Source: Desulfonatronospira sp. (GTDB lineage: Bacteria; Desulfobacterota; Desulfovibrionia; Desulfovibrionales; Desulfonatronovibrionaceae). From it: a DNA stretch of 52,156 nt. Both the position numbers and the translations under genes were made by a program. The notes beneath the pieces were generated by a model, which was given only the letters and a program-made list of their open reading frames with translations, was not told the origin of the DNA and ran no database searches. How positions within the stretch are numbered: position 1 is the first letter of the stretch; each line of letters opens with the position of its first letter. Location: positions 1-52,156 of the forward strand of contig PWFB01000048.1 in assembly GCA_003553695.1 (NCBI GenBank). The letters run 5' to 3'. Of this stretch, positions 1 through 52,156 are shown piece after piece.

Positions 1-119
1 ATACGACTTTTGATGTTGAGCTTATAGTACCGATAGCCATGGATCCGGGTTTGAGGTTCGCCATTCGTGAGGGCGGCCGCACCGTGGGCGCAGGCGTGGT
101 CTCGGAAATCGTGGAGTAA
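1..119 (+). CDS. tuf: Elongation factor Tu, C-terminal end (partial)
   Basis: The reading frame that starts at base 3 and stops at the TAA at 117-119 encodes the last 38 residues of EF-Tu. It contains the domain III signature [20 protein letters not shown] and ends in VSEIVE. EF-Tu delivers aminoacyl-tRNA to the ribosome as a GTP complex. The rest of the gene lies to the left of the window. rpsJ begins only 5 bases after the stop, so there is no room for the long S10 leader known from E. coli. The S10 operon here is probably co-transcribed with tuf. Confidence 0.93.
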
Positions 120-124
120 AAAAT

Positions 125-442
125 ATGGCAACAATGAACAGCGAACGAATCAGAATTAAGCTCAGGGCTTATGATAACCGTATATTGGACAAGGCGGTTG
201 TGGAGATAGTCGATTCCGCCAAGAATACCGGTGCAGGGGTAGCCGGCCCCATTCCGCTGCCCACCAGGATTCACAAATATACAGTGAATCGCTCCGTGCA
301 CGTGGATAAAAAGTCCAGGGATCAATTTGAAATGAGAGTACATAAGCGGTTGCTGGATATCATGGAGCCCACACAACAGACCGTCGATGCCCTGGGCAAG
401 CTCAATCTTCCCGCCGGCGTCGATGTCGAGATAAAGCTGTAG
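125..442 (+). CDS. rpsJ: 30S ribosomal protein S10
   Basis: This 105-residue protein matches S10 (NusE), a 30S head protein that also joins NusB in antitermination complexes. Recognisable segments are [17 protein letters not shown] near the start and [20 protein letters not shown] in the middle. Two ATGs are available. The one at 125 sits about 8 bases after a GGAG, while the next, at 134, is too far from it, so 125 was chosen. It is the first gene of the S10 block and follows tuf by 5 bases. Confidence 0.96.
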
Positions 443-450
443 GTGAAAAA

Positions 451-1083
451 ATGAAACGCACAATCGGACTAATAGGCAAAAAACTGGGCATGACCAGTGT
501 GTTCGGAGATGACGGCAAATTTATTCCGGTGACTGTGATTCAGGCAGGACCATGCCCGGTAATCCAGAAAAAAGACCAGGATAAGGACGGTTATTCAGCG
601 ATACAGATAGGCTTCGATTCTATTCCCGGCCACAGGCTGAATAAACCGGCCAGGGGACATCAGGCCAAGACAGGCAAGGGTTATTTTCGAAAGCTTACCG
701 AGTTCAGTCCGGAAAATATCGATGAGTATGAACCGGGGCAGGAACTAAACGTAGAAATATTCAAGCCCGGAGACAAAATCAAGCTTACCGGAACTTCCAA
801 GGGCAAGGGCTTTGCCGGAGTAATGAAGCGCTGGAATTTCAGGGGCCTGCCCAGGACGCACGGCCACGAAAAAGTGCACAGGTCTCCAGGGGCAATTGGA
901 CAGTGTGCCGACCCCAGCAAAGTGTTCAAGGGCAAGAAAATGCCCGGGCGCATGGGCAACAAGACAGTCTCCTACAAAAACGCCGAGATTGTCTCCGTAC
1001 GCAGCCAGGACAATGTAATACTGGTCAAGGGTCAGGTTCCCGGCCCCAGAAACGGCTTTGTTGTCCTGCATAAGCAGGATTAA
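451..1083 (+). CDS. rplC: 50S ribosomal protein L3
   Basis: A 210-residue protein with the L3 core, a beta-barrel that binds 23S rRNA near the peptidyl-transferase entrance. It starts MKRTIGLIGKKLGMTSVF. The long extension contains KGKGFAGVMKRWNF (about 117-130) and SPGAIGQ (about 145-151). Gln151 lines up with the glutamine methylated by PrmB in E. coli L3. Length matches the family. It lies 8 bases after rpsJ and 9 before rplD. Confidence 0.97.
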   Translation: MKRTIGLIGKKLGMTSVFGDDGKFIPVTVIQAGPCPVIQKKDQDKDGYSAIQIGFDSIPGHRLNKPARGHQAKTGKGYFRKLTEFSPENIDEYEPGQELNVEIFKPGDKIKLTGTSKGKGFAGVMKRWNFRGLPRTHGHEKVHRSPGAIGQCADPSKVFKGKKMPGRMGNKTVSYKNAEIVSVRSQDNVILVKGQVPGPRNGFVVLHKQD

Positions 1084-1092
1084 GAGGTTTTC

Positions 1093-1713
1093 ATGTTAAG
1101 CGCTAAAGTATATTCACAAGATAATCAGGAAGTGGGTGAAATAAACCTTCAGGAAAATGTATTTTCCGTGAGCGTCAAGCCCGAACTTATGCATCAGGCT
1201 GTGCGTGCCCACCGTGCGGCTGTGCGCTCAGGGACTGTCGGTGTAAAAAACAGGGCACTGATATCCGGAGGCGGACGCAAGCCCTGGAGGCAAAAAGGAA
1301 CGGGCAGGGCAAGGGCCGGAACAGGTCGCTCTCCGCTATGGCGCGGAGGTGCCGTAATACATGGTCCAAAAGCCAGGGATTATTCCATCAAGTTGAATAA
1401 AAAGGTTCGCAGGCTGGCTCTGAAAATGGCTCTAAGCACCAAGTATGCTCAGGATGAGCTGCAGATAGTGGACAAGATTGAGTTGGGCCGGATCCGCACC
1501 AAAGACTTCGTGAACATAAAAAATAATCTTGGATTGAAAAAACCCTTGATTGTTATCGCAGAAAAGAGTAATAATCTTGAGCTTTCGGCCAGAAACGTTC
1601 CCGGCGTAGAGGTAATCACCCAGGACAGTATTAATGTTTACGAAATACTTAAGCACCAGGAACTGGTGATGGATAAACAGGCAGTGGAAAAGCTGCAGGA
1701 AAGGTTGGGCTAA
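1093..1713 (+). CDS. rplD: 50S ribosomal protein L4
   Basis: A 206-residue protein of the L4/L1e family. The basic, glycine-rich loop that reaches into the exit tunnel is visible around residues 55-90 (SGGGRKPWRQKGTGRARAG and following). In E. coli, L4 also represses its own operon through the S10 leader. That leader is absent here because tuf abuts rpsJ, so this mode of control is unlikely in the same form. The stop is followed by one base and then the rplW start. Confidence 0.96.
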   Translation: MLSAKVYSQDNQEVGEINLQENVFSVSVKPELMHQAVRAHRAAVRSGTVGVKNRALISGGGRKPWRQKGTGRARAGTGRSPLWRGGAVIHGPKARDYSIKLNKKVRRLALKMALSTKYAQDELQIVDKIELGRIRTKDFVNIKNNLGLKKPLIVIAEKSNNLELSARNVPGVEVITQDSINVYEILKHQELVMDKQAVEKLQERLG

Positions 1714-1714
1714 A

Positions 1715-2005
1715 ATGCACAGCACTCAAGTTCTGATACGCCCCATTGTTTCTGAAAAATCCAACGATCTCAAGGAATCTCAGAACAAAGTGGTATTTGC
1801 AGTTCATCCAGGCGCCAACAAGTTTCAAATAAAGGGCGCGGTTGAAAACATATTCAACGTCAAGGTGGACAAAGTTAATATTATCCGCCGGTCGCCATTG
1901 CTACGCAAGAGGTTCGGCCGGGTCAGCGGCAAAATACCAGGGTATAAAAAGGCCTTCATCACCCTGGCTGCCGGAGACAGGATAGAATTTTTCGAAGGGG
2001 TATAG
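1715..2005 (+). CDS. rplW: 50S ribosomal protein L23
   Basis: A 96-residue L23 at the exit-tunnel rim, the docking site for trigger factor and SRP. The family signature is [21 protein letters not shown]-like at the N-terminus, followed by a basic loop ([20 protein letters not shown]) and a final beta strand. Length is normal. It starts at an ATG one base after the rplD stop, which points to translational coupling. Confidence 0.95.
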
Positions 2006-2009
2006 TCTG

Positions 2010-2837
2010 ATGGCCATCAAAAAATTAAAGCCGACCTCACCGGGGAGACGGTTCCAGACAGTTTCCAGTTTTCAGGAAATTACTGCATTTGATCCGGAAA
2101 AATCTCTTGTGGAGGGCCTTACCAAGAAAAGCGGCCGCAACAATTACGGCCGTATAACATCCAGAAGGCGCGGCGGAGGCAGCAAGCGCAAATATAGAAT
2201 TATCGACTTCAAGCGTAACAAGGTCAATGTCCCGGGCAGGGTTGTCTCCATAGAATATGATCCCAATCGAAGTGCCCGTATTGCCCTTCTGGCCTACAGA
2301 GATGGTGAGAAGCGCTATATTCTTGCTCCCGCAGGACTAAAGACCGGTGCCTGGGTACAGGCTGGAGAAGGAGTGGATATACAGCCCGGAAATGCCATGC
2401 CCATGTCAAGGATTCCTGTTGGGACCATAATCCACAATATCGAGCTTACTCCAGGGCGCGGCGGGCAGTTGGCCAGATCCGCCGGGACATACGCCCAGCT
2501 TGTAGCCAAGGAAAGCAAGTACGCACTCATCAAGCTTCCATCGGGAGAAGTACGCAAGGTTTTGTCAGCCAACACAGCAAGTATAGGTCAGGTTGGCAAC
2601 GTGGAGCACGAAAACATCTCCATCGGCAAAGCCGGTCGCAATAGATGGCTGGGAAAAAGGCCCAAGGTAAGAGGCGTGGCCATGAACCCTGTTGATCATC
2701 CCCTGGGCGGCGGTGAGGGCAGAAGTTCCGGCGGCAGGCACCCTGTATCACCCTGGGGGTGGCCCACCAAGGGTTATAAGACCAGGCGCAAGAACAAGCA
2801 GTCAGATAAATTGATAGTGAACAAGCGTAGAAAATAA
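2010..2837 (+). CDS. rplB: 50S ribosomal protein L2
   Basis: A 275-residue L2, one of the most conserved 50S proteins, needed for subunit association and peptidyl transfer. The C-terminal signature [18 protein letters not shown] contains the His of the DHP motif (His229 in E. coli numbering). The second His of the common DHPHGGGEG form is Leu here. The tail [19 protein letters not shown] is typical. It starts 4 bases after rplW. Confidence 0.97.
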
Positions 2838-2848
2838 CAGGAGAGATC

Positions 2849-3133
2849 ATGCCCAGATCAATAAAAAAAGGTCCTTTTGTGGATGATCACCTGCTGAAAA
2901 AGGTGGAAAAAGCCAATGAAACCAGGGATAAAAGAGTAATAAAGACCTGGTCCAGACGCTCTACTATAACACCGGAAATGGTAGGACTGACCTTTGCTGT
3001 TCACAACGGTAAAAAATTCATCCCTGTGTTTGCCACTGAAAACATGGTAGGTCATAAGATGGGCGAGTTTGCGCCCACAAGGACTTTTTACAGCCACGCA
3101 GGCGACCGGAAAAGCAAGGCCAAACGTAAATAA
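2849..3133 (+). CDS. rpsS: 30S ribosomal protein S19
   Basis: A 94-residue S19, which pairs with S13 in the head of the 30S subunit near the A-site tRNA. It opens [20 protein letters not shown] and contains [19 protein letters not shown] and [13 protein letters not shown], all hallmarks of the family. A GGAGAG ribosome-binding site precedes the ATG. It sits between rplB and rplV in the standard order. Confidence 0.97.
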
Positions 3134-3151
3134 ACGGGTAGCAGGTATAAG

Positions 3152-3484
3152 ATGGAAACCAGAGCAATAGCCAGATTTATCAGGATTTCGCCTCAAAAAG
3201 CCCGCCTTGTGGGGGAGAACGTACGGGGATTGCCCGTTGAGGATGCTGTGAATATCCTGAAGTACACGCCTAAGAAGGCTGCCAGAGTTTTGAAAAAGGT
3301 GCTTGACTCGGCACTGGCCAATGCAGAGCAGAATTACAGTCTTGATCTGGACAGCCTTTATGTCAAGCAGGTACGAGTAGACGAAGGCCCAACACTTAAA
3401 AGAATACAGCCCAGAGCCATGGGCAGGGCCAACCGTATTCTGAAGAGAACCAGCCATATCACAGTAATAGTCGAAGAGTTATAG
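3152..3484 (+). CDS. rplV: 50S ribosomal protein L22
   Basis: A 110-residue L22, whose long beta hairpin lines the exit tunnel and is the usual site of erythromycin-resistance changes. Visible motifs are [20 protein letters not shown] at residues 8-27 and the hairpin/C-terminal segment [18 protein letters not shown]. Length is normal. It is 18 bases after rpsS and 12 before rpsC. Confidence 0.96.
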
Positions 3485-3496
3485 GAGGGAGTTGTC

Positions 3497-4132
3497 TTGG
3501 GTCAAAAGGTACATCCTTACGGGTTCAGGGTTGGCTATAATAAAAACTGGTTATCCAGGTGGTACAGCAAGACCAGCTATCCCGAGTTCATCATTGAAGA
3601 CAGAAAGCTGAGAAATTATCTTAAGTCAAAGCTTTATCATGCAGGTATATCCAGGATCGAGCTGGAACGAGCCGCTGATAAAGTCAGGATTATTATATAC
3701 ACATCCAGGCCTGGCATTGTCATCGGGCGTAAAGGTTCTGAAATTGAAAATCTTCGAAGTGATCTAAAAAAGAAATTTAAGAACGAATTTTCCATCGAGG
3801 TAAACGAAGTCAGAAGGCCGGAAACCGATGCACAGCTTGTGGCCGAAAATATTGCTTTGCAGCTGGAGCGAAGAGTTGCTTTCCGTAGAGCCATGAAGAG
3901 ATCTGTAAGCCTGGCACAGAAATTCGGGGCACAGGGAATAAAAATTTCCTGTGCAGGCCGCCTGGGGGGTGCCGAAATTGCCAGGACCGAGTGGCTGAGA
4001 GAAGGCAGGGTTCCTCTGCATACCCTGAGAGCTGATATTGACTATGGCTTTGCACAGGCCAGGACCACTTACGGCATCATCGGCGTCAAAGTCTGGATAT
4101 ACAAGGGTGATATACTAAACGAGGTCAGATAG
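3497..4132 (+). CDS. rpsC: 30S ribosomal protein S3
   Basis: A 211-residue S3, at the mRNA entry channel, with an N-terminal KH-2 domain ([17 protein letters not shown] around residues 74-90) and a C-terminal S3 domain ([20 protein letters not shown]). The start is a TTG, placed 8 bases after GGAGGG. It gives the canonical N-terminus [17 protein letters not shown], so the non-ATG start is convincing. It runs straight into rplP with a 2-base gap. Confidence 0.96.
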
Positions 4133-4134
4133 TC

Positions 4135-4548
4135 ATGCTTAGTCCAAAAAAAGTAAGGTTCAGAAAGAGGCAGAAAGGCAGAATCAAGGGAAAGGCCTCC
4201 AGAGGGACCAATGTGAATTTCGGCGAGTTAGGCCTGAAAGCTGTTGAGTCAGGTAAAATCACCAATCAACAGATAGAGTCAGCACGTATAGCCATGATGC
4301 GGCATATAAAGCGCGGCGGAAAAGTATTTATCCGCATTTTTCCGGATAAACCCATTACAGCCAAACCTGCTGAAACCAGGCAGGGAAAAGGTAAAGGCTC
4401 TCCGGTAGGCTGGTGTGCTCCGGTCAAGCCGGGCCGGATCCTTTATGAACTGCGCGGAGTCGCCAATACAGAACTTGCCCGGGAAGCCTTGCGGCGTGCC
4501 TCCTACAAGCTGCCTGTCAAGACTGTAATAGTAGAAAAGGAGTGGTAG
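4135..4548 (+). CDS. rplP: 50S ribosomal protein L16
   Basis: A 137-residue L16, which organises the A-site region of the 50S subunit. Motifs: [20 protein letters not shown] at the start, [21 protein letters not shown] in the middle and [20 protein letters not shown]. The Arg hydroxylated by RoxA (YcfD) in E. coli would lie in this last part. Length agrees with E. coli L16 (136). It is tightly packed between rpsC and rpmC. Confidence 0.96.
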
Positions 4549-4553
4549 TTTTT

Positions 4554-4760
4554 ATGAAGCCAGAGGAAATCCGCAAACTTTCCGCAGCTGACATGCAGAA
4601 ACAATTGCATGGATTCAGGCAGGAGCTTTTTAACCTTCGCTTTCAGCATTCCACCGGTCAGCTGGAGAACACCCAGAGAATGACTCAGGTTCGTAAGAAT
4701 ATTGCCAGGATTCTAACCATACTCAAGGAAAAAGAGGCAGGAACAGGCCATGACAAGTAA
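4554..4760 (+). CDS. rpmC: 50S ribosomal protein L29
   Basis: L29 is a small helical protein at the tunnel exit beside L23. The ATG at 4554 gives a 68-residue protein starting MKPEEIRKLSAADMQKQL and carrying the signature QELFNLRFQHSTGQLENTQR. An in-frame GTG lies upstream at 4542 but overlaps the end of rplP. AGGAG at about 4538-4542 fits the ATG better. The 3' end overlaps rpsQ by 11 bases. Confidence 0.93.
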   Translation: MKPEEIRKLSAADMQKQLHGFRQELFNLRFQHSTGQLENTQRMTQVRKNIARILTILKEKEAGTGHDK

Positions 4761-5019
4761 ATCCAAAACCTCTGGAAATAAACGCAGAATGGTGGGGTTT
4801 GTTACCAGTGATAAAAACGACAAGACCATAGTCGTCCGAGTGGAAACACTTATTAAACATCCCCTGCTCAAGAAATATATTCGCAGAAGAAAAAAATTCA
4901 TGGCCCATGATCCGGAAAACGATTCCAAGATCGGGGACAAGGTCCAGATTATTGAACACCGTCCCATGAGTGCCAGAAAGAAATGGCATTTAAACAAGGT
5001 TTTGGAAAGAGCGGTCTAA
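4750..5019 (+). CDS. rpsQ: 30S ribosomal protein S17
   Basis: An 89-residue S17, an OB-fold protein that binds 16S rRNA early in assembly. Family motifs are RRMVGFVTSDKNDKTIVVRV and HDPENDSKIGDKVQIIEHRP, with the terminal KKWHLNKVLER. It overlaps rpmC by 11 bases. It is the last gene before a 180-base spacer, at the same position where the E. coli S10 operon ends. Confidence 0.95.
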   Translation: MTSKSKTSGNKRRMVGFVTSDKNDKTIVVRVETLIKHPLLKKYIRRRKKFMAHDPENDSKIGDKVQIIEHRPMSARKKWHLNKVLERAV

Positions 5020-5199
5020 GACTCTACTGTAAAGGTTTATTGCCTTGCAAACCACGGCAGACTTGCGACGGGCAAAACAATCAAAAAATTTCCGGTCTTT
5101 GGTTAATGTATTATCTTGATACAATTTTTAGTATTCATCGCTGGCAGGCAGGACTGGATTCAGCTCAAATATTGATAACGAGACACAAGGTGGAAGAAA
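5020..5199 (+). promoter_or_regulatory. S10/spc operon boundary spacer
   Basis: A 180-base gene-free stretch between rpsQ and rplN, the longest gap in the ribosomal block, is visibly more A+T-rich than its surroundings. In E. coli the spc promoter lies exactly here. A good -10-like TACAAT occurs near 5119-5124, but the best -35 upstream of it (TTTGGT/TTGGTT) is poor. No clear hairpin-plus-T-run terminator was found. I infer an internal promoter or processing region without being able to fix its elements. Confidence 0.35.
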
Positions 5200-5568
5200 A
5201 TGATACAAGTCCAGACCAAACTGGATGTAGCCGACAACTCCGGCGCAAAAAGCGTGGCCTGCATTAAAGTGTTAGGCGGAAGCAAGCGCAGGTATGCATC
5301 CATAGGAGATATAGTGGTGGTGTCTGTCAAGGATGCCATGCCCAGAGCCAAGGTCAAGAAAGGTGATATATATAAGGCCGTGGTTGTCCGGACCAAGAAG
5401 GAGGTCGGCCGCAACGACGGTTCCCATATCCGTTTTGACAACAATTCGGCAGTGCTTCTGAATAAGAACATGGAGCCCATCGGAACCAGAATATTCGGTC
5501 CGGTGGCCAGGGAACTGCGCGGAAAAAATTTCATGAAGATTGTTTCTCTTGCACCTGAGGTTCTGTAA
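5200..5568 (+). CDS. rplN: 50S ribosomal protein L14
   Basis: A 122-residue L14, which contacts 16S rRNA at an intersubunit bridge and is the binding site of the silencing factor RsfS. Motifs: [19 protein letters not shown] at the start, [20 protein letters not shown] in the middle and [22 protein letters not shown] at the end. The ATG follows AAGGTGGAAGAAA. It is the first gene after the 180-base spacer, like the first gene of the E. coli spc operon. Confidence 0.97.
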
Positions 5569-5569
5569 A

Positions 5570-5890
5570 ATGAGCAAGATGAAAATAAAGCAAAACGACA
5601 AAGTAATGATCATATCCGGCAAGGATAAGACCAAAATAGGCAAGGTGCTCAAGATATACCACAATAAGGGCAAGGTGCTTGTGGAGGGTCTGAATAAGAT
5701 CAAGAAACATGTCAAGCCCAATCCCTACAAGCAGGAGCAGGGGGGGATCAAGGACTCAGAGGCCCCTGTGCATATATCCAATGTACGAGTGGTATGCGAT
5801 GCCTGTGCCAATCCCACCAAGCCGGGATTTCGAGAAACAGCAGACGGACAGAAAGTCCGCTTCTGCAGAAAATGTGACGAGAATTTTTAG
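5570..5890 (+). CDS. rplX: 50S ribosomal protein L24, zinc-ribbon (C+) form
   Basis: A 106-residue L24, an assembly-initiator protein with an N-terminal KOW domain ([20 protein letters not shown]) followed by [14 protein letters not shown]. The C-terminal region keeps two Cys pairs, CDAC and CRKC, so it is the C+ form that can bind zinc; many L24s have lost these. The ATG at 5570, one base after the rplN stop, was chosen over a longer frame that begins inside rplN. Confidence 0.95.
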
Positions 5891-5898
5891 GAGTAATG

Positions 5899-6438
5899 AT
5901 GCTCAGGCTGGAAAAATATTTTAAAGAAGAAATAAGTCCCAAGCTGCACAAAGAGTTCAATTACACTTCTCCCATGCAGATTCCCAGAGTGGAGAAGGTG
6001 ATTCTGAACATGGGTCTGGGTGAAGGCAGTCAGAACAACAAGCTTATCCAGGATGCCGTGGAAGAGCTCTCCAGAATCGCCGGGCAAAAGGCAGTGATCA
6101 CCAGGGCAAAAAAATCCATTGCCGCTTTCAAGCTCAGGGAGGGTATGCCTGTTGGATGTACGGTAACCCTCAGACGAGCCCGCATGTGGGCTTTTCTGGA
6201 TAAGCTTTTGAATATTGCCCTGCCCAGGGTACGCGATTTTCGAGGGCTGCCGGACAGAGGGATGGACGGTCGCGGCAATTACACTCTGGGCATCAGGGAG
6301 CATACCATTTTCCCGGAGATCAACCTGGACAGGGTGGATCGGACCAAGGGCATGAATATTACAGTGGTAACATCAGCCAACACCGACAAGGAAGGCAAAA
6401 CTTTGCTGACCCTGCTGGGCATGCCTTTTAAAAAGTAA
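5899..6438 (+). CDS. rplE: 50S ribosomal protein L5
   Basis: L5 binds 5S rRNA and forms the central protuberance contact with the 30S head. Two adjacent ATGs occur at 5896 and 5899. The second is 5 bases after AGGAG and gives a 179-residue protein, the length of E. coli L5, so it is preferred. Motifs: [16 protein letters not shown] (about 29-44), [20 protein letters not shown] and [20 protein letters not shown]. Confidence 0.95.
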
Positions 6439-6450
6439 GGAGGACTGGTT

Positions 6451-6636
6451 TTGACAAGGAAATCGCTAATGGCCAAGGCACAAAGGAAACCAAAGTTTTC
6501 CTCCAGGGCCTATAACCGTTGTCCTTTGTGTGGAAGATCCCGCGCATTTATGCGTCATTTCGGAATTTGCCGCATTTGTTTCAGAAATATGTCCCTGGCA
6601 GGTGAACTGCCGGGTGTCAGAAAATCAAGCTGGTAG
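6451..6636 (+). CDS. rpsZ: 30S ribosomal protein S14, type Z (zinc form)
   Basis: A 61-residue short S14 with the zinc-ribbon pairs CPLC and CRIC and the C-terminal signature [11 protein letters not shown]. Length equals that of other zinc S14 proteins. The start is a TTG 9 bases after AGGAGG. It gives a [15 protein letters not shown] leader that aligns in length with the family, so it is preferred to the internal ATG at 6469. It sits between rplE and rpsH as usual. Confidence 0.94.
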
Positions 6637-6654
6637 ATCTAGAGAGGAACAATC

Positions 6655-7035
6655 ATGTCCGTTGACCCCATTGCAGATATGCTGACACGCATAAGAAATG
6701 CACATACAGCCCTGCACCGCGAAGTACAGATGCCTTCGAGCAAGGCTAAAAAGGCCATTCTTGAGATCATGACCGAAAAGGGTTTTATCCAGGATTATAC
6801 ATCTGACGACAGAGATATCCGGGTAAGACTTAAGTATAACGGCAGCAAGCCGGTGATCAAGGGTCTGAACAAGATCAGCAAACCAGGCAGGAAGGTATAT
6901 TCCCAGGCTTCAGAGATACCTCTGGTCAGAAACGGAATGGGCATCTGTATCGTGTCCACCTCCAGAGGGGTAATGGACGGCATGGAGGCCCGGAAACAAA
7001 ATGTCGGCGGCGAACTTATCTGCGAGATCTGGTAG
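6655..7035 (+). CDS. rpsH: 30S ribosomal protein S8
   Basis: A 126-residue S8, a primary 16S rRNA binder that in E. coli also represses the spc operon by binding near the L5 start. Motifs: MSVDPIADMLTRIRNAHTAL at the start and GMGICIVSTSRGVMDGMEAR with VGGELICEIW at the end. The ATG follows GAGAGGAACAATC. A 63-base gap separates it from rplF. Confidence 0.96.
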   Translation: MSVDPIADMLTRIRNAHTALHREVQMPSSKAKKAILEIMTEKGFIQDYTSDDRDIRVRLKYNGSKPVIKGLNKISKPGRKVYSQASEIPLVRNGMGICIVSTSRGVMDGMEARKQNVGGELICEIW

Positions 7036-7098
7036 ATAAGCCATGGAACTTTGTTCAGTCTGGACCAGTTTTAAAAAATCCTGGCAGGGAAGGAAGAC

Positions 7099-7635
7099 AT
7101 GTCACGAATAGGAGTTGAGCCCATCACCATACCGCAGGGTGTTGAGGTTACGCAGCAGAAATCAAAACTGCATGTTAAAGGACCAAAAGGGGAGTTGAGT
7201 GTAGCACTGGATCCCAGAGTGAAAATCAACATCGATGGACAGACCCTGAAAGTAAGCAAGGCAGATGACAGCATCAAAGCCAGGGAGCAGTGGGGACTCA
7301 GAAGGACTCTTGTCAACAATGCAGTCCAGGGTGTGTACCAGGGGTTCAAAAAATCCCTCGACGTTATAGGGGTAGGCTACAAGGTGGATATGCAGGGCAA
7401 CACTCTGGTGCTCAATGTCGGATTTTCTCATCCGGTACGCATTGAACTGCCCAAGGGAGTGGAAGGCAGTGTGGAAAAAAACAGGATCACCCTGTCCGGC
7501 ATAGATAAGCAGCTTATTGGCGAGACAGCTGCAAAAATCAGACGCGTAAGGCCTCCTGAACCCTACAAAGGCAAGGGGATCAGGTATGAGAAGGAAGAAG
7601 TCAAACAAAAGGCCGGAAAATCCGGTAAAAAATAA
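7099..7635 (+). CDS. rplF: 50S ribosomal protein L6
   Basis: A 178-residue L6 made of two similar alpha/beta domains that bind the sarcin-ricin loop region. It begins [17 protein letters not shown]. It carries the family signature [19 protein letters not shown] near residues 152-170 and a lysine-rich end. Length matches E. coli L6 (177). It follows a GGAAGGAAGAC ribosome-binding site and precedes rplR by 11 bases. Confidence 0.97.
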
Positions 7636-7646
7636 CGGGTAAGCAC

Positions 7647-7997
7647 ATGAAGCTGTCCAAAAATCAAAGGCGTATAAAGCGCAAGTACCGTATACGCAAG
7701 AAGATCAGTGGTACTGCGCAAAAACCCAGACTGGTGGTATTCAGATCCAACAGGCATATTTACGCTCAGATTGTAGATGATACAGAGGCGCGTACTTTAG
7801 TTGCGTGCTCAACCCACAATCTGGAAGAATCTTCTGGTCTTACTGCTACGACAGCCGGGAATGTAGGAACAAAGCTTGCAGAAAAGGCAGTGGCCAAGAA
7901 CATATCTAAAGTAGTTTTCGACCGCAACGGTTACTATTATCACGGCAGGATAAAAGCTCTGGCAGACGCAGCACGTGCCGGCGGCCTTAAGTTTTAA
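7647..7997 (+). CDS. rplR: 50S ribosomal protein L18
   Basis: A 116-residue L18, a 5S rRNA-binding protein of the central protuberance. Signature segments are [20 protein letters not shown] and [20 protein letters not shown], followed by ARAGGLKF at the C-terminus. The N-terminus is strongly basic, as expected. It lies between rplF and rpsE with short gaps of 11 and 14 bases. Confidence 0.96.
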
Positions 7998-8011
7998 GGG
8001 GAAATGATTTC

Positions 8012-8506
8012 ATGCAGCAAAACGATTTGGAACTCATTGAAAAGATAGTATATCTCAATCGCGTGGCCAAAGTGGTCAAGGGCGGACGTAGATTCAGGTT
8101 CAGCGCACTGGTTGTTGTGGGAGACGGGCAAGGAACAGTAGGTTATGGTCTGGGCAAAGCCAATCAGGTGCCGGAAGCCATCAGGAAGGCAACGGAAAAA
8201 GCCAAGAAATCCATGGTAAAAGTCATACTCAGCGGTTCCACCATCCCCTTTCAGGTTACCGGGCGATACGGAGCTGCCAGAGTACTCCTCAAGCCGGCCA
8301 GCGAAGGAACCGGCATAATAGCAGGAGGACCGGTCAGAGCTGCAATGGAAGCTGCAGGGGTTAAAAACATTCTTACCAAGGCCATCGGAACCAACAATCC
8401 CCACAATGTAGTCAAGGCAACCGTGGAAGGCCTGACCCAGATGGCCAGTCCAGAGTATGTGTCCGGCCTGCGCGGGCAGAGTGTAGAGTATGCCAGCGTC
8501 AGGTAG
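8012..8506 (+). CDS. rpsE: 30S ribosomal protein S5
   Basis: A 164-residue S5, which sits at the mRNA entry pore and affects decoding fidelity. Motifs: [20 protein letters not shown] with [20 protein letters not shown] in the N-terminal dsRBD-like domain, and [20 protein letters not shown] in the C-terminal domain. The start ATG follows AAGGGGAAATGATTTC. The 115 bases before rpmD carry no recognised gene. Confidence 0.96.
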
Positions 8507-8621
8507 GGTGCACCTGCTAATGGTCAGTTTTGCAGATGCAGAGGACATAAGACTGGTGCATCGTTTCTGAATTTTTGCAGTTAAAACAGGTAAGCCTTGG
8601 GGACATCCGGGAGTTATTTTT

Positions 8622-8789
8622 ATGAAAATCAAACTGAAAAGAAGTTTTATAGGGATGAAGCCAGTGCAGAGAAGAACGCTCAAGGCTCTGGGATTCAAGC
8701 GTCCCAATCAGGTGCTTGAAGTACAGGATAATCCCAGCATAAAGGGTATGATTAAAAACGTTGAAAGCTTTGTCGAGGTTATAAAATAA
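8622..8789 (+). CDS. rpmD: 50S ribosomal protein L30
   Basis: A 55-residue protein read directly from the ATG at 8622 to the TAA at 8787-8789. It starts MKIKLKRSFIGMKPVQRRTL and continues with KALGFKRPNQVLEVQDNPSI, the typical L30 order of a short strand, the IG-KPVQR-TL helix and the LGL/LGF-K turn. L30 is a small 50S protein near 5S rRNA. The final A of its stop is the first base of the rplO ATG (TAATG), so the two are translationally coupled. Confidence 0.95.
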   Translation: MKIKLKRSFIGMKPVQRRTLKALGFKRPNQVLEVQDNPSIKGMIKNVESFVEVIK

Positions 8790-9235
8790 TGAATCTGCAT
8801 GAACTTTACCCTTTTCCGGAAGAACAGAAAGCTCCCAAAAGGCTGGGCAGAGGTAATGCCAGCGGCAAGGGAAAGACCAGCGGCAAAGGACACAAAGGTC
8901 AGAAATGCAGGGCTGGAGCGAGCATCCCCGCTCACTTCGAAGGCGGTCAGATGCCCTTGTCCAGAAGGCTGCCCAAAAGAGGTTTTAAAAATCGCTTTCG
9001 CCAGGAGTACTGTTCAGTCAACCTGAAGCAGATTGCCAACCATTTTGCAGATGCTCAGGAAATTAACCTGGAAGATATATACAGAAAAAAGCTTGCCCGT
9101 AAAAACCATCCGGTTAAAATTTTAGGCGATGGAGAAATAAACGCTGCGATGCAGATTACTGCTCACAAGTTCAGCAAAACCGCTGCCGAAAAAATCGTCA
9201 ATGCCGGCGGACAAGTAAAATCCCTGGAAGGATAA
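8789..9235 (+). CDS. rplO: 50S ribosomal protein L15
   Basis: A 148-residue L15, a late-binding 50S assembly protein. The glycine/arginine-rich N-terminal extension is clear (RLGRGNASGKGKTSGKGHKG, about 19-38), followed by FEGGQMPLSRRLPKRGFKN and a C-terminal domain ending in NAGGQVKSLEG. It overlaps the rpmD stop by one base and leads directly into secY. Confidence 0.96.
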   Translation: MNLHELYPFPEEQKAPKRLGRGNASGKGKTSGKGHKGQKCRAGASIPAHFEGGQMPLSRRLPKRGFKNRFRQEYCSVNLKQIANHFADAQEINLEDIYRKKLARKNHPVKILGDGEINAAMQITAHKFSKTAAEKIVNAGGQVKSLEG

Positions 9236-9239
9236 CAGC

Positions 9240-10553
9240 TTGAAACAGCCAGCATCTACTGGAGGATCAGGATTAAAGGACCTGCGCAACAAGGTCCTTT
9301 TTACCTTTTTTATACTGGGAGTGTATCGTATAGGTGTACACATTCCTCTGCCCGGCATCGACGGGCAGGCATTGTCGGAATTTTTCGCCGGTGCAGAACA
9401 TACTCTTTTCGGGCTCTTTGACATGTTCGCCGGAGGCGGGCTCAAGAATTTTTCCATTTTTGCCCTGGGCATTATGCCTTATATTTCGGCGTCCATCATC
9501 ATGCAGCTGTTGACAGTCGTCAGCCCCACCCTTTCCAGATGGAAGAAAGATGAGGGAGAAGCCGGCAGAAAAAAGATTACCCAGTGGACCAGATATGGGA
9601 CGGTGATGATAACCCTGGTACAGGGCATGGGTATTTCCGTAGGACTGGAGCAGATGACCAGCCCGGATGGAGCTTCAGTTGTCATTGAAGGCGGATGGGC
9701 TTTCAGGCTTACCACAGTGTTTACACTGACCGCCGGAACAATATTTATCATGTGGCTGGGTGAACGTATTACAGCCAGAGGTCTGGGCAACGGCATATCA
9801 CTTATCATTTTTGCAGGAATTGTTGCGGGATTTCCCGGTGCCCTGGCCAATGTCTACCAGCTTTTTACCGCAGGGGAACTGACCCTGTTCATGGGTATCT
9901 TTGTCCTGGCCATAGTCGTAGGTGTTCTGCTCTTTATAGTGTTTGTTGAGAGGGGACAGCGCAGGCTGCCCATACACTACGCCAAACGCATGATGGGTCG
10001 GAAGATGTATGGAGGACAAACCAGTCATCTGCCTCTTAAGCTTAATACATCAGGAGTCATTCCGGCTATTTTTGCATCTTCCATCCTGATGTTTCCGGCA
10101 ACAATCGCCAGCTTTTCCCAGGCCGGATTTCTGGAGATGGTGGCTAATCACCTGCAGCCGGAATCACTTGTGTACAATCTGATCTTTGTGGCCTTGATCA
10201 TTTTTTTCTGCTTCTTCTATACCGCCATAATATTCGATCCCAAGGATATTGCGGAAAACCTGAAGAAGCAGGGCGGATTCATACCAGGAATCAGGCCCGG
10301 TCTTAGAACCAAGGAGTATATAGACGCTGTTCTGTCCAGACTGACTTTCAGTGGTTCCATATACCTCTCCCTGGTGTGTGTTCTGCCGGTCTTCATGATC
10401 AGGGAATTCAATGTGCCCTTTTACTACGGCGGCACTGCCCTGCTCATTGTGGTTGTGGTGGCCATGGATACCATGTCCCAATTTCAGTCGCATCTGATTT
10501 CCAGGCATTATGAAGGGCTTATGACCAAAACCAGGATCAAGGGAAGGCGCTAA
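9240..10553 (+). CDS. secY: Preprotein translocase subunit SecY
   Basis: A 437-residue SecY, the ten-helix channel of the Sec translocon in the inner membrane. Motifs: VYRIGVHIPLPGIDG in helix 1, LGIMPYISASIIMQLLTVV in helix 2, GLGNGISLIIFAGIV, and the basic cytoplasmic loop KRMMGRKMYGGQTSHLPLKL that contacts SecA and the ribosome. The start is a TTG 9 bases after GGAAGGA; no ATG fits. Length equals E. coli SecY (443) within a few residues. Confidence 0.97.
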   Translation: MKQPASTGGSGLKDLRNKVLFTFFILGVYRIGVHIPLPGIDGQALSEFFAGAEHTLFGLFDMFAGGGLKNFSIFALGIMPYISASIIMQLLTVVSPTLSRWKKDEGEAGRKKITQWTRYGTVMITLVQGMGISVGLEQMTSPDGASVVIEGGWAFRLTTVFTLTAGTIFIMWLGERITARGLGNGISLIIFAGIVAGFPGALANVYQLFTAGELTLFMGIFVLAIVVGVLLFIVFVERGQRRLPIHYAKRMMGRKMYGGQTSHLPLKLNTSGVIPAIFASSILMFPATIASFSQAGFLEMVANHLQPESLVYNLIFVALIIFFCFFYTAIIFDPKDIAENLKKQGGFIPGIRPGLRTKEYIDAVLSRLTFSGSIYLSLVCVLPVFMIREFNVPFYYGGTALLIVVVVAMDTMSQFQSHLISRHYEGLMTKTRIKGRR

Positions 10554-10555
10554 GG

Positions 10556-11326
10556 TTGAAAAAATTTCGAGGCATTTTTTTAAAAAATGACTATGAAATA
10601 TCTCTTCTAAGAGAAGCCAATCAGATAGTGGCCCGGATCCTGGATGACATTCAAACCCGCATTAAGCCCGGCATCTGCACCATGGAACTGGAAGAAAGGG
10701 CCAATGATCTGTGCACGGAATTCAGGGCCAAACCGGCTTTCAAGGGTTACCAGGGATTTCCATATACACTGTGCTGTTCGCTTAATGATGTGATCGTGCA
10801 TGGCTTCCCCACCAGGGATGAATTGAAGTCCGGAGACATTTTAAGCATAGATATGGGAGTCCAGTACCGGGGGTTTTTTGGAGATTCCGCCAGGACTTTT
10901 GCTGTGGGGGATGTCAGCCTGGAAGCCGCCATGCTCATGCAGGTAACACTGGATGCTCTGCACAAAGGTATTGAGCAGGCCAGAACCGGGAATAATTTAT
11001 ACGATATTTCCGCAGCCATTGAAATGCATGCCAGGAAAAACAACTGTTCCATAATCAAGAGATTTGTAGGGCACGGGATTGGGGCAAATCTGCATGAGAA
11101 GCCGGAACTTCCTAATTTTGTGCCTTCAAGAATGCCGGGCTTACCATTGAAAAAAGGCATGGTCCTGGCTATAGAGCCCATGTTTTCCCTGGGTTCGGAG
11201 CAAGTGGAGATTATGCAGGACAACTGGACAGCCAGGACAACGGACAGAAGTTTAGCGGCTCATTTTGAACATACCGTGGCCATAACCAAGGATGGTCCGG
11301 AGATACTCAGTACCTTGGATAAATAG
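10556..11326 (+). CDS. map: Methionine aminopeptidase, type I
   Basis: A 256-residue Map, which removes the N-terminal Met from new proteins. The five metal ligands are visible as Asp99 and Asp110 ([19 protein letters not shown]), His173 (GHGIG), Glu207 (AIEPMF) and Glu238 (FEHTVAIT). The start is a TTG 2 bases after the secY stop, so translation is probably coupled. secY-map order without adk or infA is common outside Gammaproteobacteria. Confidence 0.96.
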
Positions 11327-11340
11327 TCGGGAGAGAGAAT

Positions 11341-11454
11341 ATGAAAGTCAGGCCATCGGTTAAAAAGATGTGTGCCAGATGTAAAGTGGTCAGACGCAAG
11401 CGGGTCCTTAGAATACTTTGCAGCAACCCGCGTCATAAACAAAGACAAGGCTAA
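11341..11454 (+). CDS. rpmJ: 50S ribosomal protein L36, zinc form
   Basis: A 37-residue protein from the ATG at 11341 to the TAA at 11452-11454. It starts [20 protein letters not shown] and ends [13 protein letters not shown]. The C-x2-C, C and H residues are the zinc-binding set of the C+ form of L36. It follows a GGGAGAGAG ribosome-binding site. The S13 reading frame can be extended upstream across it, but that extension is not real coding sequence. Confidence 0.95.
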
Positions 11455-11467
11455 CAGCGGGGGGAAA

Positions 11468-11836
11468 ATGGCACGTATAGCAGGGGTGGATTTGCCCAAA
11501 AGGAAAAAGGTAGGTGTGTCGCTGACCTATATTTACGGGATAGGCAGGGCCACGGCTTTAAAGATTCTTGATGCTTCCGGGGTGGACTGGACCAAAAGAA
11601 CTGAGGAGTTAAGCCCAGATGAGGTCAACACCATCAGGGGAGAGCTGGAGAACAATTATAAAGTCGAAGGTGATCTGAGACGGGAAAAAAGTGCTGATAT
11701 AAAACGCCTCATGGATATAGGATGCTACCGCGGTCTCAGGCATCGCAGGTCAATGCCCGTAAGGGGGCAGCGTACGCATACCAATGCGCGTATTCGCAAG
11801 GGGCCCAAGAAAACCACCATCAAGAAAAAGAAATAA
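11468..11836 (+). CDS. rpsM: 30S ribosomal protein S13
   Basis: A 122-residue S13, which forms intersubunit bridges and touches the P-site tRNA. The ATG at 11468, after GGGGAAA, gives the canonical start [20 protein letters not shown], so an upstream extension in the same frame was rejected. Other motifs are [14 protein letters not shown] and [20 protein letters not shown], with a basic tail ending KKTTIKKKK. Confidence 0.96.
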
Positions 11837-11850
11837 GCGGAGACTTATAG

Positions 11851-12240
11851 ATGGCAAAACCCAGGAAAACCAAGAAGAAAAAAGAGAAAAAGAATATTCC
11901 CACAGGCATAGTGCATATCAATGCCTCTTTTAACAATACCACGGTGACAATTACTGATCAGACGGGCAATGTTGTATCCTGGTCCAGTTCGGGAATGGTA
12001 GGGTTCAAGGGATCAAGGAAGGGAACACCCTTTGCTTCTCAAAAGGCTGCGGAAACCGCAGCCAGGCTGGCCCATGAAAATGGCATGCGAACTGTGGGAA
12101 TACTGGTAAAGGGTCCCGGTGCCGGACGCGAGTCAGCCATGCGGGCCATCAATTCGTCAGGTTTCAAGGTTACATTTATACGTGACATCACCCCGATACC
12201 ACATAATGGATGCCGCCCTCCCAAAAGGCGTCGAGTATAA
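11851..12240 (+). CDS. rpsK: 30S ribosomal protein S11
   Basis: A 129-residue S11 of the 30S platform, near the mRNA exit site. Motifs: [40 protein letters not shown] and the C-terminal [21 protein letters not shown] lysine-rich N-terminal stretch ([12 protein letters not shown]) is typical. It follows rpsM by 14 bases in the standard alpha-operon order. Confidence 0.97.
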
Positions 12241-12257
12241 TCAGGAGGTTTTAAGAG

Positions 12258-12884
12258 TTGGCCAGGTATACTGAATCCAAATGCAGGTTGTGCCGCAGAG
12301 AGGGAACCAAGCTCCTTCTGAAAGGCGACAGGTGCTATACAGACAAGTGCGCTTACGAGCGTCGGGCTTATCCCCCGGGAGAACATGGCAGGGCCAGAAA
12401 AAAGTCCAGCGACTATGCCCTGCAGCTTCGCGAAAAGCAGAAGGTGCGCCGCATGTACGGACTGCTGGAAGGTCAGTTCAAGAAGTATTTTGAGATTGCC
12501 GATTCCAGAAAAGGAGCCACAGGAACGAATCTGCTGGTGATGCTGGAGAGAAGGCTGGATAATGTTGTATACCGCATGGGTTTTGCTAATTCCAGGTCCC
12601 AGGCCAGGCAGCTGGTCAGGCACGGCCATTTCCACATTAATGGCAAAAGGGTGAATGTTCCTTCAATTCTGTTGAAGGAAGGAGACAACATTGGAGTTAT
12701 GGAAAAGAGTAAAAAGGTCCCGGTTATCCAGGATGCCAGGGATGTTCTCGCTCGCAGAGGCTCTCCCGACTGGCTGCAAATCAATGACCAGGAGTTCAAG
12801 GGAACAGTAAAGACCCTGCCGGTAAGGGAAGATATTACCTTCCCCATCAATGAACAGCTCATAGTTGAGCTCTATTCCAAATAA
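12258..12884 (+). CDS. rpsD: 30S ribosomal protein S4, zinc (C+) form
   Basis: A 208-residue S4, a primary 16S rRNA binder and, in E. coli, the alpha-operon repressor. The N-terminal domain keeps four Cys (CRLC with two more Cys in [13 protein letters not shown]), so it is the zinc-binding form. The S4 RNA-binding fold is at [20 protein letters not shown]. The start is a TTG placed 8 bases after AGGAGG and yields the normal N-terminus [11 protein letters not shown]. Confidence 0.96.
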
Positions 12885-12899
12885 ATATGACTGCTGGGA

Positions 12900-12924
12900 A
12901 TTCAGGCCTTCTTGAAGCCTGAAT
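12900..12924 (+). other. Hairpin between rpsD and rpoA
   Basis: An 8-bp perfect inverted repeat (ATTCAGGC at 12900-12907, GCCTGAAT at 12917-12924) with a 9-base loop fills much of the 68-base gap between rpsD and rpoA. No T-run follows, so it is not a standard terminator. It may be an mRNA processing or translational-control element; in E. coli S4 regulates this operon, but at a different site. Function is inferred. Confidence 0.4.
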
Positions 12925-12952
12925 CCTTAAGTTGTTGAGCACAGAGGCTTAA

Positions 12953-13996
12953 ATGATAATCCAGACCAACGACAAACTGATCAATACCAGGAATTGGTCC
13001 AGCCTGGTAAGGCCTGACCAGATTCTCAGGGATGAAAAGTCTTCGGAGCAATACGGGAAATTTTCCTGCGAGCCCTTGGAGAGAGGCTTTGGCAACACCC
13101 TCGGGAATGCTCTGCGCAGGATACTTTTGTCATCTCTGCAGGGAGCAGCAATTGTTTCCGTTAAGATAGAAAATGCATCTCACGAATTTTCAACCATAAC
13201 CGGTGTTGTCGAGGATGTAACGGATATAGTCCTGAACCTGAAGCAGGTGCGTTTCAGAATGACCAGAAACGAACCTCAAAACCTGAAGCTGGTGGCGAAT
13301 GAAAAAGGGCAGGTCAAGGCCGACGCAATACAAACCAACCAGAACGTGACCGTGCTTAACCCGGACCAGCATATTGCGACTCTTTCCCAGGACATTGACC
13401 TGGCGATCAACCTTGATGTCCGCATGGGCAAAGGTTATGTTCCCTCTGAACTGCACGAGGACCTGGACGAGGAGATCGGACTTATCGCCATGGACGCCAG
13501 TTTTTCCCCTATCCGCAAGGTTTCATACACGGTTGAGCAGGCCAGGGTGGGGCAGATGACCAATTATGACAAGCTGGTAATGGAGATTACCACCGACGGC
13601 TCAGTGCTGCCCGAGGATGCCCTGGCATACAGTGCAAAGATTTTGAAGGATCAGTTGACGGTGTTTATCAACTTTGATGAAAGCCAGACAGATGTGAATG
13701 TCATAGATACCAGCACAGATGAAGGACTTGATCCACAGCTTTTCAAGACTATAGAGGAACTGGAACTGCCTGTGCGCGCAGGCAATTGCCTTAGAAATGC
13801 AGGGATACGTCTTGTGGGAGAGCTGATTCAGCAGTCTGAGCATGATTTGCTAAGGACCAAAAACTTCGGCCGCAAGTCTTTAGAGGATATTCGGCGGGTT
13901 ATTGAGCAGATGGGCTACGATTTCAACACTCAGATTGACAACTTTGAGCAAAAATACCAGGAATGGCTGAAAAGGAAAGAAGACGATGAGGCATAG
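12953..13996 (+). CDS. rpoA: DNA-directed RNA polymerase subunit alpha
   Basis: A 347-residue alpha subunit. The N-terminal dimerisation/assembly domain shows [20 protein letters not shown] (about 43-62). The C-terminal domain that binds UP elements and activators shows [20 protein letters not shown] and [16 protein letters not shown]. Length is close to the usual 330-350. Its last 11 bases overlap the rplQ start, so alpha and L17 are translationally coupled. Confidence 0.97.
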
Positions 13997-14621
13997 AAAA
14001 TCCGGAAGATCCCTGAGCAGAAACTGGGAACATCGAAAGGCCATGTTCAGAAATATGGCCAGGTCACTGGTAACTCACGAAAAGATCAAAACCACTCTGC
14101 CCAAGGCCAAAGAGCTGTCCAAAGTGGCTGACCGGCTGGTTACCCTGGCCTTGCGCGGAGACCTGAGCGCCAAAAGACAAGCCTACAAAGTCCTGGGGGA
14201 TCACAAGCTGGTCAAAAGACTGTTTGATGATATTGCCCCCAGGTTTGAAAAACACCAGGGCGGTTATACCCGTGTGGTAAAATACGCCATGCCCCGGGTG
14301 GGGGACAGTGCATCCCTGGCTATGATCGAGTTTACCTACGCTACTGTTACCGAGCCGCAGGCCAAAAAGCCAGAGCCTCAAAAGAGCTCAGCAGCTAAGA
14401 CTGCACCTGCTGCAGCACCTGTCCATGATGCTCCGGATTCTGCAGAAGGCAAAGAAGATTTAGAACCCGGCGAAGTAACGGCACCTGACAAAGAAGCCCG
14501 GGTTTTAGACTCTGAAGATCCCGGGAGAGTTGAAGATGCAGCGGATGAAACGTTGCAGAAGGACGAACCAGATGAATCCAGGCCTGATGAACCTGATGAT
14601 GAACAAGGCCGGACTAAATAA
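13986..14621 (+). CDS. rplQ: 50S ribosomal protein L17 with long acidic tail
   Basis: The first 119 residues are a normal L17 ([20 protein letters not shown], then [20 protein letters not shown] and [19 protein letters not shown]). The protein then continues for about 92 residues rich in Pro, Ala, Glu and Asp (around 30 percent acidic), with no recognised domain, to a total of 211. Usual bacterial L17 is 115-130 residues. The tail is probably disordered. It overlaps rpoA by 11 bases and is followed by a strong terminator. Confidence 0.94.
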
Positions 14622-14629
14622 ATAGCCAC

Positions 14630-14660
14630 AAAAAAAGGGTCAGTTAATGACCCTTTTTTT
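14630..14660. terminator. Rho-independent terminator after rplQ
   Basis: A perfect inverted repeat: seven A, then GGGTCA, a loop of GTTAA, then TGACCC and seven T. It can stop transcripts in both directions. It closes the ribosomal superoperon right after the rplQ stop codon at 14621. Confidence 0.93.
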
Positions 14661-14678
14661 GGGACATTAACCATAGAG

Positions 14679-14688
14679 TATTGCAATA
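14679..14688. promoter_or_regulatory. Palindrome upstream of LysR-type regulator gene
   Basis: TATTGCAATA is a perfect 10-bp palindrome located 37 bases before the ATG of the LysR-type regulator and 18 bases after the ribosomal terminator. An AT-flanked palindrome of this size fits a LysR T-N11-A-type site or a -35 (TTGCAA) region. I infer autoregulation from position only. Confidence 0.3.
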
Positions 14689-14724
14689 CAGGTCATTGCA
14701 TTTACCGATGATGGATCCCAGCCA

Positions 14725-15633
14725 ATGGAATTTAGAAAATTGCAGGCTTTTGCCAGGGTTTACGAACTGCAGAGTTTTTCACTGGCAGCCAGGGATCTTT
14801 TCTTGTCCCAGCCGACCATAAGTACCCATATCATCAGTCTGGAGGAGGACCTGCGGGTGTCGCTTTTCGACCGTATAGGCAGAAAAGTTATTCCCACCCA
14901 GGCCGGAGAGATTCTTTATCGTGGAGTGCGCGATGTGTTCAGAATCATGGATGAAGCCAGATCCGGCATCCAGGAGCTTACCAAGCAGGTTTCCGGGCTG
15001 GTGACCATCGGCGGCAGCACTATCCCGGCCAATTACCTTCTGCCGGGGGTTCTTGCATCATACAGACAGCTTCACCCGGATGTATGCGTTGATCTGCGCA
15101 TCGCCGACTCCATACAGATCAGCCATGAAGTACTTGAGGGCAGAATTGATTTCGGTCTGGTCGGAGGTTTTGCTGAACATTTTGATCTGGAGAATTACCT
15201 GCTTTTTACTGATGAGCTTATGGTGGTTGCCCCTCCGGGGCTGGCCGCAAGTTATGCCCATGGACTTACCCCGTATCAGCTTTCGGATATTCCCTGGGTT
15301 ATGCGGGAAAAGGGTTCCGGAACCAGACAGGCCCTGGAGAAAGCATTGCAGGAACACAGGGTCGACGTCTGTTCTCTGCCTGCCAAGGCACTTGTTCAGT
15401 CAACTGAAGCCATGATACGCTGTGTACTCTCAGGAATGGGCGCAGGCGTTACCTCCAGACTGGCTGTGGATGAACTCATCAACAGTGGTCAGCTGGTTAC
15501 ACTGGAAGTATCTGAATTGAATATGTCCAGACAGTTTTACCTCATCAAGCATAAAAGGCGCACTCTTTTTCTCTGCGCATCAATGCTTATGCAGCATATC
15601 CGCAGAGAACTCAGCCTGGACCCTACCAGCTAA
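14725..15633 (+). CDS. LysR-family transcriptional regulator (selenium-metabolism type)
   Basis: A 302-residue LysR regulator. The winged helix-turn-helix is at residues 1-60 (FSLAARDLFLSQPTISTHI, then LFDRIGRKVIPTQAGEIL). The effector-binding domain covers about 90-295 (VSGLVTIGGSTIPANYLLPG; MREKGSGTRQALEKAL). Wording of both domains matches the group I know from Desulfovibrio-type bacteria as selenium-metabolism-associated LysR regulators, related to CysB/CysL types. That subgroup call is from memory and less certain than the family call. It follows the ribosomal terminator as an independent unit and precedes a FemAB-like gene on the same strand. Confidence 0.85.
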   Translation: MEFRKLQAFARVYELQSFSLAARDLFLSQPTISTHIISLEEDLRVSLFDRIGRKVIPTQAGEILYRGVRDVFRIMDEARSGIQELTKQVSGLVTIGGSTIPANYLLPGVLASYRQLHPDVCVDLRIADSIQISHEVLEGRIDFGLVGGFAEHFDLENYLLFTDELMVVAPPGLAASYAHGLTPYQLSDIPWVMREKGSGTRQALEKALQEHRVDVCSLPAKALVQSTEAMIRCVLSGMGAGVTSRLAVDELINSGQLVTLEVSELNMSRQFYLIKHKRRTLFLCASMLMQHIRRELSLDPTS

Positions 15634-15641
15634 TCAGTTTT

Positions 15642-15668
15642 CATCCGGAAAGAAAGAATGTCCGGATG
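15642..15668 (+). other. Inverted repeat between LysR gene and FemAB-like gene
   Basis: CATCCGGA (15642-15649) and TCCGGATG (15661-15668) form a perfect 8-bp stem with an 11-base purine-rich loop. The stem is flanked by TTTT on the left and GAAAA on the right, which extend it imperfectly. No T-run follows on the + strand. It starts 9 bases after the LysR stop codon. It could be a weak attenuator, an mRNA stabiliser or a protein-binding site. Confidence 0.45.
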
Positions 15669-15703
15669 GAAAATATTTGCCTGTAGATTTTCAAAGGTGT
15701 TTT

Positions 15704-16771
15704 ATGGAGATAAAGCTTAAGCCTAAAGAGCCGCAAGAACTTTTGCCCACGGACATACTCTTCCAGACCCTATACTGGGCCAGGGTTAAATCCAGGCTGG
15801 GATGCCGCGTTGCAGCCTTTGATATCCAGTCTGACCCGGCTGCATCTTCAGGGGATGTTCTTGTCCTGCTTCAGAGATATGGCCAGGATTTTATATCGGC
15901 ATTTGTGCCCCAGGGGCCGGAATTTGCTCCGCCCAAGGAAGAATACGGGCCTTTTCTGGAAGCCCTGTCCCAATCATTGATCAGGCATCTGGGAGCCAAG
16001 ACGGCTTTTATAAGGTTTGATCTGCCCTGGGAGTCTCAGTATGCACATGAGATGAAGCATGGCAAGGTGGGCGGCTTCCCTGAACCCAGGCTGCGGGAAA
16101 TGCGTATGAACATGGGCACTCAGTCTTGGAATCTTAGAAAGTCTTCAATGGATATGACTGTTGCCAGTACTCTGGTGGTGGACCTGGATCTGGCGGAAAA
16201 GGATATCCTGGGGCGCATGAAATCCAAGACCAGGTACAATATTGGCCTGGCAGGACGCAGGGGGGTGGAGGTAAGGACCGGTTCCATGGAACATCTGCCG
16301 GCCTTTTATGATCTTTACCTGCAGACTTCAGCGCGAAATGGGTTTGCCACGTGTGCATATGAGCATTTCTCTGCCATTTTCAATGCGCACATCTATGATC
16401 CGTGTAATTCCGAGGTTCTCTTTCTTTTGGCCACATGCGACCAGGAGCTGCTGGCCGGGGGTATAGTGGCCATCTCCGGGCAGACAGCACATTTTCTGTA
16501 TGGGGCCTCTTCCAACACCAGACGGCACCTCATGGGCTCCTATGCAGTGCACTGGGAGGCCATGCGCCAGTCGAGGCTACGCGGTTGTCTGAAGTATGAC
16601 ATGGGGGCTGTCTCTCCGGGTGCCGATCCGGATCATCCATTTTATGGACTCTACCGTTTCAAGACCGGCTTCGGAGGCAGGCTGGAAATGCGCAGCGGGT
16701 CCTGGGACTTTCCCATTGACCAGGAGAAATATCAGGCTTTTATCAATACGGACAACCTGGTTCGAGGGTAA
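15704..16771 (+). CDS. FemAB-like aminoacyltransferase (GNAT fold)
   Basis: A protein of 355 residues from the ATG at 15704, which follows AAAGGTG; an in-frame TTG upstream at 15677 lacks such a site. The sequence resembles FemA/FemB/FemX, doubled-GNAT enzymes that transfer amino acids from aminoacyl-tRNA to lipid II. Typical segments are RMKSKTRYNIGLAGRRGVEV, FYDLYLQTSARNGF, and the C-terminal AHFLYGASSNTRRHLMGSYA with FYGLYRFKTGFGG. Gram-negative murein normally lacks an interpeptide bridge, so the substrate is unknown. It shares the strand with the LysR gene 70 bases upstream and ends at a bidirectional terminator. Confidence 0.8.
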   Translation: MEIKLKPKEPQELLPTDILFQTLYWARVKSRLGCRVAAFDIQSDPAASSGDVLVLLQRYGQDFISAFVPQGPEFAPPKEEYGPFLEALSQSLIRHLGAKTAFIRFDLPWESQYAHEMKHGKVGGFPEPRLREMRMNMGTQSWNLRKSSMDMTVASTLVVDLDLAEKDILGRMKSKTRYNIGLAGRRGVEVRTGSMEHLPAFYDLYLQTSARNGFATCAYEHFSAIFNAHIYDPCNSEVLFLLATCDQELLAGGIVAISGQTAHFLYGASSNTRRHLMGSYAVHWEAMRQSRLRGCLKYDMGAVSPGADPDHPFYGLYRFKTGFGGRLEMRSGSWDFPIDQEKYQAFINTDNLVRG

Positions 16772-16788
16772 AGGCAAGGAGCTTTTCC

Positions 16789-16822
16789 AAAAAAAGGCCG
16801 GACAGATGTCCGGCCTTTTTTT
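16789..16822. terminator. Bidirectional terminator between convergent units
   Basis: Seven A, then GGCCGGAC, loop AGAT, GTCCGGCC and seven T. The 8-bp GC-rich stem with A and T runs on either side terminates both the FemAB-like gene (+) and the hmc-like operon (-), whose last stop codon is 27 bases away. Confidence 0.95.
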
Positions 16823-16848
16823 GTCTTTTATTGAAGTTCAATGTGTTA

Positions 16849-17205
16849 TCAGGCTGTACTGCCGAAACGGTCCAGGAAACTCTGGGGGGGGACATTACCG
16901 GTGAAGCTCCATATGAGCGCCCCAATCCAGCCCACTACAATAATCCCCAGAAATACATTCAGAGCGGCTATCTGGGCCAGTTTGTTGTGGCTTCTTATCA
17001 TGGCGATGATTGTTGGAGCAAGGTAGATAACAGCCCCGATTCCGAACAGAGCCATGTTTTGGACGAACCACATGGCACTGCTTATGACGTGGGACAGATC
17101 TCCCTCAATGCCTACAATGGGGTCTGGCCGGCCGTCAGCGTAAGCAAGAGACACCGACAAAAGAACCAGGATTACGCCCAGTACGGCAAATTTCATTGGT
17201 TTCAT
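16849..17205 (-). CDS. Small membrane protein with superinfection-immunity domain, in hmc-like operon
   Basis: A 118-residue protein. Residues 1-23 look like a cleavable signal peptide ending AYA. A first membrane helix (about 50-70) runs into YLAPTIIAMIRSHNK. A second (about 80-101) reads ALNVFLGIIVVGWIGALIW. This P-T-I-I-A-x-x-R-x-H-x-K / N-x-F-L-G-x-x-x-x-G-W pattern is that of the Imm_superinfect family named after phage T4 Imm. The gene is the last of the hmcB-hmcC-hmcD-like operon, 75 bases after hmcD, with a good AGGAG site. The ABC-less, phage-less setting suggests a structural or coupling role in the respiratory module rather than phage exclusion; this is inference. Codons 105-108 contain a run of eight C. 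Confidence 0.8.
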   Translation of the reverse strand: MKPMKFAVLGVILVLLSVSLAYADGRPDPIVGIEGDLSHVISSAMWFVQNMALFGIGAVIYLAPTIIAMIRSHNKLAQIAALNVFLGIIVVGWIGALIWSFTGNVPPQSFLDRFGSTA

Positions 17206-17280
17206 ATCTTTTCTCCTGTTTTCAAGTCTTATGCAGGTCCCGGGAAGAGGCCGCGTTGTGTTCCGCTGCCCCCGGGGACA

Positions 17281-17406
17281 CTAATCTTCGTCCCGACCGG
17301 TTAAAAACAGCCACCAGGCAAGCATGGTGACCACAGCCACACCCATAAAGATATAAGCCCAGTTCTTGGTGAATATATCAAATTCAAGCATTGTATAAAA
17401 TTCCAT
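17281..17406 (-). CDS. hmcD: HmcD-like 41-residue membrane protein
   Basis: Reading the minus strand from the ATG at 17406-17404 to the TAG at 17283-17281 gives 41 residues, starting MEFYTMLEFDIFTKNWAYIF and ending WWLFLTGRDED. There is one hydrophobic helix (about 17-36), followed by a short charged end. A GGGAGG site lies 4 bases before the ATG. Position right after hmcC, size and topology match HmcD of the Desulfovibrio Hmc complex (about 47 residues). The identification rests on context as much as on sequence. Confidence 0.75.
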   Translation of the reverse strand: MEFYTMLEFDIFTKNWAYIFMGVAVVTMLAWWLFLTGRDED

Positions 17407-17448
17407 GGTTCCTCCCAATGTGATAGCCCTTAAGTCAGGGCAGGGTTT

Positions 17449-18627
17449 TTAGTGAGAGCCCTTGAATTCCGGATGCTCGTAAAAGATGGGCATCCGTGTG
17501 CCGATGAACTTGAACAGAATCAGTCCCACGGTGACAACAAAGATGGTTATACCGATTTCCGCCAGAGCCGGAAAGTACTTCAGCTCTGAGGGCAAGTGAT
17601 AGTTGTAGGCCACCAGGGAAACATTGAACCGGTTGAAGATGATTCCGAAGACAGCCACCACAGCGGTCCACTTAATTAGCCTGACGTTTTTGTCCCGGAC
17701 CCCTTTGGCATACAGAAAGGCAGGCAGGGCAACGAAGCCGAGCATTTCCAGGCTGAACATGAAGCCGTAGAACGTGGGCAGGTAGCCCCAGTTGGCATTG
17801 AGGACCACTCCGAAGAATTTGATGAAGAAGTACCCGGCCATGATCCAGGCTGCAGCCTTGGCAAATCCGAAGGTCACATGGGGGGTACCCTCCAGGTGCT
17901 CCTTGTCCATTTTGTTATGGTAATAGCGATGCGAAAGGGTGCTTTCGAAGATGACCATGGACAGCCCGGCAAACATGCTGGATACAAAGAAATAGACGGG
18001 CAGATGCGTTGAATACCACAAGGGGTGCATTTTGCTGGGCAGAATCAGGTACAGGGCGCCCAGGGAAGACTGGTGCATGGTGGAGAGAATGACTCCGAAG
18101 ATGGTCAGCACCAGAGTGAGTTTGATCAAGATATTCCTGACTCTTTTGAGCCTCAGCCATTCCAGGGGGGCCGGCAGCCATTCCAGAAAAAGGACCGTCA
18201 GATATAAAAAGACGCACAGACCTACTTCAAACAGCACCGAGGTCGTGCCCTGCTGCACGAAAATCGGGTAAGCAAGCCTCCAGGGCTGTCCGACGTCGTA
18301 ATGCAGGGCAAAGACCACAAGGGCATAGCCCAGAAATGCAGTGAGCACTGCAGGTCTGACTGCTGCATGATATTTTTTGATTCCAAATACATAACAGGCC
18401 GCAGCTGTAGTATACCCGCCGGCGGCCAGAGCCACTCCGCAGAGCAGGTCGAAACTGATCCAGATTCCCCAGGGATAGTAATCGTCCAGATTGGTCACTG
18501 CAGCCAGTCCTCCAGTGAACCGCAGATAGGTCAGATAGATGCCCATGAGGACGATTAGCCCGGCTATTACATTAAAGGGCGTGATCCAGGGGGATTTGCC
18601 TGTGTCATGATGGTTATGGTTGCTCAT
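17449..18627 (-). CDS. hmcC: HmcC-like NrfD/HybB-family integral membrane subunit
   Basis: A 392-residue protein with about ten hydrophobic helices, of the NrfD/PsrC/HybB family that exchanges electrons with menaquinone. Family segments: TPFNVIAGLIVLMGIYLTYL with FTGGLAAVTNLDDYYPWGIW at the start, GVALAAGGYTTAAACYVFGI, and LSTMHQSSLGALYLILPSKM in the middle. Gene order and wording match HmcC of Desulfovibrio. It begins 2 bases after the hmcB stop. No haem or flavin motif is seen in it, as expected for the family. Confidence 0.9.
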   Translation of the reverse strand: MSNHNHHDTGKSPWITPFNVIAGLIVLMGIYLTYLRFTGGLAAVTNLDDYYPWGIWISFDLLCGVALAAGGYTTAAACYVFGIKKYHAAVRPAVLTAFLGYALVVFALHYDVGQPWRLAYPIFVQQGTTSVLFEVGLCVFLYLTVLFLEWLPAPLEWLRLKRVRNILIKLTLVLTIFGVILSTMHQSSLGALYLILPSKMHPLWYSTHLPVYFFVSSMFAGLSMVIFESTLSHRYYHNKMDKEHLEGTPHVTFGFAKAAAWIMAGYFFIKFFGVVLNANWGYLPTFYGFMFSLEMLGFVALPAFLYAKGVRDKNVRLIKWTAVVAVFGIIFNRFNVSLVAYNYHLPSELKYFPALAEIGITIFVVTVGLILFKFIGTRMPIFYEHPEFKGSH

Positions 18628-18629
18628 GA

Positions 18630-19700
18630 TTAATGATCCTCCCTCTCGGTTTTGGCAGCGGCCTCATTCAAGGCCTTTCTTACTTCCTCCTCGATGGCGG
18701 CCTTGTCCAGGGTTTCAGACTTGGAAAGTCTTTCCGCCAGTTTTCGACCGACTTCGGGTCCTGCCTCGGCAATAACCTGGGATACAAAACTGTCCCTTTC
18801 TTCCTTGGCTACCTTTTCTCTGCGCTTGGATATGGCGTAGGCACCCACCAGAAGAACCGGCCAGAATGAAGCAATGAGTGGGACGCCACCCAGAGCACCT
18901 GAGGTATAGTCTCCGGCGGCTCTGGTTCCAAGGTCCATGCGCATTCCGACATCTTCAAAGGGCTCTGCAGATATGTAGATCCAGTTGGTGCCGCCCATTT
19001 CGTGTTCCCCGTAAATATGTGACTGGTATTTGTCAGGGTTGTTGACTATTCTTTTGCGGGCTTCCTTGAGAACCTCCTCCCGGGTGTTGAAATACATGGT
19101 CCCGGTGGGGCAGATTTCCACGCAGGCCGGTTCTCTGCCTTCCTTGAGCCGGTGTTCGCAGAATGTGCACTTGGTCACCAGGGGATCAAGGGCTATGTGG
19201 TACTCATATGCCGGAATGTTGAAGGGGCAGGCCATCATGCAGTACCGGCAGCCGACACAGACCCTGGGGTCGTATGTAACAGCCCCGTCCGGGCGCTTGG
19301 CAAAGGCCTTGACAAAGCAGGAATGGGCGCAGGCAGGCTCCAGGCAGTGCATGCACTGGATTTTCCGGTAAAGATCTCCGGCTCCCGGAGGTTTGTCGTC
19401 GTACTGGTTGACCAAGGTGTAGGTTTTCCAGTCCGTTCTGCGGGTTTCCTCAAAGACCCCGGTGTCATAAAAATCTACATCAGGCTCCGGTAACCGGTTC
19501 TCATAGTTGCACGCATCTTCACACTGCCGGCAGCCGATGCACCGGGTGACATCGAAAAGGACTGCATAGCTGTCAGGCAAACCTTTGACGTCCTTGACCG
19601 AGGCACCTGTGACCCCATCTTCCTCGGCCAGGACCTTTCCGGCCCCTGCCACGCCTAAACCGGCGACACCCATGGCCCCTAGAAATTTTCTCCGGTTCAT
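18630..19700 (-). CDS. hmcB: HmcB-like periplasmic ferredoxin subunit with membrane anchor
   Basis: A 356-residue iron-sulfur protein. It has a twin-arginine signal (NRRKFLGAMGVAGLGVAGAG). Sixteen Cys fit four [4Fe-4S] clusters: C54/57/60/64, C116/119/124/128, C148/151/154/158 and C178/181/193/197. A membrane helix (about 272-291, GVPLIASFWPVLLVGAYAI) is followed by a charged helical cytoplasmic tail. This layout is that of HmcB and HybA, which pass electrons from periplasmic hydrogenase or cytochrome to an NrfD-type partner. The gene has a strong AAGGAGGTG site and its own promoter. Its usual cytochrome partner HmcA is not adjacent. Confidence 0.92.
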   Translation of the reverse strand: MNRRKFLGAMGVAGLGVAGAGKVLAEEDGVTGASVKDVKGLPDSYAVLFDVTRCIGCRQCEDACNYENRLPEPDVDFYDTGVFEETRRTDWKTYTLVNQYDDKPPGAGDLYRKIQCMHCLEPACAHSCFVKAFAKRPDGAVTYDPRVCVGCRYCMMACPFNIPAYEYHIALDPLVTKCTFCEHRLKEGREPACVEICPTGTMYFNTREEVLKEARKRIVNNPDKYQSHIYGEHEMGGTNWIYISAEPFEDVGMRMDLGTRAAGDYTSGALGGVPLIASFWPVLLVGAYAISKRREKVAKEERDSFVSQVIAEAGPEVGRKLAERLSKSETLDKAAIEEEVRKALNEAAAKTEREDH

Positions 19701-19761
19701 AAAACACGCACCTCCTTGAAAAACAATGTTGGCAGCACTCAGCTCTTAAAAAAGCTCCCAG

Positions 19762-19807
19762 GCATCTTTTCAGTTTCGGCTTCAGGCTCGTAAGACTGAA
19801 GAGATGC
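19762..19807 (-). promoter_or_regulatory. Long leader hairpin in front of hmcB
   Basis: A 13-base inverted repeat (left arm 19762-19774, GCATCTTTTCAGT; right arm 19795-19807, ACTGAAGAGATGC) pairs along its full length with one mismatched base pair in DNA, tolerated as G-U in one RNA strand. The loop is 20 bases. It lies about 60 bases upstream of the hmcB start, inside the predicted transcript. A run of six T follows about 8 bases downstream in the transcript direction, so attenuation is possible but the spacing is not ideal. Confidence 0.55.
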
Positions 19808-19830
19808 TAACCCACCAATTATTAATTAGC

Positions 19831-19847
19831 TGCTCTCATAAAGAGCA
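19831..19847. promoter_or_regulatory. Inverted repeat overlapping the hmcB -10 region
   Basis: TGCTCT-CATAA-AGAGCA is a perfect 6-5-6 inverted repeat that covers the expected -10 element of the hmcB promoter. This is a typical place for a repressor operator. No known consensus was matched. Confidence 0.45.
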
Positions 19848-19867
19848 TTCCTGGCTTAATCTGTCAA
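19838..19867 (-). promoter_or_regulatory. Candidate sigma-70 promoter of the hmc-like operon
   Basis: On the minus strand a perfect -35 TTGACA (19867-19862) is followed by 17-18 bases and a weak -10 (TCTTTA or CTTTAT, about 19844-19838). A strong -35 with a weak -10 suggests an activated or tightly repressed promoter. The predicted leader is about 130 bases and contains the long hairpin. Confidence 0.45.
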
Positions 19868-19964
19868 GCTATTCGTGCAAAAACTCACAAGAAAGTTTTT
19901 AATTTGTAGAACTGATTGTTCCAGGGGTGGCTTTTTAGTTTTTTACGGATTCAGGTTATAAGAG

Positions 19965-21920
19965 TTAAGGTCTGCAGACCTCCAGGTCTTTAATCTTTTG
20001 TTCCAGTTCCTCCAGGCGGAGCATGAGCCTGTCGTTTTCCGCGCAAATGTTCCGGTATTCCCTGCTGAGTTCTCTGAATCTGTGGGGTTCCTGGTATGTT
20101 TCAGGCAAGGCCATGATGGATTCCAGCTCTTCCTGGCGCATCAGGGAGCTTTCCAGGGATTGCTCCTTTTCGGCATATTCTTTTTTAAGGGGCTGAAGCT
20201 CGCGGTACAATTGATTGCGGAGCTTTGCTTCCTGCCTTTTCTTGTCTTTATGCAGGTTCTGACTCCTGAATGAGTCTCTGGAATTCCGTTGTCGAGGGGC
20301 CGGGGGTTTGCCGTCTTCCTTCAGGGAGACAGTCTGATAGTACTGGTCAAATCCCAGGCCATGCTCAACGATGCGCCCATTTTCCAGGGCCCAGACCTCT
20401 TTGGCCACTTCTGAGAGCAGAAAGCGGTCGTGGGCCACCATGAACACAGCCCCTGGAAAGTCCTTCAAGGCGGCTGTAAGGGCCTCGCGGCTTTCCATAT
20501 CCAGGTGGTTGGTAGGTTCGTCCAGCAAAAGGAGGTTGGCCCGGGTCAGAAAGAGCGAGGACAAAAGAAGCCTGGACTTTTCTCCCCCGCTTAAATTTTC
20601 TACCGGTCTGTCCCAGAAGGATTCATCCAGAAGAAACAGTCCCAGAACAGAGCGATACTCCTCTTCTGTAAGGTCGCTGGAGGATAGTCTTTTGATTTCG
20701 TTTAAAACTGTGTTCTTCAGGGTCAGGGTCTCGGTCTGGTGCTGGGTGAAATATGCCGCCCTGGTGTTTTGTCCCAGCTCAATAGAGCCCGAGTCCGGGG
20801 AGAGCTGTCCGGTTATGAGTTTGAAAAGCGTGGACTTGCCGCTGCCGTTTGGTCCCAGCAGGGCGATTTTTCGGGCATTGAAGAGCTGAAAGTTCAGCCC
20901 CTGAAAAAGAGTCCGGCCTTGTGGATGTTTGAAGCAAAGATCAAAGCAGGTGATGGCCAACCGGCTGGATCTGGCTGGAGCAGGCCAGGTGAAGCTGAGT
21001 CTTTTGCCGGACCTGTCCCCCTGCAGCGCTTTTTTTCTGGCTTCCAGGGCGTCCATTCTTGACAGCCTGGACTGGGCCTGCCTGGCCTTGGAGGCCTTGA
21101 ATCGGAAGCGGTCCACAAAACTTTGCAGGTGTTTTATCTGGCTGGATATATTTTCTCTTTCCTTGTCCAGCAACAGCTGGGTCTCCTGGTGCCATTTTTC
21201 AAAAGAAGAGTAGTTTCCCGGCCGGAAATAAGGCCTTTCAAAACCCAGGTGCAGAACATGAGTTGTCACCCGGTCCAGGAAAAAGCGGTCATGGGCCACA
21301 AGCACAAGGATTCCTGAAAAGTCCAGCAGATAATTCTCCAGCCAGAGCACAGCTTCCATGTCCAGGTGGTTGGTGGGTTCGTCCAGGATGAGAAGGTCTA
21401 CTCCCTGCAAAAGGACTCTGGAAAGCCTGGCTCGCTCTCTCCACCCCCCGGAGAAGTTCTCCAGAGGCAGGTTAAAACTGGATTTCTCGAATCCCAGCCC
21501 CGCAAGAATTCTTTCGGCGCGGTATTCCGGGTTGTACCCGCAGGACTGCTCCATCTCTGCCTGCCTGTGGGCCAGATGCTCCAGCTTGGCCTTGTCGTCT
21601 TCTGAAACGGCTTTTTTCCACCGGCTCCAGAATTCGTTCCAGTCAGGCAAAGTACTGAGCACAAATTGTAGAAGAGGGGCCTGCAGTTCAAAATCCTCCA
21701 GGTCCTGGGACACAAAGCCGGTCCTGAGGCCTTGGGAACGATTTATGCTTCCGCTGTCCGGCTGGGTCAGCCCGGCCATCATCCTGAGTAGCGTGGATTT
21801 GCCGCAGCCGTTGGGGCCTGTCACTGCCAGACGTCTGCCGGGTTCGAGCTCAAAATTGACTCCGCTGAAGAGTTTCTCGCCGCTGTAGTTTTTGGAAAGA
21901 TTGTTTGCGATAATTTTCAT
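19965..21920 (-). CDS. ABC-F family ATPase
   Basis: A 651-residue soluble protein with two ATP-binding cassettes and no membrane domain. Walker A motifs are GPNGCGKST (about 35-43) and GPNGSGKST in the second half. Signatures are FSGGWRERARLSRVLL and LSGGEKSRLLLSSLFL, and both Walker B motifs read LDEPTNHLDME. The linker between cassettes contains the charged helical arm, and residues about 560-645 form a coiled coil. ABC-F proteins act on ribosomes (translation rescue or antibiotic protection). The C-terminal coiled coil suggests the Uup/YheS group. It is 86 bases downstream of dnaE on the same strand. Confidence 0.92.
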   Translation of the reverse strand: MKIIANNLSKNYSGEKLFSGVNFELEPGRRLAVTGPNGCGKSTLLRMMAGLTQPDSGSINRSQGLRTGFVSQDLEDFELQAPLLQFVLSTLPDWNEFWSRWKKAVSEDDKAKLEHLAHRQAEMEQSCGYNPEYRAERILAGLGFEKSSFNLPLENFSGGWRERARLSRVLLQGVDLLILDEPTNHLDMEAVLWLENYLLDFSGILVLVAHDRFFLDRVTTHVLHLGFERPYFRPGNYSSFEKWHQETQLLLDKERENISSQIKHLQSFVDRFRFKASKARQAQSRLSRMDALEARKKALQGDRSGKRLSFTWPAPARSSRLAITCFDLCFKHPQGRTLFQGLNFQLFNARKIALLGPNGSGKSTLFKLITGQLSPDSGSIELGQNTRAAYFTQHQTETLTLKNTVLNEIKRLSSSDLTEEEYRSVLGLFLLDESFWDRPVENLSGGEKSRLLLSSLFLTRANLLLLDEPTNHLDMESREALTAALKDFPGAVFMVAHDRFLLSEVAKEVWALENGRIVEHGLGFDQYYQTVSLKEDGKPPAPRQRNSRDSFRSQNLHKDKKRQEAKLRNQLYRELQPLKKEYAEKEQSLESSLMRQEELESIMALPETYQEPHRFRELSREYRNICAENDRLMLRLEELEQKIKDLEVCRP

Positions 21921-22006
21921 GGTGGAGACAAATGAAAAAGGCGTGCTCTGCCCGCAACTCAGACGGGATTTATTTCTATTTTTAGCTTTTTGCCGTGTCT
22001 GCCGGG

Positions 22007-25000
22007 TTAAAGATTAAAGGCTCCGAGCCTGTCCACCCGTGACCAGAATTCCTGTCCCGGCGTGACGCAGTAGTTGGGTCCCAGCATGAGCCTGCAACGT
22101 GTATGGTCTTCCAGGCGCAGGTTCAGGCATACCGGGATGCGTCCAGGGTATCCGGCCAGAAGGCTTTTCAGGTCCTGGATCCATTGCTCCCCGGGCACGC
22201 CCTGAAGGTCTGCTTCTATTTCCACCGGCTGATTCCCGTTCTCTATGGCCTGGCCAAGATAATACATGCTCTCGGCTGTAAATTTAACCTGCCTGGTTGT
22301 CTCGCCTTCTTCTTCTCCGGATGCTTGAGGCCCCTGATAACTGCTTATTCTGGCCTTTAAGACCAAGGGCTGCTCACTGTTGACCACCTCCCTGCAGGTG
22401 GCATAAAGATCTCCGAATATGGTGACTTCAGCGGTTCCAGTGAGATCCTCTATCTGACAGAAGGCCATTTTGTCTCCCTTTTTACTCACGTGTTCCTTTT
22501 TGCCCACTATGATTACGGGAAGCTCCACCTGGGTGCCGGGCTTGAACTCAAGGCATTCCTCGATGGTACTTAGCTTAAGGCGCTGGATGTCGCGCCTGAA
22601 GGGCAGCAGGGGGTGTCCGCTCAGGTAGAATCCCAGGGCCTCTTTCTCCAGTTTGAGTTTTTCATCTTCCTGGAATTCTCCCAGTTCGTTCTCGGGGCAG
22701 TCCAGGCCCAGCCCCTTTACCGGGCAGGTCTCTTCTCCCAGAAGGCTCAGCATGGACAGTTGTCCTTTGGTTTTGTTTTTGGCCGTGCGCTGCGCCCTGG
22801 CTGCAACCATGTCCAGCCCGGACAGCAGGGCCCGCCGGGAACAGCCCAGGCTGTCCATGGCCCCGCTTTTGATAAGCATTTCCAGGACCCGCTTGCCCGC
22901 CTTGCGCGATCCTACTCTTTCGCAGAAATCCAGCAGATTTTCAAAGGGTCCGCTCTTTTTTCTTTCCCGGATAATGGCTTCTATAGCGCTTCGCCCCACG
23001 TTTTTTATGCCCGAGAGCCCGAAGCGCACGTGGTTGTTTTCCACGCTGAATTCATCCAGGCTGGAATTGATGCACGGGGGGAGCACCTTGATTTCCAGAT
23101 CCCGGCAGGCGTTTACGTGTGCTATGACCTTGTCTGTGTTGTTTACCTCGGAGGTGATGAGCGCGGCCATGAATTCGCTGGGAAAATGTGTCTTGAGGCA
23201 GGCCGTCTGATAGGAAATCAGGGCGTAAGCCGCACTGTGGGATTTGTTAAACCCGTATCCGGCGAATTTTTCCACCAGGTCGAAGATATATTCCGCTGTC
23301 TCCTGGCTTACTCCGTGTTCCTGGGCTCCCTGCAGGAATTTGCTTCTCTGCCGGGCCATGACCGAGGCTTCCTTCTTGCCCATGGCCCGGCGCAGTATAT
23401 CTCCGTCTCCCAGGGAGTAGCCGGCCAGGACCTGGGCGATTTTCATGACCTGTTCCTGGTAGAGAATGACCCCGTAGGTTTCCTTGAGTACCGGCTCCAG
23501 TTCTGGATGGGGGTATTGAACAGGAATCTGGCCGTGTTTTCGCTTGATAAAATCCGTGACCATTCCGCTTTCCAGCGGTCCTGGACGGTAAAGGGCCAGA
23601 AGGGCGATAATGTCCTCGAAGCAGGTGGGTTTTAAGTCCACCAGGACTTTGCGCATTCCCGGGCTTTCCAGTTGGAATACCCCGTCGGTGAGCCCCCGGC
23701 CCAGAAGTTTAAAGGTGTCCGGGTCCTCCAGGGGCAGGCTGTCCAGGTCAGGGATGTCCTTGCCGTTTCTGGAGGCCAGTTCCAGTGTGTCTTTGAGTAC
23801 AGTCAGTGTCTTGAGTCCCAGAAAATCAAACTTGATCAGCCCAACTTTTTCCACCCTCTTCATGTCGAACTGGGTGACCACTTCGTCTTTTTTTCCGCGG
23901 TAAAGGGGCAGGTGCTCCTGCATGGCCCTGTCGGAGATGACAATGCCCGCGGCATGGGTGGAGGCGTGGCGCACCATGCCTTCCAGGCGGCGGCAGATAT
24001 CCATGAGCCTGGCCACGTCTTCATCCTCGTCCACCATTTTGCGCAGGTCCGGCTCCTGCTGCATGGCCCTGTCAATGGTCATTTTGAGTTCTTCGGGAAT
24101 GAGCTTGGCTATCCTGTCCGTCAGGGACAGCTTCATGCCCAGGGCCCGGCCCACGTCCCGGACAACGGCCCGGGCCTTCATGGTTCCGAAGGTGGTTATC
24201 TGGGCCACGCTTTCCCGGCCGTACTTTTCCGCCACGTAGCGGATGACCTTTTCACGCTGGTAGTAGCAGAAATCCACGTCAATATCGGGCATGCTGGCCC
24301 GTTCTTTGTTCAGGAAACGCTCAAAGAGCAGATTGTAGCGGATGGGGTCCAGGTTGGTGATGCGCAGGGCATAGGCCACAAGGCTTCCGGCGGCTGAACC
24401 CCGGCCCGGCCCCACGGGAATGCCCTGGGATTTGGCCCAGTTGATGAAGTCCTGGACAATGAGGAAATAGCCGGGAAAACCCATGGAGCAGATTATCTCC
24501 AGTTCTTCCTCCAGGCGCTGCCGGTAATGCTTCTGGTCCACGCTGTATGGCAGTTCCCGGAATCTTTGCTCCAGCCCTTCCCGGGAAAGGCAGATGAATT
24601 CCTGGTCCAGGGTACTTTCCCTGGTGGGTGTGTACCGGGGAAAATGAAAGGTGTCTGTTTCTATTTCCAGGTTACAGAGTTTTACAATTTCCTGGATGTT
24701 TTCCAGGGACTGGGGGCAGTGGGAGAATTCCTTCTCCATTTCTTCCATTGATTTATAATAAAGCTGATCCGTGTCGAAGCGCATCCTGGATTTTTCCTGG
24801 ACTTTGGAGTTGGTCTGGATGCACAGCAGGATGTCGTGGGCCTGGACATCGTCAGGACCCAGGTAATGGCAGTCGTTGGTGGCCACTACCGGCAGACCCG
24901 TATCCCGGGACATCTCCAGCAGCAGCTCGTTGACCTCCATTTGCTCCGGGATGCCGTTGGCCTCCATTTCCAGGTAAAAGCGCCGGGGAAATATATCCGC

Positions 25001-25471
25001 GTATTGCAGGGCAATTTCCCTGGCCTGCTTAAATCCCTGACGGCGCAGGACGTGTTGAACTTCGCCCTGCAGGCAGGCGGAAAGACAGATAAGCCCCTGA
25101 TTATTAGCCTTTAATATGTCCTTGTCCACCCTGGGCTTGTAGTAGAAGCCGTCCATCCATCCTTTGGTGACTATCTTCACCAGGTTGTGGTACCCCACTT
25201 TGTCCATGGCCAGCAATACCAGGTGGTAACGCAGCTGTTCCTTGTCCCGGTGATTTTTAGCCACATATACTTCACAGCCTATGATAGGCTTGATGCCGTA
25301 CTTTTTGGCCTCCAGATAGAAGTTCAGTGCCCCGAACATGTTGCCGTGATCGGTGATGGCTGCGGCAGACATGCCCAGGTCCACGGCCCTGGCGCACAGG
25401 TCCTTGATCCGGATGGCCCCGTCCAGAAGGCTGTATTCGGTATGACAGTGTAAATGGCAAAAATCGGACAT
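22007..25471 (-). CDS. dnaE: DNA polymerase III subunit alpha
   Basis: A 1154-residue replicative polymerase, the same size as E. coli DnaE (1160). The PHP domain opens the protein (CHLHCHTEYSLLDGAIRIKD). The catalytic aspartates are in SMPDIDVDF near residue 397, with a further conserved region KFDFLGLKTLTVL near 547. Fingers and tandem HhH regions follow (YGFNKSHSAAYALISYQTA). The OB domain is visible late (GDKMAFCQIEDLTGTAEVTI). It is the DnaE1 type; no proofreading exonuclease is inserted. It is followed by the ABC-F gene and preceded by a LUD-domain gene. Confidence 0.97.
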   Translation of the reverse strand: MSDFCHLHCHTEYSLLDGAIRIKDLCARAVDLGMSAAAITDHGNMFGALNFYLEAKKYGIKPIIGCEVYVAKNHRDKEQLRYHLVLLAMDKVGYHNLVKIVTKGWMDGFYYKPRVDKDILKANNQGLICLSACLQGEVQHVLRRQGFKQAREIALQYADIFPRRFYLEMEANGIPEQMEVNELLLEMSRDTGLPVVATNDCHYLGPDDVQAHDILLCIQTNSKVQEKSRMRFDTDQLYYKSMEEMEKEFSHCPQSLENIQEIVKLCNLEIETDTFHFPRYTPTRESTLDQEFICLSREGLEQRFRELPYSVDQKHYRQRLEEELEIICSMGFPGYFLIVQDFINWAKSQGIPVGPGRGSAAGSLVAYALRITNLDPIRYNLLFERFLNKERASMPDIDVDFCYYQREKVIRYVAEKYGRESVAQITTFGTMKARAVVRDVGRALGMKLSLTDRIAKLIPEELKMTIDRAMQQEPDLRKMVDEDEDVARLMDICRRLEGMVRHASTHAAGIVISDRAMQEHLPLYRGKKDEVVTQFDMKRVEKVGLIKFDFLGLKTLTVLKDTLELASRNGKDIPDLDSLPLEDPDTFKLLGRGLTDGVFQLESPGMRKVLVDLKPTCFEDIIALLALYRPGPLESGMVTDFIKRKHGQIPVQYPHPELEPVLKETYGVILYQEQVMKIAQVLAGYSLGDGDILRRAMGKKEASVMARQRSKFLQGAQEHGVSQETAEYIFDLVEKFAGYGFNKSHSAAYALISYQTACLKTHFPSEFMAALITSEVNNTDKVIAHVNACRDLEIKVLPPCINSSLDEFSVENNHVRFGLSGIKNVGRSAIEAIIRERKKSGPFENLLDFCERVGSRKAGKRVLEMLIKSGAMDSLGCSRRALLSGLDMVAARAQRTAKNKTKGQLSMLSLLGEETCPVKGLGLDCPENELGEFQEDEKLKLEKEALGFYLSGHPLLPFRRDIQRLKLSTIEECLEFKPGTQVELPVIIVGKKEHVSKKGDKMAFCQIEDLTGTAEVTIFGDLYATCREVVNSEQPLVLKARISSYQGPQASGEEEGETTRQVKFTAESMYYLGQAIENGNQPVEIEADLQGVPGEQWIQDLKSLLAGYPGRIPVCLNLRLEDHTRCRLMLGPNYCVTPGQEFWSRVDRLGAFNL

Positions 25472-25512
25472 TGATTTCTCGGACTATTCAGGGTTTAAAG
25501 ATTTATAAACCA

Positions 25513-26166
25513 TCAAAGCCCCATATCATCGTTGATAAGTATAACGCAGATACGATCCTTGGGGAATGATTTTTCTGTGATACTCCATACATTGCAGATA
25601 CGTTCCGGGCTCTCGCAGTCGTGACAATAGGCGGTTTTTATGCAGGGTGTCTTTTTCTGCAGGCGCAGGGCATTGGCCGGGGCGCTGTAGGCTTTGATGC
25701 GCTCCATGGCCTGGTCAATATCGCCCACTATCTTGTTGCGTCCGCACAGGATGACTACTTTCCTGGGTCCAAATACCAAAGCCCCCACCCGGTTGCCGAT
25801 CATGTCCAGGTTTACCAGATGCCCCTGCTCGGTAACTGCGTTGGTGCCGGTAATGAACAGATCAGAAAGCAAAGCCTGGCGTCTTAATTCCAGACCGGCT
25901 TCAGGCCCGCGGCTCTTATCGAAGGTGTCCATGACCTGTATGTCGGATCTGTCTTTTAGTTCGTCGTACAGTCCGGTTTCCTTGAAGGTGGTACTGCCGC
26001 CCCAGGATATGGATTCAGGCCTGGTTTCGGGGATAATCTCCTCCAGGACCAGGCTTCTGGCCCGGGCCGGAGTTTCTGCCAGGCGGCAGTCAAAATTGTT
26101 TGCCCGCAGGTTTTCCTGAACCCGCAAAAGCCTCATGTCCCAGAAGTCTTTTATTACCTTGCCCAT
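25513..26166 (-). CDS. LUD-domain protein (LutC/YkgG-like)
   Basis: A 217-residue protein of the LUD family (formerly DUF162). LUD proteins such as LutB and LutC serve in lactate oxidation, although many stand-alone members are unassigned. Family segments: GKVIKDFWDMRLLRVQENLR, SISWGGSTTFKETGLYDEL, LLSDLFITGTNAVTEQGHLV and GPRKVVILCGRNKIVGDIDQ. Three Cys occur near the C-terminus (CHDCESPERIC), a possible metal site. A GGAAG site precedes the ATG. No lutA or lutB lies next to it, so a role in lactate use cannot be assumed. Confidence 0.85.
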   Translation of the reverse strand: MGKVIKDFWDMRLLRVQENLRANNFDCRLAETPARARSLVLEEIIPETRPESISWGGSTTFKETGLYDELKDRSDIQVMDTFDKSRGPEAGLELRRQALLSDLFITGTNAVTEQGHLVNLDMIGNRVGALVFGPRKVVILCGRNKIVGDIDQAMERIKAYSAPANALRLQKKTPCIKTAYCHDCESPERICNVWSITEKSFPKDRICVILINDDMGL

Positions 26167-26191
26167 TTATACTTCCTTTTCCAATGTCTGC

Positions 26192-26560
26192 TCATTTATC
26201 TGTTTTGGGTGATTTGGCCGCTTTACCGGAAGATTTTTTATCTCCGCTGCTCTGAGTCTTGGGCACCAGCTTCATCTGCGGCACCAGCACCTTGCCGATT
26301 ACCAGCACTTCTTCGACCTCCTGCATACGGTTCCAGTCCGGCTCCTTGGGGTCGAAGTCCTCCGGTGCCTCCACGAGCGTGCCGTCGGTTTTTTTGAAGA
26401 GATACATCTTTGTCCTCCTGATTTTGAATCCTGTAAATTCACGGGCTATAAGCTCCCGGGCTATATATCCATCAACATCGTCCCGGGTGAAAAGGGAACA
26501 GGGAAAATGTCTGCAGCAACGTACACACCTCATGGGGGTGGTGTAGTAGCTGCCGCTCAT
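26192..26560 (-). CDS. Hypothetical protein with N-terminal Cys cluster
   Basis: I do not recognise this 122-residue protein. The ATG at 26560 gives MSGSYYTTPMRCVRCCRHFP, with Cys at 12, 15, 16 and 21, a pattern that could bind zinc or an iron-sulfur cluster. The middle (about 45-95) is rich in Glu and aromatic residues and reads like a small folded domain. The last 20 residues are Lys/Ser-rich and probably disordered. An in-frame ATG 39 bases upstream would add 13 residues; neither start has a clear ribosome-binding site. It lies 25 bases before the LUD gene on the same strand and may be co-transcribed. Confidence 0.6.
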   Translation of the reverse strand: MSGSYYTTPMRCVRCCRHFPCSLFTRDDVDGYIARELIAREFTGFKIRRTKMYLFKKTDGTLVEAPEDFDPKEPDWNRMQEVEEVLVIGKVLVPQMKLVPKTQSSGDKKSSGKAAKSPKTDK

Positions 26561-26970
26561 CTTTTTCTGCGTGGCACAGTATATACTTGTATAAAGCATT
26601 ATGGAAGAGTGTGTTGTTGCTTGACCGAAGCATCAGCCAGGGCTTCAGGCGAGTCCTTGCTAAAAAACCATTTCATCCTAATAGACAGCGGCACTCAAAT
26701 CAATCCCCTGAAAGGGGGCAAGTTTTTCATTCTAAGGAACAACATGTTTTTTTGGAACGGGAATAAAAGAATGAAATCTGCAATTGACCCCCTTGGGCCA
26801 CGGCCGCCAGGCTCATGTGCCTGCCGGTCTTCTTCCAAAGCAGTTTTAAAGCCGGGTTTTTCGTTATGAGGAAGTAAGAGTTGACCTTGCCGGAATATGA
26901 AGGCAAACCAGCCTTACTACCAATGTGCTGGGGTTTTTGTAACAAATCGTCCTGTCCATAGGGGAATACC
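26561..26970 (+). other. 410-base intergenic region before an outer-membrane protein gene
   Basis: This is the gap between two divergent genes; no convincing gene was found on either strand. A small hairpin (CCCCT at 26705-26709, AGGGG at 26713-26717, loop of 3) is followed by GCAAGTTTTT and may be a weak terminator on the + strand. Further right, CCAGC and GCTGG (about 26912-26933) flank a 13-base loop and are followed by GGTTTTT, another terminator-like or leader structure. No promoter could be fixed with confidence. Confidence 0.35.
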
Positions 26971-27843
26971 ATGAGAAGGTGCCTTGCGTTGTTTTTCTGC
27001 AGTCTGCTGGCCATGAGCTCTGCAGCTTTTGCTGAGGGCCCCGGGATGTATAATCAGGGACTCAAACTGAAAACTGTCCTGGAGCATACTGCTGAATCCG
27101 GTTTTAAAGACCATGAAACTGAAGTTTCCCGCACCATGTACGGTGTTCAGGCTGAGTATTCCTTTTTTACCCTGGGATATGACTATTCCAGCTATTCCTG
27201 GGATGATCCTGGAAATGCAGGCATTACCGAAAATGGAGATACCCCCTGGGACGGGCTGAACAATTTATATCTTTCGGCTGACGTTGTGTTTCCCCTCAGG
27301 GACCAATGGTCCTTAAACGCTGCGGCAGGGCTCAGCAGTTCTTTTGAAAAGGAGATTTCAAGATCCTTTGGGGCTTCGGCCAGGATTATTTTTTTCAGGG
27401 CCTTTGACAATGGCTGGACTGCAGGGATAGGTGCTGTTGGCGGGTATCATCCGGTGCGCAGCATTTTCATCCCTGCCATTGCCCTCGCTTACGCAGCGCC
27501 AGCAGGTGAGGGCTGGAGCGCCAGGATAGGGGTTCCTGCTACAATGGTTAGTTACGGTTTTGACAAGGATTTTGCCTTGCAGGCAGGTGTAAACTATTCC
27601 TCCAGAATCTACCGCCTTGAAAACAAAAGTCCGGTATCGAAAAAGGGATACTTCCGGGAAAGGAGCATCAGACTGGGAGTTCAGGCGGAATGGAGTCCGG
27701 TTCAGAATATGTTCGTCCAGGCAGGTCCGTATTACATGGTTGCAAGAAAATGGCAGATTTTCGACCGTCGGGAAAACCGTCTAAACAGCATGGATCTAAA
27801 AAATACTCCAGGGGTGGAGGTTAGCCTGGCCTGGAGGTTTTGA
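26971..27843 (+). CDS. Outer-membrane beta-barrel protein
   Basis: A 290-residue protein with a clear signal peptide (1-21, ending SAAFA). The mature part has alternating polar and aromatic strands (for example YGVQAEYSFFTLGYDYSSYS, VNYSSRIYRLENKS). It ends in ...VSLAWRF, the terminal aromatic signature recognised by the BAM assembly machinery. The pattern resembles the small barrel proteins of unknown function in Deltaproteobacteria (DUF6268-like, from memory). It has an AGGGGAAT site and a long untranslated region upstream, and no obvious partner. Confidence 0.75.
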   Translation: MRRCLALFFCSLLAMSSAAFAEGPGMYNQGLKLKTVLEHTAESGFKDHETEVSRTMYGVQAEYSFFTLGYDYSSYSWDDPGNAGITENGDTPWDGLNNLYLSADVVFPLRDQWSLNAAAGLSSSFEKEISRSFGASARIIFFRAFDNGWTAGIGAVGGYHPVRSIFIPAIALAYAAPAGEGWSARIGVPATMVSYGFDKDFALQAGVNYSSRIYRLENKSPVSKKGYFRERSIRLGVQAEWSPVQNMFVQAGPYYMVARKWQIFDRRENRLNSMDLKNTPGVEVSLAWRF

Positions 27844-28049
27844 AGCAATGATCATGATTTGTTATCTTTTATGTAACCAGATGTCATGGGGAGTTTGATT
27901 TCTGCTCCATGAGGAAAAACTTTTCGTTTCCGGAAAAAACCATCAGGTTCTGCATCTGGAAAGAAGGACCTTCCCCATGGCAACTGGAATAGCGGGGGAG
28001 ACAACCATTTGATTGTTCAAGGAAAAATGAACGACAGGAGGTTTTTTGA

Positions 28050-29165
28050 ATGTATACGACTCTGTTTTCACCAATAAAGGTCGGAGGCGTGAGGCTGAAG
28101 AACCGTATCACCATGGCTCCCTTGTACCTGGGTTATGCCGGTGAGGGAGGCACTGTATCGCCTCTCTTGCTGGAGCATTACCGCTTAATGGCTTCTGGAG
28201 GGGCGGCCATGATCACCGTGGAGAACGCCACTGTGGATCATCCCGCTGGCAGCGGCTCAAACCGTACCATCAGGGCGGATACCGATGAAAACCTGCCCGG
28301 GCTGGAAAAGCTGGCCGCAACGATCAAGACCGAAGGGGCGCTGGCCTGTCTGCAGCTCAACCATGCCGGAAGGTTTGCAGGGGCACAGGAGGTAGTGGCT
28401 CCTTCGGAAGTAAACACTTTCGGCCGTACTCCCAGGGCCATGAGCATTGAGGAAATAAAATCCGCGCGGGACAAATTTGTACAGGCCGCTGAAAGGGCTT
28501 TCAAGGCCGGGTTCGACATGGTGGAGCTGCATGGGGGCACCGGTTATCTCCTGGCCCAGTTTGCATCGCCTCGAACCAACAAGAGAAACGATTATTACGG
28601 GGGCTCCCTGGAAAAGAGAATGCGCTTTCCTCTTGAGGTCCTGCAGGCGGTCAGGGAAGCCGCAGGCAATAAGCCCGTGGGATACCGCTTTCTGGCGGAT
28701 GAATGGCTCCCTGACGGGTTGACCCTGGAAGAATCAGGAGTTCTTGCATCCCGGCTGTCCCATGGGGGCGTTGCATATTTGTCGGTAATGGGTGGGACTT
28801 ACGAATCTTTTTCCATGCCTGAAGTGGTCAAGGCATCCAAGAAGCCCGGATACATGGCTGATCTGGCCGGAGAAATAAGAGATCATGTCCGTGTTCCGGT
28901 AATAGCTGCCGGTCGTATTGCCGTCGGGCATATCGCAGAAGAGATACTGGCCTCAGGCAGGGCAGACCTGGTGGGCCTGGCCCGGGTGCTCTGGGCAGAT
29001 CCTGAATGGCCGGAGAAGGTGCGCCGGGAAATGGAGGATGACCTGGTGATATGCGATCCTTCCTGCAGGGACGTGTGCATGCAGCTGGTCATGCAGGGTA
29101 AACCGGCCTTTTGTCCGCAGTGGAGCCCGGAAAAGACCAGGCGGCTAAAAGACCTGTATGAGTAA
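28050..29165 (+). CDS. Old Yellow Enzyme-type NADH:flavin oxidoreductase, single-domain with 4Fe-4S motif
   Basis: A 371-residue FMN TIM-barrel enzyme. Motifs: LFSPIKVGGVRLKNRITMAP at the start, QLNHAGRFAG, DMVELHGGTGYLLAQFASPR with TNKRNDYYGGSLEKRMRF, and PVIAAGRIAVGHIAEEILAS. The C-terminus carries C335-x3-C339-x3-C343-x11-C355. This resembles the iron-sulfur motif of 2,4-dienoyl-CoA reductase and trimethylamine dehydrogenase. Those enzymes continue with FAD and NAD domains of about 270 residues, which are missing here. Electrons therefore probably come from a separate protein. An AGGAGG site precedes the ATG. Confidence 0.88.
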   Translation: MYTTLFSPIKVGGVRLKNRITMAPLYLGYAGEGGTVSPLLLEHYRLMASGGAAMITVENATVDHPAGSGSNRTIRADTDENLPGLEKLAATIKTEGALACLQLNHAGRFAGAQEVVAPSEVNTFGRTPRAMSIEEIKSARDKFVQAAERAFKAGFDMVELHGGTGYLLAQFASPRTNKRNDYYGGSLEKRMRFPLEVLQAVREAAGNKPVGYRFLADEWLPDGLTLEESGVLASRLSHGGVAYLSVMGGTYESFSMPEVVKASKKPGYMADLAGEIRDHVRVPVIAAGRIAVGHIAEEILASGRADLVGLARVLWADPEWPEKVRREMEDDLVICDPSCRDVCMQLVMQGKPAFCPQWSPEKTRRLKDLYE

Positions 29166-29196
29166 TAAGGAATCTGTCCCTGGGTTATTTTACAGG

Positions 29197-29754
29197 TCAG
29201 GTCAGATCTGAAGACGGTTTGCGGGCCATGAGGCTGGCCAGGTATTCCTGCGGATTCTGGGTTTTGCCCTCAAAATAATGCAGGATCTCCCAGTCCTGGA
29301 ACCAGGAGTAGAGTTCCTGGTCCTGGAGCAGAAAATCCGGGTTGGTGGGGCGTCCCAGCCTGGCCTGGCCGTAGGTAAAGGTTTCGTAGGCGATTATGCC
29401 CCCGGGGAGCAGGGTGTTTTTAATAGCCGGCAGCAGGGGGCGGTGCAGGTACCTGAAAACCAGCACCGCCCCGAAGAAGTTTCGGGGCAGGACGGTTTCA
29501 GGCGCTGCTTCCAGATCCACTTCCTTGATGTGCACCCAGAGTTTTTTTTTCCGGGCAATATCTTCGATTTTTTGCAGGCCGGCCCGGTTTCTGTCCTGGA
29601 AATAAACTTCAAGTCCCTGCCCGGCCAGATACAGGCCGTTTCTCCCGGAGCCGCAGGCCAGATCCAGCACTGGTCCCGGCAGAGGTGAAGCAGTAAAAAG
29701 GTGCAGGTGCTTTTTTAAAATCTCTGCCGGCTCAGAGGGATGATCGTGCTGCAT
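29197..29754 (-). CDS. Class I SAM-dependent methyltransferase
   Basis: A 185-residue methyltransferase with the SAM-binding motif I PVLDLACGSGRNGLYLAGQG (about 28-47), followed by LEVYFQDRNRAGLQKIE for the ribose-binding acidic loop. Motif VLVFRYLHRPLLPAIKNTL matches the TehB-like/DUF-type small methyltransferases. The substrate is unknown. It begins 5 bases after the stop codon of the M23 peptidase gene, so the two are likely co-transcribed. Confidence 0.85.
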   Translation of the reverse strand: MQHDHPSEPAEILKKHLHLFTASPLPGPVLDLACGSGRNGLYLAGQGLEVYFQDRNRAGLQKIEDIARKKKLWVHIKEVDLEAAPETVLPRNFFGAVLVFRYLHRPLLPAIKNTLLPGGIIAYETFTYGQARLGRPTNPDFLLQDQELYSWFQDWEILHYFEGKTQNPQEYLASLMARKPSSDLT

Positions 29755-29759
29755 TGAGC

Positions 29760-31253
29760 TTAATCCAGCCCGGCCATTTTGTCTTCACCTTTTAAGGAGG
29801 AAAACAGGATTTCCAGGTCTTCTCTGGCGGCCTTGAAGCGCTGGAGTTCATTTCCTTCCAGGGTACGTCCCGGCGGGGTGTCCACAGTGGCCGGATTGAC
29901 GTGACTTCCCCGGTGATGGACTTCATAGTGCAGATGCGGCCCTGTGGACATACCTGTTGAGCCCACGTAACCGATGGTCTGACCCTGCTCGACCCTGGCT
30001 CCGCGGCGTATGCCTGATCCGAAGCGGCTGAGATGGGCATAGACGGTGTGGTATTCATTGGGATGCCTAAGGCGTATGTAGTTGCCGTAGTTGCCCTTGC
30101 GCCCGGCGTACTCCACCACCCCGTCCCCGGCGGCCATGATGGGGGTGCCGGTGGGGGCGGCAAAGTCCAGGCCGCGGTGCATGCGGCTGTATCCCAGTAT
30201 GGGGTGGCGGCGCTTGCCGTATCCGGAAGTCAGCCTGGCCCCGTCAATGGGGGTGACCATGAGGGTCTTGCGGACAGATTCGCCGTCGGGGTTGAAAAAG
30301 TCCACTTCCCCGTCGGTTGTTTCGTAGCGGTAAATGGGAAAATTGCGGCCCCGGGTATTCAGCTTGGCGTAAAGGACTGATCCCCCCCGGACAAAGTTGC
30401 CGTCCTGATCCAGCTTTTCCTTGAACATGACTTCAAAAGAATCCCCGGGGCGGATATCACGCTGAAAGTCCACGTCAAAGGAGTAGGCTCGGATCATCTG
30501 CATAAGCACCCTCAAGGGTATATCTGAGCCTACCGCGGCGTTGTACAGGCTGGAAGTTATCTCGGCCTGGGCTACCACCGTCCTGGAGTCCAGTTTACGC
30601 TTTTCTTCAGTGGCCACCAACCCGTTTTCAGGGCATTTTTCCACCCTCACGTCCCGGTCCGCAGCCAGTCTCAGGTTCATGGCCTCAAAGACGGGCTCCT
30701 TATCATCCTCTTCCCGGAAGACCAGTGTGATTTCCTGTCCCTGCCGGATACGCCTGGGATTATAGACCTCTGAAAGTTCGGTTATGATTTCGTGGGCCTT
30801 TGTCCTGGGCAGGCCCTCCCCGTTTAACAGCCCCATAAGGGTGTCTCCGGAAGAGACCCTGATGTTTTTTTCTGAAAATCTGGCCTGGCTTTCTTCCTTG
30901 GCCAGGGTATGCAAGGGATCTTCTGATCCGGCGGCTTCCATGTACGCCTCTGCAGGAACTTTGCCGGCAATGCCCGAATCAGGCTCAGGATATTCGAGAT
31001 CTTTTAAAGTGCCTGTCTCTTCAGATGCCTGCAAGCCGGAAGCTTCAGGGATTGACTGTTCTATGGTCAGGCTCTGGAATTTTTTTTCCTGGCCGGACTG
31101 GTCATGATTTCCAGCGTCCTTGAAATCAAACCCGGACAACATGTATGTCAAAGCAAGGATAACGCAGGCCGCCAGAAGCAGCAGAGGCTTTTTGCTGCGT
31201 TTGCGCCTGTACCTGATGCGCGATTTGACGTAGGATGGTACGTAATAATCCAT
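29760..31253 (-). CDS. M23 family peptidoglycan endopeptidase
   Basis: A 497-residue envelope protein. A basic N-terminus leads to one membrane helix (about 25-43). A disordered stretch follows, then a LysM/OapA-like region (about 133-190, SGDTLMGLLNGEGLPRTKAH). The zinc peptidase domain (about 345-450) has GYGKRRHPILGYSRMHRGLD, whose HxxxD supplies two ligands, and HLHYEVHHRG as the catalytic HxH. It resembles E. coli MepM and cuts cross-links to allow wall growth. It sits downstream of ftsZ and the radical SAM gene, in keeping with a cell-wall role. AGGAGG precedes the ATG. Confidence 0.92.
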   Translation of the reverse strand: MDYYVPSYVKSRIRYRRKRSKKPLLLLAACVILALTYMLSGFDFKDAGNHDQSGQEKKFQSLTIEQSIPEASGLQASEETGTLKDLEYPEPDSGIAGKVPAEAYMEAAGSEDPLHTLAKEESQARFSEKNIRVSSGDTLMGLLNGEGLPRTKAHEIITELSEVYNPRRIRQGQEITLVFREEDDKEPVFEAMNLRLAADRDVRVEKCPENGLVATEEKRKLDSRTVVAQAEITSSLYNAAVGSDIPLRVLMQMIRAYSFDVDFQRDIRPGDSFEVMFKEKLDQDGNFVRGGSVLYAKLNTRGRNFPIYRYETTDGEVDFFNPDGESVRKTLMVTPIDGARLTSGYGKRRHPILGYSRMHRGLDFAAPTGTPIMAAGDGVVEYAGRKGNYGNYIRLRHPNEYHTVYAHLSRFGSGIRRGARVEQGQTIGYVGSTGMSTGPHLHYEVHHRGSHVNPATVDTPPGRTLEGNELQRFKAAREDLEILFSSLKGEDKMAGLD

Positions 31254-31285
31254 GGGTCTACCTCCTCTGAATTTGGAAGTCTGAT

Positions 31286-31540
31286 TTAAATATCGCCGTG
31301 TTCACGGATTTTTTCGTCCTCGTATGGAGCCAGGACCTTGCGGTACCATTCCAGCTTGGCGTGTTCCATGGCGCTTGAGCACATGCTTAGATTATCGTAG
31401 CTGTAACCCATACGCTGGGCTATCAGTCTGGAAAGCTTGTAAATGCAGTAGTTCAGTTCCCCCTGAGTGCGGACTTCTCCTGAAAGCTGCTCAAGAATGG
31501 GATCAAACAAGTCCCTGCGATTTCCTGGGATATAAGGCAT
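31286..31540 (-). CDS. Conserved small protein (DUF6899-like)
   Basis: An 84-residue acidic helical protein starting MPYIPGNRRDLFDPILEQLS and ending KVLAPYEDEKIREHGDI. The order P-Y-I-P-x-x-R, then GELNYCIYKLSR, ALE/AME-x-A-K-L-E-x-Y-R and the PYED-KI-x-x-N/H-GD end is widely conserved in bacteria and some phages; I recall it as DUF6899. No function is known to me. It lies 32 bases upstream of the M23 gene and 54 bases downstream of the radical SAM gene, all on the same strand. Confidence 0.75.
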   Translation of the reverse strand: MPYIPGNRRDLFDPILEQLSGEVRTQGELNYCIYKLSRLIAQRMGYSYDNLSMCSSAMEHAKLEWYRKVLAPYEDEKIREHGDI

Positions 31541-31594
31541 TAAAATCTCCTATGGTTCAGGACCCTCTGTCCTGTGTAATCTTTACTCTGTCCT

Positions 31595-33250
31595 CTATTC
31601 CTGCATGCCGCATCTGCGGCAGTTGCTGCACTCTGTGTCCGGGCAGGGCGGGGTGAGCCTTCCCTGCCAGTATTTCTGCCATTCGCGCTTGAGATATTCC
31701 TTTTTTACCCCGATGTCCAGCCTGTCCCAGGGCAGGGTTTCCTCCAGGGAAATCTGTCTGTCTGCGTAATGTGTTATGTCCCTGGACCACCCGGCCAGGG
31801 CTTTTTTCCAGTTACCCTGATTTTCAGCCGCCAGGAGCAAGAGTTCGTGCACGTGTTCGTCGCCCCGGGCCAGAAGTCCCTGGATACGGGCCTGAAAAGG
31901 ATTTTCAGAACTAAACTTAATCGCCTTGTGCCTGGAGCAGAGTTTTTTGAACTGCCTGCATCTGGATTCGAACTCCTGCCTGGAAACCATGGGTGACCAC
32001 TGCAGCGGGGTCCAGGGCTTGGGCACAAACATTGAAGCGCTTATCTGAATAAGCCCGATACCTTTTTTCCTGTTGCCCATCCCCTTGAATCTTGCCTGCT
32101 GTATTTCTTCCAGAAAAATTTCCAGTTCCTGAAAATCTTTACCGGTTTCACCGGGCAGCCCCAGGATGAAATAGAGTTTTAAAGTGTTGAACTGCAGCCT
32201 GCTTATTTCTTCCACGCCCTGGAGAAATTTTTCCTGGTCAAAGCGCTTGTTGACAGCCGTGCGCAGATTTCGACTTATGCCCTCTACAGCCAGGGTTATG
32301 CTCCTGGTTCCGCTTCGGCGTAGAAATTCCAGAAAGTGCTGGCTCAGGCCATCTGAGCGCATGGATGACAGGGAAAATTTAATTTTTTGCGCTTTAAGCC
32401 ACTGAAGAAATTTCTCCAGATCAGGCCAGTCCGTGAGAGATGTACCCACCAGGCCCACCTTTCCCGGGCGCATCCCGGATATCAAATCCTTAAGCTCCTG
32501 CATTTCAGCAGTACGTCCCGGCCTGTAAACGAATCCGGCTGCACAGAAGCGACAGCCGTGGGGGCATCCCCGGTTAATTTCCACCAGGAAGCTGTCCCGG
32601 AAAACGCTTTGTCCGGAGACAAATACCGAGTAGGCCGGGTTTTCAAGCCGGCGAGAGTCTGATGCAGCCACCTGCCTGGACACCCTGTGTTTCTGCCCGG
32701 ACATGTAGATTCCGGGAAAGCCGGCAATGGCCTCCAGGGCCTGCCGCCTGCCTTTTCCCTCCAAAAAACTGTTTTTGAGCGCTCTGGCTATGCAGATAAA
32801 AGAATCTTCAGCCTCCCCGGCATAAATGAAGTCCAGGCTGGGCATCACCGGAAAAGGGTTTATAAAGGTAACCGGTCCCCCGGCCATGATCAGGGGCCAA
32901 TGGTTCCTATTGGAGGCGCAAGGTTCAATTTCTTCAGCCTCCAGGCTCTGGATCAGGTTCAGGTAGTCCCCTTCAAAGTTCAGGCTGAAGCAGATGAGGG
33001 GAAAGTCGGACAATTTGTTATCCGAGTCCTGATTTGCAGCCCTTCCTGTTTTATGGTCCCAGAAAAAGCGTTGGACCAAAAAACTTCCCTCGTTTTCCAG
33101 GAGTCTGTAAACAGCCTGCCACCCCAGGGTGGACAGGGCCAGAGACTTTTGTTCCGGAAATACCAGGGCAACAGGAAGTTTGCCTCCCCATTCCCGGGTT
33201 TTGGGCCTGTACAGCCCTGAGATTGAATGCTCCCTGTTCTTGTCTTGCAA
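31595..33250 (-). CDS. B12-binding-type radical SAM protein
   Basis: A 551-residue radical SAM protein. The cluster motif is C229-x3-C233-x2-C236 in NRGCPHGCRFCAAGFVYRPG. The N-terminal part (about 25-200, VFPEQKSLALSTLGWQAVYR; GGPVTFINPFPVMPSLDFIY) is the cobalamin-binding-like domain typical of TIGR03960-type proteins, which are often fused to a DUF2344 domain that is missing here. The C-terminus ends in a Cys-rich CPDTECSNCRRCG. The reaction is unknown. The start is a TTG with no clear ribosome-binding site, so the exact N-terminus is uncertain. Confidence 0.85.
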   Translation of the reverse strand: MQDKNREHSISGLYRPKTREWGGKLPVALVFPEQKSLALSTLGWQAVYRLLENEGSFLVQRFFWDHKTGRAANQDSDNKLSDFPLICFSLNFEGDYLNLIQSLEAEEIEPCASNRNHWPLIMAGGPVTFINPFPVMPSLDFIYAGEAEDSFICIARALKNSFLEGKGRRQALEAIAGFPGIYMSGQKHRVSRQVAASDSRRLENPAYSVFVSGQSVFRDSFLVEINRGCPHGCRFCAAGFVYRPGRTAEMQELKDLISGMRPGKVGLVGTSLTDWPDLEKFLQWLKAQKIKFSLSSMRSDGLSQHFLEFLRRSGTRSITLAVEGISRNLRTAVNKRFDQEKFLQGVEEISRLQFNTLKLYFILGLPGETGKDFQELEIFLEEIQQARFKGMGNRKKGIGLIQISASMFVPKPWTPLQWSPMVSRQEFESRCRQFKKLCSRHKAIKFSSENPFQARIQGLLARGDEHVHELLLLAAENQGNWKKALAGWSRDITHYADRQISLEETLPWDRLDIGVKKEYLKREWQKYWQGRLTPPCPDTECSNCRRCGMQE

Positions 33251-33421
33251 ATTAAAGTGTGCAGCTCAATTCTTAAGGCTTGTTGATCGTTTTGATTTCC
33301 ATATGGGTTTTCAGAGAAAGAGCAGAGACAGAGTATGCTTATTTATTTCAAAATCCCTTGCCCTGTTCATACCAATAATCCCTGTTAATCACCCCTGGAC
33401 CCTGATCCATGGGTATCATGG

Positions 33422-34660
33422 CTAGTCCGCCTGTCTTCGGATAAAGGAGGGGATCTCGAATTCATCTTCGTCGAATATAAATTCCTCTCCCTTTTTCTGC
33501 CGGGTCTTGTTCTGCTTTGCACTTTCAATGGGGGCCTGGTCCTGATTGTTTCTGCTGCGCCTGATGTAGGCCGGTATATTCAGGTTGTCCTTACCCTCGG
33601 TATCAACGGACATGTTCCTGGGCCTTTGCCTGGCATTGTTCTGGCTCTTTTGAACCCTGGAGATGTCAGTAACCTTGGATGAGGTACGCTCAGAAGAGGC
33701 ATGTTCATCTTCGATTCCGGTAGCGATAACCGTAATGCGGATCTCGTCCTCGATGTTTTCATCAAATACTGTGCCGAAATAGATCTGGGCATCATCGTCA
33801 GCAGACTCGTGGATGATTTCCGCTGCCTGGCTTACCTCGTCAATAGCCAGATCCATGCCGCAGGTGACGTTCATGAGTACACCCTTGGCCCCGTCAATGG
33901 AAACATCTTCCAGGAGCGGGCTGGTTATGGCTTTCATGGCCGCCTCCCTGGCCCGGCCCTCTCCGCTGGCTATGCCGGTGCCCATCATGGCCAGCCCCAT
34001 TTCGGACATGACCGCCTTGACATCTGCAAAGTCCAGGTTGATGAGTCCCGGGACCATGATCAGGTCGGATATGCCCTTCACACCGTAGTAGAGCACCTCG
34101 TCGGCCTTCTTGAGCATCTCCAGAAATGATGCTTTTTTGGAAGCAAGTGACAGCAGACGGTCATTAGGGATGGTGATGATGCTGTCCACCACTTCTTTAA
34201 GTTCTAAAATCCCGTTTTCTCCCTGTCCGCGCCTGCGTTTGCCCTCGAAGTAAAATGGCTTTGTGACCACGGCTACAGTCAAGGCACCCATTTCCTTGGC
34301 CACCCTGGCGATGACCGGGGCGGCTCCGGTTCCGGTTCCACCTCCCATTCCCGCGGTAACAAAGACCATGTCACAGCCGTCCAGGACTTCCCGAATGTGG
34401 TCTATGCTCTCTTCAGCCGCCGCCTTACCTACCTGGGGATCGGCACCCGCGCCAAGACCCTTTGTCAGGTTTTCCCCCAGCTGGATCTTGTATTCCGCCT
34501 GGGAATGCTTAAGGGCCTGCAGGTCGGTGTTGGCCACAATAAAAGTGACTCCCTTCATGGCCGAACAGATCATGTTGTTGACGGCGTTGCTCCCGCCGCC
34601 GCCCACGCCGACCACTTTAATTCTGGCGTTGCCGTCCATCTGGATTTCCTGGTATTCCAT
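33422..34660 (-). CDS. ftsZ: Cell division protein FtsZ
   Basis: A 412-residue tubulin-like GTPase that forms the division ring. The GTP-binding signature is GGGTGTG at residues 106-112, and the T7 catalytic loop is [10 protein letters not shown] around 208-217. After a variable linker the protein ends in [12 protein letters not shown], the conserved peptide that binds FtsA. GGAGGAAACT precedes the ATG. It is the last gene of the dcw cluster, after ftsA, with a 113-base gap that may hold a separate promoter. Confidence 0.98.
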
Positions 34661-34773
34661 AGTTTCCTCCTTCCCGTTTAGCTGAGAAAAATTTTTGCCT
34701 GCAATCTGTAACTGTTGTTTCTAATTGGTAATACTTATTTATTAGCCAGGCCGGACAAAAATGATGGCCGGGT

Positions 34774-36000
34774 CTATTTTATGTCTACGAACCACTTGCG
34801 CATTTTGCTGAGGATGCGGTTGAACATGTTTTTGTCCCTGATGCGGAACTGTTTTTCCGAGCTTTCCTTTTCCGCTCCGTAAATGAGTACACCTACCGCA
34901 GTGGCGTACATGGGGTTGTTGACCACGTCCTTGAGTCCGCCCACTTTGCGGGGATACCCGATGCGGGTGGGCATATTGAATATCTGTTCCGCCAGTTCCT
35001 GAGCGCCTTCTATCAGGGCCGCTCCACCTGTGAGCACCACTCCGGCCCCTGTGGAATTCTTGAATCCAGAACGGTTGATCTCCTGGTCCACCAGGAGAAA
35101 AAGTTCCTCCATCCTGGGTTCGCATATCTCGGCCAGCACGTGCCTGGAGAGTTTCCTGGGGGACCTTCCCCCGACGCTGGGGACCTCGATAACCTCTTCC
35201 TCCTGCAGCATGTCCGCCATGGAGCAGCCGTATCTGACCTTGATCTTTTCCGCTGCCACCATGGGAGTACGCAGACCGAAAGCTATGTCGTTGGTCAGGT
35301 TGGCCCCGCCTATGGCAATGCCTCCGGTATATTTGATTGAGTCTTCACTGAATATGGCCACATCAGTGGTTCCGCCGCCGATATCCACCAGAGCCACTCC
35401 GATTTCCTTTTCTTCTTCAGTAAGAACCGCCTTGGACGACGCCAGGGATTCCAGGACAATGTCCGAGACATCCAGGCCGCTTCTATGGCAGGAGCGTACT
35501 ATGTTCTGGGCGCTGCTGACGGCCCCGGTGACGATATGCACCTTGACCTCAAGTCGCACCCCTGCCATGCCCAGGGGATCTGCTATGCCGTTCTGGTCGT
35601 CCACTATGTACTGCTGGGGCAGAATATGGATGACCTCCCGATCCAGAGGAATGGCCACGGCCTTGGCCGCGTCCAGGACCCTTTCCACATCACGGCTGCT
35701 GACCTCCCCGCCTTTTACTGCTATGACACCGTGGCTGTTGAAGCCTTTGATATGGCTGCCGGCTATGCCCGCATACACTGACTGGATTTCACACCCGGCC
35801 ATAAGTTCGGCTTCTTCCAGGGCCTTTTTTATGGACTGTACGGTCTGTTCGATATTAACCACCACTCCCTTGCGCAGTCCGGTGGAAGGGCTGGTGCCTA
35901 TACCTACGATATCCACCCCGTCGGGGGTCATTTCCCCTACTACAGCTGTGATTTTGGTGGTCCCCAGATCCAGCCCCACGATTAAATCTGACTTGGCCAT
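34774..36000 (-). CDS. ftsA: Cell division protein FtsA
   Basis: A 408-residue actin-like ATPase that ties FtsZ to the membrane. It begins VGLDLGTTKITAVVGEM and contains ADLGGGTTD-like VALVDIGGGTTDVAIF and VVLTGGAALIEG, the phosphate and adenosine loops. The C-terminus (MFNRILSKMRKWFVDIK) is the amphipathic helix that binds the membrane. It starts 10 bases after ftsQ. Confidence 0.97.
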   Translation of the reverse strand: MAKSDLIVGLDLGTTKITAVVGEMTPDGVDIVGIGTSPSTGLRKGVVVNIEQTVQSIKKALEEAELMAGCEIQSVYAGIAGSHIKGFNSHGVIAVKGGEVSSRDVERVLDAAKAVAIPLDREVIHILPQQYIVDDQNGIADPLGMAGVRLEVKVHIVTGAVSSAQNIVRSCHRSGLDVSDIVLESLASSKAVLTEEEKEIGVALVDIGGGTTDVAIFSEDSIKYTGGIAIGGANLTNDIAFGLRTPMVAAEKIKVRYGCSMADMLQEEEVIEVPSVGGRSPRKLSRHVLAEICEPRMEELFLLVDQEINRSGFKNSTGAGVVLTGGAALIEGAQELAEQIFNMPTRIGYPRKVGGLKDVVNNPMYATAVGVLIYGAEKESSEKQFRIRDKNMFNRILSKMRKWFVDIK

Positions 36001-36010
36001 ATTAAGTTCC

Positions 36011-36841
36011 TTAATTTTCTGGTTTCGCCTGAGTTTGATAAGCTACCCAGGCATTTTCTCCGGCCACGGTGATCCGTTTTATATCGTTAATATCCTGCCT
36101 GCGGCGCAGGTCGCTCCATACCAGATTGAGCTTATCCGTCTGCTGCTCCAGTTCCCGGCAGTCAAGGGACAGCTCCAGATCCAGCCCATGTATGTACATG
36201 TGGACCCTGCCGGTTTCGGTTATCCTTATCCAGGATATGTCCTGGATGGAAAAGGGAAATCTTCTTTTTTCCAGGGTGGTTACGATTCCGGCCACATGCC
36301 TGGACTGAGCACCATCATGCAAATACAGAACCGGCAATGAAACAAGCCTCTCAGGAGTCAAAGGTTCGATAGTCCGGCCCTTTTTATCTGCGTAATAAAG
36401 GTTGTTGTCGTTCTGAACCCAGAAACTGGCCTGCTTTTCCCGAATATTTACGTGCAGCTGATTGGGGAAATCCCGCCTCACCCTGGCTTCCTTAACCCAG
36501 GGGTTCTCAGCCAGTTTTTTCTGCATTCGGGATATGTTCATTTTGAGCATGTTTTGGCCGGTATCCACCTGCATGAGTTTTAAGATTTCCGCGTAGGTCA
36601 GGCGCTGGTTTCCCTTGATTTCAATCTCTTGCAGAGCCAGGTATTCACTGCTGGTGGCGTAACGATATCCATGGATAAGGGCCGCGCTCAACAGGACAAG
36701 TATACCCAGGCTCAGCCCAAGGACCAGGATCAGCCCCAGAATGCCTGTCATGGCTGAAAAAAATCTGTGCAGAACACCTACGGTCCTTGGGCTGTGCTGT
36801 CTTCCGGTATTTCGCTTCGTTCGGCTTTGCCTGGCGGTCAA
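36011..36841 (-). CDS. ftsQ: Cell division protein FtsQ
   Basis: A bitopic division protein of about 276 residues. A basic N-terminus is followed by one membrane helix (about 30-55), a POTRA domain (LQEIEIKGNQRLTYAEILKL, then NPWVKEARVRRDFPNQLHVN) and a FtsQ-type beta domain. FtsQ links FtsB/FtsL to the ring. Two TTG codons (36847 and 36841) are possible starts; the second is 7 bases from GAGGA and is preferred. No ATG fits. It follows murB immediately. Confidence 0.93.
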   Translation of the reverse strand: MTARQSRTKRNTGRQHSPRTVGVLHRFFSAMTGILGLILVLGLSLGILVLLSAALIHGYRYATSSEYLALQEIEIKGNQRLTYAEILKLMQVDTGQNMLKMNISRMQKKLAENPWVKEARVRRDFPNQLHVNIREKQASFWVQNDNNLYYADKKGRTIEPLTPERLVSLPVLYLHDGAQSRHVAGIVTTLEKRRFPFSIQDISWIRITETGRVHMYIHGLDLELSLDCRELEQQTDKLNLVWSDLRRRQDINDIKRITVAGENAWVAYQTQAKPEN

Positions 36842-36851
36842 GATCAATTCC

Positions 36852-37730
36852 TCAGACTGTTTTTATTTCCAGTTGCAGTTCATGTCCGGACAGTTCAAAT
36901 ACCTTTTCCCTGGCTTGAGCTATGAGGTCCAGGGCCTGAGTACTGCTGCCGTGTCCCAGATTGACCAGGAAATTGGCATGTTTGCTGGAGAAAGCCACGC
37001 CCTTATTCTGTCTGCCCCTGAATCCGGCCCGTTCCAGCAGTTTTCCGGCAGGCTCTCCATCCGGGGGATTCTTGAACACGCATCCGGCGGTGGAGGCCAG
37101 CACCGGCTGAGATCTTTTCTTGCGCAGGTAGAATCTTTTTATGTTTTCCTGCACATTCTGGGGACTGGATCGCACCAGGGTTATTTCAGCGGCTGTCACC
37201 AGGGGGTTTCCTGAAATTCCGCCTGGATTGAACCACCTGTAACCGTAGCTGAACTGTCCGGTCTGCAGCTGACTTGTACCTTTTTCCGGGGTCCAGATCC
37301 ATATACTGGTCAACAGGCTGCATATCTCCACCCCGTGAGAACCGGCGTTCATGGTTATCGCTCCCCCCACGCTTCCGGGGATGCCGGCCAGTCCCTCCAG
37401 CCCGGAAAGCCCCCGGGAGGCGCACCATCCAAGGAGGCGGGGCAGGGGATACCCGGCATCTACAAGGACCAGCACCCGGTCCCTGTCCTGGGCGATGCTT
37501 TCAGGCAGGATGCGTCCCTTCCATTTGACCAGCACCAGATCTCTATTGTCCTCGGTAAAGAGGACGTTGCTGCCTTTGCCCAGATACATGCAGCGCAGGC
37601 CTATGCCGGCCCAGTTGCGGTTTATTTCCTCCAGATGCAGTTCATTTTCCGGGTAAAGTGCCGCCCGGGCTCGTCCCCCCAGCTTCAGGGTGGACATTTT
37701 CTTCAAGTCCGGCTGGTGTACTGTTTTCAT
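36852..37730 (-). CDS. murB: UDP-N-acetylenolpyruvoylglucosamine reductase
   Basis: A 292-residue flavoenzyme that reduces enolpyruvyl-UDP-GlcNAc to UDP-MurNAc. FAD-binding segments are [10 protein letters not shown] (about 49-58) and [18 protein letters not shown] (113-130). SYGYR (161-165) supplies a substrate-contact Tyr/Arg. The proton donor, Ser in E. coli, is Cys217 here (AGCVFKNPP), a variant I believe also exists in other bacteria. Its ATG overlaps the murC stop by 4 bases (ATGA). Confidence 0.95.
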
Positions 37731-39088
37731 TTATGGATAAACCTTTCCCCAACCTGCCATACATTACCTGCTCCCAGGGTCATGAACAGGTCTCTCCCCT
37801 TAAGGACACGGTCCAGGTCCCGGCCTGCTTCATCCAGGCTCTGGTAGAAGCGTACCGGGACATCGGCCACCTGCATGACTCCCTGGGCAAGGCTCCATCC
37901 GTTTACACCGGGAATGGGATCCTCTGAAGCCGGGTATATCTCCGTTAGCAAAAGCAGGTCCGCACCGGCCAGGACCCGGCAGAACTCTCCGAAGAAATCC
38001 CTGGTCCGGGTAAAGCGGTGGGGCTGGAATAGCACCACCAGTCTGCGTTCCGGATGGCACTGCCTGGCTGTTTCCAGCGTAGCCGCGATTTCTGTGGGAT
38101 GGTGGCCGTAGTCGTCCACAACAATAACATCATCTCTTATTCCCTTGCGCTCGAAACGTCTGCCTACACCGCCGAAATCGGCCAGTGAACGCAGGATGTC
38201 CTGTTTGTCTATCCCGGCCTGTATGGCTACCCCGATGGCGGCCATGCAGTTGAGCACGTTGTGCCGGCCGGGGTGATTGAGCTTTACCCGGCCCCAGAAG
38301 TTATGGTCTTGGAAAACATTGAACTGTGATCCCGGGCTGGTGGAGAGGATCTCCGCGCGCAATCGGTTTTTCTCATGTAAACCGTAGGTTAGAACCGGTC
38401 GTTTGACCCGCTCCAGAACACTGCTGATTTCCGGGTCGTCGCCGCACACGACATTGAGCCCGTAAAAAGGGACATTGTTCATAAAACGTACGAAGCTCTC
38501 CCTGATTTCATCCAGGTTACGGTAATAATCCAGGTGATCCGCGCCGATATTGGTGACAATATTGATTATGGGCAAAAGAGTCAGAAAGGAGCCATCGGAT
38601 TCGTCAGCCTCGGCTATAAGATATTCACCGGTTCCTGGCAGGGCGTTACTGCCGTATTTGTTCAACCTGCCCCCGATGATGACGGTGGGGTCCAGTCCGG
38701 CTTCCTTGAAAATGGTTCCCAGAAAAGACGTGGTGGTGGTCTTGCCATGGGTTCCGGCTACGGCCACCCCGGTTTTGAGGCGCATGAGCTCGGCCAGCAT
38801 CTCCGCCCTTGGGATAACCGGAATCCCTGCGGATCTGGCCTGCAGGATTTCGGGGTTGTCCTCGCGCACCGCCGTGGATTTAACCACCACCTGGGCCGAG
38901 CCTACATTGTCCTGGTGGTGACCCTGGAACACCTTTGCTCCCTGCTGCTCAAGTATGGTTACCGTGGGACCCCGGGACAGATCCGAGCCGCTGACCTGGT
39001 AGCCCAGGTTCAGAAGGACTTCGGCAATGCCGCTCATGCCCGAGCCCCCGATGCCCACCATATGAATGCGATTTATGTAGTTGTGCAC
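37727..39088 (-). CDS. murC: UDP-N-acetylmuramate-L-alanine ligase
   Basis: A 453-residue Mur ligase that adds L-Ala to UDP-MurNAc. The N-terminal UDP-binding loop is [20 protein letters not shown] and the ATP loop is GTHGKTTT (112-119). [16 protein letters not shown] is the signature near the C-terminal domain. The start is a GTG 8 bases after AGGA. murG ends one base upstream and murB overlaps the 3' end. Confidence 0.97.
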
Positions 39089-39089
39089 T

Positions 39090-40172
39090 TTAATTTCCTG
39101 TTTTAAGATTTACCAGTTCCTGAACTATTCTGTCCGCTGCATCGGGGCGGCTGATTTTTGCTGCAGCCCTGCCCATGTCCCGGATCTTTTCCGGCATGGC
39201 CAGAAGATCGGTAATTACCCGGGCCAGGTTGACCTGGTCCAGGTATCCCTGGTCCAGAACCATGGCTGCGCCGGCTTCTTCCAGATACCTGGCGTTGACC
39301 ATCTGGTGGTCATGGGTGGCATGGGGAAAAGGTATGAATATACAGGCTTTTCCAGCCACGCAGATCTCGGAGATGGTGGAAGCTCCGGCCCGGCTGAGGA
39401 TCAGGTCCGCAAAATCGTAGGCTCCGGCCATATCCTGTATGTATGCATCCACCCTGGCTTCCGGATACTTATCCTGGTAAACCTCATTTACTTTTTCAAA
39501 ATCCCGCTCTCCCGTCTGGTGCCAGATTTTCACCTCCATGGCCTTCAGTTCATCCAGCCTCTCCAGAATTGCTGAGTTGATGGCGCTGGCCCCCTGGCTG
39601 CCCCCCAGAACCAGAAGCCTTTTTCCCGGCCGGTGCATCCCGGGTGATGCATATTGGTGTTCCAGAAGCTCTGTACGCACGGGATTACCTGTACAAATCA
39701 CCTTTTCCGGTGGAAAAAAATTTTTAATGTCCTCATAGCTGAGCATAACTTTTTTTACCTTGCGTCCCAGGACCCGGTTGGTCATACCGGGGAGACTGTT
39801 CTGCTCGTGTATGGCGGTGGGTATTTTCATCATTCTGGCGGTAAGTACCGGGATGAATCCGGCATAACCCCCAAAGCCCACCACCACGTCCGGTCTCAGA
39901 GAGCGCAGCAGGATATAGCTTTTGGCCAGACTTCTGGTAACCCACCACACGGACCCCAGGGATTTTATCCCCTTGCCCAGCACCCCTTTTGCCGGAAAGG
40001 CCTTGAATTCAAACCCGGCCTCAGGGATTATATCCTTTTCAGAACCGTATAAGCCCCCAGCAAACACCACCCTGCAGGAGGGATACAGTTCCATTATTTT
40101 CCTGGCCACGGACAGGGCCGGGTAGATATGGCCCCCTGTGCCGCCGGTGGCAATGAGCACCTTGTTCAGCAT
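39090..40172 (-). CDS. murG: Lipid II synthase (GlcNAc transferase) MurG
   Basis: A 360-residue GT-B glycosyltransferase that turns lipid I into lipid II on the inner membrane face. Motifs: [17 protein letters not shown] at the N-terminus, [13 protein letters not shown] in the middle, [12 protein letters not shown] in the hinge, and [20 protein letters not shown] with [14 protein letters not shown] for UDP-GlcNAc. The ATG at 40172 shares its A with the ftsW stop (TGATG) and lies 6 bases from AGGAG; a GTG three bases upstream is less likely. Confidence 0.96.
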
Positions 40173-41281
40173 CACCTGCTCCTGGATAGGTTGAGCAGAA
40201 AGCCCGCGCAGAAGAAAGACACAAGCAGGCTGCTGCCTCCGTAACTGATAAAGGGCATGGGCAGTCCCTTGGGGGGGATTACCCCCAGGACCACCGCCAG
40301 GTTTAAAAGGGCCCCCAGAATAATAATCATTCCCATGCCCAGCCCGGCAAATCTATCCACCAGCTCAGTCTGGGACATGCAGATGACCAGCACCCTCCAA
40401 AGAAGGATTCCCAGGACGATAAAGACCAGGGATACCCCGATAAAGCCCAGTTCCTCTCCCACCACGGCCATGATAAAATCGTTGTGCGCTTCCGGCAGAA
40501 AAAAGAGCTTCTGTCTGCCTTCGCCGAGCCCCATGCCCCAGATCCCCCCGGAACCAAAGGCATACAGTGACTGCACCAGCTGATAGCCGGCATCCTGTGC
40601 GTCCTGAAAAGGATCCAGAAAGGAAAACCACCTCCTGAACCTGTAGGGTGACTGCAACACCAGCACAATGGCAGTTATGGACGCCAATACCGAGGATGAA
40701 AACAAATAAATTATCCTGGTTCCCCCCACCAGGCTTAAAAGAAACAATAGCCCGGCCATGTACACCGCCCCTCCGAAATCGGGCTGCAGCAGCAAAAGAG
40801 CGCAGAATATTCCGGTAATCAACGTGGGAGGCAGAAAACCCACGCTGAAGGTCTTGACCTTGTCCTGCTTGAAGGCAAAAAAGCAGGCCAGATAAATGAC
40901 CAGGGCCACCTTGGCCAGCTCCAGGGGCTGAATATTGAAAAACCCCAGGTTGACCCACCTGGTGGCCCCCCCTGCTGCATACCCCCAGGGGGTGAATACC
41001 GTGACCGCCAGCAGGGCCAGGGCGGCGGCCACCCAGAGATAGCGTAGTCTGTACACCAGGTCCCTGTTGAGCATATATGCCAGGTACATGACCAAGATTC
41101 CAGCCAGGCCGAAAAGAAGCTGTCGTTTGAAAAAGAAGTACTTGTCCGCATAAAAACGCTCGGCCATGATGGCGCTGGTGCTGAGGATCATCATGAATCC
41201 AAGCCCGGTCAGGATGAGTACCGAGAAAAGGAGCCACAGGTCCGGCCCCTGGTTTGTTGCGGTGTTTTTCCTGCTGGTCAT
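40172..41281 (-). CDS. ftsW: Septal peptidoglycan polymerase FtsW
   Basis: A 369-residue SEDS-family glycosyltransferase with about ten helices, which polymerises lipid II at the septum with FtsI. Motifs: LILTGLGFMMILSTSAIMAE, PLELAKVALVIYLACFFAFK, QPDFGGAVYMAGLLF with the catalytic Asp, and PPKGLPMPFISYGGSSLLVS. It overlaps murG by one base. The ATG sits very close to AGG, so the ribosome-binding site is poor. A degenerate 9-bp repeat lies just upstream. Confidence 0.96.
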   Translation of the reverse strand: MTSRKNTATNQGPDLWLLFSVLILTGLGFMMILSTSAIMAERFYADKYFFFKRQLLFGLAGILVMYLAYMLNRDLVYRLRYLWVAAALALLAVTVFTPWGYAAGGATRWVNLGFFNIQPLELAKVALVIYLACFFAFKQDKVKTFSVGFLPPTLITGIFCALLLLQPDFGGAVYMAGLLFLLSLVGGTRIIYLFSSSVLASITAIVLVLQSPYRFRRWFSFLDPFQDAQDAGYQLVQSLYAFGSGGIWGMGLGEGRQKLFFLPEAHNDFIMAVVGEELGFIGVSLVFIVLGILLWRVLVICMSQTELVDRFAGLGMGMIIILGALLNLAVVLGVIPPKGLPMPFISYGGSSLLVSFFCAGFLLNLSRSR

Positions 41282-41299
41282 ACCTTTTGCTCTGTTTTG

Positions 41300-41344
41300 T
41301 TCGACTTGTCCGACGTGTCCGACAGGTCTGACTACCCGGACTCA
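41300..41344 (-). repeat. Degenerate 9-bp tandem repeat between murD and ftsW
   Basis: Five consecutive 9-base units on the + strand read TTCGACTTG, TCCGACGTG, TCCGACAGG, TCTGACTAC and CCGGACTCA; the first three or four share the core (T/C)CGAC. The last unit reaches the murD stop codon. It fills most of the 60-base gap in front of ftsW. Similar CGAC-rich spacer repeats occur in many genomes; no function is known to me. Confidence 0.6.
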
Positions 41345-42643
41345 CTGTATCTTCATGCCGGTTTCCTGCTTCACCTTCTCTTTGAAGGCCTCCCCACGCT
41401 CCTGGTAATTATTGAAAAGATCAAAGCTCGAGGTTCCCGGAGACAAAAGCACATTGTCCCCGAAATCTGCTTCCTGCACTGCCCGGGCCGCGGCCTGCTC
41501 CAGGTCCGGGAAATATTCCAGCTTCACGCTGTCCTTCCACGCGTTTTCAAAGATCTCCCGGCTGTGGCCGAAGAGGTAAACCTTGGCTGCCTTTTCCTGC
41601 AGGGTCCGGGCCAGCAGGGAAAAGTCCCCTCCTTTGTATTTTCCTCCGGCCAGAAGCCTGATGGGTGCGTCAAAGGCCTGAATGGCGGCGGCCAGGGCTT
41701 CCAGGGTGGTAGCCTTGGAATCGTTTATGTATGTCACCCCTTTGTCCTGCAGGAAAACCTCCTGTCTGTGCGGCGGGGGAACAAATTCCAGCAGGGTCTG
41801 GTCAAAAGTCTTTCTGCTTACGTCCAAAAAACCGCAGGCCAGCATGGCCGCCTCCATATTGGCCTGGTTGTGTGTCCCTGGCAGAGCGGGGCAGTCAAAC
41901 CTTCCAGTGGGGGCAAAATAGGGGATATTGCTTTTGATCCTGAAATCACCCTCAATTTTTCCCCGCAGTTCAAGAGGCAATACAGCCAGGTCCATGGAAC
42001 TCTGGCGTGCAAAGAGCTGCATCTTGGCCTGGAAGTATTCATCCTCGCTTTTATGATGATCCAGGTGATTGGCGGAAAAATTGAGCAGCACCCCCACATG
42101 CGGGGCAAACCCGCTGCACCCCTGAAGCTGGAAGCTGCTTACCTCCAGGACCAGCATGTCGGCCCTTGCTCCGGAAAGCACATGATCGCTCAAGGGGGTT
42201 CCGATATTGCCTCCGGTGAACACCCTGCGCCCGGCCTTTTCCAAAACCTTTTGTATGAGCATGCATGTGGTGGTCTTGCCGTTGGTGCCGGTGACCGCAA
42301 TTACCGGTTCGGAAATAAACCAGGAAGCCAGTTCCAGCTCAGAGATCACCGTCCGGCCTCCCGGGCACAAATCCTTGACCATGGACAGGGAGATTCCGGG
42401 ACTGACCACCACCAGGTCCACATCTTTGAAGTGCTCCTGCCTGTGTTCTCCCAGGACGAGTTGTACTTCTGAAAGACCCCTGGATTCCAGCAGCGAGGCG
42501 TCAAAGTCTGTTCGTTTCTCCAGAAGGCGCACTCCGGCTCCCAGGCCTGCAAGCAGGGCTGCGGCGGACAGGCCTGAACGGCCTGCACCTACTACCACAG
42601 CCTTATGGCCTTTTAACTGATCTTTATGCACCATTTCCTGCAT
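41342..42643 (-). CDS. murD: UDP-N-acetylmuramoylalanine-D-glutamate ligase
   Basis: A 433-residue Mur ligase that adds D-Glu. AVVVGAGRSGLSAAALLAGL is the UDP-binding start, VTGTNGKTTTCMLI the ATP loop, and YINDSKATTLEALAAAIQAF with LAGGKYKGGDFSLL the C-terminal signature. It begins at an ATG 8 bases after the mraY stop; an internal ATG three codons later is also possible. The stop falls inside the 9-bp repeat that precedes ftsW. Confidence 0.96.
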   Translation of the reverse strand: MQEMVHKDQLKGHKAVVVGAGRSGLSAAALLAGLGAGVRLLEKRTDFDASLLESRGLSEVQLVLGEHRQEHFKDVDLVVVSPGISLSMVKDLCPGGRTVISELELASWFISEPVIAVTGTNGKTTTCMLIQKVLEKAGRRVFTGGNIGTPLSDHVLSGARADMLVLEVSSFQLQGCSGFAPHVGVLLNFSANHLDHHKSEDEYFQAKMQLFARQSSMDLAVLPLELRGKIEGDFRIKSNIPYFAPTGRFDCPALPGTHNQANMEAAMLACGFLDVSRKTFDQTLLEFVPPPHRQEVFLQDKGVTYINDSKATTLEALAAAIQAFDAPIRLLAGGKYKGGDFSLLARTLQEKAAKVYLFGHSREIFENAWKDSVKLEYFPDLEQAAARAVQEADFGDNVLLSPGTSSFDLFNNYQERGEAFKEKVKQETGMKIQ

Positions 42644-42651
42644 GACTTTTC

Positions 42652-43728
42652 CTACCTGAGCTTAAGTGTGCTCAGCGCCGCCAGGGCAAAGAGTATGGAC
42701 AGAATCCAGAACCGGATGATTATTTTGGATTCCGGGACTCCTTTTAGTTCAAAATGGTGATGCAGCGGGGCCATGCGAAAGATGCGCTTGCCTCCGCTCA
42801 TCTTGTAGTAACCCACCTGCAGGATCACCGAGAGAGTTTCAATGACAAAGAGTCCGCCTACGATGATGAGCAAGAGCTCCTGTTTGCATAAAACGGCAAT
42901 GAAACCCAGGGTGCCACCCAGGCTGATGCTGCCGGTATCGCCCATGAATATCTGAGCCGGGTAGGCATTGTACCATAGAAATCCCAGTCCAGCTCCCACC
43001 AGGGCCCCGCAGAAGACGGTCACCTCCCCCAGGTCAGGTATGTAGGGAACCTGGAGATAATCCGCCAGGTGGTAATGACCGGATACATATACGAATACTG
43101 CCAGACATCCGGCGCTGACTATGTACGGACCAATGGCCAGGCCGTCCAGGCCGTCGGTGAGGTTTACCCCGTTGGATGCCCCGATCATGACCACTGCGGC
43201 AAAGGGTATATAAAACAAAAACAGGTCCGGCCTGATATCCTTGAAGAAGGGTATAAGCAGTTCTGTATTGTATCCCGGCATGGTCAGGAGCATGGAGACG
43301 GCACCCAGGGCAATAATACCCTGCCCCAGAAGCTTGCCCTTGACCCTTAAGCCCTGGTTGTGCTTCTTGATTACCTTCAGGTAGTCATCAAAAAATCCCA
43401 CCAGGAAAAAGCCGGCAAATACGAACAAACACATCCAGACAAGTCTGTTGGTCAGATCCCCCCACAGAAGAACGCTCACCACCAGGGTGAAGCCCACCAG
43501 AACTCCGCCCATGGTGGGGGTGCCCTGTTTGACCTGATGATCGGGCCCGTCTTCCTGGACATACTGCCCGCACTTGATCCTCTGCAGCCATCTGATGAAT
43601 TTCGGGCCCAGCCACAGGCTTAAAAGCAGGGCTGTAAGCAGAGCGTAAATGCTTCTGAAGGTTATGTAGCGAAAGACATTGAAGAAACTTATGTCTTCAC
43701 TTAAAGGATAAAGCAGATGATAGAGCAT
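42652..43728 (-). CDS. mraY: Phospho-N-acetylmuramoyl-pentapeptide transferase
   Basis: A 358-residue, ten-helix enzyme that makes lipid I by moving phospho-MurNAc-pentapeptide to undecaprenyl phosphate. Signatures: [35 protein letters not shown] with the catalytic Asp pair, [12 protein letters not shown], and the His-rich [20 protein letters not shown]. The ATG overlaps nothing but is directly next to the murF stop. Confidence 0.97.
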
Positions 43729-45117
43729 TTATATGCCTGCTTCCCGGTCTTTTTTTAAACTGGCCTTGAAGGCCTGTACAAAGTTTTCCATTCCGGCCCT
43801 CCTGGAACCCTTGAAAATTATTACTCCCCCAGGGCACCCGAGCTTATCCCACGCTGAGAGAAACGAGGAAACATCCTGAATTTCATGGGTCTTTCGGCTA
43901 CCAGTTCCATTCATCCCGGAAAGGACATGCTCCAGGTTTTCTCCGCGATAGAAAAGGGCGGTAAAGGCCTCTGTACAAAGGCTGCGTCCCAGGTCTCTGT
44001 GGGCCCTGGTCTCGGCCTGGCCCAGTTCGGCCATATCCCCCAGGACCAGGATGAGATTTTCCCCGGAGGCCAGGCTGCGGGCGGTCTTCAGGGCGGCCTG
44101 CATGGACATGGGGTTGGCATTGTATGAGTCATCTATGATTGTCCATTTCCCCAGGCGGCATATGGACATCCTTTGTTCCGGCAGAGTCACCTTTTTCAGA
44201 CCTGCCCGGATTTCCTCCGTATGCATGCCGTATGCCAGGGCCACGGCCCAGATTGCAGCCAGGTTCTCGCAGAAGTGCGCCCCCTGCACCGGGGCCTCAA
44301 AGAAAATGTCCCGGCCGTTTAAATGAAGAATGAACCAATTGTCCCTGCTGTGGCTAACGCGGCAGGCGGCTTCGGGATCGCAGCTGGAGAACCAGGTGAT
44401 GTTCAGGTCCGGCCTGCTTTCGGCCTCGCGCTTTATATCCGGGTAATCCAGATTGATAAAGGCTCTACGTTCTGCCCGGAGATGATCGAGGATGCAGGAC
44501 TTGGCCCGGGCCACCCCGGCAACATCTCCCAGGCCTTCCAGATGGCAGGGGCCCACATTCAGAATCAACGCCGCGTCGGGATGCAGGATTTCTCCCAGTT
44601 CGTCCATGTCCGTGTGGTTATTGATGCCCAGTTCCATTATCCAGAAGTCTTCATTGCCCCTTTGCATAAGCAGGGAAAGGGGCAGGCCCAACTGATTGTT
44701 CCAGTTCTGAAAGTTTTTGCCCACCTTGAAACGGGTTTTTAGCACTTCTGCCAGAATTTCCTTGGTAGTGGTCTTGCCTGCAGAGCCGGTAATGCCCAGA
44801 ACTTTGGGCCCGGCTTTGAGCCTCCAGTGCCGGCCCAGTCGCCCCAGGGCCTTAAGGGTATCGTCCACCATCAGTACCGGTGTATCCTGAACCGTGCTCA
44901 GTTCCCGGTGGGCCACAATGGCCAGGGCCCCTCTGTCTGCGGCCTGCCGGGCAAAGCTGTGTCCGTCGTTTCTAGTCCCCTGCAGGCAGAAAAAGAGATC
45001 TCCGGGGCCTGTCCGGCGGCTGTCGGTCTTGACAGCGCTTACAGGTGCCCTTTCCAGCCCCTTGAGGTCTGCCTGGCCTTGCATGGCCCGGGCTGCTTCC
45101 CCTAGTTTCATCTCCAT
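43729..45117 (-). CDS. murF: UDP-MurNAc-tripeptide-D-Ala-D-Ala ligase
   Basis: A 462-residue Mur ligase that adds the D-Ala-D-Ala dipeptide. The ATP loop is GITGSAGKTTTKEILAEVLK, and WNNQLGLPLSLLM and DDSYNANPMSMQAALKTA are conserved family segments. D-Ala-D-Ala itself must be made by a ddl gene elsewhere, since ddl is not in this cluster. It lies 3 bases after murE and touches mraY. Confidence 0.96.
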   Translation of the reverse strand: MEMKLGEAARAMQGQADLKGLERAPVSAVKTDSRRTGPGDLFFCLQGTRNDGHSFARQAADRGALAIVAHRELSTVQDTPVLMVDDTLKALGRLGRHWRLKAGPKVLGITGSAGKTTTKEILAEVLKTRFKVGKNFQNWNNQLGLPLSLLMQRGNEDFWIMELGINNHTDMDELGEILHPDAALILNVGPCHLEGLGDVAGVARAKSCILDHLRAERRAFINLDYPDIKREAESRPDLNITWFSSCDPEAACRVSHSRDNWFILHLNGRDIFFEAPVQGAHFCENLAAIWAVALAYGMHTEEIRAGLKKVTLPEQRMSICRLGKWTIIDDSYNANPMSMQAALKTARSLASGENLILVLGDMAELGQAETRAHRDLGRSLCTEAFTALFYRGENLEHVLSGMNGTGSRKTHEIQDVSSFLSAWDKLGCPGGVIIFKGSRRAGMENFVQAFKASLKKDREAGI

Positions 45118-45120
45118 GCG

Positions 45121-46599
45121 CTACTCTGCCTCTGCAGGGCAAGGTTCGAAAACCTTGCGCCATAGTTTGCTTACGGCCCTCTGAATTTCCCCGCTGTCGC
45201 TGAATTCCTGTCTGACCCCCCGGATTTCCTGGTAGTCCTCGTGGCCTTTGCCTGCCACCAGCAGGGCCTCGCCCTGGGCCAGCATGGACACAGCCTTTTG
45301 TATGGCCAGTCTGCGGTCCGGCTCCACCTTAACGCAGGGATGATCTGCCAGTCCGGGAAGAATATCCTCAATAATGCTGCCGGGGTCCTCGAACCTGGGA
45401 TTGTCCGAGGTGAGAAAGACTGCGTCGGCATGTGCGGCCACCGCCCGGGCCATCTCCGGGCGTTTGCCCCGGTCCCGGTCACCGCCGCACCCGAAAAGTA
45501 CAGTCAGCCTGCTGAAAGACAGCTTTTTCAGGGCCAGGCATACATTTTCCAGGGCGTCCGGGGTATGGGCATAATCAACGTAAATATTCATCCCTTCAGG
45601 GGCGGGCACCTTTTCCAGGCGGCCCGGGATGGGGGGGAGGTCTTTTAGGCACTGAAAGCTTTCCGGCTCCAGGCCCAGGCAAAGCCCGGCCCCCTGGGCG
45701 GCCAGGAGGTTCTGGGCGTTGTGGCTTCCCGGCAGGCTGCAGGAGCTGCTCCAGGACCTATCCTGGTAGCTGCACTCAAGGTCCAGTCCCCTGGCAGTAC
45801 TCTGCACCAGGCGACCCTGAAGTTCTGGAGCAAATTTTCCTTGCAGGCCGTAGCCCAGTACCAGGGGGGCTTGCCTGGCCAGTTCCCGGCCATGGGGGTC
45901 ATCTAAGTTTATTACGCTGCCGAGAAAGTTTCGGGGGTTGGATGGCCAGAAAAGCTTTTTCTTGGCCTGGAAGTAGTCCTCAATATCTCTATGATAGTCC
46001 AGATGATCCCGGGAAAGATTAGTAAAGACAGCCACATGAATATCAATGCCAGCCAGGCGCTGCTGGTCCAGGGCGTGAGAGGATGCTTCCAGGCAGACCA
46101 CCTGAACCCCGCCGGCCTGCATTCGAGCCAGCATGCGGTGCATTTCCAGGCAGTCCGGGGTGGTGGTTGAGGCTTTGAGCACTGTCCCGGGCCAGCGGTA
46201 GTTAACCGTTCCCAGGACTCCGGTTTTGTATCCGTTGCTGGAGAAAATGTGCTCCAGAATATAACTGGTGGTGGTCTTGCCGTTGGTTCCGGTAATGCCC
46301 ACTACCTGCATGCTCAGCCTGTCGGTTCCAAAGTGGGCCCTAGCCATTTCGCCCAGGGCCAGGGCGGGATGGTCATGATGAAACACCCGGTCCTGCCCGG
46401 CAGGTTCCCCGCAAGCCACGACAAGGGCCGCTCCCCTGTCCAGGGCCTCGGGGATATATCTGTTGCCGTGGACCCTGGTTCCGGGCAGGGCAACAAATAT
46501 GTCCCCGGGGTTTACCAAGCGCGAGTCGCTTCGCACCTGTCTGCCCTGCCGGGCTTCGCTTATGATCTCATGCCAGCTTTTCATTTTATCTTTTATCAT
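45121..46599 (-). CDS. murE: UDP-MurNAc-L-Ala-D-Glu:meso-diaminopimelate ligase
   Basis: A 492-residue Mur ligase for the third peptide residue. VVGITGTNGKTTTSYILEHI is the ATP loop. The amino-acid specificity motif reads DNPR (SDNPRFEDP), which selects meso-diaminopimelate rather than lysine, as expected for a Gram-negative wall. The ATG at 46599 overlaps the ftsI stop as ATGA. A TTG further upstream would extend the protein by 4 residues but lies within ftsI. Confidence 0.96.
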   Translation of the reverse strand: MIKDKMKSWHEIISEARQGRQVRSDSRLVNPGDIFVALPGTRVHGNRYIPEALDRGAALVVACGEPAGQDRVFHHDHPALALGEMARAHFGTDRLSMQVVGITGTNGKTTTSYILEHIFSSNGYKTGVLGTVNYRWPGTVLKASTTTPDCLEMHRMLARMQAGGVQVVCLEASSHALDQQRLAGIDIHVAVFTNLSRDHLDYHRDIEDYFQAKKKLFWPSNPRNFLGSVINLDDPHGRELARQAPLVLGYGLQGKFAPELQGRLVQSTARGLDLECSYQDRSWSSSCSLPGSHNAQNLLAAQGAGLCLGLEPESFQCLKDLPPIPGRLEKVPAPEGMNIYVDYAHTPDALENVCLALKKLSFSRLTVLFGCGGDRDRGKRPEMARAVAAHADAVFLTSDNPRFEDPGSIIEDILPGLADHPCVKVEPDRRLAIQKAVSMLAQGEALLVAGKGHEDYQEIRGVRQEFSDSGEIQRAVSKLWRKVFEPCPAEAE

Positions 46600-48560
46600 G
46601 ACCCCGAGCAAAGTTTGAGGGTGATCTGCTTCTCTTCACTGTCCCAGTTGCTGCCTGGAGAGGGGCTTTGCTCATGGACTTTGACCCCGGTACCTTCAAT
46701 CCTGGGGTCGATGCCTGCCTGGATAAGGCTTTCTACAGCCAGACGCAGGGGGGTCCCGCGCAGATCGGGCACGCTGGAGATGTCCACTTCCCTGGTCTGC
46801 CTGGGGGTTATACTGAACCGGCCGGTTTCCCCGGTGTATGCATCTGTAGCTGGGCCGGATCCATCCAGGGCCAGTGTGCGCAGGCCCTGACCCTTCTGCG
46901 AGGAAAGCAGTCTTCCGCCAATGCGTTGAAACGCAGGGGCAGCAACCAGCCCGCCATAATAGGGGTTTTCGGGTTCATCCACCAGTACCATTATCATGTA
47001 CTCCGGCTCCATTGCCGGCAAGAATCCCACAAAGGAGGCCACATATTTATCACTGTATCCTCCCTTGGGAGAGGCCTTCTGGGCGGTCCCGGTCTTACCT
47101 CCCACTTCTATGCCGCTGATCCTGGCCCGGGTTCCGGTGCCATCTCGCTCCACAGAGTCGCGCATCATGGCCAGTACATCCCGGCTCACTTCCCTGGAAA
47201 AAACTCTTTGCTGCGATGAAACAGGACTGCTGTTTTCCTGCAGGATGTTCAGGTCCGTGTAAATCCCGTGGTTGCCCAGGGTGGCGTAGGCCCTGGCCAG
47301 CTGAAGAAAAGAGGTGGCCATGCCCTGCCCGAAGGAAATGGTGGCCAGGTCCATGTTGCTCCAGGTGCCGGGCGGGCGCAGCAGTCCCCGGCTCTGACCG
47401 GGGACCTGGACTCCGGTAGGCTGATCCAGCCCCAGCCTGGTTAAATAACTGTGCAGGTCTCCGGGACCCAGGTCCATGCCCACCTTGGCAGCACCTATGT
47501 TGCTGGAGTAACGCAGGATCCTGTTAACGGTAAGCCAGCCGTACTCTCTGACGTCCTTGATCTGATTGTTGCCCAGCCTCCATTGACCCTGTTCACAGTA
47601 ATACAGCGAGTCGCCCCGGGCCACGTTTTCCTCCAGGGCAGCGGCCACAAGAAAAGGTTTCAGGGTGGAGCCCGGCTCAATGAGGTCGGTTGCGCCACGA
47701 TTGCGCCAGATATCAGGACTTGAGGCGCGGTAATTATTGGGATTGAAAAAAGGGTAGTTGGCCCAGGCAAGGATATCCCCAGTGGGCACGTGTACCACCA
47801 TGGCTACACCCCTCTGGCCGCTGTTTTCTTTCACGGCATCGGCCAGGGTCTGTTCTACGTAAAACTGTATCCTGGAGTCGATGGTCAGGTAAATGTCTTC
47901 ACCGTCCACCTGCTGGTGGGGTTGTCTGGGCATCAGGCTGAACCTCTGCCCGGAAGCATCTCTTTGCATGACCATGACCATTTCCGCTCCGCTGAGCCTC
48001 TCATCCAGAGATTTTTCCAGCCCTTCCAGGCCGGTATTGTCAATGCCTACAAATCCTAAGACCTGTCCCAGCATATGTTTCTGGGGATAAACCCGGCTGT
48101 GCTCGTCCATAATAAAAACACCGGGAATATCTGCAGAGGCCACTTCATGGGCCACCCGGTCGCTTATTTTCCTGTCCAGCCAGACAAAACTGCTTTTACG
48201 GCCAAGCCTGACCCGGATGGAAGCGGGATCAACATTAAGTATCCGGCCCAGCTCATCTGCCTGGAAGTGAATATCGTCCATCAAAAAAGGATTGGCATAC
48301 ACGGACTTACTGCGTACGCTCTGGGCCAGGACCCGGCCGTCGCGGTCGAATATTTCGCCCCTTTTGCCCATGATCTTTTCCTGGCTGAAATATTGTCTGC
48401 TGGCCTGCTCAGCCAGTTCCTGGCCCTGAAGGACCTGTACCTGCAGGGTTCGGGCCCACAGAGCACCCCAGAAAATAAAACAAAAAGCAAGTACCAGGCC
48501 TATCTTGGCTCTGCTGTACTCTCTAGTTTCTTTTCCTTGGTGCTTTCTGGATTTGACCAT
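46596..48560 (-). CDS. ftsI: Septal transpeptidase FtsI (PBP3) with PASTA domain
   Basis: A 654-residue class B penicillin-binding protein. One N-terminal membrane helix (about 20-40) is followed by a pedestal domain. The catalytic triad of motifs is STLK near residue 297 (EPGSTLKPFLV), SSN near 352 (YSSNIGAAK) and KTGT near 488 (GGKTGTAQ). A C-terminal PASTA domain (about 590-650, SVPDLRGTPLRLAVESLIQA) is present, unlike in E. coli FtsI. It works with FtsW. It follows ftsL and overlaps murE by 4 bases. Confidence 0.96.
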   Translation of the reverse strand: MVKSRKHQGKETREYSRAKIGLVLAFCFIFWGALWARTLQVQVLQGQELAEQASRQYFSQEKIMGKRGEIFDRDGRVLAQSVRSKSVYANPFLMDDIHFQADELGRILNVDPASIRVRLGRKSSFVWLDRKISDRVAHEVASADIPGVFIMDEHSRVYPQKHMLGQVLGFVGIDNTGLEGLEKSLDERLSGAEMVMVMQRDASGQRFSLMPRQPHQQVDGEDIYLTIDSRIQFYVEQTLADAVKENSGQRGVAMVVHVPTGDILAWANYPFFNPNNYRASSPDIWRNRGATDLIEPGSTLKPFLVAAALEENVARGDSLYYCEQGQWRLGNNQIKDVREYGWLTVNRILRYSSNIGAAKVGMDLGPGDLHSYLTRLGLDQPTGVQVPGQSRGLLRPPGTWSNMDLATISFGQGMATSFLQLARAYATLGNHGIYTDLNILQENSSPVSSQQRVFSREVSRDVLAMMRDSVERDGTGTRARISGIEVGGKTGTAQKASPKGGYSDKYVASFVGFLPAMEPEYMIMVLVDEPENPYYGGLVAAPAFQRIGGRLLSSQKGQGLRTLALDGSGPATDAYTGETGRFSITPRQTREVDISSVPDLRGTPLRLAVESLIQAGIDPRIEGTGVKVHEQSPSPGSNWDSEEKQITLKLCSGS

Positions 48561-48563
48561 GAC

Positions 48564-48848
48564 TTAATTCCTGATTTTGCGGACCTGTTCATCACCGGGC
48601 TTGGATAGACCGTGTTCACGGCCGAATTCCCTGAGCCTGTAGGGAGAAAGGAGGTTATTACGTTCTATGGACAGTTTGGTACGCAGTTCCCTGTTTTCCC
48701 GGTTTTCTTCCTGGAGCCTTTCCATGCGGTAGGCCAGATCCACCCGCTCCACTGTAACCCAGACCTTGGCCAGCCCCAGAACAAATGTCACCAGTAGCAT
48801 AAAAGCCAGCCACTTGTAATTCCCGGTTTTTTTTTCTTTCTTTCCCAT
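48564..48848 (-). CDS. ftsL: Cell division protein FtsL
   Basis: A 94-residue bitopic protein: Lys-rich N-terminus, one helix at about 12-30 (KWLAFMLLVTFVLGLAKVWV) and a coiled coil (about 33-68) ending in LREFGREHGLSKP, the conserved LR-x-x-A/E-x-x-x-G-x-x-P-type end. FtsL pairs with FtsB and activates FtsW-FtsI. Sequence is weakly conserved; position between rsmH and ftsI is decisive. Confidence 0.88.
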   Translation of the reverse strand: MGKKEKKTGNYKWLAFMLLVTFVLGLAKVWVTVERVDLAYRMERLQEENRENRELRTKLSIERNNLLSPYRLREFGREHGLSKPGDEQVRKIRN

Positions 48849-48852
48849 GCTC

Positions 48853-49821
48853 CTAAACCTTTTGAGCCGCTCTCAATTTGGCGCTTCTGCTCCTGGGATT
48901 GCGGCTTATTTCTTTTTCCGATGCGGTCAGGGGCTTTTTGGTTAAAATTTCCAGGGTTTTCCTGTGGCTGCAACTGCATACCGGCGACCTTGGGGGACAG
49001 ATGCAGTCGGACGCCTGTCTGCGCAGATATTGCTTGACCATCCTGTCTTCCAGGGAGTGAAAGGAGATTATCACCAGCCTTGCCCCGGGTCTGAGCCAGG
49101 GGGCGATTTTTTCCAGAAAACCCTGCAGGCTCTCCAGTTCTTTGTTTGTGGCCATGCGCAGGGCCTGAAAGGTTTTGGTGGCCGGGTGATTCCTGGCGGC
49201 CCGACGTCTCTGGGCGGGGTAGGCCTGCTCCACAATGCTGGCCAGTTCCAGAGTGGAATTTATGGTTTTTTTTTCTCTGGCCTGGATTATGGCCCTGGCT
49301 ATTCTGGGAGCCATGGGTTCTTCGCCCAGTTCATAGATTATTGTTTTCAGACTGGAAAAAGATGCGTTCTGCACCAGACTGGATGCCGGGGGAAAACCCT
49401 GGGCCCGGCCCATGCGCATGTCCAGGGGTCCATCCTGAATAAAGCTGAATCCTCTTTCCTTTTTATCCAGCTGCAGGGAGGACATACCCAGGTCTAAAAG
49501 GGCACCGTCCAGGCAGGGCCACTGCAGTTCCTGGACATGCTCTTCAAAGTGGTGAAAAGCATCCTGGACCAGGTGGATGCTGTCCTGGTATTTTTCCAGG
49601 TTTTCTGAGGCCAGTTGCAGAGCTTCCCTGTCCATGTCCATGCCTAGGATACTGCACTGTCCTTTGCAGGCTCTAAGTATTTCCAGGGTATGTCCACCCA
49701 GGCCCAGAGTGCCGTCCAAGTAACGGCCTCCAGGGGCAGGGATCAGAAAATCCATGACTTCCTCAAGCATCACCGGCTGATGGGTATAGTCTGATAATTC
49801 CTGAGCCTGCACGGATATCAC
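48853..49821 (-). CDS. rsmH: 16S rRNA (cytosine1402-N4)-methyltransferase RsmH
   Basis: A 322-residue SAM methyltransferase (formerly MraW) that modifies C1402 in the ribosomal P site. Motifs: HQPVMLEEVMDFL, YLDGTLGLGGHTLEIL for SAM binding, LDLGMSSLQLDKKERGFSF, FQALRMATNKELESLQGFL and ARLVIISFHSLEDRMVKQYL. The start is a GTG preceded closely by AAAGGA. Near its C-terminus are paired Cys (CICPPRSPVCSC) as in many homologues. Confidence 0.96.
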   Translation of the reverse strand: MISVQAQELSDYTHQPVMLEEVMDFLIPAPGGRYLDGTLGLGGHTLEILRACKGQCSILGMDMDREALQLASENLEKYQDSIHLVQDAFHHFEEHVQELQWPCLDGALLDLGMSSLQLDKKERGFSFIQDGPLDMRMGRAQGFPPASSLVQNASFSSLKTIIYELGEEPMAPRIARAIIQAREKKTINSTLELASIVEQAYPAQRRRAARNHPATKTFQALRMATNKELESLQGFLEKIAPWLRPGARLVIISFHSLEDRMVKQYLRRQASDCICPPRSPVCSCSHRKTLEILTKKPLTASEKEISRNPRSRSAKLRAAQKV

Positions 49822-49867
49822 CCGTCCTTTAGGTTTCTGGGCGCCTCGGTGGTAACCAGGTGCAATT

Positions 49868-50323
49868 TTAAAACCTGAGTTCGAATCCGTTTTCCACCAG
49901 GGAATCCATTATGCCTTCAAAATCCTGCTCCATCTTTTTGCGCTGCATCTCGAAACGCTCCAAGTCCCATATCTCGAATTTTCTTCCCACTCCGGCAAGG
50001 ATGACTTCCCTGTTTATGCCTGCGTATGAGCGCAGATAAGGCGGTACAAGGATGCGGCCCTGTTTATCCAGGTTGACCTCAGTAGCCCCGGAAATAAAAA
50101 AGCGGGGGAAATCCCTGAATTTGCGATTAGCCATATTTAACTGGTTAAAACTCTGTTCAATCCGTTCCCATTCAGGTAAAGGATAGCCTACGGCACAGCC
50201 GTCAAAGTTGGTAAGCATTATCTGCCCCTCTGGAGAGTGCTCCAGGATCGTTTCCCTGAATTCGGGGGGCAGCATGAGCCTTCCCTTGGGGTCTATGCTT
50301 CTCTGGGTGTGTCCTCTGAACAT
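49868..50323 (-). CDS. mraZ: Transcriptional regulator MraZ
   Basis: A 151-residue protein with two AbrB-like MraZ domains: FRGHTQRSIDPKGRLMLPPE (about 2-21) and VNLDKQGRILVPPYLRSYAG (about 83-102). MraZ forms a ring-shaped oligomer and represses the dcw promoter. It is the first gene of the cluster, and the matching DNA boxes lie 10-34 bases upstream of its start codon. There is no strong Shine-Dalgarno, so translation may be weak. Confidence 0.96.
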   Translation of the reverse strand: MFRGHTQRSIDPKGRLMLPPEFRETILEHSPEGQIMLTNFDGCAVGYPLPEWERIEQSFNQLNMANRKFRDFPRFFISGATEVNLDKQGRILVPPYLRSYAGINREVILAGVGRKFEIWDLERFEMQRKKMEQDFEGIMDSLVENGFELRF

Positions 50324-50332
50324 AATTGTCTA

Positions 50333-50357
50333 ACCACTATTTACCACTATTTACCAC
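50333..50357 (-). promoter_or_regulatory. Three MraZ-binding boxes
   Basis: On the minus strand GTGGT occurs three times (50357-50353, 50347-50343, 50337-50333), with starts exactly 10 bp apart; the first two spacers are identical (AAATA). Known MraZ operators are three or four TGGG-type boxes with 5-bp spacers in front of mraZ, so this is a clear match in design with GTGGT in place of GTGGG. Confidence 0.8.
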
Positions 50358-50376
50358 CTTGTTTTTTTTCAGGCAA
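50348..50376 (-). promoter_or_regulatory. Candidate mraZ (dcw) promoter
   Basis: TTGCCT (50376-50371), a 17-base spacer and TAAATA (50353-50348) fit a weak sigma-70 promoter whose -10 lies across the MraZ boxes. This would let MraZ block RNA polymerase. A perfect TATAAT also occurs farther upstream (50456-50451), but without a good -35. Confidence 0.35.
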
Positions 50377-50481
50377 GAAAAATTAGTAAAAAAAATGAAA
50401 TTTTTAGGCCTGTTCAGCTTGATTTTAAGTGCCTTTTTAGTTAACTATTGATTATATTTGAATTTTAAAATTTAAATTTTT

Positions 50482-50499
50482 TTTTGCATTGTTGCAAAA
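50482..50499. promoter_or_regulatory. Dyad upstream of pyk promoter
   Basis: TTTTGCATTGTTGCAAAA is a perfect 7-4-7 inverted repeat lying 8 bases before the pyk -35 element. The position suits an activator or redox-type regulator site. Its shape resembles Rex-like dyads, but it does not match the Rex consensus TTGTGAA-N4-TTCACAA exactly, so the regulator is unknown. Confidence 0.4.
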
Positions 50500-50507
50500 T
50501 TGATCCA

Positions 50508-50536
50508 GTGACCTGTAAAAGGCACCCAATTATAAA
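50508..50536 (+). promoter_or_regulatory. Candidate pyk promoter
   Basis: GTGACC (50508-50513), 17 bases, and TATAAA (50531-50536) form a good sigma-70 promoter with the right spacing. It points away from mraZ. The predicted leader to the pyk start at 50587 is about 44 bases. Confidence 0.6.
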
Positions 50537-50586
50537 GTACAACCTCCCGGATTTTAATTTTGCGGGTGAAAAAAAGGACTGAACAA

Positions 50587-51993
50587 ATGCATACCAAGAT
50601 CATTGCCACCATCGGACCTGCCTGCAAGGACAGGTATATGATCAAAAGACTGGTGGAGCAGGGAGTGCGGATTTTCCGGCTCAACTTTTCCCACGGAAGT
50701 GCCGGGGATTTTGAGCATATCATTAGAGATATTCGCAGCGTGGAGGATGAGCTTCAGCATGGAATAACCATAATGCAGGACTTGTCCGGCCCCAAAATAA
50801 GGGCAGGGAAGCTCAAGGAGTCTCCCCTGAGCATAAATGTAGGAGATGAAATCTTCATGGGTCCTTCGGATTACATGGACAGGCATGACCCGTATCTGCC
50901 TTTCGACCACAAGGAGATCATCAAGGATCTGAAAGCGGGGGATGAGGTCCGGGTCAGCGACGGCGGCCTAAGCTTTGAAATCATGGAAAAAAGAGGACAG
51001 GTGCTCAAACTCAGGTCTGAAAACAGTGGAATTATTACCTCGCGCAAGGGCATAAATTTTCCTGGTCTCAAGGCCTCCATCGCAGCCCTGACCACCAAGG
51101 ACCGCGAAGACCTGGCCGCCGGCCTGGACCTGGGCATAGACGCGGTGGCCATGTCCTTTGTTCAGTGCCCGGAAGACGTCTCCAGCGCCAAGCATGTCAT
51201 AGAGAAAAAAGGCCGCTGGATCCCGGTTATTGCCAAACTGGAAAGGCAGGTGGCGGTAAACCGTCTGGAAGAGATTCTAAGAATAGCCGATGGAATTATG
51301 GTGGCCAGGGGAGATCTGGGTCTGGAATGTCCACTTTCTTCAGTGCCGACTTTGCAAAAAAGGATCATCGCTGCGTGCAACCAGTCGGCCAAGCCGGTGA
51401 TTGTAGCCACTCAGATGCTTCTTTCCATGGTCAGCAACCCCATGCCCACCCGGGCAGAGACCACGGACGTGGCCAATGCCGTTCTGGACGGGACCGATTG
51501 CCTAATGCTCTCGGAAGAAACCGCCATCGGAGAGTACCCGGTTCAGGCGGTGGGTTACATGCGTGAGATAGCCGAGGAAGCGGAAAAATTTTTTTTCGAA
51601 CTGGGCACAAGCCCTCTGGAGCCCAAAAAGCAGGTTTCGGAAAACTTCATCGGATACAATGCCTGTCTTCTGGCTGAAAAAATCAGCGCCAAAGCCCTGG
51701 TGGCGCACACCGATTCCGGGGCAACGGTAAGACTCATCAGTTCCTGCAGGCCCAGGCAGACCATTTTCGGTTTGAGTCCCAGATGGGACACCCAGAAGTT
51801 CATGAATTTTTCCTGGGGAGTGGTGCCGGTGCATATACCTGAAGTACCCCATGATCATCTGCAGCGCACAGAGAAGTTCGTAGAGGATTTTTCAGGCTTC
51901 ATGAGCGGGGAGGACCTGATTATTACTGCCGGTCATCCCAAGGCCGGGGTGGAAAGTTCCCCCACCAATTTGTTAAAAATATACAAAAAATAG
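50587..51993 (+). CDS. pyk: Pyruvate kinase
   Basis: A 468-residue enzyme that converts phosphoenolpyruvate and ADP to pyruvate and ATP. It starts MHTKIIATIGPACKDRYMIK; RLNFSHGS, DLSGPKIRAG, VIAKLERQVAVNRLEEILRI, MVARGDLGLECPL and the active-site loop VIVATQMLLSM are typical. The ATG at 50587 lies 8 bases after AAGGA; an in-frame TTG upstream is ignored. The C-terminal domain (about 345-468) is slightly short. Divergent from mraZ, so it shares the intergenic region. Confidence 0.95.
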   Translation: MHTKIIATIGPACKDRYMIKRLVEQGVRIFRLNFSHGSAGDFEHIIRDIRSVEDELQHGITIMQDLSGPKIRAGKLKESPLSINVGDEIFMGPSDYMDRHDPYLPFDHKEIIKDLKAGDEVRVSDGGLSFEIMEKRGQVLKLRSENSGIITSRKGINFPGLKASIAALTTKDREDLAAGLDLGIDAVAMSFVQCPEDVSSAKHVIEKKGRWIPVIAKLERQVAVNRLEEILRIADGIMVARGDLGLECPLSSVPTLQKRIIAACNQSAKPVIVATQMLLSMVSNPMPTRAETTDVANAVLDGTDCLMLSEETAIGEYPVQAVGYMREIAEEAEKFFFELGTSPLEPKKQVSENFIGYNACLLAEKISAKALVAHTDSGATVRLISSCRPRQTIFGLSPRWDTQKFMNFSWGVVPVHIPEVPHDHLQRTEKFVEDFSGFMSGEDLIITAGHPKAGVESSPTNLLKIYKK

Positions 51994-52028
51994 GGTGAGT
52001 TATACCTGCAGGGCAACCTGTAATGTAA

Positions 52029-52079
52029 CTGTTCGCCATAATTAAATGAGCTACAGTGGTCCGGAAATTCGGCAAACAG
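52029..52079. repeat. Imperfect inverted repeat at the right edge
   Basis: CTGTTCGCC (52029-52037) and GGCAAACAG (52071-52079) pair in 8 of 9 positions across a 33-base interior. The 160 bases after pyk hold no convincing gene. A frame on the minus strand over this area has no family resemblance I can name. It may be the edge of a dispersed repeat or a weak transcription signal; the window ends too soon to tell. Confidence 0.3.
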
Positions 52080-52156
52080 GACGTAAAAACTCGCTCCAAG
52101 GCAGCGTAAATCAAAACCTCTTCAAGTTTTTTCAGCCAGAACATCTTCAACTATAT

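Follow-up and report, generated by a model that had tools for sequence, protein, structure and literature searches.

The stretch of Desulfonatronospira DNA analysed here (52,156 nucleotides, referred to as the window) carries a reduced Hmc-type operon on its minus strand. It comprises, in the order of transcription, hmcB, hmcC, hmcD and a gene encoding a protein of 118 amino acids with a PF14373 domain (16849-19700). Judged from sequence, the HmcBCD proteins together with the PF14373 protein probably form a cytochrome c3:menaquinone oxidoreductase that stands in for Qrc. The novel aspects are the distribution of QrcD versus HmcC across the family and the conserved PF14373 gene beside an Hmc core devoid of a cytochrome gene.

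Layout and conservation of the operon

The genes hmcB, hmcC and hmcD were assigned by NCBIfam equivalog cut-offs and the 118-aa gene by the curated Pfam cut-off.

18630-19700, minus strand: hmcB, 356 amino acids (NF045715, 493.3 bits, cut-off 420)
17449-18627, minus strand: hmcC, 392 amino acids (NF045714, 673.5 bits, cut-off 550)
17281-17406, minus strand: hmcD, 41 amino acids (NF045712, 68 bits, cut-off 34)
16849-17205, minus strand: 118-aa PF14373 gene (PF14373, 47.6 bits, cut-off 27.9)
16788-16823, no strand assigned: terminator-like hairpin (A7, stem, T7) between the hmc operon and the convergent gene

The intergenic gaps measure 2, 42 and 75 bases from hmcB to the 118-aa gene, and a GGAGG- or AGGAG-type ribosome site precedes every start. 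HmcB appears to have a Tat-like start and a C-terminal anchor; the protein has been described as tail-anchored (PMC10924467). HmcC also matches PF03916 (58.3 bits, cut-off 25.8) and is classified by its sequence as an NrfD-type quinone-reactive membrane subunit. The hmcD product is a hydrophobic membrane protein. An ORF of at least 60 amino acids with two or more CxxCH motifs was not found anywhere in the window.

The original prediction had placed a terminator at the end of the operon, and a hairpin is indeed located 25 bases beyond the stop of the 118-aa gene. The terminator scan listed it for the plus strand only (9 sites on this strand versus 4.0 expected from shuffles). By our reading, a run of T residues ends the minus-strand version as well, and the hairpin could therefore close both the hmc operon and the convergent FemAB-like gene. 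No promoter match was detected in the non-coding sequence upstream of hmcB (19701-19867). Two promoter-like matches on the minus strand lie near the hmcD start (17418-17372), from which hmcD and the 118-aa gene could be transcribed separately; the 3 matches of the scan versus 1.9 expected correspond to the chance level.

The predicted four-gene operon was borne out beyond the window: all six Desulfonatronospira-group genomes with HmcC share the gene order, which is more than chance because it is conserved without exception, and the gene set sits in three different flanking contexts. HmcC exceeded its cut-off in all five further genus loci and HmcD in the three loci tested. The frames are open in the six genomes, with dN/dS values of 0.03-0.16 for hmcB and hmcC and 0.12-0.28 for the 118-aa gene. 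The search of the available literature, most subscription papers being outside its scope, retrieved one paper connecting Desulfonatronospira with Hmc, whose passages shown give no description of the operon, no mention of PF14373 and no superinfection immunity protein in a sulfate-reducing context.

Hmc and Qrc components in the genus and its relatives

The window's genome (G000) lacks real counterparts of HmcA and HmcE and has only distant ones of HmcF. The HmcA cut-off was reached in none of the seven genus genomes (best match 47.8 bits, cut-off 400) and exceeded in the comparison genomes G040, G297, G412 and G413. At E 0.001, HmcE was without a match in G000, G396 and G398. The HmcE matches in G395, G397, G399 and G400, which carry Tmc-like sets besides, are 36-42% identical and adjoin HmcF-type matches, an arrangement also seen in Tmc; in the hmc-bearing comparison genomes the identity is 49-60%, the query's own genome left aside. 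For HmcF, the genus matches are at most 43% identical (best match in G000 34%), compared to 67-73% in comparison genomes with hmc. The absence of hmcA, hmcE and hmcF claimed for the operon thus holds for the window, and the genome as a whole contains no HmcA over the cut-off, no HmcE match and distant HmcF-type proteins only. Searches for HmcA, HmcC, HmcE and HmcF revealed no rival complete hmcAEF set with its own hmcBC copy in this genome, which shows a single HmcC.

In the window and the five other genus loci, no multihaem cytochrome gene lies beside hmcB on the same strand within 5 kb or up to the contig end, the flanks being short in L006 and L008. Such a gene adjoins hmcB in all 31 other genomes with HmcC over the cut-off, none of which has a PF14373 gene beside hmc. 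The joint lack of hmcE and hmcF is not new in itself: it is found in 13 of these 31 comparison loci, those with 9- or 12-CxxCH cytochromes, and in NhcABCD.

Among known systems, HmcABCDEF shares the HmcB, HmcC and HmcD equivalogs in the same order, and differs from the Desulfonatronospira operon by the presence of hmcA, hmcE and hmcF and by the lack of a PF14373 gene after hmcD. NhcABCD likewise has a B-C-D core without E and F, but includes a nine-haem cytochrome, whereas none adjoins hmcB in Desulfonatronospira. The menaquinone reductase QrcABCD resembles the operon in its NrfD-type and FeS subunits, common key residues and possibly the same task, although HmcC of the window scores only 111 bits with the QrcD model (cut-off 570). 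In E. coli hydrogenase-2, HybA-HybB also combines an FeS protein with an NrfD-type subunit; the HybA and HybB models recognise HmcB and HmcC with scores that stay under the cut-offs, and HybA-HybB is encoded together with the hydrogenase subunits HybO and HybC.

QrcD exceeded its cut-off in none of the seven genus genomes versus 8 of the 11 other genomes of the family, and HmcC in six of seven versus none of 11. The presence of the two proteins in the family is near-reciprocal; neither was found over the cut-off in G396 of the genus (82% complete) and, outside the genus, in G403 (86%), G405 (96%) and G406 (89%). Judged from QrcD alone, Desulfonatronospira appears to be devoid of Qrc. The window's genome contains one formate dehydrogenase alpha gene over the cut-off, followed by a putative beta gene, as well as at least three PF02085 cytochromes. 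A gene for a membrane subunit was not evident in the sequence inspected around the formate dehydrogenase.

Retained residues and the proposed electron route

All 16 conserved cluster cysteines, corresponding to four [4Fe-4S] cysteine sets, are kept in HmcB. Its CRYC motif includes Tyr153, and CxYC was present in 57 of 57 HmcB sequences. The HmcC residues D60, R91, Y101, S130, E134, E149 and H185 align with D58, R89, Y99, S129, E133, E148 and H184 of HybB, of which E133 is presumably a key position. These seven quinone-site and proton-path positions are kept in HmcC of all six genus genomes. The equivalents of HybB D58, Y99 and S129 and of the CxYC tyrosine, equated with QrcC Y113 by motif and not by alignment, are described as essential in Qrc, and a change of HybB S129 is reported to have little effect in E. 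coli (PMC13059093). QrcD has Asn instead of Arg at the R89 position.

We infer the direction of electron flow, the partner cytochrome and the place of the PF14373 protein in the following scheme. The reduced Hmc complex would occupy only the membrane and its periplasmic face. A soluble periplasmic formate dehydrogenase (FdhAB) would deliver electrons to small class III cytochromes c, which would pass them through the FeS chain of HmcB to menaquinone at the HmcB-HmcC interface, while protons would be drawn from the cytoplasm via HmcC. In this way, the complex would take over the task of Qrc in a genus that apparently lacks it. Nhc, listed as a TpIc3:quinone oxidoreductase (PMC8076601), is a precedent for a c3:quinone complex without E and F. 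The 118-aa protein might be an accessory membrane subunit with its hairpin packed on HmcC or HmcD, and the DRFGSTA tail at its C-terminus, if periplasmic, might aid assembly or the docking of cytochromes at the former place of HmcA.

The complex might also run in reverse, with menaquinol oxidation driven by the proton motive force reducing periplasmic cytochromes and FdhAB and thus supplying carbon fixation with formate or reductant while sulfite or thiosulfate is disproportionated. We regard this as unlikely, although members of the genus are reported to disproportionate sulfite or thiosulfate (PMC4158274, PMC6146748) and related NrfD-type complexes to operate as quinol oxidisers (PMC13059093). 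NiFe-hydrogenase gave no match at E 1e-10 in G000 and G396, and a match of about 300 bits with an in-frame TGA, present in all eight QrcD-bearing relatives, occurs in no genus genome, which would also fit reverse operation. Direction is not readable from sequence, but the residues kept match the ones that Qrc and HybB require to reduce menaquinone, and the three haloalkaliphilic genera are reported to oxidise hydrogen or formate as well (PMC4158274).

The PF14373 protein and the origin of the reduced operon

The 118-aa protein consists of a signal-like N-terminus ending in AYA, a two-helix hairpin and the DRFGSTA C-terminus, which is invariant in the alignment of the genus proteins. The assignment of its core to the Imm-type family proved correct: the PF14373 domain spans residues 60-101, covers all 42 model positions and exceeds the cut-off in the six genus proteins (46.6-50.5 bits versus 27.9). 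PF14373 was found in 7 of 395 genomes of the phylum, including that of the window. NCBIfam contained no meaningful family for the protein. Searches of solved structures returned a single match for the 118-aa alignment (E 0.73) and none for HmcC at E 0.001. The AlphaFold model from six sequences is poor (pLDDT 56, pTM 0.31), with a helix pattern of 2-23, 37-71, 75-102 and 109-115. In the literature, combining any two of superinfection immunity, Imm_superinfect and NrfD led to one paper, on a Campylobacter phage.

We infer the role of this protein from its setting. It is possible, if tentative, that it is a true respiratory subunit recruited when hmcA, hmcE and hmcF were lost, which would hold the quinone core of HmcBC and provide a direct docking site for soluble cytochromes, resulting in a Qrc-free route to menaquinone. 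The minimal quinone-linked module with a new small protein put forward originally is supported as regards the reduced quinone-type Hmc core and the conserved small gene. Its further claim of a replacement of the usual partners by the small protein is not supported, as nothing connects a hairpin of 118 amino acids with the functions of a 16-haem cytochrome, of a cytochrome b or of an FeS protein in the cytoplasm.

Alternatively, the gene could be an independent passenger, encoding for example a protein for phage exclusion, and be co-transcribed with hmcBCD without its product belonging to the complex. The protein matches phrog_1039 (E 5.1e-18), and its best matches in phage and plasmid collections include, among the matches listed, proteins with a superinfection immunity annotation (38-44% identity over 43-67 residues); the promoter-like matches near hmcD, at chance level, would permit separate expression. 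This similarity is confined to the 42-residue hairpin, which elsewhere in the phylum also accompanies an SH3 domain (Pfam on five proteins from seven places), and the 118-aa protein is set apart from the phage proteins by its signal-like N-terminus, its invariant tail and its place in a respiratory operon. No PADLOC family was matched, even at E 1. The gene stays after hmcD in every HmcC-bearing genus genome despite the differing flanks, as the initial analysis required of a conserved partner of hmcBCD, which renders the passenger explanation quite improbable.

In the HmcC tree, Desulfonatronospira nests among fuller operons, and the set was therefore probably reduced by loss. That a once complete Hmc operon is decaying and hmcBCD is what remains of it, as the missing A, E and F and the long genus stem branch (0.52) might suggest, is hardly credible, since this reading is largely refuted by the selection test (dN/dS as given above) and faces intact cluster cysteines, the retention of every tested residue and open frames throughout.

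Of a known complex of sulfate respiration, a soda-lake genus retains just the membrane core and lacks the usual cytochrome and inner parts. To our knowledge, what HmcB-HmcC does by itself is unsettled, and a genus without QrcD over the cut-off but with a cytochrome-less Hmc core provides a natural test of HmcB-HmcC alone. A domain named for superinfection immunity gains a concrete candidate role outside phages; if the PF14373 protein is indeed a respiratory subunit, phage Imm proteins might exert their effect by binding similar inner-membrane complexes.

The operon and its conservation in the genus

The four-gene operon of the original prediction (minus strand, 16849-19700: hmcB, hmcC, hmcD and a small gene encoding a 118-residue protein) is real. 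HmcB, HmcC and HmcD exceed the NCBIfam equivalog cut-offs, and the profile check of the 118-residue protein placed it above the Pfam cut-off for PF14373. The intergenic gaps are 2, 42 and 75 bases, a ribosome-binding site precedes each gene, and a strong hairpin lies 3' of the operon. Two promoter-like matches were found near the hmcD start, a number at chance level; hmcD and the small gene may be transcribed separately. The window genome, a draft of 2.03 Mb (92% completeness) with the window as contig C121, contains a single HmcC match (at E 1e-5) and a single PF14373 match (at E 0.001).

By HmcC identity (88-96%), the nearest named relatives of the window genome are four metagenome-derived Desulfonatronospira genomes. 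The order hmcB-hmcC-hmcD-PF14373 gene is found in all six HmcC-bearing genomes of the genus, so the small gene is kept beside hmcBCD in relatives, as the original prediction presupposed, and all six small proteins exceed the Pfam cut-off. The seventh genome, G396 (82% complete), gave no HmcC match at E 1e-20. The flanks of the operon fall into three contexts.

Flanking contexts of the operon in the six genus loci
Window, L006, L022: FemAB, LysR and ribosomal genes downstream (named by Pfam: FemAB and LysR for the window, FemAB for L022; remainder by reading)
L007, L021: common gene set, with a HypF-like gene upstream and a PlsY-like gene downstream (names by reading)
L008: another gene set

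Pairwise dN/dS values, which are rough because many dS values exceed 1, were 0.05-0.16 for hmcB, 0.03-0.08 for hmcC, 0-0.34 for hmcD and 0.12-0.28 for the small gene. Gene position and selection support the link of the small gene to hmcBCD.

Missing partners and origin of the reduced operon

Of the 395 phylum genomes, 32 have HmcC over the cut-off; the loci of all 31 besides the window's served for comparison. In every one, hmcB has a multihaem cytochrome gene next to it, with 9, 12 or 16 CxxCH motifs in 30 and a contig-end stub in one. Downstream, hmcE and hmcF are present in 18 loci; neither was found within the fetched stretch in the other 13 (L043, L044, L048-L058), whose cytochromes have 12 or 9 motifs. 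The nine-motif set resembles Nhc. The 12-motif cytochromes of L043 and L044, loci without hmcE and hmcF, are between HmcA and NhcA in size. Among 12 non-genus loci of named HmcC relatives, ten contain A, E and F, and two (L017, L020) are cut by contig ends. The small gene adjoins hmc in none of the 31 loci; PF14373 occurs in seven of the 395 genomes and, among the 31, in G297 only, on a contig apart from hmc.

The original prediction noted that hmcA, hmcE and hmcF are missing from the operon; genome-wide, the window genome (G000) has HmcA below the cut-off, no HmcE-type match and HmcF-type matches of at most 34% identity. HmcA exceeded the cut-off in none of the seven genus genomes (best 47.8 vs 400 bits) and did so in the comparison genomes G040, G297, G412 and G413. 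HmcF-type identity reaches at most 43% in the genus and 67-73% in these four. HmcE-type matches are missing from G000, G396 and G398; those in G395, G397, G399 and G400 (36-42% identity) adjoin HmcF-type matches by coordinates, with a small cytochrome-type match alongside in all but G399, an arrangement resembling Tmc. Tmc-like sets were seen at L076 and L077 of G400. One in-frame TGA each is present in many of the HmcF/HdrD-like matches (e.g., G400:C3:603778-605001, G000:C161:8296-9294), a possible sign that CCG-domain proteins of the group contain selenocysteine.

In the HmcC tree, the six genus proteins form one clade (100/100) nested in a clade of 38 rows (99/98). The 32 other rows comprise 20 whose operons include A, E and F (L017 among them, cut before A), 11 of the Nhc-like set and L059, which has another arrangement. 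Since full operons are found beyond this clade as well, reduction through loss is the simplest history of the genus operon, in a tree that is midpoint-rooted and does not resolve the fork holding the genus. There is precedent for the loss of E and F, because 13 comparison loci are also without them. A B-C pair without a cytochrome is not in itself exclusive to the genus: among more distant HmcC relatives below the cut-off, one locus (L062) likewise shows no gene rich in CxxCH motifs within 5 kb on the same strand. Cytochrome loss combined with a PF14373 partner was seen in this genus only.

At L069:5082-7913 in G409, from a sister genus, a B-C pair is followed by a gene for a 258-residue protein with a weak HmcA match. 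This locus is perhaps Ohc-like; G409 also carries QrcD.

Retained residues and the small protein

HmcC residues D60, R91, Y101, S130, E134, E149 and H185 are kept in all six genus proteins and align with HybB 58, 89, 99, 129, 133 (which we take to be a key position), 148 and 184. Genus HmcB retains all 16 conserved cysteines and the CxYC motif. According to PMC13059093, mutating the residues of Qrc that correspond to D60, Y101 and S130, and QrcC Y113, abolishes Qrc function, and a change of HybB S129 has little effect. By its place between two cysteines, Y113 would correspond to the CxYC tyrosine of HmcB. HybB R89, Y99, E148 and H184 matter for hydrogen oxidation (PMC8076601); QrcD has Asn at the position of R89. 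Among columns conserved in proteins from E/F operons, 126 of 136 in HmcC (28 proteins) and 93 of 110 in HmcB (27 proteins) are unchanged in all six genus proteins.

The alignment of the six small proteins is invariant over most of the hairpin and over the C-terminal heptapeptide DRFGSTA, and it varies in the linker ahead of that heptapeptide. Hydropathy indicated three hydrophobic stretches, the first of which ends in AYA in all six and resembles a cleaved signal peptide; in that case the inter-helix loop RSHN(K/R) would face the cytoplasm and the C-terminal tail the periplasm. The structure model of the protein was too poor for use. Best matches in phage and plasmid collections (best phage match E 9e-7; phrog_1039) include proteins named for superinfection immunity, with 38-44% identity over 43-67 residues among the matches listed, and the similarity is confined to the short hairpin. 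Of the other PF14373 proteins in the phylum, five were scanned; one has an SH3 domain and one a zinc-ribbon match below its cut-off. Judged from sequence, a generic membrane hairpin reused as an accessory subunit of the Hmc core is plausible but unproven.

Relation to Qrc and periplasmic electron transfer

In the family (18 genomes), HmcC exceeded the cut-off in six of seven genus genomes and none of the 11 others, and QrcD in none of the seven and eight of the 11. The pattern is near-reciprocal but not strict, because G403 (86% complete), G405 (96%) and G406 (89%), all outside the genus, also lack QrcD over the cut-off. Each of the eight QrcD genomes also has a NiFe-hydrogenase match that scores 296-318 bits and contains an in-frame TGA, as would be expected for a selenocysteine enzyme; no such match occurs in the seven genus genomes. 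The best matches there reached 201 bits in G397, 217 bits in G400 and at most about 71 bits, over Pfam's low cut-off, in G395, G398 and G399, with none in G000 and G396 at E 1e-10. The genus may still use hydrogen, since PMC4158274 credits Desulfonatronum, Desulfonatronovibrio and Desulfonatronospira with use of hydrogen or formate.

Six of the seven genus genomes have formate dehydrogenase alpha over the cut-off; G399 has a fragment of it at a contig end. In G000, the alpha gene is followed by a putative beta gene, and no membrane subunit was noticed in the fetched stretch (both by reading). The HmcA search also revealed at least three class III cytochromes in G000. By reading, each of those at L003:1519-2031, L004:1273-1752 and L005:1654-2256 combines CX2CH and CX4CH motifs with a single CX3CH (CMTGCH), a spacing that is unusual for haem binding. 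Soluble enzymes like this formate dehydrogenase deliver their electrons to Qrc by way of c3 in other sulfate-reducing bacteria (PMC13059093). The PF14373 protein is a plausible, if unproven, new subunit of the reduced Hmc complex. The operon, seen in six of seven genus genomes, is a true Hmc/Nhc-type variant, and its reduced Hmc core most likely stands in for Qrc.
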